A DNA stretch of 64,000 nucleotides from Selenomonas sp. F0473. GTDB lineage: Bacteria; Bacillota; Negativicutes; Selenomonadales; Selenomonadaceae. Shown here in pieces: positions 1 through 64,000 of this stretch. The notes beneath the pieces are model-generated. The model was not told where the DNA came from, ran no database searches, and saw only the letters and a list, made by a program, of their open reading frames with translations. Position 1 is the stretch's first letter, and the number at the start of each line of letters is the position of its first letter. A program made the translations under genes and the position numbers. Where the stretch lies: positions 1,322,470-1,386,469 of the forward strand of contig NZ_JH992902.1 of NCBI RefSeq assembly GCF_000315545.1, in the 5' to 3' direction.

Positions 1-405
1 GGCGCCTATCTCGCGGTCAAACTCCTGATCGCCGCCGCCAAGGCGCGCGCGGAGGGGCGCACCCTCGACGATCTCATCGCCGCGCTGCGCCGCCCGGCGG
101 AGGCGCGCGAGATCCGCATCGGGATCATCGGGGAGGACGACCCGAAAGCATACGCCGCAACTGTTCTCGCGGCATTCGAGGCGCGCGCCGAGGCCGCGGG
201 TCTGCGGATCGCGTCGCCCTCCTACGAGGGCGTGCGCATCGTCTTCCCGAACGGCTGGGCGCTCCTGCGCATGTCCCTGCACGACCCGAATATGCCGCTC
301 AACATCGAGTCGGACGAGACGGGCGGCGCGGACGGGATCGAACGCCGCGTGAAAGAGCTGCTTACAGGTTTCGGCTCTCTTGATCTGTCTTGTTTTCACG
401 TATAA
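1..405 (+). CDS. Phosphohexomutase (phosphoglucomutase/phosphomannomutase family), C-terminal part
   Basis: Frame 1 is open from the window edge to a TAA at 403-405, giving the last 134 residues of a protein whose start lies outside the window. The segment around GVRIVFPNGWALLRMS, followed by NIES, matches the C-terminal domain IV of alpha-D-phosphohexomutases, where the arginine-serine loop grips the sugar phosphate. The enzyme would interconvert hexose 1- and 6-phosphates for envelope sugar nucleotides. The catalytic serine and metal loop are not visible, so substrate choice (PGM, PMM or GlmM) cannot be settled. Confidence 0.75.
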   Translation, partial: GAYLAVKLLIAAAKARAEGRTLDDLIAALRRPAEAREIRIGIIGEDDPKAYAATVLAAFEARAEAAGLRIASPSYEGVRIVFPNGWALLRMSLHDPNMPLNIESDETGGADGIERRVKELLTGFGSLDLSCFHV

Positions 406-424
406 TGAAAAGCGCCCGCAGGCC

Positions 425-459
425 GCGCCGCCTTCCTCGATAAGGAGGCGGCGCTTTTT
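425..459 (+). terminator. Rho-independent terminator after the phosphohexomutase
   Basis: GCGCCGCC and GGAGGCGGCGC form a GC-rich stem with a short loop, followed by TTTTT. Confidence 0.8.
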
Positions 460-572
460 CATGGAGCGCCTATACTTTTTCATTTTAAGTATGCTATAAT
501 AAATTGCCGCTTAACGTATCCGTATGCTATGGAAAATATGTTCCGGCAGTCAAAAGGGAAGGGGAAGCCTGC

Positions 573-2294
573 GTGAACAAGATGATCAAATTCCTGCGAA
601 GCAACCGGATTACGCTGCTCTGCATCGGTCTGCTCACCTTGATGGTCGTCGCCGCATGGCAGTCGATGAAGACGCCGCTCGATCCGTCGATCGAAGCGGA
701 ATACTTTGTGCTCGAGGGGGAGCCTGCGTACGGGGATATCGTCGGCTTCCATGCGGACGATATCGACTGGAAGCCCTACGATTTCCCAATACCGCCGCCG
801 ATGCCCGCAGGCGCGACGACCGTCTATCTCTCGTTCGAGATACCGGCTTCGGCGCGCTTCGTCGGGGATCACTTGCTCTTTACGACGACGAATCAGGACG
901 CTTACGTCTATGTCGACAACGACCTCGTTTATACGCACGGCGATTGGGCGTCGCTGATGGACACGCGCGGGCGCGCGTTTCACTATGTATATCTTGACAA
1001 CACATCGGCGGGCAAACGTCTGACGATCATGCTGCATTCGGGCTATCGGAACTGGCTCGGCAGCATCGACTACCTGAAGTTCGGGAACGAGCGCCTGCTC
1101 ATCAACAAACTCAGCGCGACCGACGCGATCTACATCGCGAGTCTCGCAGTCGCGTTCTCGCTCGTCGCGCTCCTCATCGTCGGCCTCATATGGCGCGACA
1201 CACATCTGCGGCGGCGAACCAATCTCTACCTGATCCTGTTCCTCGTAAGCTTCATCCTTTGGACCTCGGGAACCTCGTCGTTCTTCCCGCGCGTTTTCGG
1301 CATGGCGCATCTGTGGTGGGAAGTGCACCTTATCATGCTCTACGTCCTCCCGCTCTCGCTCATCCCGATCATCCGCGAAATCGTCTCGCCGCGCTTCATC
1401 AGACACGTGCAGACGATGTGGAACCTCTTCCGCCTCGTCTTTGCCCTCGCGACCCTCGCCGAACTCGTCGGGATGGGCGGTTATATGAACTTCCTCTTCA
1501 TCTACTATCCGCTGCTCCTCGTCGGCTTCCTCATACTCATCTTTACCGTCGTCCGCTCGAACTGGGACCGTCATCCCGTATGCCGCTATGCGACGCTCTC
1601 GCTCACCTCGTTCATCATCTTCGGCGGACTCGACGCGTACCATTGGGAGTACCACCGCACGGCCGTCATGCTCGCAACCACCGTATTCTCCGTCTACACG
1701 ACCCTGCCGTTCATCTTCTTCCTCATGCGCGAGCAGATGCTGAACGACGCCAAAATCGCCCGGGAGAATACCGCGCTCTCACAGGAGCTCGAACAGACGC
1801 AGGCGGAGGCCGTACACGACTATCTCACGGGATGTTACAATCGGCAGTACCTCCAAACGGCCTTCGAAGACTTTTCTCGGCTGGCCGACGAACGCGGCTT
1901 CCGGTTCTCCTTTGCCATCTTCGACGTCGATCGCTTCAAATCGGTCAACGATACGAAGGGACATCTCGAGGGCGACAACGTCCTCAAAAAGATTGCCGAA
2001 ACCGTACGCGGGGAGATCGACCGCCGCCATGTGTTCATCCGCTACGGCGGCGACGAGTTCATTCTGCTCGCCCTGCACTACGACCTCGCGGAGATGGCCG
2101 CGTTCTGCGAAGATCTCCGCGGGAAGATCGCCGGGGCGCTCGGCGGCGTCACAACGAGTTTCGGCGTCTCCACATGGCACGGGCCGAAGGACCGCCTGCG
2201 CGCCCTCATCGACCGCGCCGACCGCGCGCTCTACCTCTCGAAGGAAAAGGGGCGCAATGCCGTCTCCGCCGAGGACGAGGGGGACGTCGTATAA
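573..2294 (+). CDS. Membrane-anchored diguanylate cyclase (7TM sensor plus GGDEF)
   Basis: A GTG start at 573 is chosen because AAGGGAAGGGG lies 7 bases upstream; an earlier TTG at 504 has no such site. The protein has one N-terminal membrane helix, an extracytoplasmic beta-rich region of about 150 residues (YVYVDNDLVY) resembling 7TMR-DISM sensor domains, about seven membrane helices, a short coiled coil and a C-terminal GGDEF domain. The active-site motif RYGGDEF is intact, so synthesis of cyclic di-GMP from two GTP is expected. The position of the RxxD inhibitory I-site reads DRRH, so product inhibition is probably absent. It stands alone with its own terminator. The ligand is unknown. Confidence 0.88.
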   Translation: MNKMIKFLRSNRITLLCIGLLTLMVVAAWQSMKTPLDPSIEAEYFVLEGEPAYGDIVGFHADDIDWKPYDFPIPPPMPAGATTVYLSFEIPASARFVGDHLLFTTTNQDAYVYVDNDLVYTHGDWASLMDTRGRAFHYVYLDNTSAGKRLTIMLHSGYRNWLGSIDYLKFGNERLLINKLSATDAIYIASLAVAFSLVALLIVGLIWRDTHLRRRTNLYLILFLVSFILWTSGTSSFFPRVFGMAHLWWEVHLIMLYVLPLSLIPIIREIVSPRFIRHVQTMWNLFRLVFALATLAELVGMGGYMNFLFIYYPLLLVGFLILIFTVVRSNWDRHPVCRYATLSLTSFIIFGGLDAYHWEYHRTAVMLATTVFSVYTTLPFIFFLMREQMLNDAKIARENTALSQELEQTQAEAVHDYLTGCYNRQYLQTAFEDFSRLADERGFRFSFAIFDVDRFKSVNDTKGHLEGDNVLKKIAETVRGEIDRRHVFIRYGGDEFILLALHYDLAEMAAFCEDLRGKIAGALGGVTTSFGVSTWHGPKDRLRALIDRADRALYLSKEKGRNAVSAEDEGDVV

Positions 2295-2312
2295 AATTCG
2301 CATAGGGAACAC

Positions 2313-2350
2313 AATAGGGCACCCGTCGTAAAAGAGTCGGATGCCCTATT
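2313..2350 (+). terminator. Hairpin terminator after the GGDEF gene
   Basis: AATAGGGCACCCG pairs with CGGATGCCCTATT around a short A-rich loop. The trailing T-run is weak (TTTGATTT overlaps the stem end). Confidence 0.6.
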
Positions 2351-2421
2351 TGATTTGGGCAAGCGATTCATGCTACAATGACCGGAGATTTCACCCTGCC
2401 GTATGAACGAGAGGAACGATT

Positions 2422-4029
2422 ATGCACACACCAGATCACGGAATAAAGGAAAATTTCTTCCGCTTTGCGGGGCGTCTCAACCGGCGGCGCTACCTCCTGC
2501 GCTCCCTCCTTCTCTTTGTCCTCACGCTCGCGCTCTGCGCCGCCATCGTCGCGGTCATCGCCGCCCAGGCGTTTGATCCGACTCATCCGGAGCCGGGCGA
2601 GTTCGAGATCACGGGGGAGATGTCGGCGGCGCTCGGCGGCCTCCTGCTGCTCTTCATCCCCATCACGGTCTCGGGCAATATGCTCATGATACGCCGCCTG
2701 CACGACCTGTCGATGTCGGGCTGCTATATCCTGCTCCAATTCATCCCGTTCCTCACGCCCGCGCTCATGCTCTATCTCTTCTGCAAGAAGGGAACCGCGG
2801 GGGAGAACGCCTACGGCGCAGACCCGTGCGCCGCCGCGCTCGCGCCGGATACGGCGCCCCTGCCGGCGCCTGCCGCTGCGGGCGCCTTTGATACGGCTGC
2901 GCCCGCAGGGGATGCGGCGGACGAGATGCCCGCGTTAGGCGCCTCATCTATGGCGGACGCTGCGCCGCTGCGGTTCTTCACGAGAACCGGCAGGCTTGAC
3001 CGCGGCGGCTTTGCCATGATAATCGGCACATTCATCGGCCTATGGGGGCTCATCACATGGCTCGAAGACGCCCTGCTGCTCGCGCCGATTTATCTCCTCT
3101 CCGCCGGACTCCTCCGCGAGAGCACGCCCGCATTCTGGGTGCTCAGCATCTCCGTATTTGGCCTCACCCTCCTATGCGGCCTCTTCATCCTGCCGCTGCT
3201 CAGCATCCCTGCCGCACTGCGCCGCCTGCACGACATCGGGCGCAGCGCGTTCTTCATCCTGCCCCTTGCCCTCTCGAGCATCGGCATCATCGTGTTCGGC
3301 GTCGGCGCCTCGTTCATGAGCAGCGGCCTCATCGGGTTCGCACGCATCGGCCGCGGCGCCGCTTCTCCGGAGGAGGGCGCCGTCGTGCTCGGCATGTTCG
3401 TCGTCGGCAGCCTCATCGTCACGGTCATCGTCCTCTTCCTATGCATCTACGGCGGATGGCTGTTCCTCAAAAAGGGCGCCCCTGGAGAGAACGCCCACGG
3501 CGCGCCCCCCGCACCGGCCGCGCCCTTCTCCCTGGGCGCGGCATATCTTTCCGCCGCGGGCACGATCGACCGCGACACCTTCATCCTGCGCGGCCTCATC
3601 GCCGTTGCCGCATCCCTCGCCCTCTGCAAGATGATAGATTCCCTCATCGTCACACCGCTCGGCATGATTGCCACGGGGCTCGAACTCATCCCGTACGGCG
3701 TGGACGACTATATCAGCCTCCTATTGATTACCCTCGCGCCGCTCGGCGCGCTCCCGCTCGTCCTGCGCCGCCTACGGGCGATAGGGCGCAGCGGCGCCGA
3801 AGCGTTCTTCGTCTTCGCCGCGCTCCTGCCGTACCCCATCGTCTGCGTCCCCATTGCGCGCGTGCTCGGGCTGCTGCAGGACAATGCGTTCCTCCATGGC
3901 GGCGACCCGCAGGTGCTCTTCGACATGCTGACCGTCACCCCGACGAGCGGCTCCATCGCCGTCGCCGCATTCGCATTCGTCTGCGGCGTCGCGAGCGTCG
4001 TCGGAATCGTACGGCTGCTCCGCAGGTAG
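2422..4029 (+). CDS. Triple-domain DUF805 membrane protein
   Basis: 535 residues. Three DUF805 units follow one another (about residues 10-125, 185-360 and 370-535). The first opens with FRFAGRLNRRRY and later units with FFTRTGRLDR and YLSAAGTIDRDTF. Each has hydrophobic helices and an RRLHDxxxSG or RRLRAIGRSG turn. DUF805 proteins (YhaH/YhaI type) are inner-membrane proteins of unknown function, usually about 120 residues with one unit, so tripling is unusual. An Ala/Pro-rich linker joins units 1 and 2. The ATG is preceded by GAGAGGAA. Two more DUF805 genes and a zinc-ribbon gene follow on the same strand. No function is assigned. Confidence 0.85.
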   Translation: MHTPDHGIKENFFRFAGRLNRRRYLLRSLLLFVLTLALCAAIVAVIAAQAFDPTHPEPGEFEITGEMSAALGGLLLLFIPITVSGNMLMIRRLHDLSMSGCYILLQFIPFLTPALMLYLFCKKGTAGENAYGADPCAAALAPDTAPLPAPAAAGAFDTAAPAGDAADEMPALGASSMADAAPLRFFTRTGRLDRGGFAMIIGTFIGLWGLITWLEDALLLAPIYLLSAGLLRESTPAFWVLSISVFGLTLLCGLFILPLLSIPAALRRLHDIGRSAFFILPLALSSIGIIVFGVGASFMSSGLIGFARIGRGAASPEEGAVVLGMFVVGSLIVTVIVLFLCIYGGWLFLKKGAPGENAHGAPPAPAAPFSLGAAYLSAAGTIDRDTFILRGLIAVAASLALCKMIDSLIVTPLGMIATGLELIPYGVDDYISLLLITLAPLGALPLVLRRLRAIGRSGAEAFFVFAALLPYPIVCVPIARVLGLLQDNAFLHGGDPQVLFDMLTVTPTSGSIAVAAFAFVCGVASVVGIVRLLRR

Positions 4030-4038
4030 CCCGCGCCG

Positions 4039-4137
4039 CATGCCGGCGACATTGCCGGCCCCGCGCTCAGCATCCTCTGCTGTATCGTCAGCATCGTCAG
4101 TATCGCCCGTTTACTCCAAAATGACATCCGACAATAG
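4039..4137 (+). pseudogene. Remnant of a DUF805 gene 3' end
   Basis: Ten bases after the stop of the previous gene, a 33-codon frame ends at TAG 4135-4137 and encodes VSIVSIARLL near its end. This closely resembles the end of the DUF805 gene at 4827-6437 (GIISIARLVKK). No start codon or upstream body is present, so it looks like the tail left by a deletion or by recombination between duplicated DUF805 genes. Confidence 0.5.
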
Positions 4138-4213
4138 ATATCCTATTGAACTGCGACACGTCTCTATGGTACAATCGTAACCGTATTTATCGTATCAACA
4201 GAAAGGAACTATC

Positions 4214-4717
4214 ATGTACACAATCGACACCGGGATCAAGGGGAACTTCTTCAACTACGAAGGACGTCTCAATCGGAAACGCTACATCTTCCGCAACCTC
4301 GCGCTGTTCGGCATCGGCGTCGCGCTCTATGTCATCGTCATTGTCCTCTTCGTAATCGTCGCCGGCAGTCAGCCGCAGTCCGTGCAAAACGAGAACGCGC
4401 TTACGGCGACAGTGTTCGGCCTATACGGGCTGTTCTTCCTCCTCTGCCTGCCGCTCACTGTTTCCGCCTACATGCTGATGATCCGCCGTCTGCACGATAC
4501 CAACCAGTCGGGCTTCTTCTGCCTTCTGAATTTCGTGCCGTTCGTCAACATCGGCCTCGGGCTCTACCTGCTCTTCAAAAAAGGGACCGAGGGCGACAAC
4601 GACTACGGTTCCGATCCTCTCGATATGACGGGCTACGTCTACGGCGGGGATGCGCCCGCAGTGCCGGAGCATGACGACAATCCCTACGCACGCACAGATA
4701 CCGCGCCGAAAGAATAA
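4214..4717 (+). CDS. Single-domain DUF805 membrane protein
   Basis: 167 residues with one DUF805 unit (FFNYEGRLNRKRY, then four hydrophobic helices with the conserved turn IRRLHDTNQSG) and a polar C-terminal tail ending in an acidic stretch. The start ATG follows AGAAAGGAAC. This is the ordinary family length and probably represents the ancestral form of the two triple-domain neighbours. It is expected in the cytoplasmic membrane; its role is unknown. Confidence 0.85.
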   Translation: MYTIDTGIKGNFFNYEGRLNRKRYIFRNLALFGIGVALYVIVIVLFVIVAGSQPQSVQNENALTATVFGLYGLFFLLCLPLTVSAYMLMIRRLHDTNQSGFFCLLNFVPFVNIGLGLYLLFKKGTEGDNDYGSDPLDMTGYVYGGDAPAVPEHDDNPYARTDTAPKE

Positions 4718-4733
4718 TATCATAGAAACGGGG

Positions 4734-4764
4734 GGTGCCGCACGAAACAAACTCATGCGGCACC
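4734..4764 (+). terminator. Hairpin after the single-domain DUF805 gene
   Basis: GGTGCCGCA pairs with TGCGGCACC across a 13-base loop. The following T-run is interrupted (TCCTTGCTTTTCC), so termination strength is uncertain. Confidence 0.6.
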
Positions 4765-4826
4765 TCCTTGCTTTTCCTCTGCACAGCTTTTAATATGCTC
4801 ATGATACCGTAAATGAAAGGATTTCC

Positions 4827-6437
4827 ATGCACCCGATCGACCATGGCTTCCGCGCCCATTTCTTCGTGTGGCGCGGCCGTCTCAACCGCATGCGTCATTT
4901 CAAGCGGCAGGTGGCCGCCCTCGCACTTTACTGCGCGGTGCTGGCCTTGCTCATATTGGTTCTAGATACGCTGGAACCGTACATGCAATACGATATGACG
5001 GATGCGTATAAAACCGTCACATTGATCGTCGTTGCTCTGATGGTTCTCGTATCGCTTTTGTATCTCGTATCCGGCACCATGCTCCAGATCCGCCGCCTGC
5101 ACGATCTCAATATGTCTGGTTATTTCTTATTACTCACGCTCGTGCCGGGCCTCGATGTCATCCTCTTCCTGTATCTCACATTTGCAAAGGGAACGGAGGG
5201 CGACAACCGGTTCGGTCACGACCCGCTCGGCCCCGCCGACACGCCCGATTTCAGGAAAGAGAATCCCCCCGCGTGCGCCGCCTCCGGCACGCACGACGCA
5301 CAACGGGGCGACAATCACAATAGGTGCACAAAGGAGGGAGAATATATCCCCCTTGATCTCCTTTCCCGCAGCGGCAGACTCTCGCGGCGTGATTTTGCAC
5401 TGACTGTCGGCATCCTATTCGGCGGCTCCGGCCTCATATTCCTGCTCCTAGAGGTGCTCTCCATTCCTCTCATTTACTACATCGCGGTATTTTTCTTCCG
5501 TGATATGACAGCCGCATTCTGGACGATGATGACCGGCGCTTGGTTCATCGCCTGTATCGCCGTTTGTCTCGCCCTGTTGACGCTCTCGCTCCCCGCCGTC
5601 ATTCGCCGCCTGCACGATATGAACTGCAGCGGCTGGCTCGCCCTGCCGCTTGTCCCGTGCTCGCTCATCATCCTTGGGTTCACGCTCATCTCGTCCCTCC
5701 TGAGCATCGGCATTGCCTTGTCGGTGATTATCAGCGGCAATCCCACCGGATACATCGACGGATTCGACCTGACAACCGATATGAATGAATTTCTCACCGG
5801 CTCGATTTTTCTCATCTTTCTCATATTTATGGTCACTCTTCCGCTCCTATCGGCCTACGCCGCATTTCTCTTCTTCAAAAAAGGCAGTCCCGCTGAGAAC
5901 CGCTGGGGGGCTCCGCCCATCTCTGATAAACGCCCACCCGAGCGCGCGGCCTTCTTTTCCACGAACGGCAGTATCGAGCGCAGGCTGTTCATCACACGAA
6001 CTCTGCTCCTCCTCGCTGCCGCGGGCGTCATCATCCCGACCGCCCTATATCTCGTCAGCGTCCCGATATTCTTTATCCTCATAGGGCTCGGTATCCTGCC
6101 ATTCGGCGCACATATGCACGTATTTGCCATCGCCCTGGCGCTTTATCCCATCGCCGCACTCCCGCTCGTCATCCGCCGCCTGCGCACGCTCGGACGCAGT
6201 CCCTACGAGGCCGTCTTCGTCTTCGCCCCGCTCATTCCCGTTCCCTTCGCGCTCTCCCCGATATCAGAATCCTTCGGTATCCTACAGTTTATCTCATTCG
6301 CCCATGATGTGCCGCTCCGCAGTCTCCTCGACCCGCTCATCGTTACGCCGACGGCCGGCTCCATCGCGTTCGCCGCATTCTCCTTCGTCTGTGCCGTCTC
6401 CGGCATCATCAGCATCGCCCGACTCGTCAAAAAATAA
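4827..6437 (+). CDS. Triple-domain DUF805 membrane protein, paralogue
   Basis: 536 residues, nearly the same length and layout as the protein at 2422-4029: three DUF805 units beginning FFVWRGRLNRMR, LLSRSGRLSRRDF and FFSTNGSIERRLF, with turns IRRLHDLNMSG, IRRLHDMNCSG and IRRLRTLGRSP. A polar linker of about 45 residues with Cys and His separates units 1 and 2. The two triple proteins align along their whole length, so they arose by whole-gene duplication after the domain tripling. The ATG follows GAAAGGA. The stop is 14 bases before the zinc-ribbon gene, suggesting co-transcription. Function unknown. Confidence 0.85.
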   Translation: MHPIDHGFRAHFFVWRGRLNRMRHFKRQVAALALYCAVLALLILVLDTLEPYMQYDMTDAYKTVTLIVVALMVLVSLLYLVSGTMLQIRRLHDLNMSGYFLLLTLVPGLDVILFLYLTFAKGTEGDNRFGHDPLGPADTPDFRKENPPACAASGTHDAQRGDNHNRCTKEGEYIPLDLLSRSGRLSRRDFALTVGILFGGSGLIFLLLEVLSIPLIYYIAVFFFRDMTAAFWTMMTGAWFIACIAVCLALLTLSLPAVIRRLHDMNCSGWLALPLVPCSLIILGFTLISSLLSIGIALSVIISGNPTGYIDGFDLTTDMNEFLTGSIFLIFLIFMVTLPLLSAYAAFLFFKKGSPAENRWGAPPISDKRPPERAAFFSTNGSIERRLFITRTLLLLAAAGVIIPTALYLVSVPIFFILIGLGILPFGAHMHVFAIALALYPIAALPLVIRRLRTLGRSPYEAVFVFAPLIPVPFALSPISESFGILQFISFAHDVPLRSLLDPLIVTPTAGSIAFAAFSFVCAVSGIISIARLVKK

Positions 6438-6451
6438 AAAGTGAGGTCGCT

Positions 6452-6742
6452 ATGTTCTGCCCAAAATGTAATAAATTCATCCCGTCCGCCGCGCATCGCT
6501 GCCCGAACTGCGGCATCGAGATCATCTCCGGGTTCTCGCCGAACTACGGCGCGGGCTTCGATCTCGGCGATGACGACACCGAGAGCCGCAACGACGCGCC
6601 GCCGCGTCCCTCCGCGGACTCCGACCTCTACGACGACGTACCCGATACGGATGCCGCAGGGGAGGGGACGGCAGCGAACGTAAAATCCTCCGGGCTCGGC
6701 GGCAAACTCAAATCGCTGTTCGGATTTGGACGGGGAAACTGA
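6452..6742 (+). CDS. Small zinc-ribbon protein
   Basis: 96 residues. The N-terminus has two CxxC pairs (FCPKCNKF and RCPNCGIE) forming a double-psi zinc ribbon, followed by an acidic disordered stretch and a short basic/glycine-rich C-terminus (GLGGKLKSLFGFGRGN) that could be amphipathic. It starts 14 bases after the DUF805 paralogue and is likely translated from the same mRNA (site AAGTGAGG). It may be a soluble partner of the DUF805 proteins; this rests only on position. Confidence 0.75.
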   Translation: MFCPKCNKFIPSAAHRCPNCGIEIISGFSPNYGAGFDLGDDDTESRNDAPPRPSADSDLYDDVPDTDAAGEGTAANVKSSGLGGKLKSLFGFGRGN

Positions 6743-6765
6743 GGCGCAGCAAAAAATAATAAAGA

Positions 6766-6810
6766 ACGGAGCCGACGCACATTTTTGCTGCGCATCGGCT
6801 CCGTTTTCTA
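6766..6810. terminator. Bidirectional terminator between zinc-ribbon gene and gyrA
   Basis: ACGGAGCCGA pairs with TCGGCTCCGT. TTTTC follows on the plus strand, and T-rich bases follow on the minus strand. It lies between convergent genes. Confidence 0.75.
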
Positions 6811-6829
6811 TGCGGTTTTTGATATTTTC

Positions 6830-9280
6830 TTATTCCGTCGGCGGATCGACGGTCATGTTCATGGTCGCCATCGATGCGACGCGGTCGTTCTCTGCGATGG
6901 TCATGAGCTTGACGCCCTGCGTGTTGCGGCTGATGAGCGAAATCTCGTCGACGGTCGTGCGGATGACGATGCCCTCGGTCGTGATGAGCATCAGCTCTTG
7001 GCTGCCGCGGACGACGCGGATGCCGACGACGGGACCCGTTTTCTCCGTGACCTTCATATTGATGAGGCCCTTGCCGCCGCGCGTCTGCGTGCGGTACTCG
7101 TCCGCCGCCGTACGCTTGCCGTAGCCGCCCTCGGTGACGGTGAGCACCTCCGAGTCGCTCCTCAGGACATCCATCGCGACGACCTCGTCGCCCTCGGCGA
7201 GGGTGATGCCACGCACGCCGCGCGTGACGCGTCCCATCGAGCGCACGCCGCTCTCGGGGAAGGTGATCGCCTTGCCGAGGCGCGTGCCGAGCATGATGCG
7301 GTTCTCGCCGTCGGTGAACTTCACGCCGATGAGCTCGTCGTCCTCGTCGAGGTTGACGGCGCGCAGGCCGCTCTTCCTGATATTCGCGAACTCGGCGAGC
7401 GGGGTCTTTTTCACGACGCCCTTGCGCGTGCCGAGGAAGAGGAACCGGTCGGGCTTGAACTCGCGCACTTGGATGACGGCGGTGATGCGCTCGTCCGCCT
7501 CGACGGCGAGCAGGTTGACGATGGCCGTGCCCTTTGCCGCGCGCCCGCTCTCGGGGATTTCGTAGGCCTTGAGCACGAAGGCGCGCCCGCGGTTCGTGAA
7601 GAAGAGAATCGCATGATGCGTGGTCGTAATCAGCAGGTCGCTGACGATGTCCGTCTCCTTCGTCCCCATGCCGCGCACGCCGACGCCGCCGCGCCGCTGC
7701 CGGCGGTAGGTGTCGAGCGGGATGCGCTTGATGTAGTTGCTCATGGTGAGCGTGACGACGACGTCCTCTTCGGCGATGAGGTCGGTGATATCCATCTCGC
7801 TCGCGTCGAACGTGATCTCCGTGCGGCGCTCGTCGCCGTACTTGTCGCGCACCTCGATGAGCTCGTCCTTGATGATGGCGAGCACCTTGCTGCGGTCGGC
7901 GAGGATGCTCTTGAACTCCTCGATGGCGGCGAGCACCTCTTGATACTCCTGCTCGATCTTCTCTCGTTCGAGCCCCGTGAGGCGCTGGAGACGGAGGTCG
8001 AGGATGGCCTGCGCCTGTTTCTCCGTGAGGTTGAAGTCCTCCATGAGCGCCGTGCGCGCGATGTCGGCGGTGCGGCTCTCGCGGATAGTCGTAATCACGG
8101 CGTCGAGGTGGTCGAGCGCGATGGTGAGGCCTTCGAGGATATGGGCGCGCGCCTCGGCCTTTGCGAGCTCGTACTGCGTGCGCCGCGTGATGACCGTCTC
8201 CTGATGACTGATGTAGTGGCCGAGCACCGAGCGCAGGTTCATGATGACGGGCTGGCCGTCGACGAGCGCGAGCATGATGACGCCGAAGCTGTCCTGGAGC
8301 TGCGTGTGCTTGTAGAGCTGGTTGAGGATGACGTTCGGCGCGCTGTCGCGGCGCAGCTCGATGACGATGCGCATGCCGCTGCGGTCGGATTCGTCGCGGA
8401 GATCCGTGATGCCGTCGATTTGCTTGTCGCGGACGAGCTCGGCGATTTTCTCAATCAGACGCGCCTTGTTGACCTGATACGGCAGCTCCGTGACGATGAT
8501 GCGCGGCTTGCCGTTACTCATGGTCTCGATGTGGGCGCGCGCGCGCATCTTGATGACGCCGCGTCCCGTGGTATATGCCTTGCGGATCTCCTCCGTGCCG
8601 AGGATGAGCCCCGCCGTTGGGAAATCGGGGCCCTTGATGACGCCCATCAGTTCCTCGACCGTTGTGTCGGGGTTGTCGATGAGCATGAGCGTGCCGTTGA
8701 TGACCTCGACCATGTTGTGCGGCGGGATGTTCGTCGCCATGCCGACCGCGATGCCCGCCGTGCCGTTGACGAGCAGCTGCGGGAACTTTGCCGGCAGGAC
8801 GGTCGGTTCCTTCTCCGAGCCGTCGTAGTTGTCCGTGAAGTCGACCGTTTCCTTGTCGATGTCGCGCAGCATGAGCTCCGAGATTTTCGACATGCGCACT
8901 TCGGTGTAGCGCATCGCCGCCGCAGAGTCGCCGTCGACCGAGCCGAAGTTGCCGTGCCCGTCGGCGAGCATGTAGCGCATGGAGAAATCCTGCGCCATGC
9001 GCACGATGGCGTCGTAGACCGAGCTGTCGCCGTGCGGGTGATATTTACCGAGCACTTCGCCGACGATACGCGCCGACTTCTTGTACGGCTTCGTGCTCGT
9101 CATGCCGGAGCCCTGCATCGCGTAGAGGATGCGGCGGTGCACCGGCTTCAGCCCGTCGCGCACGTCCGGCAGCGCGCGCGCCACGATGACGCTCATCGCG
9201 TAGTCGATGTAGGAGTTCTTCATCTCGTGTTCGAGATTGACCGGGACGACGCGGCCGCCCTGTCCAAAATCCAAATCCAA
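6830..9280 (-). CDS. gyrA: DNA gyrase subunit A
   Basis: GyrA breaks and rejoins DNA in the A2B2 gyrase that introduces negative supercoils with ATP. Visible features are the N-terminal [17 protein letters not shown], the quinolone-resistance region [14 protein letters not shown] with the sensitive-type Ser and Asp, the catalytic tyrosine in AAMRYTE, and the GyrA box [10 protein letters not shown] opening the beta-pinwheel domain. A TTG at 9280 is preferred as start because AGAGGTG lies 7 bases upstream. The ATG at 9307 (9 residues longer) has no ribosome site and lies almost at the predicted transcription start. gyrB is 17 kb away rather than adjacent. No fluoroquinolone-resistance substitution is seen at the two classical positions. 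Confidence 0.95.
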
Positions 9281-9320
9281 AATGTCACCTCTTCGTGTTC
9301 GTCTCATAAAATCCGTCGTT

Positions 9321-9349
9321 ATTATAGCATTTTCGCGGAGAAAAGTCTA
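9321..9349 (-). promoter_or_regulatory. gyrA promoter
   Basis: On the minus strand TAGACT and TATAAT are separated by 17 bases, with a TGC extended -10. The predicted start lies about 30 bases before the TTG start of gyrA. Confidence 0.6.
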
Positions 9350-9440
9350 CGAGAGGGCGGGGCGTTAAACCGTGGCGAAACGCGCGGCTTTATGATAGAA
9401 TGATTTAGTTGAATTGAACCGCCTACAGGAAGGGCCTATT

Positions 9441-10571
9441 ATGAACGTGAAACTCGACGCAGCCTCACGCGAGGCGCGCATCCTGCGCACATCCTATATC
9501 GGCATTGCCGCCAACGTCCTCCTCGTCGCCGTTAAAGCCGGCGTCGGCAGCCTCGCCGGGTCCCTCGCGCTGGTCACCGATGCCCTCAACAACCTATCCG
9601 ATGTTATTTCATCCGCGGTCACCATCGCGGGAACAAAAATGGCCGGTAAAATGCCCGACGCGGAGCACCCCTTCGGTCATGGGCGCCTCGAGTACATCGC
9701 CGCCCTGATCATCGGAGCGATCGTCCTTGCCGCCGGTCTCGGCGCTGCCGCAAGGTCTGTGGACGGCATTCTGCATCCCGCGCCGGTCGCGTACTCTGCC
9801 GGCTTTATCGGTATTGTCGTCGTCACGATCATCGCCAAAGTGTCCCTTGCCGATTACACAATCAGGGTGGGGCAGTCGGTTCACTCGGGCGCGCTCAAGG
9901 CCGCCGGTATCGACGCCAAAAGCGATGCCGTCATATCGGCGGTGACGCTCCTGTCCGCGGCGGCCTATTTCCTATGGGACTTGAACATCGACGCCTATGC
10001 GGGCGGCCTGATTTCCCTCGCCGTTATAAAAGCGGGCCTTGATATTCTGAAAGAAACCGGTTCTGCGCTCCTCGGAGAGCGCGTCGACAGCGACCTCACA
10101 AAAGCCATTTACGATAAGGTGCGCTCCTATCCCGATGTTTTAGGCGCCCACGATCTGCGGCTCAACAACTACGGGCCCGATTATTACCTGGGTTCCATCC
10201 ATGTGGAACTTGACGGGAGCCGGTCTTTGAGCGACACGTATCCCGTGCTCTTTCAAATCGAGCGGGAGATCCTAAAAGAATTTAACTGCATCGTTACGGT
10301 CGGCTTCTACGCCGTCGACTTCGCCTCGCCGAACACCAAGAAGGTGCGCGGCATCTTAGCGCGTTACGCCGCCGCGGAAGAAGCCATCGCCGGATTCCAC
10401 GGCATCTGCCTCTACGACGGCCGCAAGGAACTCTTCTTCGACGTTACCTTTCACTTCGGCTATGACTACCGTCCGCTCCTCAAAGCCATCCGCGAGGAGA
10501 TCTCCGCCCTCTTTCCCGACTATACCGTCATTGCGAGACCGGACATCAACTACTCCGACGGGGAGTATTAA
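9441..10571 (+). CDS. Cation diffusion facilitator metal exporter
   Basis: 376 residues. Cation diffusion facilitators exchange Zn, Mn, Fe or Co for protons across the cytoplasmic membrane. The signature is clear: DALNNLSDVISS in helix 2, then HPFGHGRLEYIAAL, a second metal site in helix 5 (AAGIDAKSDAVIS) and a cytoplasmic ferredoxin-like C-terminal domain (HDLRLNNYGPDYYLGSIHVE). The C-terminus carries an extra region of about 90 residues (ending DINYSDGEY) beyond the usual 300. ATG 9441 follows AGGAAGGG and is preferred over the TTG at 9414. The DxxxD-type sites do not fix the metal; Mn or Fe is likely in this MamB/YdfM-like group. Confidence 0.88.
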   Translation: MNVKLDAASREARILRTSYIGIAANVLLVAVKAGVGSLAGSLALVTDALNNLSDVISSAVTIAGTKMAGKMPDAEHPFGHGRLEYIAALIIGAIVLAAGLGAAARSVDGILHPAPVAYSAGFIGIVVVTIIAKVSLADYTIRVGQSVHSGALKAAGIDAKSDAVISAVTLLSAAAYFLWDLNIDAYAGGLISLAVIKAGLDILKETGSALLGERVDSDLTKAIYDKVRSYPDVLGAHDLRLNNYGPDYYLGSIHVELDGSRSLSDTYPVLFQIEREILKEFNCIVTVGFYAVDFASPNTKKVRGILARYAAAEEAIAGFHGICLYDGRKELFFDVTFHFGYDYRPLLKAIREEISALFPDYTVIARPDINYSDGEY

Positions 10572-10659
10572 AAGTTAAACAGTCTCTGCGAAGCTCATTA
10601 GAAGAAAGGGGCGCTAACGAAAAGAAGCGGGATCGGAGAACTCGTTCGGATTCAAATAA

Positions 10660-10682
10660 CGCGGCCGCCGCCGCGCTTTTTT
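10660..10682 (+). terminator. Terminator downstream of the CDF gene
   Basis: CGCGGC and GCCGCG form a stem with a four-base loop, followed by CTTTTTT. Confidence 0.65.
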
Positions 10683-10696
10683 ATTTTCGGCAAATC

Positions 10697-10725
10697 TTGA
10701 CAGATACCGTCGCCGATGATATTCT
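10697..10725 (+). promoter_or_regulatory. Promoter of the TonB receptor gene
   Basis: A perfect TTGACA is spaced 17 bases from TATTCT. It lies about 115 bases before the receptor ATG and just upstream of a palindrome. Confidence 0.55.
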
Positions 10726-10750
10726 AATCCTAATATAAAAATGATATAAA

Positions 10751-10767
10751 AATAAATGATATTTATT
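10751..10767 (+). promoter_or_regulatory. Palindromic operator candidate (Fur-like) in TonB receptor leader
   Basis: AATAAAT-GAT-ATTTATT is a perfect 7-3-7 inverted repeat in an AT-rich stretch, about 25 bases after the -10. Fur-family operators are AT-rich palindromes of this size, and iron control would suit a siderophore receptor. The match to the classical Fur box is only partial, so the regulator is inferred. Confidence 0.45.
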
Positions 10768-10838
10768 GAGCAATGTTTGGCGCCGGCCTTTCTCGGGGAA
10801 TACGCATGTCGTCCGTCGTTTAGAAAGGGGCTTTTGTC

Positions 10839-12995
10839 ATGAGGAAATCTTCGGCCGCGCTCGCAGCGGCGCTTCTTTTGACGCCGCTGTGGGGACAGCG
10901 GCACGCCTGCGCGGAGGATATCCCGGAGTATACGCTCGCGCCCGTCGATGTGCGGGGAGAGAGGGCGCAGGTGCTGCCGGGCGGATTTCAGTCGGACAGC
11001 GGCGCGGTCGGCATGCTTGGCAGGCAGAATGTCATGAAGGAACCGTTCGACCAGACGAACTACACGGAGAAGACGATTACGCGCTTTGCCGACCCGACCA
11101 ACAATTTCGTCAGCATCATGCTGACGAATCCGAGCGTTCGGAACGGGAGCATCGTTACGCACAGCCATTTCTTCGTCCACGGCGTCTATACCCACGGCTC
11201 GTACATCCTCATCAACGGCGTGCCGAACCTGCTGGGGCAGTACTCGACGCCGACGTTCTTCGCCGACCAGATTGAACTGACGACGTCGCCGAATATGGGG
11301 CTCAACGGCAGCCGCGCCTCCTACGCGTCGGGCAACCAAGGGAACGCGTCGCCGGCGACCATCAATTTCCGGACAAAGGCGGCCGGCGCGGTTCCCGTCA
11401 CGCGGTACACGCAGGCCGTTTCCGGACGGGGCGCGCTGACGGAGCAGCTTGACGTCGGGTGGCGCTTCGGCAAGGGCGACGCATGGGGCGCGCGGCTGAA
11501 CATCCTGCGGACGAAGGGCGAGATATCGATTCCGGGCGTGGACAGGGACGAATACGGCTACACGCTCAATCTGGACCGGCGCGGGCGCAGCGGCAGCAGC
11601 AACTTATTCGTCGGCACGTATTATCTGAACCTTGACGGCGGCGGGCGGTGGTTCTCGCTCGGGCCGAACGTCACATCGCTGCCAAAGGTCCCGGATCATT
11701 ACAACAATTACGATTTTGACGGCCAGTACAAATGGGAAAAGATTTATATGGCGGCATTCAACCACGAGCAGAAACTCGGCGGCGCATGGCGCGCATTTTT
11801 GAACGCGGGGTACTCCGACCATCGGTTCCACTGGTCGCTCGGGAGCGGCTATGCCGGATGGACGATTAAGAACGATGCGGGCGATTTTGACACGCGCATC
11901 TACACGGACTATCAGGATTGGAAGACCTACTACGCGCAGCTCGGCCTGCGCGGCGACCTGAAGGCCGGCGCGCTCATCCACCATGTGTCGCTGGCGTTTG
12001 ATAAGAGCTGGTTCGACGCCCGCGGGCCGCAGAGCTCGCTCAGCTTTCCGACCGACCGCGGCGGCGGCAACATCTACGAGCCGTTTGACAGGCGCGTATC
12101 GCACTCCACGGCGCCGCATCCCGCAAAGGTGCAAAAGGAGCGCGAATACATCAGGAGCTATTCGCTGAACGACAACATTGAGATTGGGAAGTTCAACGTT
12201 CTTTTGGGGATTCAGCACCACGACGCCAAGGTGACGGCGGGGGCGGGGCAGCGCATGCTGTCGGATTCCGCCGTTTGCCCGACGGTGGGGTTCAATTACA
12301 CGCCGGCGGAGAACATCGCCGTCTATGCGAGCCACACGGAGGGCTTTACGCGCCCGAGCGTGGTGGGCAACCAGTACGTCAATCGCGGGACGATACTGCC
12401 GGCGACGAAACTCAAGCAGAACGAAATCGGCCTAAAATATAAAACCGAAACGTCGCTCTTTACATTCAGCGCGTTCCGCATCACGCAGGCGCAGAACATC
12501 GCAATCAGCATCGCGCCGGGCCGGGAGCGGTTCATCGGCGACGGGCAGGTGCGCTATATGGGGTTCAGCGCCTCGTATACGGGGCAGATCGGGGAGAAGT
12601 GGAACGCGGTCGGCGGCATTGAGTATGTGAACAGCCACCAGATGAAGACCGACCGCGGCATCTTTGAAGGCGCGTCCGCCTACGGCACGCCGAAGTGGAA
12701 CGGGGTGCTCGCGCTTGAGTACCGGCCCGACAAGCAGTGGTCGATTCTCGGCCGCATGGTGTTCACGGGCAAGGCCAACACGGTCAACACGAACAAGACG
12801 AAGATGTTCGATGTGCCGTCCAATACCGTCTTTGATTTGGGCGTGGGCTATCGGACGCAGTGGAACCGCGTGCCGGTGACGCTCAACCTCATGTGCTACA
12901 ACCTGTTCGACCGGAACTACTGGTACGGGAGCCGCACGGGGCTCATGCTCTCGCAGCCGCGGACCGTAACATTCTCCGCTGCGTTTGATTTGTAA
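10839..12995 (+). CDS. TonB-dependent siderophore/iron receptor
   Basis: 718 residues. A 25-residue signal peptide (basic N-terminus, hydrophobic core, HACA-ED cleavage) is followed by a plug domain (TLAPVDVRGERAQ, then FVHGVYTHGSYILINGVPN) and a long beta-barrel ending in SAAFDL, the terminal aromatic/aliphatic pattern of outer-membrane proteins. The region YNLFDRNYWYG near the end is typical of siderophore receptors. Such receptors take up ferric siderophores, haem or cobalamin using TonB energy. An iron/cobalamin-type binding lipoprotein follows 41 bases downstream. The presence of this gene shows the host has an outer membrane. The start ATG follows GAAAGGGG. Confidence 0.9.
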   Translation: MRKSSAALAAALLLTPLWGQRHACAEDIPEYTLAPVDVRGERAQVLPGGFQSDSGAVGMLGRQNVMKEPFDQTNYTEKTITRFADPTNNFVSIMLTNPSVRNGSIVTHSHFFVHGVYTHGSYILINGVPNLLGQYSTPTFFADQIELTTSPNMGLNGSRASYASGNQGNASPATINFRTKAAGAVPVTRYTQAVSGRGALTEQLDVGWRFGKGDAWGARLNILRTKGEISIPGVDRDEYGYTLNLDRRGRSGSSNLFVGTYYLNLDGGGRWFSLGPNVTSLPKVPDHYNNYDFDGQYKWEKIYMAAFNHEQKLGGAWRAFLNAGYSDHRFHWSLGSGYAGWTIKNDAGDFDTRIYTDYQDWKTYYAQLGLRGDLKAGALIHHVSLAFDKSWFDARGPQSSLSFPTDRGGGNIYEPFDRRVSHSTAPHPAKVQKEREYIRSYSLNDNIEIGKFNVLLGIQHHDAKVTAGAGQRMLSDSAVCPTVGFNYTPAENIAVYASHTEGFTRPSVVGNQYVNRGTILPATKLKQNEIGLKYKTETSLFTFSAFRITQAQNIAISIAPGRERFIGDGQVRYMGFSASYTGQIGEKWNAVGGIEYVNSHQMKTDRGIFEGASAYGTPKWNGVLALEYRPDKQWSILGRMVFTGKANTVNTNKTKMFDVPSNTVFDLGVGYRTQWNRVPVTLNLMCYNLFDRNYWYGSRTGLMLSQPRTVTFSAAFDL

Positions 12996-13036
12996 GGCGG
13001 CGCCTTTGCGCGTCTTCTATATAAGGAGAGAGCACG

Positions 13037-14116
13037 ATGAGAAAAAGATATACGGCGCCGCGGCATTTCGCATATCTGCTGTGCATCGCCCTTGTCCTTC
13101 TCCTCTGCGGCGGCTGCCGGCAGCAGGAGGCGCCGCCGGCCGAGGCGCCTGCCGCACAGACCGTTACGGTCGCAGATTCTGCCGGACGCCGGGTGGAGAT
13201 TCCCTATCCCGTCACGCGCGCGGCCGTCTCCAACAACTATACGATGGAGATGATCGGAACGCTCGGCGCATGGGATGCCGTATGCGCCGTCGATTTCGAC
13301 ATGTATAACAACAACGCGGCATGGACGCATCCGTACACGATGGAGCAGGTTTTTGCCAACAACCAGCGCAACGTCAATTTTGAAAAGACCATCGAGCTGT
13401 CCCCGCAGGTCGTCATTCTGCCGGACAACGGCGTGTGGCGCGAGGCGGAGGAAAAACTCGCGCCGTTCGGCATCAAGGTGCTCGTCGTCAATCCGTATTA
13501 TGCGGACGAGTTCGCGGACAGCATGACCCTGCTTGGACAGGTCTTCGGCAAAGAGGAGCGGGCGCGGCAGGTGGCGGACTACTTCACGGAGCGGATGCGG
13601 TACATTGAGACGCAGCTGGAGGGAAAGCCGCGCAAAACGGTCTACGTCGAGTACAACCCGACCGAGGAGACGACGATTCCCGGCGATTTCTTCTACGGCA
13701 TCGCAAAGTATTCGGGCGGGAAGAACATCTTTGACGACGCGAAGGCCATTCGCATCGATTTGGAGGAAGTCACGCGGCGCAACCCCGACTACATGGTCAT
13801 CATCTCCGATAAACAGGCGCCGCGCAATATCATCCCGCCCACGGAGGAGCAGTACCGGGACCTCCTGCAGCGCATCGCCGCGCGGCCGGGATGGGACGAA
13901 ATCAGCGCCGTAAAAAACGGACGCGTCCTGCTCGTCTCAATGACCGGACACGAGGGCGCGGGCAAACTCGTGGGCGCCTTCTACGCGGCGAAGTTCCTCT
14001 ACCCGGAGGAGCTGCCCGACCTGCATCCGGAGGCCGTCTTCAAGCAGTGGGTAGACTGGCAGGGCTCTCCGTACCGCCCGGGGCATACCTATCCCGCGTT
14101 CTCCCTGGACGATTGA
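13037..14116 (+). CDS. ABC transporter substrate-binding lipoprotein (iron-siderophore/cobalamin type)
   Basis: 359 residues. A lipoprotein signal with lipobox LCGGC places the mature protein on the periplasmic face of the inner membrane. The fold is that of the FepB/BtuF class (peripla_BP_2): VTVADSAGRRVEIPYPVTRAA opens the first lobe and NGRVLLVS lies in the second. It would capture the ligand released by the preceding TonB receptor. No permease or ATPase gene follows; a terminator comes next, so it must use transport components encoded elsewhere. The start ATG is preceded by AAGGAGAG. Confidence 0.88.
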   Translation: MRKRYTAPRHFAYLLCIALVLLLCGGCRQQEAPPAEAPAAQTVTVADSAGRRVEIPYPVTRAAVSNNYTMEMIGTLGAWDAVCAVDFDMYNNNAAWTHPYTMEQVFANNQRNVNFEKTIELSPQVVILPDNGVWREAEEKLAPFGIKVLVVNPYYADEFADSMTLLGQVFGKEERARQVADYFTERMRYIETQLEGKPRKTVYVEYNPTEETTIPGDFFYGIAKYSGGKNIFDDAKAIRIDLEEVTRRNPDYMVIISDKQAPRNIIPPTEEQYRDLLQRIAARPGWDEISAVKNGRVLLVSMTGHEGAGKLVGAFYAAKFLYPEELPDLHPEAVFKQWVDWQGSPYRPGHTYPAFSLDD

Positions 14117-14156
14117 CCGCACCCCCTTCGGCGCGGCCGCAATGAAAATAAAACGG

Positions 14157-14194
14157 AACACAGTCTCGGCACGGCGGCGGGGCTGTGTTTTTTT
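14157..14194 (+). terminator. Terminator after the iron uptake pair
   Basis: AACACAG pairs with CTGTGTT, followed by TTTTT. Confidence 0.7.
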
Positions 14195-14324
14195 GAACAG
14201 GAAAACAGATGGGACGCATTTCATCGTTATAGAAAATACCTTCGAAGGGGCCCTCTATGGTATTTTGATTACGTATACGCTATAATAATAATAGGATTTA
14301 ATCTGCTTTTTGAGGGAGGTTCCC

Positions 14325-15371
14325 ATGTCAGATATCATCACCGTCGCCCCGGGCGATACGGCGGCGACCGGCGCCGTGCGAGCCCTCTTAGAGCGTGAGG
14401 GGCTGCGCCTCGACGCGCATGTGGACTATACCTGCGCCATCCCCGATGAGAGCGGCGCCTTCATCGCGACGGGGAGCTGCGCGGGGAATACGCTGCGCTG
14501 TTTTGCCGTCGACGGTGCGCATCGCGGCGAGGGGATGCTGCACCGCCTGCTCGACCATCTCATGGCGGTGCAGCGAGCACGCGGCAACGAGAATGTCTTC
14601 CTCTATACGAAATGTCAGACCGCGCCCTATTTCGAGAGCCTCGGGTTCCATGAGGTCGCGCGCGTGCCGGAGCGCGTCGTCTTCATGGAGAACCGCCCCG
14701 ACGGTTTTTCGGGGGCGCTTGCCCGCTGGAAGGCGGAAACGCCGGCGGGGGATTACAAAAATGTCGGCGCCGTCGTGCTGAACGCGAACCCCTTCACCCT
14801 CGGGCACCAATATCTCGTGGAGTATGCCGCCGCGCGGAGCGGTCTCCTGCACGTCTTCATCGTGAGCGAAGACGCGAGCTTTTTCCCCGCCGATGTGCGC
14901 GAGCGGCTCGTGCGCGCGGGCACGGCGCATTTGCCGAACGTCGTTTGCCACGCGAGCGGGCCGTACATCGTCAGTCAGGCGACGTTCCCGAGTTATTTTC
15001 AAAAGGATGAGGACGAGGCCATCCGCGGCCATGCGGCGCTCGACCTCGTCGTCTTTACGAAGATTGCCGCGGCGCTCGGCATTACGCGGCGGTTCGTCGG
15101 CGCGGAGAAGGCGAGCCACGTTACGAGCCTCTACAACGACAGCATGCACCGGCTGCTCCCGCAGGCGGGCATCACCTGCGAGATCATCCCGCGCAAGGAA
15201 TACGCGGGCGCGCCTATCAGCGCCTCGAGCGTCCGCACCTGCATCCGGGAGGGGCGCATGGACGACCTCGCCGCGCTCGTCCCCGCGCCGACGCTCGCCT
15301 ATCTGACATCCAAGGAGAGCGCCCCCGTGCGCGCCGCCATCCGGCGCGCGGAGAACGTCGTGCATTACTGA
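14325..15371 (+). CDS. citC: [Citrate (pro-3S)-lyase] ligase
   Basis: CitC activates citrate lyase by acetylating the prosthetic group of its acyl carrier subunit with acetate and ATP. The 348-residue protein has the family's two parts: an N-terminal GNAT-like domain (DGAHRGEGMLHRLLDHL) and a C-terminal nucleotidyltransferase domain with the HxGH-type motif in NPFTLGHQYLV and a late ISASSVR motif. ATG 14325 follows GGGAGG and is preferred over TTG 14310. citD, citE, citF, citG and citX are absent nearby, so the target lyase lies elsewhere or this copy is orphaned. A TATAAT sits at 14281-14286 without a convincing -35. Confidence 0.88.
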   Translation: MSDIITVAPGDTAATGAVRALLEREGLRLDAHVDYTCAIPDESGAFIATGSCAGNTLRCFAVDGAHRGEGMLHRLLDHLMAVQRARGNENVFLYTKCQTAPYFESLGFHEVARVPERVVFMENRPDGFSGALARWKAETPAGDYKNVGAVVLNANPFTLGHQYLVEYAAARSGLLHVFIVSEDASFFPADVRERLVRAGTAHLPNVVCHASGPYIVSQATFPSYFQKDEDEAIRGHAALDLVVFTKIAAALGITRRFVGAEKASHVTSLYNDSMHRLLPQAGITCEIIPRKEYAGAPISASSVRTCIREGRMDDLAALVPAPTLAYLTSKESAPVRAAIRRAENVVHY

Positions 15372-15420
15372 GCCGGTATGGGATCGCCTGCGCGTTAACG
15401 GGGGCCTATCAAACAATCTA

Positions 15421-15463
15421 AATAGGACGACTGCACGGCAAACGAAGTGCAGTCGTCCTATTA
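15421..15463. terminator. Bidirectional terminator, citC/methyltransferase
   Basis: A perfect 16-bp inverted repeat (AATAGGACGACTGCAC and its complement) with a 10-base loop lies between two convergent genes. The arm ends give T-containing tails on both strands. Confidence 0.75.
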
Positions 15464-15476
15464 TCGTATATACGAT

Positions 15477-16043
15477 TTATCTACGGTACCGATAGACGAG
15501 AGCGGGCGGGAAATTCCGCAGCTCGTAGTCCGCATCGACGCGGGCAAAGTGCCGCCGGAACGCGAAGTACATCTGCGGCGTGTACTGGAACGCGATGAAA
15601 CTGCCGCCTTCATGCAGCGCCGCGCGGACCGCCGCAAGGATACGGACGCGCAGCTGCCGTTTGATCACGGCAAAGGGCAGACCGGAGACGATGCAGTCCA
15701 CCTTTCCGATGCCGTACTTTTTCAAAATAAAGGGCAGGTTCTCCGCCCGGCCGCCGAACGACATCTCCGGGAAGCGCTCCGTGAGCGCCGCGCGCATCAC
15801 GGGGTCCTGCTCGACGATGACGGCCTTGCAGTCCGCGCGTTTATGCCGCGCGATATATGCGGTAAAGACGCCCGTCCCCGCGCCGAGTTCGACGATGCTG
15901 CCCGTATGCGCCCAATCGACGGTTTGGAATATCTTCCGCGCGAGATACGCAGAACTCGGCGTGAGACTCCCGACCTTTGCCGGCGCGGACAGGAACTCCC
16001 TCAGAAAAAGGCTGCGGTCCGCGGCGATGCGCAATGCTTCCAT
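15477..16043 (-). CDS. Class I SAM-dependent methyltransferase (PmtA/KsgA-like)
   Basis: 188 residues from ATG 16043, chosen for AGGAGG 7 bases upstream; longer frames run into the preceding gene. Motif I VELGAGTGVFTAYIA binds S-adenosylmethionine, and VDCIVSGLPFAVI corresponds to motif IV of the phospholipid N-methyltransferase/rRNA dimethylase group. N-terminal FLREFLSAPAKVGSLTPSS is characteristic of bacterial phospholipid N-methyltransferase-like proteins. Linkage to a PAP2-type lipid phosphatase 22 bases upstream suggests a lipid role. The methyl acceptor is not known. Confidence 0.75.
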   Translation of the reverse strand: MEALRIAADRSLFLREFLSAPAKVGSLTPSSAYLARKIFQTVDWAHTGSIVELGAGTGVFTAYIARHKRADCKAVIVEQDPVMRAALTERFPEMSFGGRAENLPFILKKYGIGKVDCIVSGLPFAVIKRQLRVRILAAVRAALHEGGSFIAFQYTPQMYFAFRRHFARVDADYELRNFPPALVYRYRR

Positions 16044-16065
16044 GATTTTCCTCCTGCGTTTTTTT

Positions 16066-16644
16066 CTATCGTTCATGATGAAACGGCGCGCGGCATACAA
16101 TTTTCGGCACAAGAGCCCCCGCAAGATACCACGAGAGATATCCGAAAAATATCCCGAGCGCGGCGCCCGCGATCACGTCGGTCGGATAGTGGACGAAAAG
16201 GTAAATCCGGGAGAACCCGATGACCGCGGCCACGGAAAGCAGCGCCGCGCCGACGGGGCGCCGCACCCCGCGGGCAAGCGCCGCCGCCATCGCAAACGCG
16301 CCGAAGGTATGCCCCGACGGGAAGGAATAGTTCGTCGGTCCGCCGTTCGCCAGCACGGAGACGAGCGGATACGTAACGCAGGGGCGCTCCCGCATAAAAA
16401 TATTTTTCATCGCGAGATCGCCGACAATGAGGCAAAAGAGAAGCGCGAGAATGGCTGCAATCCCCGCGCGGCGATACCGCCGCGTATAGATCAACGCGAC
16501 GGCGAGCACGCCCCAAATGACGCCGACGCTATGGAGATCGCCGAGGGACGCCGCGCCGATCATCCACGGCGTCAGCCATGACCGTACGATGTGTTCCTGC
16601 ACCCAAAAAATCGCGGCCGTATCCCAGCCAAGTACCATATCCAT
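16066..16644 (-). CDS. PAP2-family membrane phosphatase
   Basis: 192 residues, six predicted membrane helices. The phosphatidic acid phosphatase type 2 motifs are present: KNIFMRERP (KxxxxxxRP), SFPSGH (PSGH) and SRIYLFVHYPTDVIAG (SRxxxxxHxxxD). Such enzymes dephosphorylate undecaprenyl pyrophosphate or lipid phosphates on the outer face of the membrane. ATG 16644 follows AGAAGGA at 8 bases; an in-frame ATG eight codons earlier lacks a site. It probably forms an operon with the methyltransferase. Confidence 0.85.
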   Translation of the reverse strand: MDMVLGWDTAAIFWVQEHIVRSWLTPWMIGAASLGDLHSVGVIWGVLAVALIYTRRYRRAGIAAILALLFCLIVGDLAMKNIFMRERPCVTYPLVSVLANGGPTNYSFPSGHTFGAFAMAAALARGVRRPVGAALLSVAAVIGFSRIYLFVHYPTDVIAGAALGIFFGYLSWYLAGALVPKIVCRAPFHHER

Positions 16645-16704
16645 ACGTTCATTCCTTCTATTTGACATGACGCTGCCGCCCGCATAGGAGCGTCGGATAA
16701 AACG

Positions 16705-16740
16705 ATACCCGCAGAGCGCCTGACGGTCGCCTGCGGGATC
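16705..16740 (-). terminator. Hairpin downstream of the PepSY gene
   Basis: GATCCCGCAG pairs with CTGCGGGTATC (one bulge), followed on the minus strand by a weak TTTTA. Confidence 0.5.
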
Positions 16741-16776
16741 GCGGTGTTGATTTTTCGATTTTCTATTATGCGGGAG

Positions 16777-17427
16777 TCAGTCGTCGATGCGGCTCGAGAG
16801 CACGGTGCCGGTCGAAGCGTCGATGCGGACTTTGTACTTCACGTTGTCCGCCGTGCAGGCGACGTTGTAGACGGGCAGGAAGGCGCGTGCCGCGCCGTTG
16901 TCTCCCGGCATCGGAGCGCCGTTCGCTGCGGGCATGCCGGCGGGAGGCTGCGCAGCTGCGGCGGGCGGCGCGGCCCCTTCCATCCGTTTGGATTCGACGA
17001 GACGGAAGTAATCCTCGGTCGTCACTTCGCCGGGATCTTTATGCCGGTCGTGCCTGCCTTCTTTCCGACGGTCGTCTTTCTTCCTGCGGTCATCCTTTTT
17101 CTCATGCCCGTCTCCGCGCTCGGCGGCATTGAAGAGCTCCACGCGGCGGAATGTCAGCGCGCTCTCATCCTTTCCGACTGCCTCGGCGGCAATCGATCGG
17201 GCTTGATCCTCGGAGATGAGGCTGACATTCTCGCGCTCCGCCTGCGCCGCGATCATCGTCGTCCTTGCCGCTGCGGCGGCGGTGCGCTGCGCGATCTTCT
17301 GCTCGTGCCGGTAGTACGAAGCGCCGCCTGCAACGACTGCCGCGAGGACAAGGAGCGCGCCCAGTTTTTTCATACGCGACTTGGTGACGATGCCGGAGAC
17401 TGCGTTTTTGATATTTTCTTTTTCCAT
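16777..17427 (-). CDS. PepSY-domain membrane-anchored protein
   Basis: 216 residues with one N-terminal membrane helix (KLGALLVLAAVVAGGA) and a long periplasmic part. Two regions resemble PepSY units: ISEDQARSIAAEAVGKDESA and, at the C-terminus, YNVACTADNVKYKVRIDASTGTVLSS. They are interrupted by a highly charged insert with the duplicated unit KKDDRR and a Pro/Ala-rich linker. PepSY domains commonly inhibit proteases or act in envelope sensing. GGAGGAA precedes the ATG. Partner unknown. Confidence 0.75.
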   Translation of the reverse strand: MEKENIKNAVSGIVTKSRMKKLGALLVLAAVVAGGASYYRHEQKIAQRTAAAAARTTMIAAQAERENVSLISEDQARSIAAEAVGKDESALTFRRVELFNAAERGDGHEKKDDRRKKDDRRKEGRHDRHKDPGEVTTEDYFRLVESKRMEGAAPPAAAAQPPAGMPAANGAPMPGDNGAARAFLPVYNVACTADNVKYKVRIDASTGTVLSSRIDD

Positions 17428-17577
17428 GACGTATTCCTCCTATGATATATGCCTACATTTTTTTGCGTGCGGTCATGCCGCCCCTTCGATATGCATAGTA
17501 TAGGGGAAAGGTATAAACAATTCGTAAACAAAAGGAAAAGAATGTCTAAATTATTCGCTGCCGCCTGTTTTCGGGCA

Positions 17578-17600
17578 TAAAAAAAGCGCCTACACGGCGC
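17578..17600 (-). terminator. Terminator of the EamA gene
   Basis: On the minus strand GCGCC-GTGTA-GGCGC is followed by TTTTTTT. Confidence 0.8.
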
Positions 17601-17636
17601 GGTACGGCAGCTCTTGATATCTATAACGAATACGGT

Positions 17637-18068
17637 TCACGGAAAAATCGCGAGCATCAGCCCCCCCGCGGCGATCATGGCGATGGCGATCCCGTGCATG
17701 AAACTGACGCGTTCGCCGAAGATGACGAGGGCGAGCACGACGGCAAATACGACGCTGAGCTTGTCGATCGGCGCGACCTGCGTCACGCTGCCGTCCTTGA
17801 GCGCCATGAAGTAAAAGAGCCACGAGAGCGCGCCCGCGATACCGCTGAGCGCGACGAAGAGGAGCGCCTTCCTGTCCGCGAGCACGCTCGGCAGATCCGC
17901 CGCGTGCCCCTCGGCGAGGACGACGCCCGCGAGGAAGACGGACATGATGACGGAACGCACGGCCGTCGCCGCGCTCGTATCAAGGCCGGCGACGCCGACC
18001 TTGCCGAAGATGGAGACGAACGCCGCGCACAGCGCCGACAGCAGCGCGTAGAAAAGCCACGAACTCAT
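17637..18068 (-). CDS. Small EamA/DMT-family transporter
   Basis: 143 residues, about five hydrophobic helices forming one EamA repeat. Canonical DMT carriers have two repeats (about 300 residues), so this is the half-size form that works as a dimer. Typical sequence is SGIAGALSWLFYFMALKDGSVTQVAPIDKLSVVF; the helix after it ends at FGER. ATG 18068 is chosen for AAAGGAG 8 bases upstream. Substrate unknown. Confidence 0.8.
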   Translation of the reverse strand: MSSWLFYALLSALCAAFVSIFGKVGVAGLDTSAATAVRSVIMSVFLAGVVLAEGHAADLPSVLADRKALLFVALSGIAGALSWLFYFMALKDGSVTQVAPIDKLSVVFAVVLALVIFGERVSFMHGIAIAMIAAGGLMLAIFP

Positions 18069-18362
18069 AGCCGCTCTCCTTTTGCCGGAATGAAACCCGC
18101 GGGATTGTTCTTTTGCGGTCGCATACGGCGGGCTGCGATGCGTATAAAAGATCGGAATCACAGCCCTTATCCTGCCGTTATGATAGCATAGGACGCGTCA
18201 AAAGACAAGCCGCTCGACCCCCGCGCCCGCTTGGATCATCAACAGGAAGACCGCATTCGCCTGCATAGAAAAGAAACCGCCCAACGAATCTTCTTCGCTG
18301 AGCGGCTCCGGCTGCCCGCCGTTCGAGACGCCGCGCAGGCGGCATTGTCTGCGGCGGACGCC

Positions 18363-18803
18363 TTATTTCTTATTATTGATCCCCTGACGGAGCATCCAGA
18401 TCTTTTTAGAGAAATCCTCGATATAATCGTCCATCAGCGTGGAGATGAGATAGTTGCTCTCTTCGTCCGCGGTCTTCTTCACATCCTGCACGAGCTTGAG
18501 CAAATATATAAAGTCCTTCTCCACGACGGGGAAGAGCTTGTCCGCCTGGATAAAATCGGACTTCGGCTCCTTAATCTTCGTGAGCGTGAGGAACTCTTTC
18601 TGCGTGGCGACCGGCTTGCCGCCGATCTTCAAAATGCTCTCCGCCACAGCGTCGACGGCATCGCGAACGTCATCGTAATATTCTTCCAGCTTCGCATGAA
18701 CGGTGAAAAAACTGTGCCCCTTCACGTACCAATGAAATAACTGCAGCTTATGGTACTCGGTCTCGAGGTCCGCCAACAGCTGATTCAACTTCTTTTCCAT
18801 CAT
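18363..18803 (-). CDS. dps: Dps/ferritin-like DNA-binding iron-storage protein
   Basis: 146 residues, four-helix ferritin-like fold. The ferroxidase ligands shared between Dps subunits are visible in LFHWYVKGHSFFTVHAKLEEYYDDVRDAVDAVAE (His, His, Asp, Glu). Dps dodecamers oxidise Fe(II) with peroxide and store it, protecting DNA. There is no long basic N-terminal tail, so DNA binding may be weak. Two adjacent ATGs lie after GGTGGAG; the first (18803) is used. A palindrome overlaps the promoter, consistent with peroxide or iron control. Confidence 0.9.
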   Translation of the reverse strand: MMEKKLNQLLADLETEYHKLQLFHWYVKGHSFFTVHAKLEEYYDDVRDAVDAVAESILKIGGKPVATQKEFLTLTKIKEPKSDFIQADKLFPVVEKDFIYLLKLVQDVKKTADEESNYLISTLMDDYIEDFSKKIWMLRQGINNKK

Positions 18804-18855
18804 GAATCTCCACCCTTTCATTTGTAAATGAAAACTTCCCCTTCGGAACAATGTC

Positions 18856-18888
18856 ATTATAGCACAACGTTCTTTTTTGTACAAAAAA
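18856..18888 (-). promoter_or_regulatory. dps promoter with overlapping palindrome
   Basis: On the minus strand TATAAT (18856-18861) lies 17 bases after TTGTAC (18879-18884). The -35 sits inside the perfect 16-bp palindrome TTTTTTGTACAAAAAA (18873-18888), where a repressor such as PerR or Fur could block RNA polymerase. The regulator is inferred. Confidence 0.55.
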
Positions 18889-19035
18889 TAATTTCCGCGC
18901 GATGCGAAGACGATCTGCGGACCGTGAAAATCGCTCGTCGACGAGGTTTTGAAGATGCTCTTGACACAGTACCGCATCGGCAAAGGCATCTGGCTGACCA
19001 AAGAGCTTTGAAACGTGAACCTGTTCTGCCATAAG

Positions 19036-19067
19036 AAAGAGCGCGGGCATTGCTGCCTGCGCTCTTT
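19036..19067 (-). terminator. Terminator of the chemoreceptor gene
   Basis: AAAGAGCGC and GCGCTCTTT pair, with an inner GGCA/TGCC. The minus-strand tail is CTTTCTTAT. Confidence 0.6.
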
Positions 19068-19088
19068 TCTATGTGTTGGACGTCGATA

Positions 19089-20753
19089 TCATACCTTAAA
19101 TTTGCCGACCAGCCCCTCGAGGTTCGATGCGAGCTGCGCAAGGTTTTCGGCGGTGGCGGTGAACTCCTCGATGGAGGCGGTTTGCTGCTCGATGGCGGCG
19201 GCGGAGTCCTCGGAGAGGCTCGCGATATGCGTGGCGCTCTTTGCGACGCCCTGCGTCGTCGTCTCCATGTCCTTCGTATCGGACGAAGTCGAACGACTGA
19301 GCGCGCTGATCTCGGCGACGGCATCGGCACTGGCGCGCGAGCTCTCCAGGATGGTGTCAAGAGCGCCCGTGAGCCCTTTCACGACGGCGATGATCTCATC
19401 GAGCTCGCGCACGAGCGTGTCGTTTGCCGTGCGTGTCTGCGTGACCTGACCGCGGATGTCGGCGATTTTTTTCGTCACCTCATCGGCGGCGTTGCCGGAG
19501 TTCTCGGCGAGTTTGCGCACCTCTTCGGCGACGACGGCAAAGCCGCGTCCCGACTCTCCCGCGCGTGCGGCCTCGATGGCGGCGTTGAGGGCGAGGAGGT
19601 TGGTCTGCCCGGAGAGTTCCTTGATGATGTCGACGATCTGGTTGATGTCCTCGGCGTATTGGGTGAGCGTCCGGACATTTTCGTTCATCTCGTCAACGAT
19701 GCCGCGCAGGCGATCCGTCTGCGCCGAGACGTTGCTGACGTTCGTACGTCCCGCTTCCGCGTTCTCCTTCGATCCGACCGAGAGTTCGGACGAATGCTGC
19801 GCATAGTCGAGCATCTGCGTCATGTTGCCCGCAATCGCAGTGACCCGGTCGGCAAGCCCCTGCATGTCTGCATTCTGTGCGTTCGCGTCGCCCGCAACGT
19901 CCGTAATGATGTGCGCGACATGTTCGACGGCACGGCTGCTTTCGCTGCTCGCCTGCGAGAGGTTCGTCGAGAGTGCGGAGACCTGCTCGGCGGCGTCCTG
20001 TGCGCCGCGCATGATGGTCTGTAAATTTGCGACAAATTTGTTGAAATACTGCACGATCTGCCCGATCTCATCGTCGCGCTCGGCGTGCATCCGCTGCGTG
20101 AGATCGCCGTCCCCCTCTGCGATATCCGCAAAAGAGTGCGTCAGCATGGCAAGCGGGCGCAGAATCTGCGTGAATATGACGAAGAATGCACCGCCCACGA
20201 TGATGAGGGCGAGCAGGATGACGATCTCCTGTACGGTCTTGGAGGCGGCGATCTTTTCCTGACTTGCGGCGTCGTACGCCCCGACGAGCTTATTGACCTC
20301 GGCAACGTAGTCCGCGACGGAGGCGGCGACTTTGGTGTCCGCCGCTGCGCGCGCCTCGGGGCTGTCCGCGTTCATCACGGCGGTGACCTGCGCGCGATAG
20401 GCTTCCCAGCGCGGCTTTACCGCGTCGAGCTGCGCGCGTGCGGCAGGATCGTCCGTTTTCGTGAGGTTCAGCGCGGGATCGCCTGCATCGAGCCCTTTGA
20501 GAATCTTGTCGTACTGGGCGATAAATTCTTCGATGTTCTTCCGGATCGCGCCGGCTTCCGTGTCGTCCGCCGAGACGAGACGCGCGGAGAGCCACGAGAG
20601 TTGGTACGCCTTCATGCGCAGCGACCCGGAGGCGTTCACCATCGGCGAGTCGCCTTTGAGCTGGTCGAACGTGTGGAAGTTGAATCCAACGAGCGCAACG
20701 ATGAAGACAAAGAGCGTGATGAGAATGGAGAGGAGTTTGACGCGAATGGACAT
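19089..20753 (-). CDS. Methyl-accepting chemotaxis protein with PilJ/NarX-type sensor
   Basis: 554 residues. Membrane helix 1 ([18 protein letters not shown]), a periplasmic helical sensor of about 160 residues, membrane helix 2 ([17 protein letters not shown]), a HAMP domain, and a cytoplasmic signalling domain with the conserved hairpin tip [18 protein letters not shown]. The sensor begins [17 protein letters not shown], closely resembling the P-box of nitrate/nitrite sensors NarX/NarQ (AGSLRMQSYRL) and of PilJ-domain receptors. It would relay ligand state to CheA/CheW. ATG 20753 fits the membrane-helix start; AAAGG is rather far upstream. Nitrate or nitrite is the likely ligand (inference). 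Confidence 0.88.
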
Positions 20754-20922
20754 TGCTTTCAGAACCTTTCTGCATAACGTAAAGCTATTATGCCGGGGCA
20801 AAACATGCGCCCGGTTCCTATATTATACTTTTGTGATAATAACACAGTAAAATATAAAATTCAAGTTGGAGCGTGCGCGAGCAGTGCCGTTAAGGTTCAA
20901 TTGGTATATCAAAACGGCTATA

Positions 20923-20971
20923 AAAACAGGGCTTTCCGTGCGGCAATGTATTGTGTCGTGTAGAAAGCCCC
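20923..20971 (-). terminator. Terminator of dsdA
   Basis: On the minus strand GGGCTTTC pairs with GAAAGCCC, followed by TGTTTTTAT. Confidence 0.75.
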
Positions 20972-21001
20972 GATTGTATATGCGATGTATATACTTTTCT
21001 C

Positions 21002-22330
21002 TTACTGATAGGTCGCAAGATACGCCGTCCACATCTCGTTCGGGACAAAGCCGCCGCCCGTCGCCCATGCGATCTGTGTGGACGCGGCAAGCCGCTGCGG
21101 CGTGAGGCCGTGCGCTGCGCAATATGCCTGCGCAGCGGGGAGCCGCAGGAGGTTCAAGGGACCGACGAACGCCGCGCAGCTCGACGGCTCGATGCGGATG
21201 CCCTCGCTCTCGTCAAGGAGACGCAGATAATCATAGAGTTTCGCGTCGATGGCGGTAAAGATGCCCGCAGCCTGATTCGTCATGAGACGTGTCACGAAGC
21301 CCGAGGGGCAGGGGACGGCGAGCCCGTCCGCCTCGGTGCGCCCGGAGATGCCGAAGTCATGGACGCTGACGCCCTCGAACGCCTGCGTCGCGATGCCGAG
21401 GAGCACCGACGGACAGGTCGCCGGCTCGACAAAGAACGCGTGCACGTCGTCGCCGTAGATACGGCGCAGACCGTAGGAGACGCCGCCGGGCGAGCCGCCG
21501 ATGCCCGCGGGGATGTAGACGACGAGGGGGTGGTCGGCGTCCACGGGGATATTCATTTCCTCCAGTTGATTTTGGAGACGCGCTCCCGCAACGGTATAGC
21601 CCATGAAGAGATCGCGCGAACGCTCGTCGTCGACGAAGTAGCTCATGGGATCGACGGCTGAGGCGCGGCGCCCCTCGCGCACCGCGCGGGCGAAGTCGTC
21701 GTCGTACTCGACGACCTCGACGCCCCTGGCGCGCAGGAGCTCCTTCTTCCACTGCTTGGCATCGGCGGACATGTGCACGCGCACGCGGAACCCGAGCGCG
21801 GCGCCGACAACGCCGATCGAGAGCGCAAGATTGCCCGTCGAACCGACCTGTATCATATATTTGGAGAAGAAGTCCTTCATCTCGGCGAACTTCGCGTAGT
21901 CGTCGCGCACGGTGATAAGACCCGCATCAACCGCGAGCGCCTCCGCGTGTTTCAGCACCTCGTAGATGCCGCCGCGCGCCTTGATGGAGCCGGCGACCGC
22001 GAGGTGACTGTCCATCTTGAGATAGAGGCGGCCGGGAATGTCCGCGCCGTACGTTTCGGAAAGCGCCCTCTGCATCGCGGGAATAGGGCGCAGCGGCGAC
22101 TCGATGATGCCCTGCGTTTCCTCCGTCTCCGGGAACGCGCGGCGGAAAAAGGCTGCGAACCGCACGAGCCGAGCCGCCGCATCGGCGATGTCCGCATCCG
22201 AAACGACCAGCTCGGAGATCCCCTTCGTCATGTCGTACGGGAGCAGGCGCGAATTGATCCACACCGCTTCCTCCTGCCGTGCGATCGGGACGAGCGACGG
22301 GTCGCGCGCGAGATATTCTTCACAGTTCAT
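21002..22330 (-). CDS. dsdA: D-serine ammonia-lyase (D-serine dehydratase)
   Basis: 442 residues. The PLP enzyme converts D-serine to pyruvate and ammonia. The PLP lysine lies in AGSIKARGGIYEVL, the phosphate-binding glycine loop in AGIGGSPGGVSYG, and substrate contacts in VGSTGNLALSIG. The length matches the DsdA family (about 440). The ATG follows GGAGGGAA. No dsdC or dsdX neighbour is present, so it is a single-gene unit, probably for detoxifying or using D-serine. Confidence 0.95.
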   Translation of the reverse strand: MNCEEYLARDPSLVPIARQEEAVWINSRLLPYDMTKGISELVVSDADIADAAARLVRFAAFFRRAFPETEETQGIIESPLRPIPAMQRALSETYGADIPGRLYLKMDSHLAVAGSIKARGGIYEVLKHAEALAVDAGLITVRDDYAKFAEMKDFFSKYMIQVGSTGNLALSIGVVGAALGFRVRVHMSADAKQWKKELLRARGVEVVEYDDDFARAVREGRRASAVDPMSYFVDDERSRDLFMGYTVAGARLQNQLEEMNIPVDADHPLVVYIPAGIGGSPGGVSYGLRRIYGDDVHAFFVEPATCPSVLLGIATQAFEGVSVHDFGISGRTEADGLAVPCPSGFVTRLMTNQAAGIFTAIDAKLYDYLRLLDESEGIRIEPSSCAAFVGPLNLLRLPAAQAYCAAHGLTPQRLAASTQIAWATGGGFVPNEMWTAYLATYQ

Positions 22331-22506
22331 AGGATTCCCTCCAAATCTATCGCTGCTCCGCCTTCGGCGGCTCAGATATCTGTCTGTATACAGGGCGATT
22401 ATAGCATATTTTTGAACTGTGGGCGAATGTATCTATACACCATGTGGCGGACGCATCTGTTTTATGATATGATTCTGCCATGATCAGTCAAAGGAAGGCG
22501 ACGCAC

Positions 22507-23550
22507 ATGGATTTTACGTTGATGGATTTTGCACCTACCGAGCGCAAAGTCTTGTCTCCCAACTCAAAAACCCCGCTGTTCACGTTCGGCGCGATGTCGT
22601 ATCTGGCGGAAGGGACACTCGACATCGCGAGCATGGACTGCCACATCCTCGTCGGTCGCTATACGGCGCTTGCACATCGTCTGAAATTTTCCATCGCGGG
22701 CAACCACGACTATCGCTGCCTGACGACATTCCCCGAGTATATAATCACGGGCGAGGATGCGGCGGAGCTCACGAACATCAATCCCGGCTCCGCTGCTGTC
22801 AACCGCAATCAGCTCGTCATCGGCAGCGATGTATGGATCGGCTCGGATGTCTTACTCCTCGGCGGGGTGCGCATCGGGAGCGGCGCCGTCGTCGGGGCGG
22901 GGGCGGTTGTGACGAAGGACGTCCCGCCCTATGCAATCGTCGGCGGCAATCCTGCGCGCATCATAAAATACCGGTTCGACACGGAAACAATCGCGCGCCT
23001 CCTGCGCATCCGGTGGTGGCACTGGCCGCATGAAAAGGTGAAGGAGTACATCCCCCTCTTCAATCATGATATGAAGTGCTTTCTCGATCGTTTCGACCCG
23101 GGCGTACAGGAAAAAACGCCGCCGGATGAGACTGTCGCGGCGATGCTTGCCAAAGGGAAAGAGGGCATCCTGCGTTATTATTTTATCCCGGATCTCGATG
23201 CGCCCGAGCAGCACGCCGTTTGGCCGCGCCTCATCGGAACGTATCTCTCCGCATATACCACGTCGGATCCCGTCCTCCTCATGATTGCCGTGCCGGAGGG
23301 GGACGGGCATCCCCAATTTTTTGCGGCGGTGCAGGCACGCCTTGATGAGCTCGGCGATGCGGCGCCGCATATTTATATGCATATGAACAGAGACGGACAA
23401 AAGTTCTCGCCCGCCTTACTGCAAGCCGCCGACATCTATATCACAACGCGAGAGGATAGCTGCTCCATAGCCGTTGACTATGCGGCAGACGCGGGGCTCA
23501 TGATTCGCTACGGTCTTGACCCGCGTGAACTGCTCTTTCCGCCGGTATAG
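22507..23550 (+). CDS. Hexapeptide-repeat acetyltransferase with C-terminal glycosyltransferase-like extension
   Basis: 347 residues. The first 200 residues form a left-handed beta-helix xenobiotic acyltransferase domain of the CatB type: [16 protein letters not shown] with the catalytic His region, then [41 protein letters not shown]. The usual CatB/VatD protein stops near residue 210. Here a further 140 residues ([37 protein letters not shown]) resemble the end of a glycosyltransferase seen in surface polysaccharide enzymes. A role in acetylating a glycan is likelier than drug resistance. ATG 22507 follows AAAGGAAGG. Confidence 0.75.
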
Positions 23551-24436
23551 ATACGATGCGCAGTACCGCGTCGATATCTCCGTCGATGACGATGCTCTGC
23601 GGGCGAATCTTCGGCGGCACATAGCGCATACCGAGATTGACTGATGCGAGCGTCACGCCCGTACGCGCCGCCGTCATGCGCCAAAAGGGATACTTGACGA
23701 TGCCGGGCGTATTCATGCCGACACCAAGTTCGAGGAGCAGGGTGCGGCGTCCCTCCGTATGCGCGAGAAAGTCCCGATAACGCGCGGCGGCCGCATGCCA
23801 GCCCGCATCCTCGACGAAGGATTCGTCCGCGCGCAGGTTCGTCGTCATCTCCCTGCCGTCGTCGGGGCAATAGGGGATCAGTGCGGTCGGAATCGCCATT
23901 GCCGGCGCGCCGATATCCGGCAGGAGGAGCGCGCCGTCCGCGCCGAACGAAAATCCCTGCGCGCGCACCATAGCGCGGATCGTCCCCTCATTGTCGTAGG
24001 TTTTCCCGGCCGACGGACCCGCGGGCGCGCTGCTCTGAAAGAGTCCGAAGTCCCCCTGCGTGTAAAAGAGGCGCTCTTTATCGAACCTCGCCCGCTGAAA
24101 GGCATGATCCACATTCGTCGTGAGGACGAAATAATCTCTCTCCCGCACGAGCGAGAGAAGACGCGCATAGGTATCGCGCGGCAACGGCGCGTAGCGGTTG
24201 ACGTAGATGCTGCGGCTCCACCAGCCCCAGTAGAGTTCTCTGCTTGGAAACGGATAGAACCCGCCGCTGTAGATATCCTCGATGCCGAACGTCGTGTGAA
24301 AATCCGAGAAATATTTGAGGAACCGCGCACCCGCGTAGTCGTATCCCGCGGCCGCCGACAGTCCCGCCCCCGCGCCGACAAGGATCGTCTCAGCATCTGC
24401 GAGCGATTTTTCGAGCGCTTTGATTTCGTTGGTCAT
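23498..24436 (-). CDS. Class M sirtuin (SirTM), protein ADP-ribosyltransferase
   Basis: 312 residues. Sir2-type NAD binding motif [16 protein letters not shown], the [11 protein letters not shown] catalytic segment and QGDFGLFQ are present. Length and sequence fit the SirTM group found in operons with macrodomain proteins. Known SirTMs mono-ADP-ribosylate a lipoylated GcvH-like carrier in the oxidative stress response. The start ATG overlaps the macrodomain stop (ATGA), so the two are translationally coupled. The carrier GcvH-L and the lipoate ligase LplA2 of the classical operon are not here. The last 53 bases overlap the convergent acetyltransferase gene. Confidence 0.82.
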
Positions 24437-25215
24437 GATAACAGTCTTTCGTAAATATGATAATCCTCGTCCTTGAACACATTGAACACGACGCGTTCAA
24501 CGGAGGATTCCGATATGAGGAATTCCCGCACCGTCCGCACGGCTATCTCGGCCGCCGCCGCGTTCGGAAAGCGGAACTCGCCCGTAGAAATGCAGCAGAA
24601 CGCGATACTCCTAAGACCGCGTTCTGCCGCGAGGGCGAGGCAGGAACGATAGCACGAGGCGAGAAGTTCCCTGTGCCGATCGGTGAGCGCGCCGTCCACG
24701 ATGGGGCCGACCGTATGAATGACATGACGCGCGGGGAGATTGTACCCCGCCGTGATCTGCGCGCCGCCCGTCGCCTCGGGATGCCCCTGCGCGTGCATGA
24801 TGCGGCCGCATTCACTGCGTAACTGCAGTCCTGCCGCGCTGTGGATCGCATTGTCGATACAGCGATGCAGAGGGATGAAACAGCCGAGCAACGCGCTGTT
24901 CGCGGCATTCACGATCGCATCCGCGGCAAGGCGCGTAATATCGCCCTGCCACAGCGCGATGCGCTGATTGTGCGGGGCGGCAGGAAGCTTCATAGCGTCC
25001 ACCGTGCCGCGTTCCTCGCGCTCCAATGAGAGGAGTTCGTCCTGTCGTCTATAAAATTCGTCCGGGAGCGGCATCGGCGGGCATACATTCATCAGCGACC
25101 GGAGCAGCCGCCGCTGCGACGTCTCATCCGCGCCGAAGGATGTCGCCTGCGCGCGGTATTCCTGGAGCCGCGCGAGCAGCATTTCGTTTAATCGTTGAAT
25201 CTTTGACAAAACCAT
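24433..25215 (-). CDS. Zinc-type macrodomain ADP-ribosyl hydrolase
   Basis: 260 residues. An N-terminal helical part of about 75 residues precedes a macrodomain: IALWQGDITRLAADAIVNAAN, then GCFIPLHRCIDNAIHSAAG and a HVIHTVGPIVDG strand, with AFCCISTGEFRFPN as the phosphate loop. The GCF-P-H-CIDN segment marks the subclass coupled to SirTM sirtuins, in which a Zn ion is held by Cys/His. It should remove the ADP-ribose added by the coupled sirtuin. ATG 25215 is chosen for AAGGTG 8 bases upstream rather than TTG 25236. Confidence 0.85.
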   Translation of the reverse strand: MVLSKIQRLNEMLLARLQEYRAQATSFGADETSQRRLLRSLMNVCPPMPLPDEFYRRQDELLSLEREERGTVDAMKLPAAPHNQRIALWQGDITRLAADAIVNAANSALLGCFIPLHRCIDNAIHSAAGLQLRSECGRIMHAQGHPEATGGAQITAGYNLPARHVIHTVGPIVDGALTDRHRELLASCYRSCLALAAERGLRSIAFCCISTGEFRFPNAAAAEIAVRTVREFLISESSVERVVFNVFKDEDYHIYERLLS

Positions 25216-25304
25216 GGGAACACCTTTTTCTCTCAAAAGTTACGCCGCAACCCATTGCTGCAGGGTGGCACAGATTGCTAGAGCCCTGCGGAAATACAAA
25301 AGAG

Positions 25305-25331
25305 AGCCGACGCATCGCGGATGCGTCGGCT
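25305..25331. terminator. Terminator downstream of the NAD(P)-binding gene
   Basis: AGCCGACGCATC and GATGCGTCGGCT form a perfect 12-bp stem with a 3-base loop. T-runs follow on both strands (minus CTCTTTTGT, plus TTTTGC). Confidence 0.8.
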
Positions 25332-25353
25332 TTTGCAATAACCGCCCCTTAAA

Positions 25354-25983
25354 TTATGCCTGCACGAGCGAGATGCGCTCGTTGATGTGACCGCCCGCCT
25401 CGATGAGATCGGCCATGCCGACCGCGTAGTCCGCATAGCTGATGACGCTCTCGCCCGCGGCGCTCAGCGTCAGCTCCTCGCCGCCGAGTTTATATTTCCC
25501 CGTGCGCGCGCCGTCTTCTACAAAGTCCGCGGCCGGGCTAACATAGACCCACGCGGCATCTTTGCGCGCGCGCAGCGCATCAAGCGCCGCGCCGTGTGCG
25601 CGTGCGAGCGGAGCGAACTCCGCCGGGAAATCGGGCGTATCGAAAAGCTGCGTCTTGTGCGTCGCATCGACATAAAGCGAGCCCGCCCCGCCGACGATGT
25701 AGAGCCGCGTCTTCGTCCCCGCGACGAGATCGGCGAGGTGTTGGCTCGTTTTGGTAAAGTTGTCCATCAGTGCCGGATCGAGCACGCCGAACCCGCTGAC
25801 TACGGCGTCGAATCCCGCGAGATCCTCCTTTGTCAGCGCTAGAATATCCTTCTGCACGAACTTCTTCGCCTCGCTCCGATTCGCGCTGCGCGCGAACCCC
25901 GTCACCTCATGTCCGCGCGAGAGCAGCTCCTTGATAACGAGCTGCGAAACCTGACCGTTCGATGCGACGACTGCGATTTTCAT
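25354..25983 (-). CDS. NAD(P)-binding oxidoreductase (NmrA/YwnB-like)
   Basis: 209 residues, Rossmann fold of the atypical short-chain group: MKIAVVASNGQVSQLVIKELLSRGHEVTGFAR replaces the strict GxxGxxG with ASNGQVSQ. The later LYIVGGAGSLYVD and WVYVSPAADFVEDG are typical of YwnB/YwpH-like proteins that lack the full SDR catalytic triad. It may act as an NADPH sensor or quinone/epimerase-type reductase. GGGGG lies 9 bases upstream of the ATG. Confidence 0.8.
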   Translation of the reverse strand: MKIAVVASNGQVSQLVIKELLSRGHEVTGFARSANRSEAKKFVQKDILALTKEDLAGFDAVVSGFGVLDPALMDNFTKTSQHLADLVAGTKTRLYIVGGAGSLYVDATHKTQLFDTPDFPAEFAPLARAHGAALDALRARKDAAWVYVSPAADFVEDGARTGKYKLGGEELTLSAAGESVISYADYAVGMADLIEAGGHINERISLVQA

Positions 25984-26100
25984 AATTTATACCCCCATCT
26001 TTATTTTTTGAAATCACCTTGATTACAAAACAAAGCATACCATGCATTAAACAGAACGTCAATAGATACAATAAAAATATTTTCATCGGTAATGAACCTG

Positions 26101-26129
26101 TTGACGAATTATGATTGGAATGGCACAAT
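26101..26129 (+). promoter_or_regulatory. Candidate promoter of antisense antitoxin RNA
   Basis: TTGACG and CACAAT spaced by 17 bases, pointing into the 3' side of the holin-like toxin gene. Confidence 0.45.
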
Positions 26130-26135
26130 AAACAT

Positions 26136-26217
26136 ACAAAAGGCACCGCTGATAAGCGGCCGCCTCTTATGTTGGAAGAATAATCCGCCTACAGTTGAGA
26201 GAGTAAGGCGGGTTTTT
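26136..26217 (+). ncRNA. Putative type I antitoxin RNA (RatA-like, convergent to the toxin mRNA)
   Basis: A transcript of about 80 nucleotides would run from the promoter above to the intrinsic terminator CCGCCT (26185-26190) / AGGCGG (26206-26211) and TTTTT. It contains a second hairpin (ACCGCTGATAAGCGG). It is convergent with the 22-codon toxin frame, whose mRNA would run through this region, giving the 3'-overlap layout of txpA/RatA systems. Transcript ends are predicted, not measured. Confidence 0.5.
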
Positions 26218-26222
26218 CTTGT

Positions 26223-26291
26223 TTATGACTTGACCGCGAGAATCAAGGCGATGAGCAGGATCATAAAGATAAAAATCTCGTAGATGTCCAT
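26223..26291 (-). CDS. Holin-like type I toxin, 22 residues
   Basis: The frame encodes a 22-residue hydrophobic peptide starting MDIYEIFIFMILLIALI and ending AVKS. This is the pattern of the putative holin-like toxins (Fst/TxpA-type, Pfam Hol_Tox): a short polar N-terminus, one membrane helix and a basic/polar end. A strong ribosome site (GAGAGGGGGTGA) precedes the ATG. The gene is too short for standard gene finders. Such peptides depolarise the membrane when not silenced by an antisense RNA. Confidence 0.72.
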   Translation of the reverse strand: MDIYEIFIFMILLIALILAVKS

Positions 26292-26362
26292 ACCGTCACC
26301 CCCTCTCAATAAGATGAAAGGGCAAGAATGGCTGCCTACCGCTATATGCAGTGACTAGACGG

Positions 26363-26391
26363 AGTATGTCATAAGAACATACGCAGTACAA
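26363..26391 (-). promoter_or_regulatory. Candidate promoter of the type I toxin
   Basis: Minus-strand TTGTAC and CATACT are spaced 17 bases, giving a leader of about 65 bases before the toxin ATG. Confidence 0.4.
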
Positions 26392-26402
26392 TATATCAAA
26401 AT

Positions 26403-26428
26403 AAAAAGCTGCCGGTCGGCAGCTTTTT
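26403..26428 (-). terminator. Terminator of gyrB
   Basis: AAAAAGCTGCCG and CGGCAGCTTTTT, nearly perfectly symmetrical, just after the gyrB stop. Confidence 0.8.
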
Positions 26429-26445
26429 GTATGCGCAGATATGAT

Positions 26446-28512
<2,067 letters not shown>

Positions 28513-28626
28513 TTAGATTCATTATATCTATGAAAATGATGGTTGTATTCCATTCATGAAGCGTCTCCGGAATGTGTTTCGCAACGCGGCGCATCACAGG
28601 TGACAGCATGAAGTATATATAGCATT

Positions 28627-29562
28627 CTACTTCTTGGATTTCTTTTTTAGATTCTCCCAAAACTCCCGCGTCGTTATGAGTTCATTTCTAAGTTCCCAAA
28701 AGGTCAGCCGGATATGTTTCGGCGTGACCGCATCGCGCGGCAACGTGCGATGAAGCATCGTGATCATGTAGGCGTTCTCGCCGCTCTGGTCGCCGTACTC
28801 CGTTCGGCTCGCAATCTCGCGCACGAGGTCGGCACGCTCGCTGCCGAGCGTAAGAGCGGTGCAGGAGGGAACCTGTGCGACAACTTCCGAGAGTTTTGCC
28901 CACGGCGTCTGCCGCAGGACGGCGCGTACCTGACGGCGCCGTTCCCGTTCCACGGCGCGCGCGCAATCGAGGCAGACGCCGTGAACGAGCCTTCCGCAGG
29001 AGGGGCAAGGCGTATCGCCGCGCTTCTCCTTGAGCCGCCGCGCCTTGACCGAGGTCTGATAGGCGCGTTGGAGGCGCCTGACGAGGTCGTCATCCTCAGC
29101 CGCATGGGCAAGGGCATCTCCGCGCGCGATCTCCGCATCGCTGAGTCCCGTCTGCACAACGGCGCGCGCATAGTCCGCAGACGTCTCCACATCCCCGCCG
29201 TCCTCCTCCGGAACCTCTTCCCGCACGCGCCGCGTGAAGGCGATCTCTTTGATCATGCGCCCGCCCGCATAGTTGTTGACGCGCCGAACGATCTCAGGGG
29301 AACTCATGCGCATTTCGTTCTTCCAAACGGCGTCGGGGGCGTAGAGGAACAATTTTCCATCCTTGACATAGACGGCGCTCACACGGCGTGCAACCATATC
29401 CCCCATGATGTCGTTCCAATGATTGAGCGTCGTATGGACGATGTAATCGCGTTCAAACTGTGCGCCGAGCCGCCGTACGGCGGCGCGCACATCGTCGTCT
29501 GCCGCGGCTGTGCCGAGGATGGTTCGCACTGTGGCTGCGCCTCCTTGAAATTTGTTCTGCAT
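28627..29562 (-). CDS. DciA/DUF721-like protein with zinc ribbon
   Basis: 311 residues. The N-terminal region (LNHWNDIMGDMVARRVSAVYVKDGKLFLYA) is a DUF721 domain; DciA proteins of this family load the replicative helicase DnaB. It is followed by a linker, a four-cysteine ribbon (CPSCGRLVHGVCLDC) and a C-terminal helical region that is not recognised. Ordinary DUF721 proteins in Firmicutes are 100-200 residues, so this is an extended form. It lies between recF and gyrB, the usual place for this gene. The start site is weak (CGGAACC), so the exact N-terminus is uncertain. Confidence 0.75.
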   Translation of the reverse strand: MQNKFQGGAATVRTILGTAAADDDVRAAVRRLGAQFERDYIVHTTLNHWNDIMGDMVARRVSAVYVKDGKLFLYAPDAVWKNEMRMSSPEIVRRVNNYAGGRMIKEIAFTRRVREEVPEEDGGDVETSADYARAVVQTGLSDAEIARGDALAHAAEDDDLVRRLQRAYQTSVKARRLKEKRGDTPCPSCGRLVHGVCLDCARAVERERRRQVRAVLRQTPWAKLSEVVAQVPSCTALTLGSERADLVREIASRTEYGDQSGENAYMITMLHRTLPRDAVTPKHIRLTFWELRNELITTREFWENLKKKSKK

Positions 29563-29628
29563 GCGGTTCCGGGTATGTTTTTTCTAAACGCATCCCCGAA
29601 CGAAAGCCGCCATCGTGACGCGGAAGTT

Positions 29629-30756
29629 TCAATCCCGCGCCACAACAGTCCCGGCGCGCACATACCGATAGGTCGCCCCCGTCTGCTCCGCCGGGAAATA
29701 CGCCGCATCGGTCGCGGTGATGAAGGTCTGGATGCGCTCGCTCCGGATGAAGGATAAAAGAGCGGCGCGGCGATCCGCGTCCAGCTCGCTCATCACATCG
29801 TCGAGGAGGAGGACCGGCGCCTCTCCCACGCTCTCGCGCAGATAAAAGAGCTCGGCGAGTTTCAGCGCGAGCGCCCCCGTCCGCTGCTGTCCCTGCGAAC
29901 CGTACCCCCTGAGATTCATCCCTCCGACGGAGAGGACGAGATCGTCGAGATGCGGCCCTACCCCCGTCGCGGCGCGCGCAATATCGCGCGGGCGGCATTC
30001 GGAGAGCATCTTATTATACCACAGTTCGAGCCGCTCCGCCATGCCGTCTTTTTCTCTCGAGAGATCCTCCGGCGCATGTGCGATCTCATAGGATATCGTC
30101 AGCTCTTCCCCCGCGGCGAGCACCGCCTGCACATGTCCCGAGAGCGCGCCGAGCCGCTCCGCCGCCGCGATGCGCCGCGTCACAATCCGCGCGGCGCTCT
30201 CCGCGAGCTGAGTATCCCACGGCTCGAGCGCATCCGCTGGCGCAAGCCGTTCCCGGATGTCCTTCAGCACCGCGCCGCGCTGGCGCAGGATATGCGTATA
30301 GCGCAGGAGCTCGCCGTAGTAGGCGGGGCTCGCCTGCGAGAGCTCGGCATCGAGATAGCGGCGACGCAGGGCGGGCGCGCCCTTCACGAGAAAGAGGTCT
30401 TCGGGCGAAAAGAGCACCGTCGGCAGGAGACCCACGAGCTCACGCTGCCGCAGCGGCTCCCCGGCATGCAGGATGCGGCGCCGGTGCCCGCGTTCGAACC
30501 GAAAGGAAAGTTCCCCCGCCGCCTCGTGCCGCAGAAAGGAAAGATCGATCCGCCCGCCGGGATCGCCCATACGAATGAGCTCCGCATCGCCGTTCGTGCG
30601 ATGGGAGCGTCCAAAAGAGGCATAGTAAAGCGCCTCGATGATATTCGTCTTGCCCTGTGCATTCGCGCCGAGGAAAATCTGAACGCCGGGATCGAACTCG
30701 AGCCGCAGCGTCCCGTAGTTCCGGTAGGAATGCAGTTGAAGCGCAGTAATCCGCAT
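29629..30756 (-). CDS. recF: DNA replication and repair protein RecF
   Basis: 375 residues. SMC-like ABC ATPase acting with RecO and RecR to load RecA at gaps. Walker A GANAQGKTNIIEAL, signature GSQGQQRTGALALKLAE and Walker B PVLLLDDVMSELD are intact; the N-terminal strand ALQLHSYRNYGTLRLEF is typical. The start lies 2 bases after the stop of the S4 protein gene, so they share an mRNA. Confidence 0.95.
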   Translation of the reverse strand: MRITALQLHSYRNYGTLRLEFDPGVQIFLGANAQGKTNIIEALYYASFGRSHRTNGDAELIRMGDPGGRIDLSFLRHEAAGELSFRFERGHRRRILHAGEPLRQRELVGLLPTVLFSPEDLFLVKGAPALRRRYLDAELSQASPAYYGELLRYTHILRQRGAVLKDIRERLAPADALEPWDTQLAESAARIVTRRIAAAERLGALSGHVQAVLAAGEELTISYEIAHAPEDLSREKDGMAERLELWYNKMLSECRPRDIARAATGVGPHLDDLVLSVGGMNLRGYGSQGQQRTGALALKLAELFYLRESVGEAPVLLLDDVMSELDADRRAALLSFIRSERIQTFITATDAAYFPAEQTGATYRYVRAGTVVARD

Positions 30757-30758
30757 TG

Positions 30759-30974
30759 CTACACAGAGGCGACGCGATACGTTCCGCCGCCCTCCACCGC
30801 AACGATATCTCCGGGGACGAGTTTCCGCCGCCGCGCCGTCTCGAGCACATTGTTGCGCGTAATGCGTCCCGCGGCAACGAGCCCCTTGACCGCGCCGCCG
30901 CTCGGGACTTCGCCCGCACGTTTTAGAAACTGATCGAGCCGGATATCCCCGGTATGAATCTCTACATCCGTCAA
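30759..30974 (-). CDS. yaaA: S4-domain RNA-binding protein YaaA/RlbA
   Basis: 71 residues, a single S4 RNA-binding domain: IRLDQFLKRAGEVPSGGAVK and GRITRNNVLETARRRKLVPGD. This small gene normally sits between dnaN and recF in Firmicutes and is linked to 50S ribosome maturation. The start is a TTG one base after the dnaN stop, with GAGGAC overlapping the end of dnaN; no better start exists. Confidence 0.85.
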   Translation of the reverse strand: MTDVEIHTGDIRLDQFLKRAGEVPSGGAVKGLVAAGRITRNNVLETARRRKLVPGDIVAVEGGGTYRVASV

Positions 30975-30975
30975 G

Positions 30976-32118
30976 TTAATGTGTCCTCACAGGCGTTACA
31001 ACGTAGATATAGTCCGGATCCGCATCCTCTCGAATCGTGATGGGAGAGAGGTTCTGCCCCTGCTCGTTCGGGCCTTGGAGCGCGAGCACGCAGGTATCGC
31101 TGTCGAGCGACTTCATCGCGTCGAGCAGGTAGGACGCGTTGAACGCGATCGCTGCGGGATCGCCCTCGACCGCCGCCTCGATCGTCTCCTCCGCGGCGCC
31201 GACTTCCGGACTGTTCGAACTGATACGGAGCAGGTTGTTCTCAAACTCCAGTTTGACGATATTGTACTGATCCGTGCGAGAGATGAGCGATGCGCGGTCG
31301 ACGGCCGCGGCAAAATCCGCCGCGCTCATCGTGACCTTCGTGCGGATCTTGTCCGCGCTCGGAATGACGCGGCGATAGTCGGGGAAACTGCCCTCGATGA
31401 GGCGAGAGGTCATATAGACGCCCTCCGCGGACACGCTGATCTGATTGTGGGAGCACATGATCTCGATGTCCGTCGGGACTTCGCCCGTGACGGTGCGCGT
31501 GACTTCCTCGAGGAACTTCGCCGGAACGACCGCGCGGATCTCGCCCGCGTCGTGCTCGATGCGCTCGCTCTTCACGGCGAGGCGGTGTACATTCGTCGCG
31601 GCGAAGGTGACGGACTGTCCTTCAACTTCGAGCTGACAGCCGGTGAAGACGGGACGGCGGTCGCGCTGCTCTTCTTTGAGACAGGCGAAGGCGGATTTCT
31701 TCACGAGGCGCGCGAGCGTACGGTCTTTGACGGTAAAACGCAGCGTTCCGTCCATACGCCGGAGAACGGGGAAGTCGTTGACTTCCATTTTGCGCAGGGT
31801 GAAACGCGCCTTTCCCGACGTGATGACGGCGAGGCCTTCTTCGCTGACGCAGTCGACGGAGATATCGTCTGCCGGCAGTTTGCGCGCGAACTCCGTGAGA
31901 TACTTGCCGGGAAGGACGGTCGTGCCGGGCGTTTGGACCTCTGCCGGGACGGTGAGAATAAACCCGATCTCGTAGTTCGTCGATTGGAGCTCGAGCTGTC
32001 CGTCTTTCGCCGAGAGATAGATCCCCGAGAGGATGGGGGTCTGCGGCTTTGTCGAGAGACCTTTGCTGACGATTTGGAGCGCCGAGAGGAGATCGCTTTT
32101 TCCGAGCGTGATGTTCAT
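30976..32118 (-). CDS. dnaN: DNA polymerase III beta sliding clamp
   Basis: 380 residues from ATG 32118 (site AAAGGA). The three-fold clamp domain starts MNITLGKSDLLSALQIVSKGL; TPILSGIYLSAKDGQL and GSFPDYRRVIP are conserved. It encircles DNA and tethers polymerase III and other partners. The frame stays open 74 codons further upstream, but that stretch overlaps a DnaA-box region and has no clamp similarity, so the internal ATG is used. Confidence 0.95.
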   Translation of the reverse strand: MNITLGKSDLLSALQIVSKGLSTKPQTPILSGIYLSAKDGQLELQSTNYEIGFILTVPAEVQTPGTTVLPGKYLTEFARKLPADDISVDCVSEEGLAVITSGKARFTLRKMEVNDFPVLRRMDGTLRFTVKDRTLARLVKKSAFACLKEEQRDRRPVFTGCQLEVEGQSVTFAATNVHRLAVKSERIEHDAGEIRAVVPAKFLEEVTRTVTGEVPTDIEIMCSHNQISVSAEGVYMTSRLIEGSFPDYRRVIPSADKIRTKVTMSAADFAAAVDRASLISRTDQYNIVKLEFENNLLRISSNSPEVGAAEETIEAAVEGDPAAIAFNASYLLDAMKSLDSDTCVLALQGPNEQGQNLSPITIREDADPDYIYVVTPVRTH

Positions 32119-32283
32119 GTGTCCGTCCTTTCTGCGGGAGCGCGTCCCGTTTTCTATGGTTGCTTGTATAAAATAAATATAGTAGTCGTAGTAGTAGGGG
32201 CTGTTGATTTGTTGAAATGCGGAGAGAAGTCCCGCAGCGCCGCGCGGCGGATTGTTGAAAAACTGTGGAGAACTGCGTCTGTG

Positions 32284-32377
32284 TTGTCCACAGTTTGCAC
32301 AGATCGGCGCCGTATGCGGAGTCGTCCACAAAACATCCACAGGATATGCCGCGGCGCATCCACAAATATATTCACAG
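32284..32377 (+). other. DnaA-box cluster between dnaN and dnaA
   Basis: TTGTCCACA (32284-32292), TCGTCCACA (32322-32330), ACATCCACA (32333-32341), GCATCCACA (32356-32364) and TATTCACAG (32369-32377), all in one orientation, each differ by one or a few bases from TTATCCACA. The 32119-32460 gap holds no gene. It could be one half of a bipartite oriC or serve dnaN regulation. Confidence 0.65.
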
Positions 32378-32460
32378 GCGGAGCGACGACATATTTTGCC
32401 GCTTAAATTCCCGCATCGGCCGCAGCGAACGGCACGGGGCGCAAAAATCCCACGCCGCGC

Positions 32461-33915
32461 CTATAGACCGCGAATCTGCATCGTCAGCGATTTAATCAAC
32501 GCGTCCGTTTCGGGATCTTCGCTTGTGAGGCTTTGGATCTTCTTGTGCGCGTGAATGACCGTCGAGTGGTCGCGGTTGAAGAATCCGCCGATCGTCGGCC
32601 ACGATACGTCCGTCAGCTCGTGGCAGAGGTACATCGCCACTTGACGGGGGAACGCGATATCGTTGCTGCGCTTCGAGGAACGGATGTCTTCGCTCGTCAC
32701 CTTAAAATGGGTGCAGACCATGCGCTCGATCACCTCCATCGTGATCCGGCGTCCCGTCTCCCCGCGCAGATAGTTCCCGAGCGCCGCGACGCACGTCGAT
32801 TCGTCGATCGGCAGGCGCATCGTCGAGGCGTATTTGATGAGGCGCGTGAGCGCCCCCTCGAGCTCGCGGATGTTGCTGTCCACGCGGCTTGCGATATAGG
32901 TGACCACATCGCCCGGGATGTCGATCTCCTCCGACTGCGCCTTTTTCTGGAGGATCGCCATGCGGGTTTCGAACTCCGGCGGCTGAATGTCGACCACCAC
33001 GCCGCCCGAGAACCGCGAGACGAGACGGTCCTCGAGATCCTTCACGTCCTGCGGTTGACGGTCGCACGTCATGATGATCTGACGGCCGCTGTCGCGCAGC
33101 TTGTTGAACATCTGGAAGAACTCCGTCTGCGTCTGCAGCTGGCCGGAGAAAAATTGGATGTCGTCGATGAGCAGCACATCGATGTTGTAGTATTTTTCAC
33201 GGAACGCGTCCATGCTCTTCTCGCGGATCGAACGGATGAATTCGTTGGTAAAATCCGTGCTGGCGATGTAGAGCACGCGCTTGTTCGGATGATCCGCGAT
33301 GATCTTGTGGCCGACCGCGTGCATCAGATGCGTTTTGCCGAGCCCGACGCCGCCGTAGATGAAGAACGGATTGTTCGACGGCAGACCCGGAGCGTCGGCG
33401 ACCGATTTTGCCATCGCATAGGAAAACTGATTCGAACGGCCCGTGACGAACGCGTCGAACGTGTACTTTGGATTCAGCGTCGTCCCGTCGTCGGGCGCGG
33501 CGGCATGCGCGCTTTCGTTTGCCGCGGGAGACGGCGTGAGCGGGAGCGTTCCCTGTGCGGGCGAAGTCCCGCCGCCGTAGGGCGTTTCCGATGTTTCGGC
33601 CGTGAGGAGAACGTCCGCCGGCGTCATATCGTCGGCAGGGGCGAATTTTGCGGCGGACGGGTCGATGATCAGACGGAACGTATAGGACGTGCCGAGAGCC
33701 TCGTGCGCCGCGTCGCTGAGCAGCACGAGGTAGCGGCGCTCGATGAACTGCTTCGTGAACGTATCCGGCACCGCCAGAACGAGTTCGTTCTCGTCGAGAG
33801 TGACGGGGGCGATCCGCGGGAGCCAGTTCGTTACGGCTTCCTGCGGCAGAATGCCGTCCGTCTTTTCCAGAATCTGCCGCCACAGCGCGGCAACGGGGGG
33901 ATGCTTTTCTTCCAT
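32461..33915 (-). CDS. dnaA: Chromosomal replication initiator DnaA
   Basis: 484 residues from ATG 33915. Domain I (ALWRQILEKTDGILP), a variable Ala/Pro-rich domain II, AAA+ domain III with Walker A GGVGLGKTHLMHAVGH and Walker B VLLIDDIQF, and domain IV with the DnaA-box signature region PRQVAMYLCHELTDVSWPTIGG, FNRDHSTVIHA. It binds DnaA boxes and opens oriC. The frame is open further upstream, but that extension has no domain similarity and covers DnaA boxes. Site AAGGGA is 10 bases upstream. Confidence 0.96.
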   Translation of the reverse strand: MEEKHPPVAALWRQILEKTDGILPQEAVTNWLPRIAPVTLDENELVLAVPDTFTKQFIERRYLVLLSDAAHEALGTSYTFRLIIDPSAAKFAPADDMTPADVLLTAETSETPYGGGTSPAQGTLPLTPSPAANESAHAAAPDDGTTLNPKYTFDAFVTGRSNQFSYAMAKSVADAPGLPSNNPFFIYGGVGLGKTHLMHAVGHKIIADHPNKRVLYIASTDFTNEFIRSIREKSMDAFREKYYNIDVLLIDDIQFFSGQLQTQTEFFQMFNKLRDSGRQIIMTCDRQPQDVKDLEDRLVSRFSGGVVVDIQPPEFETRMAILQKKAQSEEIDIPGDVVTYIASRVDSNIRELEGALTRLIKYASTMRLPIDESTCVAALGNYLRGETGRRITMEVIERMVCTHFKVTSEDIRSSKRSNDIAFPRQVAMYLCHELTDVSWPTIGGFFNRDHSTVIHAHKKIQSLTSEDPETDALIKSLTMQIRGL

Positions 33916-33943
33916 GCGCTCGAATCCCTTCAAAAAAATTGTA

Positions 33944-34165
33944 TTATCAACAGCGTTATTCACAGTTGTGGATAAATCCGACCAACCGAATGACAAGAAA
34001 ATGCAAGCGTGTGAAAAATTATGCACGATTTTTTCACAGGTTTTCAACAACGGGGCGGGGATATCTCGGCAAAATCCGACGGACTTATGAACGGGTCGAT
34101 CCGCCCCTGCGACAAAGATCACGAATTGGAAATTATTTTAACAAAAAAAGCGATACTTATCAACA
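33944..34165 (-). other. Upstream region of dnaA with DnaA boxes (oriC candidate)
   Basis: The gene-free interval 33916-34217 contains TTATCAACA (33944-33952), TTATTCACA (33956-33964), the perfect complement TGTGGATAA (33967-33975), TTTTTCACA (34030-34038) and TTATCAACA (34157-34165), within AT-rich sequence including A7. Position between divergent dnaA and rpmH is the classical Firmicute oriC location. Confidence 0.7.
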
Positions 34166-34217
34166 GAGGCTTTTGTCCCGATCTCGAAAAAAACACCCGA
34201 AAGGCGCGCTAATTGCC

Positions 34218-34247
34218 TTGACAGCGGCCGTTTCGTTCGTCTATAAT
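34218..34247 (+). promoter_or_regulatory. rpmH promoter
   Basis: TTGACA (34218-34223) and TATAAT (34242-34247), both perfect, spacing 18. Confidence 0.75.
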
Positions 34248-34315
34248 GACCGAGGGCGAAATCATAGATTGGAAGACGCCGCGGCATCTGCGGCGGTGAA
34301 GGAGGTGACGATGAG

Positions 34316-34450
34316 GTGAAGAGAACGTATCAGCCGAACAACCATTGGAGAAAAAAGACGCACGGATTCCGTGAGCGCATGAAGACGAAAGGCGGCCGCC
34401 TCGTAATCAAGAGAAGGCGTCAGCGCGGCAGAAAGAAACTTTCGGCGTAA
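34316..34450 (+). CDS. rpmH: 50S ribosomal protein L34
   Basis: 44 residues, highly basic (starts [18 protein letters not shown]). It starts with GTG after GGAGGTGACGATGAG and ends in KKLSA, the standard bL34 length and ending. It opens the rpmH-rnpA-yidD-yidC-jag cluster next to dnaA. Confidence 0.95.
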
Positions 34451-34499
34451 CGTGTCCGGCAGCTTATTGAGACATCGATAGGACGTCGATTGAAAGCAG

Positions 34500-34526
34500 G
34501 AGGTCACCGCGGGTGACCTCTTTTTT
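34500..34526 (+). terminator. Hairpin terminator between rpmH and rnpA
   Basis: GAGGTCACC-gcg-GGTGACCTC followed by TTTTTT. It probably attenuates transcription so that L34 is made in excess over RNase P protein. Confidence 0.8.
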
Positions 34527-34534
34527 ACTGAACC

Positions 34535-34924
34535 ATGAATAAACTGAGATACACGCTCCCGCGCGCGCGGATGATCAAGCGCCGCGGCGACTTCCAACTC
34601 GTCTATCATAAGGGGCGGTCCGTGCCCGGGCGGCGCATGATCCTCTATGTCCTGCGCGACCCGCGCGTCGCGGGAAAGGTCGGCTTTGCCGCCGGCAAAA
34701 AACTGGGCTGCGCCGCCGTGCGCAGCCGCACCAAACGACTCATGCGCGAGGCGTATCGGCTCATGCAGCACGACCTGCGGCAGGACGTCGGTATCCTCCT
34801 CGTCGGGCGCGCCGGTCTTGCCGCATGCAAAATGCAGGATGCCGCCGACGAGCTGAGAAACCTCGCGCGCCGCGCGAAAATCCTGGCGGCCGGCAGAACG
34901 GCGCGCGCGGAGGAGCAATTATGA
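34535..34924 (+). CDS. rnpA: Ribonuclease P protein component
   Basis: 129 residues. Partner of the RNase P RNA in 5' maturation of tRNAs. The conserved basic RNR-type helix is [24 protein letters not shown] and [15 protein letters not shown] are typical. The stop overlaps the yidD start (ATGA). Confidence 0.93.
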
Positions 34925-35130
34925 AACGCCTGCTCCTCTTCGGCATACGATTTTACAGAAGCTGTATCTCGCCCTTTCTCCCGCCCACGTGCCGCTATCG
35001 GCCGACCTGCTCTGCGTATGCGATGGAGGCCGTCGAGCGCTACGGCGTCCGGCGCGGCGGGTGGATGGCCGTGCGGCGGATACTTCGGTGTCATCCGTGG
35101 GGGGGGAGCGGCTACGACCCCGTCCCTTGA
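34921..35130 (+). CDS. yidD: Membrane protein insertion efficiency factor YidD
   Basis: 69 residues. The conserved core [27 protein letters not shown] and the end [12 protein letters not shown] define the family. It is a small membrane-associated helper of YidC. The start overlaps rnpA by four bases. Its stop directly abuts a repeat element. Confidence 0.93.
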
Positions 35131-35470
35131 GGCGTGAGACGTGATCTTTGCGCACAGCGTTGTCATAACATCGAATGCTTCGGTCGACGTAGGTTTTCAC
35201 TACGCCTTCCCTAGCATTCTCCTTATTCCTAGCTGTGCATCAAAGCTGACGCCTCACTCAGGTATCCGATCGAGACGCGAGATCTTGGCGTCCAGCGTCG
35301 TCACTGCGAAAAATCCTGCGGTCGACGTAGGCATCTACTACGACTCCCTTGGATTTTTCTCGTTCCTTGCTGTACATCCAAGCTTTCGCCCCGCTTACCG
35401 TACGGCAGGATTTTCGCGCGCTGCATCGAAACTGCCGCGTCACTTACCGTATCGCCTTTACAGCGGGCTT
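35131..35470 (+). repeat. Tandem hairpin-repeat element (two full copies and a half copy)
   Basis: Copy 1 (35131-35263): CTTTG/CAAAG, GCACAGC/GCTGTGC, AATGCT/AGCATT and CGTAG/CTACG pair as nested arms. Copy 2 (35273-35400): CTTGG/CCAAG, AAAAATCC/GGATTTTT and CGTAG/CTACG pair at the same places. The two copies differ in sequence but keep pairing by double changes. A half copy (right arm only, TGCATCGAAACTGCCGCGTCACTTACC) follows at 35420-35470. A third full copy lies at 61853-61985. No frame here resembles a protein. The 430-base gap between yidD and yidC holds nothing else visible. Confidence 0.7.
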
Positions 35471-35563
35471 TCCGCGCGCTTTGTCATCGCCCTTCCATGA
35501 ACGCATCGTACAAACGCAACCGAACGACAGAAACGCTTCCCTAAATCGGAGGAGGAACTACAC

Positions 35564-36241
35564 TTGATCGAATTTTTCAGCAATCTGTTTGCGCCCATCA
35601 TCCATTTGCTCCAGATGATCCTCGGCGCATTTTACACCGTCACCAGCGCCGTGGGGCTCGAGAGCTACGGCTTCCCCATCATCCTGCTCACCGTCCTCAT
35701 CAAGCTGGTCACCTATCCCTTGACCGTCAAACAGGTCAAGTCCATGAAGGCCATGCAGGAAATCCAGCCCAAGATGAAAAAGATCCAGGAGAAATACAAG
35801 AACGACCCGCGCATGCTCCAGCAAAAGACGGGAGAGCTCTTCCGCGCGGCGGGCGTCAATCCCCTGGCCGGCTGCCTGCCGCTTCTCGTGCAGATGCCGA
35901 TCCTCATGGGCATGTATTACGCCCTCTTCAACTTCGCCTATCCGAGCGAGGCCGCGGAGGCGTTCCTCTGGCTGCCGCATCTGTCGGCGCCGGACCCGCT
36001 CTATATCCTGCCCGTCCTCTCGGCGCTCACGACATTTCTCCAGCAGAAGATGACGAGCACCGAGATGAACCAGCAGATGAAGATCATGATGACCGTCATG
36101 CCCCTTTTCATCGGCTGGATCAGCCTTAACTTTCCGGCGGGGCTCGTCCTCTACTGGGTGACCATGAACATCGTACAAATCGCGCAGCAGTGGTGGATGT
36201 ACCGCGGCGAAGAAAAACCCGCAAAAAAGGAGGCGGCATAA
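35564..36241 (+). CDS. yidC: Membrane protein insertase YidC (YidC/Oxa1/Alb3)
   Basis: 225 residues, the short Gram-positive-style YidC without the large periplasmic P1 domain. Five membrane helices are expected; YGFPIILLTVLIKLVTYPLT and MPLFIGWISLNFPAGLVLYW are typical, and the groove arginine equivalent is in LFRAAGVNPLAGCLP. It inserts and folds inner-membrane proteins with or without Sec. The start is TTG 35564 after GGAGGAGG. The jag start follows one base after its stop. Confidence 0.93.
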   Translation: MIEFFSNLFAPIIHLLQMILGAFYTVTSAVGLESYGFPIILLTVLIKLVTYPLTVKQVKSMKAMQEIQPKMKKIQEKYKNDPRMLQQKTGELFRAAGVNPLAGCLPLLVQMPILMGMYYALFNFAYPSEAAEAFLWLPHLSAPDPLYILPVLSALTTFLQQKMTSTEMNQQMKIMMTVMPLFIGWISLNFPAGLVLYWVTMNIVQIAQQWWMYRGEEKPAKKEAA

Positions 36242-36242
36242 C

Positions 36243-37277
36243 ATGGCAGAGATCATCGAGACCACAGGGAAAACCGTAGAGGACGCGCTTTCGACAGCGC
36301 TTGATAAACTCGGCTGCGGCCGCGAAGAGATCACCTATGAAGTCCTGCAGGAGCCGTCGAACGGATTCCTCGGGCTTTGGGGCAAACGCGCGGCGCATAT
36401 CCGCGTCACCACGCGCCCCGTCATCCCGGCGCAGCGTACGGAGACGAATGTCCCCGCCCCGACCGTGACGTCTCCGCAGGCCGCACCCGCGGATGAATTT
36501 CCGCAGCGGACAAAGCGGTTCCATACCGACCTCAGGAGCAGCGCGCGTGCGCGCGCAAATCATGCGGAGCACGCCGCGCCGGCATCGCGTGCGGAGCGCC
36601 CGGAACGCGGCGGGCGCGGCGACCGCCGGGAAAGGGGGGCGGAGGCGGAGGACCGATCCGCACGCCGCTATGACAGAGAGCGTTCGTCCTATGACCGCGC
36701 GCACGCGGGCGCCGGCGAAGAGCAGCCGCGCCGCGCCGACCAGCTCCCGCTCGTGCCGCCCTCGCCCGAGATGCTCGCGCGCGCGGAGGGCTTCCTGCGC
36801 GACATATTCGGCGCGATGGCGCTGTCCGTCACGCTCAGCCGCAGCGACAGCCCGATCGGCGTCACCTACAACATGCAGGGCGAGAACCTTGGCATCCTCA
36901 TCGGCAAGCATGGACAGACCCTCGACGCGCTCCAGTATCTCGCCAATCTCGTTGTCAACAGGAACCGCGAGACCGCCGGTTACACCCGCATCATCCTCGA
37001 TGTCGAGGACTACCGCACGCGGCGCGAGGAGACCCTCACGCGCCTTGCGGGGCACCTCGCGGACAAGGCGTGCCGCATCGGCGAGGAGATCCGCCTCGAG
37101 CCCATGAGCCGCCACGAGCGCAAGATCATCCATATGGCGCTCCAGGACAACCGCCGCGTCACCACTTACAGCGCCGGCGAGAACCCGCGCCGCTACGTCG
37201 TCATCGTGCCGAAGCGCCGCCGCTATAACCGCGGCGGGTATGCGGAGAATACCTTCGAGGACGGGTACGAGAGATAA
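36243..37277 (+). CDS. khpB: RNA-binding protein Jag/KhpB
   Basis: 344 residues: N-terminal Jag-N domain (EIIETTGKTVEDALSTALDKL), a long charged, Arg/Ala-rich disordered linker (about residues 85-170), a KH domain (MQGENLGILIGKHGQTLDALQYL) and an R3H domain (MSRHERKIIHMALQ). With KhpA it binds RNAs affecting cell division and envelope genes. It is the last gene of the rpmH cluster here; a terminator follows instead of mnmE. Confidence 0.92.
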   Translation: MAEIIETTGKTVEDALSTALDKLGCGREEITYEVLQEPSNGFLGLWGKRAAHIRVTTRPVIPAQRTETNVPAPTVTSPQAAPADEFPQRTKRFHTDLRSSARARANHAEHAAPASRAERPERGGRGDRRERGAEAEDRSARRYDRERSSYDRAHAGAGEEQPRRADQLPLVPPSPEMLARAEGFLRDIFGAMALSVTLSRSDSPIGVTYNMQGENLGILIGKHGQTLDALQYLANLVVNRNRETAGYTRIILDVEDYRTRREETLTRLAGHLADKACRIGEEIRLEPMSRHERKIIHMALQDNRRVTTYSAGENPRRYVVIVPKRRRYNRGGYAENTFEDGYER

Positions 37278-37303
37278 GGCATCCTAAGGAAAAAAGAAAG
37301 AAA

Positions 37304-37333
37304 AAGGACAATCCGCGTCGGATTGTCCTTTTT
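37304..37333. terminator. Terminator after jag (bidirectional)
   Basis: AAGGACAATCCG-cgt-CGGATTGTCCTT is a perfect 12-bp stem followed by TTT, with A-runs on the other side. Confidence 0.8.
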
Positions 37334-37375
37334 GCATTGAGAAAATACTCTCTATTAGCGCGTATCCGCGCATCC

Positions 37376-37432
37376 CGCCCGTGCCGCCGCGCCGGCCTTT
37401 GATGCTGGGGCGATCGGCGCGGCGTGCGGGCG
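37376..37432. repeat. Long GC-rich inverted repeat downstream of the PTS operon
   Basis: CGCCCG plus CGCCGCGCCG pair with CGGCGCGGCG plus CGGGCG, separated by a 3-base internal loop on each side and a 20-base loop. There is no T-run, so it may protect the 3' end of the operon mRNA from nucleases rather than terminate. Confidence 0.55.
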
Positions 37433-37498
37433 TTTCCCTGTGCGGAGGGATGTTGTCTTGACGAGGCTGTCTCGGCGCCTGCGCATAACGTGCGGCAG

Positions 37499-38548
37499 TC
37501 ACGGCCGCATATTGCGTACGTTGACCATCTTCTCGCCCTTCAGATAGCGCGTCAGATCCTCCAGGCCGATCTCGACGGATGTTTGCATGGTGTCGCAGGA
37601 GGTACCCGCGAGATGGCTGGTCAGCGTGATGTTGTCGAGCTGCAGATAGGGATGGTCCTTGGGCAGCGGCTCCGTATCGTAGACGTCGACGGCCGCGCCG
37701 CCGATCGCATGCGTGCGCAGGGCCTCCGTGAGTGCGGCGGTGTCGACGAGGCCGGCGCGCGCGGTGTTGATGAGGTATGCGGTCGGCTTCATTTTCGCCA
37801 GTTCCGCCGCGCCGATGAAATGCGCGGTCTCCGCCGAGAGGCGCAGATGGAGCGTCACGATGTCCGACCGGGCGAGCAGCTCGTCCGCGGAAACGAAGGA
37901 GACGTCCGGATCGGAAACCGTCTGCGGATCGACATAGGGATCGTGCACCAGCACGCGGCACTCGAATCCCGTCAGCCGCTGCCGCACGCGCCGGCCGATG
38001 TAGCCGTAGCCGATGATGCCGACGGTCATCCGGCGCATGTCGTGGATATAGGCTTGATTGACGTACGCCTTGCACCAGTTTCCCTCCATGAGGAGGCGGT
38101 GGCTGCGCGCGATGTTCTTGTTCTCCGCGATCATCATGCCGACGGTGAAGTCGGCGACGGCGTTCGCGCTGCGCCACGGGGCGTTGACGAGGAGAATGCC
38201 GCGTTCGGTCAGCAGCGGCACGTCGGCGTTTTCATAGCCGCCGCGGAGCACGGCCGCCACTTTGAGGCGCCGGGCCCGCGCGAGGACCGCGCGGTTGACG
38301 GAGGCGACGTGGACGACGATGATGTCCTTGTCCGCGCAGTGTTCCAGCAGCGCCGCGCAGGTCGGCGCGGCGTCGATGCCCTTTTGCTCGATGAGCGTCA
38401 TGCGGTCGGTGATCGGCCCCATGGCGTACATATCCGTATCCTCGACGATCGTGACTTCGGCGCCGTACCGCTCGAGCCGGCGGAACTCCTCCATCATCTC
38501 TACGGTGATGCCGCCGTCCGCGACGCAGAGAATCTTCGTTTTATCCAT
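37499..38548 (-). CDS. D-2-hydroxyacid dehydrogenase (distal gene of PTS operon)
   Basis: 349 residues of the D-isomer-specific 2-hydroxyacid dehydrogenase family. The NAD-binding domain has VGIIGYGYIGRRVRQRL; the catalytic Arg lies in LINTARAGLVD, and the active-site His is in LTSHLAGTS. The related protein at 42399-43424 belongs to the same operon. Substrate is probably a sugar-derived 2-keto or 2-hydroxy acid. AAAGGAGGGGG precedes the ATG. This is the last of eight same-strand genes. Confidence 0.85.
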   Translation of the reverse strand: MDKTKILCVADGGITVEMMEEFRRLERYGAEVTIVEDTDMYAMGPITDRMTLIEQKGIDAAPTCAALLEHCADKDIIVVHVASVNRAVLARARRLKVAAVLRGGYENADVPLLTERGILLVNAPWRSANAVADFTVGMMIAENKNIARSHRLLMEGNWCKAYVNQAYIHDMRRMTVGIIGYGYIGRRVRQRLTGFECRVLVHDPYVDPQTVSDPDVSFVSADELLARSDIVTLHLRLSAETAHFIGAAELAKMKPTAYLINTARAGLVDTAALTEALRTHAIGGAAVDVYDTEPLPKDHPYLQLDNITLTSHLAGTSCDTMQTSVEIGLEDLTRYLKGEKMVNVRNMRP

Positions 38549-38587
38549 AGGGAACCCCCTCCTTTTCTTTGCGGAATGCCGCGGCGG

Positions 38588-39472
38588 TCACGCCTTGCCG
38601 GCCGAGCCGACGAGCGCGATCTTGCGGCGCACGACCTCGCGCAGGGCGGCGAGCGGTTTTTGATAGAGCTGGTGCGGCCAGATCGCGAGGTGCGCGGCGT
38701 GCGCGAGCTCTTCTTTCAGCGCGCCGTTGAAGGCCGTCAACATCTCGGAGAAGATGTTCAGCTTGCAGATGCCGAGCGCGACGGCTTTGCGGATCTGATC
38801 GTCCGGCGTGCCCGAGCCGCCGTGCATGACCATGGGGACGGAGGAGATGTCGTTCAGCGCCGCCAGCCGGTCGAAATGCAGTTTCGGTTCGCGCACGTAC
38901 AGGCCGTGCGCCGTTCCTACGGCGACGGCGATGCAGTCCGCCTCCGTGCGGGCGATGAAGTCGGCCAGCTCGTCCGGCTGCGTGAGGAAGTCGTCGGGGT
39001 CGTCGAACCCCGATTTTTTCTCCGCGCCGATCTCGCTGCTGCCGACGATGCCGTCGCCCACGTGGCCGAGTTCCGCCTCGACGGTCACGTCGAAACGATG
39101 CGCGTAGGCGACGACCTCCCGCGTTTTGCGGATGTTCTCCTCCAGCGGGAGCACGGAGCCGTCGAACATGACGGAGGAAAAGCCGCCGTCGACGCACTCC
39201 TTGATGAAGTCGAGATCCGTCGCGTGATCGAGATGCACCGCGACGGGGACGTCCGCCGCGGCGGCGAGCGCCTTCACGGAGGAGAGCCAGTAGGGGAGAC
39301 GGCCGTCCGCGAGGTCCGGGGTCAGCCCCATGAGGATGACGGGGGAGCGCTGCTCCCGCGCGGTTTCCGTGACCGCCGCCGCCATATCGAGATTGCTCAC
39401 GTCGAACGCGCCGACCGCGTATTTGCCGCGCCGCGCGTCCGCGAGCATTTTTTTCATATTGACCAAGGGCAT
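38588..39472 (-). CDS. Class II ketose-bisphosphate aldolase (GatY/KbaY/FbaA family)
   Basis: 294 residues. Zinc-dependent cleavage of a ketose phosphate to DHAP (or glycolaldehyde-type product) and an aldehyde. Visible: VAVHLDHATDLDFIKECVDGGF with the zinc His and catalytic Asp, EAELGHVGDG, VAVGTAHGLY and the second zinc His in MVMHGGSGTPDDQI. In the galactitol pathway the equivalent enzyme splits tagatose 1,6-bisphosphate. No GatZ/KbaZ chaperone is encoded. GGGAGGAA precedes the ATG. Confidence 0.88.
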   Translation of the reverse strand: MPLVNMKKMLADARRGKYAVGAFDVSNLDMAAAVTETAREQRSPVILMGLTPDLADGRLPYWLSSVKALAAAADVPVAVHLDHATDLDFIKECVDGGFSSVMFDGSVLPLEENIRKTREVVAYAHRFDVTVEAELGHVGDGIVGSSEIGAEKKSGFDDPDDFLTQPDELADFIARTEADCIAVAVGTAHGLYVREPKLHFDRLAALNDISSVPMVMHGGSGTPDDQIRKAVALGICKLNIFSEMLTAFNGALKEELAHAAHLAIWPHQLYQKPLAALREVVRRKIALVGSAGKA

Positions 39473-39497
39473 GAGGATATTCCTCCCTTCAAAAACG

Positions 39498-40079
39498 TTA
39501 TTTTCCGGCAGAGGCGCGCGGCCGGTCTCCCGGTTCCCACAGTTCCCGCGTGCTCGTCATGATGCCGTCGAAACCGCGCCGCCGGAGCCGCTCGGCAAAG
39601 TCCTTCCGATTGATGAAACCGCTCGCAAAGATCTTGCCCGAAAAGACCTTGCGGAACACGTCGAGGAAATCGTACGCGCAAACTGCCGGGCGGAGTTCGA
39701 CGGCGTCGGGCTTCGTCACTTCGATGGAGCGGAAGGCCATCTCGAGGGAGAGCGAATCGAGCAGCGGGACCTTCCAGATCGTCTTGAGCCCGACGGCCTT
39801 CGCGCGGCTGATGTGATAGGGGTTCGCGCCGATGACCGCGTCCACCTTATACGCCTTTTTCAGCATTTCAAAGGCGACGGTGTCGCTCCCGAGGCCGCCG
39901 ATGAGTTCGTGGTTGACGATCGCCTCCTTGCCGTGCCTATGGCAAAGAGCCGTGAGCTCGGCGAGATTGCCGATATGGGAGACCGTACTCAGCAAAATCT
40001 CGCGGTGCCGGGACTGTAGGGCGCGGTCCAGCGTCCGCATGTCCCGCACGGACGGGATCAGGATAAACGCCTCAGCCAT
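39498..40079 (-). CDS. GlpP-family RNA-binding antiterminator
   Basis: 193 residues. The TIM-barrel GlpP fold is recognisable from the pattern RHGKEAIVNHELIGGL, KPDAVELRPAV, IFASGFINRKDFAERL and DGIMTSTRELW, and fits the Bacillus glycerol-3-phosphate-responsive antiterminator in length and order. GlpP binds a leader terminator to let transcription pass. Here the gene is inside a sugar operon whose leader carries such a terminator. It overlaps the kinase stop by eight bases. The effector may be a phosphorylated intermediate of this pathway rather than glycerol 3-phosphate. Confidence 0.82.
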   Translation of the reverse strand: MAEAFILIPSVRDMRTLDRALQSRHREILLSTVSHIGNLAELTALCHRHGKEAIVNHELIGGLGSDTVAFEMLKKAYKVDAVIGANPYHISRAKAVGLKTIWKVPLLDSLSLEMAFRSIEVTKPDAVELRPAVCAYDFLDVFRKVFSGKIFASGFINRKDFAERLRRRGFDGIMTSTRELWEPGDRPRASAGK

Positions 40080-41601
40080 CGCCCGCTCCGTCCCAGTAGC
40101 GCAGGAGATGTTCGTTGAGCCGCTGCCACTGTGCGTAGCGGTCCCGGTAGAATGCGGCCTTCTCCGGATCGGGGAGAACCGGCGCTTTCAGTTTCACGGA
40201 GCGCGCGAACGCGTCCTCGTAGCTCTCGTATACGCCCGCGCCGATGCCCGCGACGATGGCGACGCCGTGCGCGCCCGTCTCGTCGGAGGCCACGATTTCG
40301 ACGGGGAGCTGCATCGTGTCGGCAAAGATCTGCGTCCACACGGGGCTTTTCGCCATGCCGCCCGTCAGGCGGATCAGCGTGGCGGGCAGGCCGGCGCGGA
40401 TGAGGAAATCGATGTGGAATTTGTGGATGAACGCGATGCCCTCGACGACGGCGTAGCAGAGATCTCCGTAACTCGTATGCGTGTTGATGTTCGTAAAACC
40501 CGCGCGCGCGTTGACGTGGATGCTCGGGGAAGCGATAAAGGGCTGGAAATACGGCGTGTCCATCGTCGGCTCCGCCGCGCGGATCCACTCGTTCAGCACG
40601 TCGTAATAGCCGCGCTGCTCATAGACCGCGGCGAGGCGCGCCTTGTCGCCGAGCACATGGTTGAACCATTCGTAGTTCGTGGCGGATGCGCCCGTATACG
40701 AGCAGTTCAGATATTCGTTCTTGTGAATGTAGGGCATGTTGCTGGACGCGTTCGGTATGACGCGGCTCGAGTGCGTCTCGTTGATGCACCATGAGCCCGC
40801 GATCGATGTGATCACGCCGTCGCCCGTTGCGCCGGCCCCGACGAGGCTCGCGAGGATGTCCATCATGCCCGCGGCGATCGGCGTGCCCTCTTTGAGTCCC
40901 GTCTCCCGCGCGGCCTCCGCCGTCACCGTTCCGACGATCTGTTCGGGACTCGTGTGCAGCGCGGGCAGCTTGTCGAACATCTCGGGAATGCCGTACAGCT
41001 CCAGCAGCTCCCGCGAATACTCCATGGTGTCCATATCGACGAGGAACGAACCGCCGATGATGTTGAGATCCGTGGCGAAAACGCCGGAGAGGCGGTACAT
41101 CAGATAGTCCTTGAACATCAGCACGCTGCCGATCCTGTCGTAGACGGCGCGCTCGTGTTCCTTGTACCAGCGCAGGATCGGACCGGGCTCGCCCGCAAAG
41201 AGCGTGCCGTGCACGATCCGGTTGATCTTGTCGTACGTGCCTTCCTTTTGATAGAGCGCGAGGATATCGTTCGCGCGGTAGTCCTGCGAAAAGCAGCCGG
41301 GCGCGATCGACCAGCCCTTTTCGTCGAGAAAGACGACCCCGTTGCCGAACGATGTGACGCCGATGCCCGCGATGTCCTCGGGCGCGATGCCGGCATCCTC
41401 GATCGCCTGTTTGATGCACTGCGAGACGATGTGCCACAGTTCGTCGACGTCGAACTCCTCGAAGCCCCTGCCCCGCGGCGCGAGATGCATGCGTTCGGAG
41501 CTCTTCGTTGCGGCTGCGGCGACGACCTTGCCCACGTCGTCAAAGATGACCGCTTTGCTCGACGTATTGCCGGCGTCGATGCCGATCAAATATTTCGTCA
41601 T
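40072..41601 (-). CDS. FGGY-family carbohydrate kinase (L-xylulose/ketose kinase-like)
   Basis: 509 residues. N-terminal ATPase fold YLIGIDAGNTSSKAVIFD, central IAGSWCINETHS region and C-terminal FGGY signature area LIRLTGGMAKSPVWTQIFADTM. The overall pattern (FEEFDVDELW, GIGVTSFGNGVVFLDEKG, LRWYKEHE) resembles the LyxK-type L-xylulose/3-keto-L-gulonate kinases. It would phosphorylate a free ketose or keto-acid with ATP. ATG 41601 lies 8 bases after GGAAGGAGG and is preferred over TTG 41607. Confidence 0.88.
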   Translation of the reverse strand: MTKYLIGIDAGNTSSKAVIFDDVGKVVAAAATKSSERMHLAPRGRGFEEFDVDELWHIVSQCIKQAIEDAGIAPEDIAGIGVTSFGNGVVFLDEKGWSIAPGCFSQDYRANDILALYQKEGTYDKINRIVHGTLFAGEPGPILRWYKEHERAVYDRIGSVLMFKDYLMYRLSGVFATDLNIIGGSFLVDMDTMEYSRELLELYGIPEMFDKLPALHTSPEQIVGTVTAEAARETGLKEGTPIAAGMMDILASLVGAGATGDGVITSIAGSWCINETHSSRVIPNASSNMPYIHKNEYLNCSYTGASATNYEWFNHVLGDKARLAAVYEQRGYYDVLNEWIRAAEPTMDTPYFQPFIASPSIHVNARAGFTNINTHTSYGDLCYAVVEGIAFIHKFHIDFLIRAGLPATLIRLTGGMAKSPVWTQIFADTMQLPVEIVASDETGAHGVAIVAGIGAGVYESYEDAFARSVKLKAPVLPDPEKAAFYRDRYAQWQRLNEHLLRYWDGAGDG

Positions 41602-41628
41602 GCTCAAAACCTCCTTCCAATCGACCGA

Positions 41629-42384
41629 TCAGCGCATCAGCATGCCGCCCGTGGCGTCCAGCGTGATGCCCGTCAGATAATCCGCTTTGTTCGAACACAG
41701 GAAGACGACGCCGTAGGCGACCTCCTCCGCCTGCGCCACGCGGCCCAAGGGGATCCGCTTGCAGTAGTAGTCCATGCGCGTCTCCAGCGCCGCGCGGATC
41801 ATGGGGGTGTCCATGATGCCCGGCGCGACGGCGTTGACGTTGATGCCCTGCGGCGCGAGCTCCCGCGCGAGCGATACCGTAAAGGCCACGAGGCCCGCCT
41901 TGGACGCCGCGTAGTGCGCGTGTCCCGTCGTCGAGCCGCAGAACGCCGCCTGCGACACCACGTTGACGATCTTGCCCGCGCGGCGCTCCGCGCTCAGGTG
42001 CCGGGCAAAGTCGCGGCAGAGGACGAACGGGCCGACGAGATTAACGTCGAGCGTCCGCCGGAAATCCGCCTCCTCCATATCGAGGACATAGGCCTGCGGC
42101 CAGATGCCCGCGGCGTTGACCAGGATATCGAGCGGACCGAGGATATCGACGGCCGCGCGTACGGCGTCCTGCCGGTCCGCGCCGCCCAGGTCGCAGGCGA
42201 CGCCTGCGGCGCGGACGCCGTATGTTTCACGCAGTACGGCTGCCAGCGCCTCTCCTTCGTCTCCGTGGCGGCTGACCGCGACGATGTTCGCGCCCTCCTG
42301 CGCAAGCAGTTCGCACACCGCTTTGCCGAGGCCCTTCGTTCCGCCGGTGACAAGCGCGTTTTTGCCATGCAGTCCGAGTTCCAT
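41629..42384 (-). CDS. SDR-family oxidoreductase
   Basis: 251 residues, classical short-chain dehydrogenase: cofactor loop VTGGTKGLGKAV, NAG in LVNAAGIWPQ, catalytic Tyr-x-x-x-Lys in HYAASKAGLVAF with the Ser in VVSQAAFCGS. It would interconvert a sugar alcohol and a ketose, or a keto and hydroxy group. The start is 14 bases after the hydroxyacid dehydrogenase stop. Confidence 0.88.
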   Translation of the reverse strand: MELGLHGKNALVTGGTKGLGKAVCELLAQEGANIVAVSRHGDEGEALAAVLRETYGVRAAGVACDLGGADRQDAVRAAVDILGPLDILVNAAGIWPQAYVLDMEEADFRRTLDVNLVGPFVLCRDFARHLSAERRAGKIVNVVSQAAFCGSTTGHAHYAASKAGLVAFTVSLARELAPQGINVNAVAPGIMDTPMIRAALETRMDYYCKRIPLGRVAQAEEVAYGVVFLCSNKADYLTGITLDATGGMLMR

Positions 42385-42398
42385 GCCGCACCTCGTTT

Positions 42399-43424
42399 CT
42401 ATCGTACGATCCAGCGCGAGGATCTGTCGCCCGAGAGCGCGGGCGCCATCTCCTGCGCGAGCAGGACGGGCGAGCGCAGAAACGCGTCCGTGGTCCCGCC
42501 CGCCAGGTGCGGCGTGAGCGTGACGTTCGGGAGCCCTACCAGGGGATCGTCCGCTCCCGGCGGCTCGTGTTCAAAGACGTCGAGCGCCGCCCCCCGCAGC
42601 TGCTTGTTCTTCAGCGCCGCGGCGAGCGCCGCCTCGTCCACGAGCCCCGCCCGCGCCGTGTTGACGAAGTACGCCGTCGGTTTCATGAGAGAGAACGCGC
42701 GCGCATTCATCATGCGCTTCGTCTCGTCCGAGAGCCGGCTGTGCAGCGTGACGAAATCCGACTGCATGAGCAGATCGTCGAGCGGAAGCCGCGCGACGAA
42801 GTCCGGGAAGGATGCCGCGTAGGGGTCGTAACCGACAAGGCGTACGCCGAACCCGCGCAGACGGCGGGCGACCTTGACGCCGACCTGTCCCATGCCGATG
42901 ATGCCGACGGTCTTGCCCTCCAGATCGGGCACGGCGCCGGCGTTCGCATAGTCTCTGACCCAGCGGCCTTCTTTCAGATTTGCGTGCGCTTTCGCGATGT
43001 TGCGGCACTCGGCCAGCAGCATGCCGACGGTGAAGTCCGCCACCGCCGTCGCGTTCCGTCCCGGCGTGTGGAATACGGCGACGCCCTTTGCGGATGCGTA
43101 CGGCACGTTGATATTCTCATAGCCCGCGCGCAGGACACCGACGAGCTTCAGTTTTGTGCAGGCGTCCAGCACCTTTTTCGTGACGGGACAGAACTGCGTG
43201 ATGAGGATCTCCGCATCGCGCAGTTTCTCCACGAGCGCGTCCGGGACGTCGTAGGCCTCGCTGCCCTGCGTCTCCACGCGCAGGTTGATGTTCTGCAGCT
43301 CCTCGTAGTCCCGCAGGGGCCAGTCGACGGTCTCGACCGTCACGCCGCGTTCCCTGTACGGTGCAAAGCCTTCTTCTATGTACGACGACGGGATGAGCAG
43401 GTCGCCGATGCCGATGAGTTTCAT
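42399..43424 (-). CDS. D-2-hydroxyacid dehydrogenase (proximal gene of PTS operon)
   Basis: 341 residues, phosphoglycerate-dehydrogenase-like. VGIIGMGQVGVKVARRL binds NAD, NTARAGLVDEAAL holds the catalytic Arg, and LTPHLAGGTTDA the catalytic His. It shares the same family as the distal dehydrogenase (VLRAGYENINVPYASAKG versus VLRGGYENADVPLLTERG), suggesting an old duplication within the operon. GAGG precedes the ATG; 16 bases separate it from the EIIC stop. Confidence 0.86.
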   Translation of the reverse strand: MKLIGIGDLLIPSSYIEEGFAPYRERGVTVETVDWPLRDYEELQNINLRVETQGSEAYDVPDALVEKLRDAEILITQFCPVTKKVLDACTKLKLVGVLRAGYENINVPYASAKGVAVFHTPGRNATAVADFTVGMLLAECRNIAKAHANLKEGRWVRDYANAGAVPDLEGKTVGIIGMGQVGVKVARRLRGFGVRLVGYDPYAASFPDFVARLPLDDLLMQSDFVTLHSRLSDETKRMMNARAFSLMKPTAYFVNTARAGLVDEAALAAALKNKQLRGAALDVFEHEPPGADDPLVGLPNVTLTPHLAGGTTDAFLRSPVLLAQEMAPALSGDRSSRWIVR

Positions 43425-43440
43425 ATTGATCGCCTCTTTA

Positions 43441-44703
43441 TCACATGCCGATGAGCTGTCCGAGCTTGATCAGCGCCCAGCCGACGGGCGTATTATACGC
43501 CGATACGAGATTTCCCAGCTCCGTCGAGGTCACGTTGCTCGGCAGCCGGACGTTCGCCTGATCCGCCGCCATGCCGTAGACGCCGGAGAGATCGCTGCCC
43601 GCGTAGAGCGCGAGCGTTACGATGACGAGACCCGTGACGAAGATGCGGAACATGTTCCGCTTGCAGAACGGCGCGACCATCGAGATGAGGAAGACGATGG
43701 ACGCGAGATCAACGAAGGGCAGCATGCGGTTGCCCGGCAGAATAATGGAGATGAACAGCGTCGCCGGGATGAGCAGGAGGCCCGTCGCGATGATGCACGG
43801 CTCGCCGATGAGCAGCGCCGTATCCATGCCGATGTTGAACTCTCTGCCCGGGAAGACCTTTTTCAGCACCGTTTCGGCCTGGTCGCGGACGATCATGACG
43901 CCCTCCACCGTGATCTCAACCATCTTCGGCAGGAGAATCATGACGGCGGCGACCTGAACGGCGAGGAACGCGCATTGACCGACGCCCCAGCCCGCGAGGA
44001 TGCCCATGCCCGCGCCGAGGATCGTCGCGAGGGTGATCGGTTTGCCCAGAACGCCGAGTTTTTCAATAACGCCCTCGGGGCTCAGGTTGATTTGACTCAG
44101 CCCGGGGATGCGCTCGATGACCGCGTTGACGAGGATGCCGATCGGCACATAGACGCCGCAGGTCGCGTGGACGAACGCGACGCCCTTGAGGTTGTACATC
44201 TTCTGGATCGCGGGCGCCGTCTTGTCGGCGATGATGAAGGCGATCAGATAGAGAATCAGCGAGCCCGCCGTGCCGATCGCGAGACTGCCCGTCTCGCAGT
44301 AGATCATGGAGCCCGGCAGGAGGATCAGCCAGTAGTTGAAAATATCGATGTTCAAAATCTGCGTCTTTTTGAGTGCGAGCAGGATGATATTCAGGAGGAT
44401 TGCGCCCGGCACCACCATGGGGATCAGCGGCGACGACCAGCCGATCGCCGCGCTCGTCGCCCAGCCGGCGTCGATGACCGTCAGGCTCGCGCCGAACCGC
44501 GCGACCATGTCCTCGGACGCGGGGCCGAGACTCCCCAGCAGCATGGACACGATCAGGTTGATCCCGGTGAAGCCCACGCCGACCAGCATGCCCGCTTCGA
44601 ACGCCTTGCCGACGGGCAGGCGGAAGCAGATGCCCAGGATGAAGAAGATGACGGGCATCATGACCGTCGGACCCAATGCTAAAACTTCGTTCAGAAATTC
44701 CAT
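43441..44703 (-). CDS. PTS transporter subunit EIIC, galactitol (GatC) type
   Basis: 420 residues, 10-12 membrane helices. The start LNEVLALGPTVMMPVIFFIL and blocks GGWATS-like VIDAGWATSAAIGWSSPLIP and LPGNRMLPFVDLASIVF follow the GatC pattern of the AG superfamily of PTS carriers. In a complete system EIIA and EIIB pass phosphate from HPr to the sugar during transport; neither is encoded in this operon. ATG 44703 follows GAGGTG at 6 bases (preferred over GTG 44712). Confidence 0.88.
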   Translation of the reverse strand: MEFLNEVLALGPTVMMPVIFFILGICFRLPVGKAFEAGMLVGVGFTGINLIVSMLLGSLGPASEDMVARFGASLTVIDAGWATSAAIGWSSPLIPMVVPGAILLNIILLALKKTQILNIDIFNYWLILLPGSMIYCETGSLAIGTAGSLILYLIAFIIADKTAPAIQKMYNLKGVAFVHATCGVYVPIGILVNAVIERIPGLSQINLSPEGVIEKLGVLGKPITLATILGAGMGILAGWGVGQCAFLAVQVAAVMILLPKMVEITVEGVMIVRDQAETVLKKVFPGREFNIGMDTALLIGEPCIIATGLLLIPATLFISIILPGNRMLPFVDLASIVFLISMVAPFCKRNMFRIFVTGLVIVTLALYAGSDLSGVYGMAADQANVRLPSNVTSTELGNLVSAYNTPVGWALIKLGQLIGM

Positions 44704-44737
44704 GTCATTCACCTCGATATCAAAAATGCATCGTCAT

Positions 44738-45001
44738 TTACCGGTAAATATCCTTTGCGGCGAGCATGCCCGCGAGCGTATACGCGGCGGCCGCCGCCTC
44801 CGGCCCGGAAGCCTCGACCGTAACCTCGCTGCCGCAGGTGATGCCGAGTCCCATGATTTCGAGCACGTCCGTCGCCTTTGCCTCCTTTCCGTGTGCGTGC
44901 AGACGAATCTCCGCCTCGAACTTTGACGCGCGGTCGGCGAGCAGCACGGCCGGGCGCGCATGAAGCCCCGAGGGGTTCTCCATGACGATCGTCACTTTCA
45001 T
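44738..45001 (-). CDS. HPr-like phosphocarrier with Asp at the regulatory serine position
   Basis: 87 residues. The active-site His is in SGLHARPAVLLA. Aligned with Bacillus HPr, the segment around the kinase-phosphorylated Ser46 (GKTVNLKSIMGVMSLGI) reads GKEAKATDVLEIMGLGI, placing Asp at Ser46. HprK could not phosphorylate it, and the Asp might imitate phosphoserine. This suggests an operon-dedicated HPr outside normal catabolite control. AAAGGAGGG precedes the ATG. It is the first gene of the operon. Confidence 0.88.
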   Translation of the reverse strand: MKVTIVMENPSGLHARPAVLLADRASKFEAEIRLHAHGKEAKATDVLEIMGLGITCGSEVTVEASGPEAAAAAYTLAGMLAAKDIYR

Positions 45002-45027
45002 GTCGGTCCCTCCTTTCTTTGATAAAT

Positions 45028-45075
45028 AAAAAAGCGGCATTAGGAGATAAGGAGACCCCTCATCTCTTAATACCG
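45028..45075 (-). promoter_or_regulatory. Leader intrinsic terminator (antitermination target) of the PTS operon
   Basis: On the minus strand, CGGTATTAAGAGAT (45062-45075) pairs with ATCTCCTAATGCCG (45035-45048), with two G-U pairs and a 13-base loop, and is followed by U6 (45028-45033), only 27 bases before the HPr ATG. It would stop transcription before the operon unless an antiterminator acts. A GlpP-family antiterminator is encoded in the same operon. Confidence 0.75.
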
Positions 45076-45135
45076 AATTCTTTTGCATACTTCAGTAGTC
45101 AAGCTATTTTGTTGTAAATCCCTCTCTTTTTCTGA

Positions 45136-45174
45136 ATTATAATAATCATATCACATCTCTTGTAAACCTGCAAG
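45136..45174 (-). promoter_or_regulatory. Candidate promoter and cre-like site of the PTS operon
   Basis: Two overlapping choices on the minus strand: TTGCAG (45168-45173) with TATGAT (45145-45150), spacing 17; or TTTACA (45161-45166) with TATAAT (45136-45141), spacing 19. TTGTAAACCTGCAAG (45160-45174) over the -35 resembles a catabolite-responsive element with CC instead of the central CG. Confidence 0.45.
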
Positions 45175-45281
45175 AAGAATTTGCGATGCAGATGCAGTAG
45201 GACGAATCTCCGGCCGCATGCCCGGCAGCGCCGTATTTTCTTCGAGGAGAACGCGCCGTGCCCAACGGGGGAGACGAATAT

Positions 45282-45318
45282 AAAAAGGAGCTGCCGCACG
45301 CACGTGCGGCAGCTCCTT
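45282..45318 (-). terminator. Terminator of the LCP-malic enzyme unit
   Basis: AAGGAGCTGCCGCAC-gcac-GTGCGGCAGCTCCTT, 15-bp perfect stem, with a minus-strand T5 tail. Confidence 0.85.
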
Positions 45319-45375
45319 GCGCCCTCGGTCAAGCAGGATTCTTCAGAGAAACGCGGCTATGCGCGAAGATCCGCG

Positions 45376-46617
<1,242 letters not shown>

Positions 46618-46641
46618 GGTGTGAGACTTCCTTTCTTTCTC

Positions 46642-47982
46642 CTACTGCTGTTTTCCTGCATTTGCGGCGCCGCGCGTGGGGGCGCCGCCGGCGGATGAGC
46701 GCGTGTCGTCGCCGCCCGCGAAGGAACCGCCGCCCGCGCGGGTGCTGGCGTGACGGCCGGTGTCCGGGGATTTGGCCGACGAGCCGCTGCGGCCCTGCGG
46801 CGCTGCGGATCCATCGCCGCGCGTGCTCCGGGTGCCGGAGGCGTCGCTGCCGGTGCGCTGCTTGCCGGATTTCCCGGAGGGGCTCTTCGCGTCCGCGTCG
46901 TCCGTGTCCTTTGCGCGGTCGGATTTGCCCAGCGCCTCATCCGCGCTGACGGCGCGCCCGACGGAGGTGTCTCCTGCCGGGAGTTCGGTCGCGTTTGCGG
47001 GGATGGAGTCCTCGTATTCGCGGATCGCGCGCTCCATGCGGCTGCGCTCGGCGGGGCTGAGCGTGACGCCGAGGGTGCTCGCCATCGAGCGGCGGAGCTC
47101 CGACATGTTCGGGATCCAGTAGCTGACCTCGTCGATGTAGAGCGGCCGTCCGGGCACCATATCGGTGCGCAGACCCTTCGCCTGCGACTCGCGCAGGGTG
47201 CCGATGAACTCGAGCATCTGTCGGAGCGAGAGATCGGTCTTCACGCTGTCGATGACGCTGCTGATGATGCTCGGCAGGCGCGGGATGATGGCGGGGGTCG
47301 TGACCGCGTCGACGCATGCCTTCATGAATTTTTGCTGGCGGCGGACACGGCCGATGTCGCCCTCCTCGTCGCGGTAGCGCACGTAGGTGACGGCGGTCTT
47401 GCCGTCCATGTGCTGCATCCCGGGGCGCAGATCGATGACGAGACCCCCGTCGTCGTCCCACGGGTCCTCGTAGTACATGCGCTTTTCGACGTTGATATCG
47501 ATGCCGCCGATGGCGTCGACGATCTTTTGGAAGGCGTGCGTGTTGATGATGACGTAGTGGTCGATGCGGATGCCAAGGAAATCCTCGACGGTGCGCTGGG
47601 TGAGTTTCTCGCCGCCGTAGGCGTATGCGGCGTTGATTTTGTCGTAGCCGTTCCTAGGAATAGCGACGCGCGTGTCGCGCGGGATGGAGAGCAGCGCGGC
47701 CTCCTTTTTCCCCGGGTCGATGGTCGCGACCATGAGGGTGTCGCTGCGGCCGACGTCGTCCGCGCGCTCGTCGACGCCCATGATCATGATGGTCGCCTTG
47801 TCCTTGGCGGTGAGAAGCTCTTCTTTTTGCACGTCCTGCCGCCTGTCCAGCAGGCTGCTCTCGGCGAAGAATACGCCCGCGATCGCCGCGAGGACGAAGA
47901 CGAATATGGTGCCGAGCACGACGAACGGCCATGTTTTCTTTTTCGGTTTGACCGGGCGCCGGGGCGGTGGTAGTTTGCTCAA
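46642..47982 (-). CDS. LytR-CpsA-Psr (LCP) family cell-wall ligase
   Basis: 446 residues. A short cytoplasmic Pro/Lys-rich N-terminus, one membrane helix (WPFVVLGTIFVFVLAAIAG), then the LCP domain: GVDERADDVGRSDTLMVATID, LLSIPRDTRVAIP and the YVRYRDEEGDIGRVRRQQ signature with its conserved arginines. LCP enzymes transfer lipid-linked polymers to peptidoglycan or other acceptors. The last 100 residues are a Ser/Gly/Ala/Arg-rich disordered tail. TTG 47982 follows AGGAGAG; no ATG alternative fits. The leader upstream is long (about 180 bases). Confidence 0.88.
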   Translation of the reverse strand: MSKLPPPRRPVKPKKKTWPFVVLGTIFVFVLAAIAGVFFAESSLLDRRQDVQKEELLTAKDKATIMIMGVDERADDVGRSDTLMVATIDPGKKEAALLSIPRDTRVAIPRNGYDKINAAYAYGGEKLTQRTVEDFLGIRIDHYVIINTHAFQKIVDAIGGIDINVEKRMYYEDPWDDDGGLVIDLRPGMQHMDGKTAVTYVRYRDEEGDIGRVRRQQKFMKACVDAVTTPAIIPRLPSIISSVIDSVKTDLSLRQMLEFIGTLRESQAKGLRTDMVPGRPLYIDEVSYWIPNMSELRRSMASTLGVTLSPAERSRMERAIREYEDSIPANATELPAGDTSVGRAVSADEALGKSDRAKDTDDADAKSPSGKSGKQRTGSDASGTRSTRGDGSAAPQGRSGSSAKSPDTGRHASTRAGGGSFAGGDDTRSSAGGAPTRGAANAGKQQ

Positions 47983-48168
47983 ATGACTCTCCTATCTGAT
48001 GCGAGGCGAGATCCTTGTGCCTGGCTTCGCCGCATCGCGCATGCCGCGGGATGACGCGGCGAGATGCCCGTCTTCGTCACAAAGCCCGATGATTCGCCGG
48101 ATTGCTGCTTGTCTGAGATCCCTACACCTCGATGAATTGCCTTGCGTTCGCTCATATCCTAGATTATA
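47983..48168 (-). other. Long leader of the LCP gene, with -10 element
   Basis: A minus-strand TATAAT at 48163-48168 lies about 180 bases before the LCP start without a convincing -35. The leader has GC-rich self-complementary patches (for example CTTGTG near the gene and CACAAAG farther upstream) and no open frame of note. I see no recognised riboswitch. Confidence 0.3.
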
Positions 48169-48276
48169 CTGGATGACAAAAGAACGCGGGATTCATTCAG
48201 TATCAAATAATATATAGCAAACGCCGCCAATATGCAACCTATTTAATCATGTATTCATAGAAGGGACGCGGTTCTC

Positions 48277-48765
48277 ATGGGCGTTGAAATCGAACGAAAA
48301 TTTCGGGTGCGGGAGGATTTTCAGCCGCGGGGGACGGGCACGCGCATCGTCCAGGGCTACCTCTCCCGCGATCCCGCACGGACGGTGCGCGTGCGCGTCG
48401 CGGGAGACCGCGCGTACCTGACGGTGAAGGGGGAGACGCACGGCGCGCGCCGTTCTGAGTTCGAGTATGAGATCCCCGCGGCAGACGCGCGGGCGATGCT
48501 CGCGCTGTGCGCGCCGCCACTCGTCGAGAAGACGCGCCGCCGCGTGCCGTATGCGGGGCATACGTGGGAGGTCGACGTCTTCCACGGGGCGAACGAGGGG
48601 CTCCGCGTTGCCGAGGTGGAGCTCCGCGACGAGGCGGAGGATGTGACGCTGCCGCCGTGGGTGACGGTCGAGGTGACGGGGGAAAAACGATACTACAATG
48701 CGTCTCTCATCGCGTATCCCTTTGCCCTGTGGACAGCGGCGGAAAGGGATGTTCATCCACTGTGA
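48277..48765 (+). CDS. CYTH-domain triphosphate-processing enzyme
   Basis: 162 residues. Begins with the diagnostic EIERKF motif (GVEIERKFRV), followed by VQGYLSRDPARTVRVRVAGD, YLTVKGE and the acidic VAEVELRDE of the tunnel. CYTH proteins bind triphosphates with Mg; bacterial examples include tripolyphosphatase and thiamine triphosphatase. The ATG follows AGAAGGGA. Directly downstream begins the DnaA-box cluster. Confidence 0.88.
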   Translation: MGVEIERKFRVREDFQPRGTGTRIVQGYLSRDPARTVRVRVAGDRAYLTVKGETHGARRSEFEYEIPAADARAMLALCAPPLVEKTRRRVPYAGHTWEVDVFHGANEGLRVAEVELRDEAEDVTLPPWVTVEVTGEKRYYNASLIAYPFALWTAAERDVHPL

Positions 48766-48767
48766 TC

Positions 48768-48981
48768 TGTGGATAAGTATACATGGGCGGTCTACAAAAT
48801 ATGGAATTCAGATATTTTCCAGATTCAATATATGGTGTTATCCACTACCTTATCCACGTTATCAACAGAAATCGGAAAACCGTTCGGAAATTTTTTCCAC
48901 ACTGTGTAAAGATATGTGGATAAAGGAAATTTCGGGCTTTTGCACAAATCTATCCACAAGGTTTTACACAACTGGGGATAA
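48768..48981 (+). other. Dense DnaA-box cluster (candidate origin or DnaA-titration site)
   Basis: Nine DnaA-box-like 9-mers in 214 bases: TGTGGATAA (48768 and 48915, both perfect), TTATCCACT (48838), TTATCCACG (48850), TTATCAACA (48859), TTTTCCACA (48893), CTATCCACA (48950), TTTTACACA (48962) and TGGGGATAA (48973). The interval 48766-49037 is AT-rich, has no gene, and ends in an AT stretch (TTTTATAATTTATTC at 48999-49013) that could unwind. It is denser than the clusters next to dnaA. Confidence 0.75.
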
Positions 48982-49037
48982 CTTGTGATGAAGTGTTGAT
49001 TTTATAATTTATTCTGTTATGAAAGGGATTTTTACAG

Positions 49038-49715
49038 ATGCAAGAATGGGAAATCTGTCTGCGGCTCGTGCTCTCCTGCGTGATGGGCGGGATCATCGGC
49101 TACGAGCGGCAGATGCGGCATAAATCGGCGGGGCTCAGGACGAACATGCTCGTCTCGCTCGGCTCCTGCCTCATCATGATCCTATCGCAGGCGCTCTACG
49201 ACAACGTGGAGGGCAAGACAAACGCCGACCCCGCGCGGCTCGCGGCGCAGGTCGTCAGCGGCATCGGCTTCCTCGGCGCGGGCGCGATTATGAAGGAGGG
49301 TCTGACGGTCACGGGGCTCACGACGGCGGCGTGCCTTTGGGTCGTCGCGGGCGTCGGCCTCGCGGTCGGCGCGGGGTTTTACTTCGGCGCGGCGGTGACG
49401 ACGCTCATCGTGTTCCTCATCCTCGGCAACCTTTCGCGCCTCGACGCGTGGGTCGATCAGGACCAGCTCCTCTCGCTCTCCGTGCACACGGTCGACCGCC
49501 CGGGGCAGATCATGCGCATCAGCGCGTGCATCGAGGATCTGCACCTGCGTTCGCGCGGCGTGAAGGTAAAGACGGACGAGGACGAGGCGGAGACGCCCGG
49601 GGAGCGGCGCATCTACGTTAGTTTCGAGGTCTACAATACGGAGAATCTGAAACCCGTCTTTATCGTGGACGCGCTGCGGCAGGTGGACGGCGTGCTCCGC
49701 GTGGATGTGGTTTGA
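49038..49715 (+). CDS. MgtC/SapB-family membrane protein
   Basis: 225 residues. About four membrane helices with the family signature GGIIGYERQMRHKSAGLRTNMLVSLG and ISGIGFLGAGAIM (here VVSGIGFLGAGAIMKEG), then a cytoplasmic ACT-like C-terminal domain. MgtC homologues are linked to Mg homeostasis and, in pathogens, inhibition of ATP synthase. GAAAGGGA precedes the ATG. Confidence 0.9.
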   Translation: MQEWEICLRLVLSCVMGGIIGYERQMRHKSAGLRTNMLVSLGSCLIMILSQALYDNVEGKTNADPARLAAQVVSGIGFLGAGAIMKEGLTVTGLTTAACLWVVAGVGLAVGAGFYFGAAVTTLIVFLILGNLSRLDAWVDQDQLLSLSVHTVDRPGQIMRISACIEDLHLRSRGVKVKTDEDEAETPGERRIYVSFEVYNTENLKPVFIVDALRQVDGVLRVDVV

Positions 49716-49739
49716 CTTACGGATGAAAGAGGCGGCAAA

Positions 49740-50216
49740 ATGATTATCACATGGGACGAGTATTTTATGGGCATCGCGATCTTCTCCGCATATCGGAGCA
49801 AGGATCCGCACACGCAGGTCGGCGCGTGCATCGTGAACGAGGATAAGCACATCGTCGGCGTCGGCTATAACGGCATGCCGAACGGATGTGACGACAGCGA
49901 GTACCCGTGGGGGCGGACGGGCGAGTTCGCGGATCAGAAATATCCCTACGTCGTGCACGCGGAGCTGAACGCGATCCTCAACGCGAGCACCTCGCTCAAG
50001 GGCTGCCGCATCTACGTCTCGCTCTTTCCGTGCAACGAATGCTGCAAGGCGATCATCCAGAGCGGCATCCGCGAGGTCGTCTACCTCTCGGATAAATACG
50101 CCGCCACCGACAGTACGAAGGCGTCGAAACGGATGCTCGCCTCCGCGGGCGTTGTGTGCAGGCGCATGGAGACCGACCTCACCGAGGTGCCCGTGTCGTT
50201 TGCGGTGGAGGAGTAG
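49740..50216 (+). CDS. comEB: Deoxycytidylate (dCMP) deaminase
   Basis: 158 residues. Zinc site HAELNAILN and PCNECCKAII; the N-terminal TWDEYFMGIAIFSAYRSKDPHTQVGACIV is typical of the ComEB/dCMP deaminase family. It converts dCMP to dUMP for thymidylate synthesis. It follows mgtC by 24 bases with AGAGGCGG as site, so probably the same mRNA. Confidence 0.92.
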   Translation: MIITWDEYFMGIAIFSAYRSKDPHTQVGACIVNEDKHIVGVGYNGMPNGCDDSEYPWGRTGEFADQKYPYVVHAELNAILNASTSLKGCRIYVSLFPCNECCKAIIQSGIREVVYLSDKYAATDSTKASKRMLASAGVVCRRMETDLTEVPVSFAVEE

Positions 50217-50345
50217 CCAAGGAACCGAGGTGAGCCAAATGGAAGATTTCTTGACGATGTATTCTGTCCACCGAAAATAATAAATTTATGATATAATAGC
50301 CGCTATGATAACAAAACGGATTTTTGCGCCGAGGAGGACGTATAC

Positions 50346-51530
50346 ATGCAGAGTTTTACCTTTCATAGCCCCACCGAGATCATCTTCGGGCGGGGCGCGG
50401 AGGACCATGTCGCAGAGAAACTGCGCGCCTATGGGGCAAGCCGCATCCTCATCCTCTACGGGGGCGGCAGCGTCGTCGCATCGGGCCTCCTCTCGCGCAT
50501 TGAGAAGAACCTGACGTCCGTCGGGCTCGCCTTCCTCGTCATCGGCGGCGTCCGTCCGAACCCGCGCGTCTCGCTTGTGCGCGAGGCGATCCGCGAAGGC
50601 GTCGCGGCGGATGTGAACTTCGTCCTCGGCGTCGGCGGCGGCAGCGTCATCGACTCGGCAAAGGCCGTCGCGCACGGCATCGCCAGCCCCCATGTCGATA
50701 TCTGGGATATCTGGACGCATAAGGCCCCGCTCGAAAAGACCACCCCCTTCGGCTCCGTCCTCACCATCCCCGCGGCGGGCAGCGAGGTGAGCGACTCCGC
50801 CGTCCTCACGAACGAGGACACGGGGCGTAAGCTCGGACTCAACACGCCGCTCAATCGGCCGCTCGTCGCCTTTATGAACCCCGCGCTCGCGTTCACGCTG
50901 CCGCGCGCGCAGATCGCCGCGGGCGCCTCCGATATCATGATGCACACGATGGAGCGGTACTTCACGAATGTCAAGGAGCCGAACGTTTTTACCGACCGCG
51001 TTTCCGCCGCGCTCATCCGCACCGTCATGGAGTGCGCGGAGCGCCTGCTCGTCAGCCGCAAGGACTACGATGCGATGAGCGAACTCATGTGGTGCGGGAG
51101 CGTCTCGCACAGTGGGTTCACCGAGCTCGGCCGCTGCAAGGATTTTTCCGTGCATAAACTCGGGCACGAACTCTCGGCGCGCTTTGATTCGACCCATGCC
51201 ATGACGCTCACCGCGCTCTGGGCATCGTGGGCGCGGCACGTCTATCAGTACGACCCCGCGCGGTTCGCACAGTTCGCCGCCGACATCTTCGGCGTCAATG
51301 CGGGGACGGACGAGGAGCGCACCCGCGCGGGCATCCGCCGCATGGAGGAGTTCTTCGCCTCCATCGAGATGCCGACGAGCCTTGCGGGCCTCGGCATCGG
51401 CACGCTCACGAAGGGCACGATAGAGGAACTCGCGGGCGCCGCCACGGCGAACGATACCGTCCGCCTCGGCTCGTTCCACCCGCTCACCCGTGCCGACGCG
51501 GCCGCAATCTATACTGCCGCGAATCATTGA
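50346..51530 (+). CDS. Iron-containing alcohol dehydrogenase (BdhA/YqhD-like)
   Basis: 394 residues, group III NAD(P)-dependent dehydrogenase. VGGGSVIDSAKAVA is the nucleotide loop, IPAAGSEVSDSAVLT the substrate loop, and metal ligands lie in AGASDIMMHTMERYF, VHKLGHELSARFDSTHAMTL. The layout matches butanol dehydrogenases that reduce aldehydes with NAD(P)H. A TATAAT lies at 50292-50297. Confidence 0.9.
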   Translation: MQSFTFHSPTEIIFGRGAEDHVAEKLRAYGASRILILYGGGSVVASGLLSRIEKNLTSVGLAFLVIGGVRPNPRVSLVREAIREGVAADVNFVLGVGGGSVIDSAKAVAHGIASPHVDIWDIWTHKAPLEKTTPFGSVLTIPAAGSEVSDSAVLTNEDTGRKLGLNTPLNRPLVAFMNPALAFTLPRAQIAAGASDIMMHTMERYFTNVKEPNVFTDRVSAALIRTVMECAERLLVSRKDYDAMSELMWCGSVSHSGFTELGRCKDFSVHKLGHELSARFDSTHAMTLTALWASWARHVYQYDPARFAQFAADIFGVNAGTDEERTRAGIRRMEEFFASIEMPTSLAGLGIGTLTKGTIEELAGAATANDTVRLGSFHPLTRADAAAIYTAANH

Positions 51531-51542
51531 GCAGATAAAGAG

Positions 51543-51581
51543 AAAAGCTGCCGTATGCGTAAATCATACGGCAGCTTTTTT
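51543..51581. terminator. Bidirectional terminator after the alcohol dehydrogenase
   Basis: AAAAGCTGCCGTATG pairs perfectly with CATACGGCAGCTTTT, followed by TT. Confidence 0.85.
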
Positions 51582-51593
51582 GCTGTATCGTTT

Positions 51594-52883
51594 TTATGCG
51601 TCGAACCGGGTGCCCTTCTGATTCGCGTTTTTTTGCCGCGCAAGCATCTGTATGCGGATGGAATTGATGCGGTTCTTGATGGCGGTGACGAGCTCCTGTT
51701 TTTGGTCGGGCGGCATGGCGGATTTCTTGACCGTTTCAAGCTGCCGTTGGAGATTGCGGAGCTCTGTTTCAAGCGGGTTTTCCTTGTGGCGGGGGTCGTT
51801 TTCTTCCGCAAGGCCGAGCGCCTTTTCCGCCTCTCGTTCCTGTTTGGTCTTGGCGCGCGTCCAGCGGCCGTCGGGCAGCCGGTATTGGTAGCCGAACTCG
51901 CGCTGCCGCGCAAGGCTCCTGATGAATTCGATTTCGTCGGGTGCCTCCCCGAGTGCCTCGTCCATCTCCCTCGCCGTGTAGCGAATGGCGTCCGTGTCGC
52001 CCCCGCGTACGGAGTGCTGCAGGCGCTCATAGGTCTTATCCATGCCCTTGATGCGCAGAGCGTCGCGCCACAGCGCCCCATCGCCGTAGGTGAATGATGT
52101 GCCCATGATGCGGTCCAAGAATTTTGGGTCGTCGGGGGAGGTGAGGAAGGAGCGGTAGGCGTCGGCGGTGTCTTTGAGGCCGGCCTTCTGGAGTGCATCC
52201 GTAATCTCCCCGCGGGTCTTATAGGCGCCCTGCGCGACCTTTACCCAGATATCGTCCGCCTCGCGGTGGCGCGCCATGAAGTCAAGCTGCTTGACGCCGA
52301 TGTTGGCGAGCGAACCGTTGTATTCGTAGCGGATTCCAATGTCCGTTGCGGGGTCTGATGTGACAAATACGCCGGCGCGGCTCTGCAGCTCGCTCGCGTA
52401 GGCCTTCGTCCGCGCGTATTCGGCATGTATGGTGCGTCCGCGGGCAATGTGCTTATCGATTTCGCCGTCCGTATGCGTGATGTTGGCGATTGCGGCCATT
52501 GAGGCAAAGAGTAGGTTGTACTTCCGGAATGTCTCTTCGCCGCCGCGCTGGATTTTTGAAATGATGCCGCGGTACCGTTCGAACTTTTTATCCGCCTCGG
52601 GAAAGAGCGGCGTCCAAAAATCAAGCCGCCGCTGTTTCATCTGCTCTTCGTCAAGGTGCCAGCCGAGCACTTGGTCGCCGAGCAGCTGCAGCTCGGCATC
52701 TTCGGCGGTGAAGGCCTTTCCGAATATGGTGGCATGCTCCTTGCCGAACTTCTCCGCCTCGGCGTCCCGCGCGGCGCGCCACTGCCGGTAGAACTCTTCC
52801 TGCGACTGCGGTTCGGCGGTGATGGTCCCGTCGAATTGTTTAAAATTCTGCATGAGCCACCGGAGCCTATCCTCGGGGGTCAT
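51594..52883 (-). CDS. Unrecognised orphan protein, 5' end disrupted at a G13/C13 tract
   Basis: 429 residues from ATG 52883; mostly helical, charged, without membrane segments or a domain I recognise. Coiled-coil-like C-terminus (ETELRNLQRQLETVKK). The frame stays open upstream past 52883 with coding-like composition. An ATG at 53068 (residues MKVGTTGAAVPRSVDAP) is in frame only up to a run of 13 C (coding strand, 53003-53015), after which it stops at 52988-52990. With 14 C the two frames join into a protein of about 491 residues. So the gene is either phase variable and OFF here, or the tract length is a sequencing error. The style suggests phage or mobile-element origin, but no phage genes surround it. 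Confidence 0.6.
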   Translation of the reverse strand: MTPEDRLRWLMQNFKQFDGTITAEPQSQEEFYRQWRAARDAEAEKFGKEHATIFGKAFTAEDAELQLLGDQVLGWHLDEEQMKQRRLDFWTPLFPEADKKFERYRGIISKIQRGGEETFRKYNLLFASMAAIANITHTDGEIDKHIARGRTIHAEYARTKAYASELQSRAGVFVTSDPATDIGIRYEYNGSLANIGVKQLDFMARHREADDIWVKVAQGAYKTRGEITDALQKAGLKDTADAYRSFLTSPDDPKFLDRIMGTSFTYGDGALWRDALRIKGMDKTYERLQHSVRGGDTDAIRYTAREMDEALGEAPDEIEFIRSLARQREFGYQYRLPDGRWTRAKTKQEREAEKALGLAEENDPRHKENPLETELRNLQRQLETVKKSAMPPDQKQELVTAIKNRINSIRIQMLARQKNANQKGTRFDA

Positions 52884-53002
52884 GTTCTCAAGACGCGCGC
52901 GCGTACTGAGGTCGACGGCATAGGCGGGCGTGTCCTTTTGCTCCGGTCCCTGCTGCTGCGCGGCGGCGGCGTTTTCGTTCCTAGAGACTAGTTTTTGTCC
53001 GC

Positions 53003-53015
53003 GGGGGGGGGGGGG
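53003..53015. repeat. Homopolymeric G tract (13 G)
   Basis: Thirteen consecutive G on the plus strand (C on the coding strand of the orphan gene), near the 5' end of the extended reading frame. Such tracts change length by slipped-strand mispairing. Confidence 0.85.
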
Positions 53016-53180
53016 ATAGGGGCGTCTACGCTCCGCGGTACTGCGGCTCCTGTGGTTCCAACCTTCATCGTTGTGTCACACTCCTTTGCTGACTGATGAG
53101 AATAAACCTCTTATCTGTGATATCGTATAGTAATGAAAAAATATAAGAGAATTATGGCGCTGTATGCCGTTATTTCATAG

Positions 53181-53210
53181 AAAAACCGCCGTCCGAACGT
53201 ATTCAGGCGG
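53181..53210 (-). terminator. Terminator of the Rrf2-YdjM unit
   Basis: Minus-strand CCGCC and GGCGG with a 15-base loop, then TTTTT. Confidence 0.6.
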
Positions 53211-53226
53211 CGGCCATGTATCCTGT

Positions 53227-53667
53227 TCATAGAAGGCTGCGTATCACATAAACGGCAGCGATACATGCGAGCACGAAGAGGTACTCGCGGAAGGAGCCGA
53301 CGGTGAAGAGGCGGATGCCGTACTTCTCCGACGGGGTGAGGAGCGGGACTTTGCCGCAGACGGCGTCCTCGGCGATGTGCAGGAGGGCGCCGATGAGGAG
53401 CCAGGTGAGCACGGAGAAGAACGCGGCGTCGTAGAAGAAATACCCCGCGCTGTGCGTGAGCGCGCCGAGGAGGGCGAGGTAGAGGAGCGGCCAGTGCGAC
53501 CAGCCGCGATGGCGGCTGCGCCATGTGCGCCAGCCGACGCTGCCGGGCGTGCCCTCAATTTTATCCGGAAGAATCGCGCCGACACATGCCGCAGCGGCGG
53601 GGAGCGGGTCCTGTGTTGCGGCGTAGGCGATGGTGCCCGTTAAGGCGATGTGGCTTATCCACTTCAT
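53227..53667 (-). CDS. YdjM-family membrane-bound metal-dependent hydrolase (DUF457)
   Basis: 146 residues, four hydrophobic helices. HIALTG near the start, ILPDKIEG and HRGWSHWPLLYLAL hold the His/Asp residues that define this LexA-regulated YdjM/DUF457 family, whose hydrolase activity is assumed. Its ATG overlaps the Rrf2 stop (ATGA), so translation is coupled. Confidence 0.82.
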   Translation of the reverse strand: MKWISHIALTGTIAYAATQDPLPAAAACVGAILPDKIEGTPGSVGWRTWRSRHRGWSHWPLLYLALLGALTHSAGYFFYDAAFFSVLTWLLIGALLHIAEDAVCGKVPLLTPSEKYGIRLFTVGSFREYLFVLACIAAVYVIRSLL

Positions 53668-54107
53668 TTCGCCGCGCGTATCTCCCGGCGCGCGTCCGCC
53701 GCCACGTCCGCAAGCGTCATGCGCGACATCTCGCGTTCCATCGCGCGCTGTATCTCGGTGAGCCGCCCGTCCAGCGCGCCGTGGATGCTGCGCCCCACGG
53801 GGCAGGCGGGGTTCGGGTTCTCGTGAAAGCTAAAGAGCGCGTCGCTCCCGAGGCTCTCCACGGCGTGAAATATATCGGCGAGCGTGATATCGGTGAGCGG
53901 CCGCGCCAGATGCGCCCCGCCCTCGCGGCCGCGCGTCACGCGGATGAGGCCCGCGCGGCGCAGCTGGCCGAGGATGCGGCGGATGACGACGGGATGCGCG
54001 CCAATGCTGCCCGAGAGCGACTCGCTCGTCTCGGTCTCCGTATCGCCGAAGATGTCGATACAGACGAGAATGTGTACGGCAATCGTAAAACGACTTGAAA
54101 TCTGCAT
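53664..54107 (-). CDS. Rrf2-family transcriptional regulator
   Basis: 147 residues. Winged helix typical of Rrf2: SSRFTIAVHILVCIDIF, SGSIGAHPVVIRRILGQLRRAGLIRVTRGREGGAHLARP. Three-Cys Fe-S ligands seen in IscR/NsrR are not present (a single Cys in ACPVGRSIHG), so it is more like the YwnA group that senses stress without a cluster. GGAGGATACAAT precedes ATG 54107. It probably controls its own operon with YdjM. Confidence 0.88.
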   Translation of the reverse strand: MQISSRFTIAVHILVCIDIFGDTETETSESLSGSIGAHPVVIRRILGQLRRAGLIRVTRGREGGAHLARPLTDITLADIFHAVESLGSDALFSFHENPNPACPVGRSIHGALDGRLTEIQRAMEREMSRMTLADVAADARREIRAAK

Positions 54108-54129
54108 ATTGTATCCTCCACTGTTCTGT

Positions 54130-54158
54130 ATGATACAATGGAAGTGAGAAAAATGCAA
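54130..54158 (-). promoter_or_regulatory. Promoter of the Rrf2 gene
   Basis: Minus-strand TTGCAT and TATCAT, spacing 17, ending about 20 bases before the ATG. Confidence 0.5.
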
Positions 54159-54215
54159 GCGTTTCGTCGTAGACCGTCGCATCCATCGCGCAGAGCGCAA
54201 AGACCTGCGGGCAAT

Positions 54216-54740
54216 CTAGCCGTATACCTGCACGGCGCTGAGCTGCTGCTGCGTCGTGACGACGAGTTTGAGATGCACCGTATGCGCCTCCTTTGCGAGG
54301 CTGCGAATCGTCGGCTGGCGCCAGAGGGAGTGAACGATCTCTCGGCTTTGGAGACAAATATCGGTACCGCCCGGCGCCGACCGGTCCATGTCGTATCGGT
54401 GCGAGATGTTGATGTAGCCGAGCGTCCCGCGCCGCCCGTCCACCGGACGCATCATAACGGGGACGAGCACGCACCCGAGCCCGATCGGCAGGGGGATGTT
54501 GCGCCGCCGCGAAAGGCTGCGTCCGGCATTGCGGCGGATGAGCCGCAGATCCTTGTCCTCGCGCTCCGCCAGACAGGAGAGCACGTATTCGGCCGCGGCG
54601 ATGAGCGGAAAACTGCCGCCCGCAACGGGGTAGACATGCGTCCGGTTTCCACCGTCCGCACCCGTTACCGGAACGACTGCAAGGATGTCCGCCGCCGGGG
54701 GCAGGCACTGCATCAGTTGTTCGCGCTTGGAAAAATTCAT
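54216..54740 (-). CDS. ComK-like protein (tentative)
   Basis: 174 residues from ATG 54740 (AAAGGAG, 8 bases). No strong motif, but the order of conserved features resembles ComK: a polar N-terminus, a basic RRNAGRSLSRRRNIPLPI block, LVPVMMRPVDGRRGTLGYIN and a Ser/Arg-rich end. ComK is the DNA-binding activator of late competence genes in bacilli. The similarity is from reading only and may be chance; an alternative is an uncharacterised regulator. It is transcribed away from the DUF1659 gene. Confidence 0.4.
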   Translation of the reverse strand: MNFSKREQLMQCLPPAADILAVVPVTGADGGNRTHVYPVAGGSFPLIAAAEYVLSCLAEREDKDLRLIRRNAGRSLSRRRNIPLPIGLGCVLVPVMMRPVDGRRGTLGYINISHRYDMDRSAPGGTDICLQSREIVHSLWRQPTIRSLAKEAHTVHLKLVVTTQQQLSAVQVYG

Positions 54741-54947
54741 ATCGGATCTCCTTTCTCTGCTTCTCCGCGGTTGGCGAGGCCGCGGAACAGTTCTGTATAG
54801 GATCACCCGTTTCCTTTCTGAAAGATATTATATAGAAAATACGTTCGTATGTAAAGAAATTTTTCGAACGCGGTTCCTCCTTTTTTGACCTGCGGCAGGT
54901 ATAGAGATGTAAGGCTTACAAGAATAGAGAGAAAGGAGTTGATCCGG

Positions 54948-55163
54948 ATGGCACGCAAGAATGCAGCGAGCAGGCTCACGCTGAAGGTCGTGACGGGCGT
55001 CGGCGCGGACGGCAAGAACACCTATGCCAACCGCTCCATCGGCAGTCTGTCCCCGGCGCTGACCGACGAGGATGCGCTCGCGGTCGGCAAGGGATTCGCA
55101 GGCCTCCAGAAGCACGGCCTCGATACCGTAACGCGTACGGATTCCGCCGTCCTCGAGGACTAA
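54948..55163 (+). CDS. DUF1659 protein
   Basis: 71 residues: SRLTLKVVTGVGADGKNTYANRSIGSLSPALTDEDALAVGKGF. DUF1659 proteins are short Firmicute proteins always next to a DUF2922 gene. Function unknown. AAAGGAG precedes the ATG. Confidence 0.85.
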   Translation: MARKNAASRLTLKVVTGVGADGKNTYANRSIGSLSPALTDEDALAVGKGFAGLQKHGLDTVTRTDSAVLED

Positions 55164-55199
55164 GGGATCCGATGAATGAAGAGAAAGGAGGGAAGCACG

Positions 55200-55415
55200 A
55201 TGGCAACGAAGAAACTGCGCATGACGCTCGGACTCGAAGGCGGCAAGGCATTCATGATGAGTCTCGCCGACCCGAAGGACGGCCTGACGAAGGCAGAGGT
55301 CACAACGTGTCTGCAAAACGTCATCGACAAGAAGGCGATTGTCTCGGGCACGGCATACCCCGTCTCCATCAAGGAGATCGCCGTTCAGACCGTCGAGACG
55401 CAGGTGCTCGCCTGA
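55200..55415 (+). CDS. DUF2922 protein
   Basis: 71 residues: KKLRMTLGLEGGKAFMMSLADPKDGLTKAEV followed by VIDKKAIV. It is the usual partner of DUF1659, 36 bases downstream, with AAAGGAGGGAA as site. Both proteins have the same length. ATG 55200 is preferred over an earlier ATG at 55176 that lacks a ribosome site. Confidence 0.87.
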   Translation: MATKKLRMTLGLEGGKAFMMSLADPKDGLTKAEVTTCLQNVIDKKAIVSGTAYPVSIKEIAVQTVETQVLA

Positions 55416-55448
55416 TATATTAGGACCCCGAGGTCCTCGTATCGAAGG

Positions 55449-55483
55449 AACCGCCCCGCAGGGAAATGCGGGGCGGTTTTTTT
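55449..55483 (+). terminator. Terminator of the DUF1659-DUF2922 pair
   Basis: AACCGCCCCGCA-gggaaa-TGCGGGGCGGTT followed by TTTTT. Confidence 0.88.
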
Positions 55484-55586
55484 CGTGCCGGAGGTGCACG
55501 GCAGCCGACACAGATTCGCGTCCCGCCGTATTTTTGTGCGAAAATATCGTCCGTGCGGCTCCTTTGAGAGATTGCCGCGCGAGGGC

Positions 55587-55615
55587 TTGCATATCCGTCG
55601 GCGGTCTGATAAAAT
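55587..55615 (+). promoter_or_regulatory. tRNA-Arg promoter
   Basis: TTGCAT and TAAAAT spaced 17 bases, 11 bases before the tRNA. Confidence 0.55.
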
Positions 55616-55626
55616 CTATATCACTT

Positions 55627-55703
55627 GCGGTTGTAGCTCAGATGGATAGAGCATCTGCCTCCTAAGCAGAGGGTCGCGCGTTCGACTCGCGCCAATCGCA
55701 CCA
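55627..55703 (+). tRNA. tRNA-Arg (anticodon CCU)
   Basis: Acceptor GCGGTTG pairs with CAATCGC (one G-U), D-arm GCTC...GAGC, anticodon stem TCTGC/GCAGA with loop CTCCTAA giving anticodon CCT, T-arm GCGCG-TTCGACT-CGCGC, discriminator A and encoded CCA (55701-55703). It reads AGG. Confidence 0.95.
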
Positions 55704-55776
55704 CAGTATATAAGTCTTTGAGAAGGAGCGCGGCGTGCCTACGCAACGGTGACCTTCCAAACGGTTTTTGAGTGAC

Positions 55777-55804
55777 GGTACGGAGATTTTCCGTACCTTT
55801 TTTT
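55777..55804 (+). terminator. Terminator of tRNA-Arg
   Basis: GGTACGG-agatttt-CCGTACC followed by seven T. Confidence 0.85.
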
Positions 55805-56539
55805 GTTGGAGAATCGTACCCTCGTATTCTGTTACCTTTGGCGCAACTCATTTAAAGAGTACGTTCTGTTGGACGAAATATTACCGCGTTTTTCATATAG
55901 AGGCTGATCGCGTCGATATGTGCGGCAGTTTGTCCGATGCAGCGGAATAAATAGGTATAGGGGTGGAAGTTTGTGCTCGTTTTTTATTCTCAATATGGAC
56001 GAAGTGACCGTATATGTATTATACTAACTCAATAGGAAATATCGTCGGCTTTTATTGTTGAAGAATGATGCTGCAATATGTATATTTTGCGGCAGATATG
56101 GGATGTATGGCAGTATGAAATACGGTGACGGATGGTTGCATTTCACAAAAAATGCGTGGGATGACGGAGCGACGGTGTGGGGAGAATATCCATTGTGTAC
56201 GTTGTGATAGGCCGCGATCGAACATGTACGGAGCTTGGGATGGGGCGGGCGCAATATCGTTTGGCGCGGTATGCCGCGTATCGGAGAAATCGCTCTGATA
56301 GAGCGCGATGTGACTATAGATTAGTGAGTCATCCGCAGCAGAGTTGCACGGGCGGAGAAGTTGGACAAGAATAATATGGCTCAACACAGCCGGCTGATGG
56401 AGGTGTTTCGCCGCGTGGGCATCGTCCGTGATCCTGCTGTACAGTACGTTAGCGGTTTGAGAAGATACGGTGAACGACATTGTACGGTGCGGCAAATATC
56501 TAAATCTATGTCGCGTGGTGATGAGAGGATGCAGTGTAA
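55805..56539. other. Gene-poor AT-richer gap between tRNA-Arg and GT41 gene
   Basis: 735 bases without a convincing gene, lower in GC than both neighbours. Short frames exist in several phases but none has a ribosome site plus recognisable protein. No tandem repeat, tRNA fragment or integrase is visible. It may be a decayed insertion next to a tRNA, a common integration site. Confidence 0.4.
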
Positions 56540-58234
56540 ATGGTCACACGTGACGAGGTTCTAGCGAAGGCAAGTCGGTTTTACACCGCAAAGGATTATG
56601 CTGCGGCAGCGGAAACGGCGTGCATATGGCTCGCGCATGAATCGAATGACGCAGAGGTGCGCTATGTGCTTGCGGCCGCGCGTACGCGCTTGGGGGCATA
56701 CGATGAGGCGAGAGCGGAGATTGTGCGGATTCGTGAGATTGAGCCTGCGCACGCGGGTGCAGCGATGCAGGAAATCTATATTGACCGCGCAGAGGGAAAG
56801 ATACGGACGGAGATTTTCCACCTGCGCGCAATGATTTCCGCACTCACGGAGCGCATCGAACGCGATCCGGAGAGCCGCGCGTATCATACGATTTTCCTTG
56901 CCGAAGCGTACAGCCTCCTCGGATCGGCGCTCACACTGACGGGCGAGACGGACGCCGCCGTGCGCGCGTTCGTTCGGTCGGGCGATTTGGAGACGACGCG
57001 GGAGAAGAAGGCGGTCGAGTACAGCAACGCGCTCTTTGCCGTGAACTACCTGCCGGAGGCGGCGCGCGGCGCCTATGAGGGACTGCCGCAGCGCTATGCG
57101 GCGCTCTATGCGGATATGCGCCCGCTCCGTACGCCGGGCGATATGTACGGTCACGAGAAAATCCGCGTCGGCTACGTCTCCCCCGATCTTCGCCGGCATC
57201 CCGTCGTCTCGTTCCTATATCCGCTGCTACACGCGTTCGACGCGGAGGAGTTCGAGGTCTATTGCTATGCGAACAACGCGGAGGACGCGGTCTCGCGCGC
57301 GCTGCGGCGGGAGCGGATCGTATGGAGGAATATCTGGGGGGTGCCCGCCGCCGATGCGGCGGCCTGCATTTGTGGCGACGAGATCGATATCCTCGTCGAT
57401 CTTTCGGGACATACGAAGGACAACTGCCTTCCTGTGCTCGCGCACCGTCCCGCTCCTGTACAGATGACAGGGATCGGATATTTTAATACAACGGGGCTGC
57501 CCGCCGTCCGGTACATGCTCTCGGACGTCTATCTTGACCCGCCCGGGACGGAGGCGGACTGCACGGAGGAGGTTGTGCGGCTGCCGCACAGCCATTTTTG
57601 CTATGTGCCGCTCTCGCGGATGCCGGATCCTGCGCCGCCGCCGTCGGATCGCGTCGGTTATGTGACGTTCGGCTGCTTTAATAATTTCAGTAAGGTAACG
57701 GACGAGGTGCTCTGCGTATGGCGCGCACTCCTCGACGCGGTGCCCGATGCGCGGCTCCTCGTGAAGAGCAAGCTGTTTGCCGGGGCGCAGGGGCGCGGCG
57801 CGGCGGAGGAGCGGTTCGTGCGCGCGGGGATCGATCCGGTGCGCGTGACGATGCGCGCGTTCAGTAAGGACTACCTTGCGGAATACGCGGAGATGGACGT
57901 TGCGCTCGACACGTTTCCCTATACGGGCGGACTGACGACCTGCGAGGCGCTTTATATGGGCGTGCCCGTCGTGACGCTCCGCGGGCGAAGCCACGGCGCG
58001 CGGTTCGGGGAGAGTCTGCTCGCGAATATCGGGATAGAGGAGCTCGCGGCGCCGACGTCCGACGCGTATGTGAGGATCGCCGCGGGGCTGGCTGCCGATG
58101 TCGATACGCGTCGCGCGCTGCGCGAGAACCTGCGCCCGATGATGCAGGCGTCGCCGCTGATGGATATCCGCGGGTATACGCGGGACGTGGAGGCGGCCTA
58201 TCGTGCGCTTATGACGCGGAATGATAGGGCGTAG
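56540..58234 (+). CDS. TPR-containing GT41 glycosyltransferase (SPINDLY/OGT-like)
   Basis: 564 residues. N-terminal helical TPR-like part (about 170 residues), then the OGT-type catalytic region: KIRVGYVSPDLRRHPVVSFLYPLL, DEIDILVDLSGHTKDNCLPVLAHRPAPVQMTGIGY, FGCFNNFSKVTDEVLCVW, VALDTFPYTGGLTTCEALYMGVPVVTL and RSHGARFG. Family members transfer GlcNAc or similar to protein Ser/Thr; in motile Negativicutes flagellin is a plausible target. The start site is weak (GAGAGG at about 13 bases), so the first codon is uncertain. Confidence 0.87.
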   Translation: MVTRDEVLAKASRFYTAKDYAAAAETACIWLAHESNDAEVRYVLAAARTRLGAYDEARAEIVRIREIEPAHAGAAMQEIYIDRAEGKIRTEIFHLRAMISALTERIERDPESRAYHTIFLAEAYSLLGSALTLTGETDAAVRAFVRSGDLETTREKKAVEYSNALFAVNYLPEAARGAYEGLPQRYAALYADMRPLRTPGDMYGHEKIRVGYVSPDLRRHPVVSFLYPLLHAFDAEEFEVYCYANNAEDAVSRALRRERIVWRNIWGVPAADAAACICGDEIDILVDLSGHTKDNCLPVLAHRPAPVQMTGIGYFNTTGLPAVRYMLSDVYLDPPGTEADCTEEVVRLPHSHFCYVPLSRMPDPAPPPSDRVGYVTFGCFNNFSKVTDEVLCVWRALLDAVPDARLLVKSKLFAGAQGRGAAEERFVRAGIDPVRVTMRAFSKDYLAEYAEMDVALDTFPYTGGLTTCEALYMGVPVVTLRGRSHGARFGESLLANIGIEELAAPTSDAYVRIAAGLAADVDTRRALRENLRPMMQASPLMDIRGYTRDVEAAYRALMTRNDRA

Positions 58235-58405
58235 CGTCGCCATCGTGGAAAACGGCGCGCTGCCGGAGGCGTTTGGTTATCAACCGCGGGTGCTGCTTGC
58301 GGTTTCGGGAAGAGGGCGCTATAATGGACGCACATGAAGGCGAGATGTGCAGGCCATCGGTGCAGGCGCGGGTGGCTTTTTTGACGAAACGGCGAAGGGG
58401 ATAGG

Positions 58406-59791
58406 ATGCGAGGAGAGCGCGACACGATCAGTCAGATCGCAACGCCGCCGGGGGCGGGCGGCATCGGTATCGTCCGCGTGAGCGGGGCGGATGCGCTCGA
58501 TATTGCCCGCGCAGTCTTCCGCCCGGCGCGTGGGGGGCGGCTCGAAGAGATGGCGCCCTATACGGCGCGCTATGGTCATATCGTCGCAGGGGACGGCGCG
58601 GTGATCGACGAGTGCGTCCTGCTCTGTATGCGCGCGCCGCATTCCTATACGGGCGAGGATACGGCGGAGCTGCAGTGCCACGGCGGCACGGCTGTTCTGC
58701 GCGAGGTGCTCCTGCGGACATGGGAGGCGGGGGCGCGTCCCGCCGAGGCGGGCGAATTCACAAAGCGCGCCTTTCTGAACGGGCGGCTCGATCTCGCGCG
58801 TGCGGAGGGCGTGATGGAGCTGATCGCTGCAAAGAGTGCGCGGGCGGCGCGTGCCGCGCGGGAACGAGCGGCGGGCGCGCTCTCATCGCAAATCAAGGGG
58901 ATCCGGGCGCGCCTGCTCGGAGCAGTCGCGCATATCGAGGCGGGGATCGACTTCCCCGAGGACGATATTCCGGAGGCGCGGACGGCGGCGCTCGCGGCGG
59001 ATATCGCCGCGGCGTCCGAGGATGTCGCGCGGCTCCTCGCGGGTGCGGAGGCGGGGCGCATCCTGCGCGAGGGGCTCAAGACTGTGATCGTCGGGCGGCC
59101 GAACGTCGGCAAGTCGAGTCTCCTCAACGCCCTGCTCGGCATGGAGCGCGCCATCGTGACGGATGTGCCGGGGACGACACGCGATGTGATCGAGGAGCAG
59201 ATACTTGTCGACGGGATTCCCCTGCGCCTGCTCGATACGGCGGGGCTGCGCGCGGCGGAGGATGCCGTCGAGCGGATCGGGGTTGCACGGACGGAGGAGC
59301 AGATCGCCGATGCGGAGCTGATCCTCGCCGTCTTTGACGGCACGGCGCCGCTGACAGCGGAGGACTGTGCGCTGATGGAGCGTCTGCGGGATGCGGCGGC
59401 GGATATCATCGTCCTCTGCAACAAGGAGGATCGTACGCCCGTCCTCGCCGCGGCAGACTTTGCAGCGCTCAATGCACCGGTGCTCTTTATCTCGGCGCGG
59501 GCGGGGACGGGGCTGGACGCGCTGCGCCGTGCGATTACGGATATCGCCCTGCGCATGGAGGGAGACCTCGGCGACGGCGCGCTCCCGAACAAGGAGCGCG
59601 AGACGGAGGCGCTCGGGCGCGCGGCGGCGCATCTTCGGGCGGCGGAGGAGACGCTGGCGGCGGACATGGGCACGGATTTTGTGTCCATCGATCTGCGCGC
59701 CGCCTATGAGATCCTCGGCGAGATCCTCGGCGAAACCGTAGACGCCGACCTCATCGACAGGATCTTCAGCGAGTTCTGCATCGGGAAGTAG
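58406..59791 (+). CDS. mnmE: tRNA modification GTPase MnmE
   Basis: 461 residues. With MnmG it modifies the wobble uridine of several tRNAs. Formyl-THF-binding N-terminal domain (ISQIATPPGAGGIGIVRVSG), the inserted GTPase domain with G1 GRPNVGKSSLLN, G2/G3 region TTRDVIEEQ and DTAGLR, G4 NKED, and the invariant C-terminal FCIGK whose Cys is essential. The start ATG follows AAGGGGATAGG. Confidence 0.95.
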   Translation: MRGERDTISQIATPPGAGGIGIVRVSGADALDIARAVFRPARGGRLEEMAPYTARYGHIVAGDGAVIDECVLLCMRAPHSYTGEDTAELQCHGGTAVLREVLLRTWEAGARPAEAGEFTKRAFLNGRLDLARAEGVMELIAAKSARAARAARERAAGALSSQIKGIRARLLGAVAHIEAGIDFPEDDIPEARTAALAADIAAASEDVARLLAGAEAGRILREGLKTVIVGRPNVGKSSLLNALLGMERAIVTDVPGTTRDVIEEQILVDGIPLRLLDTAGLRAAEDAVERIGVARTEEQIADAELILAVFDGTAPLTAEDCALMERLRDAAADIIVLCNKEDRTPVLAAADFAALNAPVLFISARAGTGLDALRRAITDIALRMEGDLGDGALPNKERETEALGRAAAHLRAAEETLAADMGTDFVSIDLRAAYEILGEILGETVDADLIDRIFSEFCIGK

Positions 59792-59972
59792 GGATGCTTG
59801 TAATGAAGACCATACTCCCCTTATATATGTAAGGACGCCCTTTTTCGTGTTGCCGGAAAATTTAGTGAGCCGCAGGGATGCGCGCGGCGTTCCGTGCAGC
59901 GGCAGGAAATATGCCTAAGCGCCATAGTAAAGCCTGATTTGAAATAATAAGAAACATAACATGAAAGGAACT

Positions 59973-61853
59973 ATGAATAAAGCGACAGACTATGACATCA
60001 TCGTCGTCGGCGCGGGCCACGCGGGCGTCGAGGCGTCGCTCGCGGCGGCGCGGCTCGGGCGGAAGACGCTCTGCGTGACGCTCTCGCTTGACAACATCGC
60101 CATGATGCCCTGCAACCCGTCCGTCGGCGGCCCCGGCAAGAGTCACCTCGTGCGCGAGATCGACGCGCTCGGCGGCGAGATGGGCATCGCGGCGGACCGG
60201 GCGTCCATTCAGCGGCGCCTGCTCAACACGGGCAAGGGACCCGCCGTCCACGCGCTCCGCATGCAGGCGGATAAATTCCTCTATCAGCGCATCATGAAGG
60301 AGACGCTCGAAAATACGCCGCACCTCGACGTGCGTCAGCTTCTCGTAACCGCGCTCCTCTCGGAGGAAACGGCGGCCGGCAGGCGCGTCACGGGCATCCG
60401 CTGCGAGACGGGCGAACAGATCACCGCGCGCGTCGTGATTCTCGCCACGGGGACGTATCTGCGCGGGCGCATCATCCTCGGCGAGACCATCTACGACGGC
60501 GGGCCGAACGGACAGCGCCCCGCGATGGCGCTTTCGGATTCCCTGCGGGAGCTGGGGCTGAAAATCATGCGGTTCAAGACCGGCACGCCCGCGCGGGTCG
60601 ATGCGCGCACGGTGGACTTTGCCCGCACGCAGGTGCAGGAGGGCGAGGAGAACGCGCCGCCCTTTTCCTTTATGACCGGAGAGATGCCGCGCGCGCAGAT
60701 GCGCTGCTGGCTCACCTATACCAACGCCGCGACGCACGACGTCATCCGCGCGAATCTCCACCGCGCGCCGATGGCAAACGGCGTGATCGAGGGCATCGGG
60801 CCGCGCTACTGCCCGTCCGTTGAGACGAAGATCGCGCGGTTCCCCGATAAGGAGCGGCACCAGCTCTTCCTCGAACCGGAGGGACTGCATACGAACGAGG
60901 TGTATGTGCAGGGGATGTCGACGAGCCTGCCGACCGATGTGCAGGAGGCGTTCCTCACGACGATCGCGGGGCTCGAGCATGCGCGCATCATGCGCCCCGG
61001 CTACGCCATCGAGTACGATTGCTTTGACCCGCTGGGTCTTGAGCCCTCGCTTGCCGTAAAGGATGTTGCGGGGCTTTACAGCTGCGGGCAGGCGAACGGC
61101 ACGAGCGGCTACGAGGAGGCGGCGGCGCAGGGCCTCGTCGCAGGCATCAATGCCGCGCGGGAGATTGCGGGGGAGGAACCGCTCATCCTCGGGCGCAGCG
61201 ACGGCTACATCGGCGTCCTCATCGACGACCTCGTGACGAAGGGGACGGAGGAGCCCTACCGCATGATGACGAGCCGCGCCGAGTACCGCCTCATCCTGCG
61301 GCAGGACAACGCCGACCTGCGCCTGACGCCCGTCGGACGTGAGATCGGGCTTGTGAGCGACGCGCGCTGGGCGAAGTTTACCGCGAAACGCGACGCCATC
61401 GAGGCGGCGCTCCGTCTGCTCGAAATGACCAAACTCACGCCCGATGCGGCGACGGAGGCGCGGCTCGCGGCGGCGGGGCTGCTGCCTCTGCGCACGCCGA
61501 TGAATCTCGCCGACCTGTTGCGGCGCGAGGGCAGCTATGACGCGCTCGCGCGCATCTTTGATCTCCCCGCGCTCGCGGACGATGTGAAGGAGGAGGTCGA
61601 GATCACCGTGCGCTACGACGGCTACATCCGCAAACAGCGGGAGCAGATCGCGCGCATGGAGCGGCTCGAAGCGCGCCGTATCCCGGAGGGGATCGACTAC
61701 GCGGCGATCGCGAGCCTGCGTCTCGAGGCGCAGGAAAAACTCGCCGCCGTCCGTCCGCGCTCCATCGGACAGGCGTCCCGCATCAGCGGTGTTTCCCCCG
61801 CCGATATTTCGGTATTGCTGGTCTATCTTGAGAAAGCCCGAAGGGAGGCGTGA
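59973..61853 (+). CDS. mnmG: tRNA uridine 5-carboxymethylaminomethyl modification enzyme MnmG
   Basis: 626 residues. FAD-binding DIIVVGAGHAGVEASLAAARLG, MMPCNPSVGGPGKSHLVREIDALGG, and signature QRRLLNTGKGPAVHALRMQADK. It forms a heterotetramer with MnmE. ATG 59973 has AAAGGA a few bases upstream; ATG 59961 is four codons earlier and less well placed. The stop codon overlaps the start of a repeat element. The long antisense frame over it is a composition artefact. Confidence 0.95.
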   Translation: MNKATDYDIIVVGAGHAGVEASLAAARLGRKTLCVTLSLDNIAMMPCNPSVGGPGKSHLVREIDALGGEMGIAADRASIQRRLLNTGKGPAVHALRMQADKFLYQRIMKETLENTPHLDVRQLLVTALLSEETAAGRRVTGIRCETGEQITARVVILATGTYLRGRIILGETIYDGGPNGQRPAMALSDSLRELGLKIMRFKTGTPARVDARTVDFARTQVQEGEENAPPFSFMTGEMPRAQMRCWLTYTNAATHDVIRANLHRAPMANGVIEGIGPRYCPSVETKIARFPDKERHQLFLEPEGLHTNEVYVQGMSTSLPTDVQEAFLTTIAGLEHARIMRPGYAIEYDCFDPLGLEPSLAVKDVAGLYSCGQANGTSGYEEAAAQGLVAGINAAREIAGEEPLILGRSDGYIGVLIDDLVTKGTEEPYRMMTSRAEYRLILRQDNADLRLTPVGREIGLVSDARWAKFTAKRDAIEAALRLLEMTKLTPDAATEARLAAAGLLPLRTPMNLADLLRREGSYDALARIFDLPALADDVKEEVEITVRYDGYIRKQREQIARMERLEARRIPEGIDYAAIASLRLEAQEKLAAVRPRSIGQASRISGVSPADISVLLVYLEKARREA

Positions 61854-61985
61854 CAGCCGATCTTGGCGCACGGCGGTGTCATATCGTTGAATGCTTCGCT
61901 AGGAGTAGCCTTTAACTACGCCGTCGCTTGGATTTTTCTAGTTCCTTGCGATGCATCGAAACTTCCGCGTCACTTGGGTTGCGGT
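61853..61985 (+). repeat. Hairpin-repeat element, third copy
   Basis: It shares with the copies after yidD the start GGCGTGA, GATCTTGGCG, GTCATA, GAATGCTTCG, the GTAG/CTAC inner stem (61905-61908 and 61916-61919) and the tail GGATTTTTCT, GTTCCTTGC, TGCATCGAAACTTCCGCGTCACTT. Its left arm matches copy 1 and its right arm copy 2, so the outer stem no longer pairs well. Like copy 1 it begins at the stop codon of a plus-strand gene. Confidence 0.65.
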
Positions 61986-62001
61986 AGGAGCAGGGGCGAA
62001 A

Positions 62002-62029
62002 TTGACTTTTTGCATGTAAATGCTATAAT
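62002..62029 (+). promoter_or_regulatory. Promoter of the candidate small RNA
   Basis: TTGACT and TATAAT spaced 16 bases, with extended TGC before the -10. Confidence 0.65.
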
Positions 62030-62035
62030 GATTGC

Positions 62036-62111
62036 AGAAAGATACGGTTGGCAAGTTGTCACCAAACGACAAATCCCCTAGAGAGTGTTGGGGCACTCCT
62101 AGGGGCTTTTT
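62036..62111 (+). ncRNA. Candidate small RNA of about 75 nucleotides
   Basis: A strong promoter is followed after only about 75 bases by an intrinsic terminator (CCCCTAG...CTAGGGG, then CTTTTT). Between them TTGTC-accaaac-GACAA forms another hairpin. No reading frame with a ribosome site fits inside. The downstream genes are on the opposite strand, so this is not an mRNA leader. Identity unknown. Confidence 0.5.
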
Positions 62112-62134
62112 GTATGCAATTCACGCGCTAGAGA

Positions 62135-62434
62135 TTATGCAGGACTCGCTTCCTGCACTGGCGCACCCCCGTCGTACAGCGTCTCGGGTGCGATGTCGAT
62201 CGTGCCGCCCATCCATGTTACGACGCCATAGTCAATATAGACGGAGTGAAACGTCTCCGGCGTCCTCAGCGGGGCGAAGATGGGCAGCTTAAAAAGCGGC
62301 TTACAGTCGAAAATCTTCGTTTCGCCGGTACTGAACCGCACCCACAGGCGAAAGTCGTCGAGCGGACGCACGCCACTGACGCGTAGCGCAGGCTTCTGTT
62401 CTCCCGCATAGGCAATGCCGTCGATGATATACAT
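62135..62434 (-). CDS. DUF2442 protein
   Basis: 99 residues: RVSGVRPLDDFRLWVRFSTGETKIFDCKPLF and GVVTWMGGTIDIAPETLYDGG, the DUF2442 pattern. DUF2442 genes are commonly paired with DUF4160 and predicted to form toxin-antitoxin-like modules. GGGAGGCAGAGCT precedes ATG 62434, 13 bases after the DUF4160 stop. Confidence 0.85.
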   Translation of the reverse strand: MYIIDGIAYAGEQKPALRVSGVRPLDDFRLWVRFSTGETKIFDCKPLFKLPIFAPLRTPETFHSVYIDYGVVTWMGGTIDIAPETLYDGGAPVQEASPA

Positions 62435-62447
62435 AGCTCTGCCTCCC

Positions 62448-62714
62448 TTATCTGAGCGGATCGATTTTGTCGAATGCCAGACCGCGTACCGCATTGTTCC
62501 ATGCGGCATATAATTCATCCTCGTGAATGGCGAGCCAGGCTTCAATGAGCCGCAGCTGTTTGACAGGGATGCTGCCGGCAAGGAGTTCGCCATCAATTCC
62601 GATGGATGCCTCATATTCATTAAAGTAAACGTGCACATGCGGTTTATGGTGCTGACTGTTATCTTTGAAAATCATCTTTACAACGATGCCAAAAAAGCGG
62701 CTTAACTCGGGCAT
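62448..62714 (-). CDS. DUF4160 protein
   Basis: 88 residues: FFGIVVKMIFKDNSQHHKPHVHVYFNEYEA is diagnostic of DUF4160 (HHxPHxHVxY). First gene of the pair with DUF2442. AAAGGAGATGAGT precedes the ATG. Confidence 0.87.
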   Translation of the reverse strand: MPELSRFFGIVVKMIFKDNSQHHKPHVHVYFNEYEASIGIDGELLAGSIPVKQLRLIEAWLAIHEDELYAAWNNAVRGLAFDKIDPLR

Positions 62715-62766
62715 ATACTCATCTCCTTTATAATGAGTATAGCATGTTTATGATTACCTGCGCAAT

Positions 62767-62910
62767 TCACCTTTTCAACTGCGCATCGACAAACTGCCGA
62801 ATCTCCGCGTCCATTGCTGCGGATTCGGGCAGCTCGGGCAGGAGGATCGTCCGGTTGTGCGACATATGCGGGTAGATGGTAAACTGCACGGGGCCGCCTG
62901 CGGCATCCGC
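62767..62910 (-). pseudogene. C-terminal fragment of an alpha/beta-hydrolase (esterase-like)
   Basis: A 47-codon minus-strand frame without a start codon, entering right after the flavodoxin gene stop: VQFTIYPHMSHNRTILLPEL with the catalytic-type His in PHMSHN, then AAMDAEIRQFVDAQLKR and stop. It resembles the end of an alpha/beta-hydrolase whose front has been lost by deletion. Confidence 0.5.
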
Positions 62911-62913
62911 TTA

Positions 62914-63510
62914 TCAATTACCGTGCAGCACGGCTTGCAGCGCCGTCAGATCGTCCGGATCGGGCGCCGCGCCCATATATTCCATATCATACCGTGTGGC
63001 GATGCGCGACATGATATACGGCAGCTGTTCGATCGTCGTCTCCGAGGGGCCGATGCCCTGCATGAGGAAATAGAGCTTCTTCCCCGCGAGCGCCTTGACG
63101 GGCTTGTCCAGTTCGTAGAGGCGGTCGATGAAGGTCTTGAGTGCGCCGCTCATCGTGTGCCAGTAGACGGGCGTGCCGATGACGATGGTGTCCGCCTGCT
63201 CCATCGCGGCGAGCACGGCGGCGAGCTGATCGTCGTCATAGTGCTGGCCAAGCTGATAGATTTTGTAGTCGTTCAAAAAGAGCGTGTCGTGCGGGATGCC
63301 CGCAAGGAACGATTCGCCCATCTTGTATGTGTTGCCGTCGGGACGGTGGCTCGTGTTGACAAAGAGGATTTTTGTCTTGAGCGCGAGGGGCGCCGCCTGC
63401 GTACTTGCCGTCGGCTGCTGTGTCGGCGCGGCGGCCTGCTGCGCGGCGTTGCAGCCCGCGGCGCTGAGCAGGAACAGCGTCAGCAGGCACAGCGTGAGGA
63501 TCTTTTTCAT
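62914..63510 (-). CDS. Flavodoxin-like/NADPH-dependent FMN reductase lipoprotein
   Basis: 198 residues from ATG 63510 (GAAAGGAG). Lipoprotein signal with lipobox LLSAAGC, an Ala/Gln/Thr-rich spacer, then a flavodoxin-fold domain: KTKILFVNTSHRPDGNTYKMGESF, VIGTPVYWHTMSGALKTFIDRLYEL. It should bind FMN on the outer face of the cytoplasmic membrane. The export signal on a flavodoxin-like reductase is uncommon but known in Negativicutes-type genomes (inference). Confidence 0.82.
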   Translation of the reverse strand: MKKILTLCLLTLFLLSAAGCNAAQQAAAPTQQPTASTQAAPLALKTKILFVNTSHRPDGNTYKMGESFLAGIPHDTLFLNDYKIYQLGQHYDDDQLAAVLAAMEQADTIVIGTPVYWHTMSGALKTFIDRLYELDKPVKALAGKKLYFLMQGIGPSETTIEQLPYIMSRIATRYDMEYMGAAPDPDDLTALQAVLHGN

Positions 63511-63633
63511 GATGCACACTCCTTTCGGGAGGGGGGGGAACAACCGCTGTACTCATTGTACGGCGCGTGCCCCGTGCTGTCAATCGTGAAGCGCGGTTCG
63601 GCGCGCATGCGTGCGCGGCTGCCGATGCATTTA

Positions 63634-63657
63634 ATAGAAAAATATTGATTTTTCTAT
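63634..63657. promoter_or_regulatory. Perfect inverted repeat, operator candidate
   Basis: ATAGAAAAA-tattga-TTTTTCTAT, 9-bp arms, ending 12 bases before the -10 of the HlyD-type gene and covering its -35 position. TetR- or MarR-type repressors use such sites. Confidence 0.5.
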
Positions 63658-63669
63658 AGAATCCCATGG

Positions 63670-63675
63670 TATAAT
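63670..63675 (+). promoter_or_regulatory. -10 element of the HlyD-type gene
   Basis: TGGTATAAT, an extended -10. The nearest TTGATT is 19 bases upstream and lies inside the inverted repeat. Confidence 0.5.
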
Positions 63676-63745
63676 GTTTTTAAATAATTCGGCAATATTG
63701 TACCAAATAACGGCGCATATTTGCTGTCTCGGAAAGGATGACCGC

Positions 63746-64000
63746 ATGAAATTCAAACACGTACGCGTCGTTCTTGTTCTCATCGCGGTGACCGCGCTCT
63801 CCGTGATCGCGTACCGCTCCTACAGCACGCAGACGACGCGGGCGCAGCTCCTCACGGGTACGGTTGAGGCGATGCGCATCGACATCAGCGCGAAGGAGAG
63901 CGGATACATTGAGGAGCTGCTGCTCACGGAGGGCATGGCGGTGCGCTCAGGGGACGTTGCCGCGCGCATTCGGCGCCCCGACCTTGCGGCGGCACGCCTG
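63746..64000 (+). CDS. HlyD-family membrane fusion protein, N-terminal part
   Basis: 85 residues to the window edge. A basic start, one membrane helix (VVLVLIAVTALSVIAY), then TGTVEAMRIDISAKESGYIEELLLTEGMAVRSGDV, the first half of the biotinyl-lipoyl-like domain of efflux adaptor proteins. An ABC or RND exporter is expected beyond the window. GGAAAGGATG precedes the ATG. Confidence 0.85.
   Translation, partial: MKFKHVRVVLVLIAVTALSVIAYRSYSTQTTRAQLLTGTVEAMRIDISAKESGYIEELLLTEGMAVRSGDVAARIRRPDLAAARL

Follow-up and report, generated by a model that had tools for sequence, protein, structure and literature searches.

A conserved array of DnaA boxes outside the dnaA region is a candidate DnaA-binding control locus in Selenomonas and its family

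Results

A dense array of DnaA boxes lies between a CYTH-domain gene and mgtC

We analysed a 64-kb window comprising bases 1,322,470-1,386,469 of the one-contig, 2,065,801-bp genome of Selenomonas sp. F0473, in which a non-coding region (48766-49037, 65% A+T) separates a gene for a CYTH-domain protein (48277-48765, plus strand) from an mgtC-family gene with an ACT-like domain (49038-49715, plus strand). Each of these two genes is missing from some of the loci considered below; a LytR-CpsA-Psr family gene (46642-47982, minus strand) is a neighbour in many of them. Within the non-coding region, positions 48768-48981 hold eight DnaA boxes with at most one mismatch to TTATCCACA, a span of exactly 214 bases that agrees with a preliminary description of this DNA, as does the AT-rich, non-coding setting. 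That description counted nine box-like sites: the cluster itself stands, and the count depends on the tolerance, being eight at one mismatch or fewer and 11 at two or fewer over 48766-49037.

From left to right the array, which we refer to as the element, begins with a perfect box (TTATCCACA, 48768-48776, minus strand), followed by two AT-rich motifs that are conserved in our alignments, TACAAAATATGG (48793-48804, plus strand) and CAATATATGG (48826-48835, plus strand), the latter directly before three tandem plus-strand boxes (48838-48867) that start at 48838, 48850 and 48859 (TTATCCACT, TTATCCACG and TTATCAACA) and keep offsets of 0/12/21 in the aligned family sequences. Next come a CGTTCG between boxes (48881-48886, plus strand), invariant in 14 of 14 genus genomes; a plus-strand box at 48893-48901 (TTTTCCACA, or TTATGCACA in most genus relatives); a second perfect TTATCCACA box (48915-48923, minus strand), so that both perfect copies lie on the minus strand, as had been stated; and a paired module (48950-48981) in which a plus-strand box at 48950 (CTATCCACA) faces a minus-strand box at 48973 (TTATCCCCA) at an offset of 23. 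The AT-rich stretch before mgtC (48987-49036), likewise remarked on earlier, is among the least stable 50-bp stretches of the window (0.17% of windows are lower), its minimum of 56.1 at 48987 falling slightly below those of the two dnaA gaps (57.6 and 58.2). The element thus has the AT-rich, low-stability DNA adjoining boxes that is expected of a Firmicute-type oriC.

In 1000 dinucleotide shuffles of the element region, the number of boxes averaged 0.155 and never exceeded two, which rules out chance as the origin of the cluster; boxes clustered beyond chance, here eight in 214 bp, are also what characterizes a locus of the kind known as DnaA-box clusters (DBCs). The whole window holds 21 boxes against 4.9 expected. 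Across the 466,531 bases of the chromosome that were scanned (the window plus 21 stretches), the element is the densest site in 214-bp windows, and the runners-up outside it carry three boxes each, at dnaA and at 1,037,658. Two other identities were considered and set aside: 48000-49800 yielded no Rfam match above cut-off, and the window contains no parS site within three mismatches of the consensus.

The runner-up remote from dnaA (L023:7659-7793, chromosome 1,037,658-1,037,792) consists of three perfect DnaA boxes, flanked by an MscS-type channel gene and by a short open reading frame that matches the end of the anaerobic ribonucleotide reductase NrdD. A plus/minus/minus triple is present in G001 as well, with spacing 37/90 compared to 36/90 here, and perhaps reflects control of nucleotide synthesis by DnaA.

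Genes around the element had been described as running leftward on its left and rightward on its right. By our own gene-calling script, all ten genes called between 37.5 and 48.0 kb do run left, but so do four called genes on the right side, at 51.6-54.8 kb, and genes diverge at dnaA/rnpA as well. The usual gene order in Firmicutes places mnmE after jag, as in G051; in the window, about 21 kb of other genes together with the element (37278-58405) part jag, which ends at 37277, from mnmE, which starts at 58406.

Spacing and inter-box sequence are conserved across many genera

All 14 genomes of the genus have an mgtC orthologue, and upstream of it all 14 have the array, at nearly fixed spacing. 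Across the genus, 49 of 63 core columns within boxes are invariant, as are 44 of the 96 between boxes, CGTTCG among the latter, compared to 20 of 139 third codon positions of mgtC (counted over the first 140 codons, unaligned); mean pairwise identity is 0.84 for the core and 0.66 for mgtC third codon positions. The greater invariance of inter-box columns than of mgtC third positions indicates selection on more than the boxes alone.

With a profile made from the sequence of the genus element, 102 of the 121 genomes of the family gave a match at E<=0.01. A further profile drew on 19 sequences from the family; in the order sample, where the window's own family is the only one represented, it hit 118 of 189 genomes and 28 of 30 genera at E<=0.001. 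Since the weaker hits could represent incomplete elements or clusters linked to dnaA, we regard the 64 genomes in 13 genera that score at least 60 bits (of the same 189 and 30) as the safer number; matches in 15 further genera were weaker and often partial, and in genera g8 and g12 no genome of the sample gave a profile match. The core common to the family comprises two AT-rich ATATGG-like motifs, three tandem boxes, a variable middle, and a plus-strand box followed by minus-strand boxes. Class-wide, 170 of 300 genomes matched at E<=1e-4, with a best score outside the order of about 40 bits among the matches listed; such low-scoring matches may be general DnaA-box clusters, those at dnaA included, and we therefore confine the claim to the order. 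Judged by comparative sequence, many genera of the family keep a DnaA-box locus outside the dnaA region, with both the spacing of its boxes and the sequence between them.

Genus g12 (G024, G051 and others; L326) also stands out in its replication genes. A DnaA C-terminal domain was detected in 11 of its 66 genomes and in one of the 14 of good quality, and dnaN in all 12 genomes examined; in G051, relatives of rnpA, recF, dnaN and gyrB form a cluster that contains no dnaA, the window genes being named by Pfam for this comparison. It is possible that dnaA has been lost in this genus, whose genomes span about 2-3 Mb, and assembly gaps may also explain the pattern. A genus without the element and mostly without DnaA would fit a DnaA-dependent role, with the qualification that the 11 g12 genomes with DnaA are also without the element and that many g12 assemblies are fragmented and incomplete.

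The element is kept independently of its neighbouring genes

In the present genome the element lies directly upstream of mgtC, and DnaA is a transcription factor at certain sites, according to the abstract of PMC4447404; DnaA might thus control a promoter here, that of mgtC or of another neighbour. However, 13 of the 55 strong-element genomes included in the mgtC search retain the element without an mgtC match (four of these 13 derive from the tally rather than from individually seen misses), and an mgtC promoter was rejected as the cause of conservation on this ground. Within about 1.5 kb of the element, L120, L123, L127 and L130 have the LytR and CYTH genes without mgtC; L119, L128, L129 and L131 have LytR and mgtC without CYTH; and L125 has LytR only, so that CYTH was not found beside the element in five of these loci. 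In G064 (L300), LytR, CYTH and mgtC are all absent from the 5 kb taken around the element.

In a scan for MgtC, from which the window's own genome or very near ones may be left out, the closest named records were Selenomonas sp. FOBRC6 and Centipeda periodontii DSM 2778, so that the present genome probably belongs with oral Selenomonas/Centipeda. The 700 bp upstream of 80 named MgtC loci hold seven to 11 boxes in nine cases (L201-L205, L215-L218), four in L222 and two at most in the other 70, with the upstream DNA of L214 and L246 too short for a box count. In G031 the profile match is far from mgtC, whose upstream region there is without boxes, and in two 6-kb stretches from g12 genomes (L335, L336) CYTH and mgtC are adjacent with zero boxes. 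Since the element is kept without mgtC, without CYTH and without all three genes, the constant is the element and not a gene set; we consider a promoter role unlikely.

The origin probably lies at dnaA and the element outside it

Close to DnaA boxes, the dnaA strand of the dnaA-dnaN gap reads CCTACTACTACGACTACTATATTTATTT, a DnaA-trio array (32171-32206, plus strand) that is probably the unwinding site of the true oriC. It is the sole such array in the 64-kb window, defined as at least four in-phase TAG in 24 bp; the element reaches at most one in-phase TAG in 24 bp. Trios were found at dnaA in 14 of 14 genus loci and 15 of 16 other family loci, and were absent from 17 of 17 elements scanned. 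This arrangement is known from B. subtilis and C. difficile (excerpts of PMC7561715 and PMC13220808). The gap also contains the boxes TTCTCCACA (minus strand) and TTGTCCACA (plus strand) at 32264-32292, and the region upstream of dnaA contains boxes at +33944, +33956 and -33967 (33944-33975), from which we infer that the origin is a bipartite region flanking dnaA on both sides. Though its trio array is present, the gap of the present genome (32119-32463) holds no perfect DnaA box; of the 13 other genus members, 12 carry two or more and G001 a single one.

We modelled GC skew in seven genomes as a step, taking gene strand as a covariate and omitting twelve 1-kb bins that read mostly N. The log-likelihood for dnaA minus that for the element was 4.8 in G000, 16.5 in G002, 6.2 in G008, 15.8 in G011 and 33.8 in G063, was 0.6 and thus undecided in G006, and was -9.4 in G013, where the element is preferred. 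The support interval in G000 (1,328,970-1,366,970) includes dnaA and excludes the element. The fit is rough: in most of the seven genomes the model does better with a switch point other than dnaA, the best one lying 3.5-7.4 kb from dnaA in G002, G006, G008 and G011 and 27, 41 and 93 kb from it in G000, G063 and G013, and rearrangements may account for part of this misfit. In G013 the best switch (C1:525500-533500) lies beyond the element as seen from dnaA, at 36 kb from the former and 93 kb from the latter, perhaps owing to a recent inversion or a shifted origin. Plotted at 10-kb steps, the skew of the present genome forms a broad plateau, which alone is too coarse to separate sites 15 kb apart.

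These results bear on the suggestion, made in the preliminary description, that the real oriC has moved away from dnaA; on that reading the element would be the origin, with a remnant kept at dnaA. The element is denser in boxes than the dnaA clusters here and adjoins low-stability DNA, the dnaA-dnaN boxes here lack the perfect copy that each of 13 genus relatives has at least once, and the skew of G013 prefers the element; against this, the trio array is at 32.2 kb with none in the element, and the skew switch prefers dnaA in five of seven genomes. Skew is a long-term average, so a recent change of origin would still be compatible with it, yet we consider a moved origin very improbable. A skew minimum at dnaA combined with a lack of conservation at the element had been named beforehand among the signs that would speak against the preliminary description; we find half of this, skew towards dnaA but a strongly conserved element. 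Taken together, the missing trios and the skew preference suggest that the element probably lies outside the origin.

Distance from dnaA varies, as do side and orientation

In the present genome the element is 14.7 kb from dnaA. Among the 121 genomes searched for dnaA, all 31 strong-element genomes (>=60 bits) with both features on one contig gave distances of 3.1-60.5 kb, with a median of 30 kb (G012 being measured round the contig end, taken as circular); same-contig pairs in fragmented assemblies bias this set towards short distances, and it leaves out genomes whose element and dnaA fall on separate contigs (among them G022, and G010, where they are at least 50 kb apart) and weak versions such as those in G063, G042 and G018, which lie 132, 169 and 207 kb from dnaA. 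In G022, assembled in six contigs, dnaA and a strong element (124.9 bits) are on separate contigs and at least 362 kb apart, indicating that closeness to dnaA is neither universal nor strictly needed. All four combinations of side and orientation relative to dnaA occur within the genus (G000, G002, G003, G011).

The 466,531 bases contain the plus/minus pair at offset 23 at two places, one (33944/33967) in the region upstream of dnaA and the other (48950/48973) within the element. This offset recurs in elements of other genera (e.g. L119, L121); the element and the dnaA upstream region may therefore build similar DnaA complexes. The shared module lends some support to the earlier idea of a split origin, in which the element would be a third subregion of oriC and DnaA bound here would loop to the dnaA flanks and promote unwinding at the dnaA-dnaN DUE. 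Consistent with this, the 31 same-contig genomes all have the element less than 61 kb from dnaA, and unwinding in C. difficile needs both dnaA-flanking regions, according to excerpts of PMC7561715. A third subregion would, however, have to act at distances between 3 kb and more than 360 kb, from either side and in either orientation, and two genera give no match, which makes this reading an unlikely one.

Discussion

Of the three suggestions made in the preliminary description, a datA-like titration or control locus fits best, and its interpretation as a whole is supported to that extent. We estimate a probability of roughly 0.6 that the element serves as a DnaA-binding control locus lying outside the origin, in most cases no more than tens of kilobases from it. 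On such a model, DnaA would assemble cooperatively on the ordered array, comprising three tandem boxes, middle boxes and a plus/minus pair like that upstream of dnaA. At an array without trios, DNA opening of the usual kind would not be expected, so that the complex would instead hold or inactivate DnaA. Because the array lies about 15 kb from dnaA, it would be copied soon after oriC fires, and where the element is origin-proximal the doubling of its copy number after initiation would lower free active DnaA and damp re-initiation, a mode of action comparable to that of datA in E. coli and of the DnaA-box clusters in B. subtilis.

Titration, ATP hydrolysis and ADP release (nucleotide exchange) look alike at the level of sequence. 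The last would make the element a DARS-like locus that regenerates ATP-DnaA and acts positively, and a compact set of ordered, opposed boxes with conserved spacing would suit a nucleotide-exchange complex; in most genomes, however, the element is near oriC, where recharging DnaA right after firing would seem counter-productive, and we think this improbable. A broader and still doubtful idea is that in Gram-negative Firmicutes the element has long served as a dedicated nucleoprotein locus that switches DnaA activity in cis, either by changing the nucleotide state of DnaA, as datA and DARS do, or as a distant third part of the origin complex. Since B. subtilis is without datA and DARS according to the excerpted text of PMC13220808, such a switch would be the first in a Firmicute known to us.

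A limited literature search returned no paper on an origin-control locus in Selenomonas, Veillonella or Negativicutes. Comparative sequence here marks a conserved DnaA-box locus in a family of mouth and gut bacteria that probably helps to time the start of chromosome copying, and offers the element as a defined target of 150-200 bp. It also corrects the assumption that the densest cluster of boxes is the origin.

Among known systems, the bipartite origins of B. subtilis and C. difficile share DnaA-box clusters with the element, but the element has no trios and is not next to dnaA. It is the dnaA region of the present genome that has the bipartite arrangement, complete with CTACTACTAC-type trios as at the C. 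difficile oriC (PMC7561715, in excerpt). The boxes of E. coli DARS1 and DARS2 are ordered, as are those of the element. These two loci are also non-coding, DnaA-binding and outside oriC, as excerpted from PMC5295017; the element resembles them in sequence layout and differs in being usually origin-proximal. E. coli datA, in the same excerpts (PMC5295017), is a non-coding cluster of five DnaA boxes outside oriC that spans about 1 kb and depends on IHF for promoting the hydrolysis of DnaA-ATP; the element, compared by anatomical features only, is likewise a non-coding DnaA-box cluster outside oriC, with an array of 214 bp. In B. subtilis, six DnaA-box clusters lie outside oriC, and their joint deletion leads to early initiation (excerpts of PMC5295017 and PMC13220808), which single clusters put back at various places partly corrected (PMC5295017, in excerpt). 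Like these, the element gathers several DnaA boxes outside the origin of a Firmicute; unlike them, it is one locus with fixed multi-box spacing and with inter-box sequence conserved across many genera, tied to no single neighbouring gene. By its anatomy, the element would work most like the DBCs and datA/DARS, and is most likely a regulator of the datA/DBC kind.
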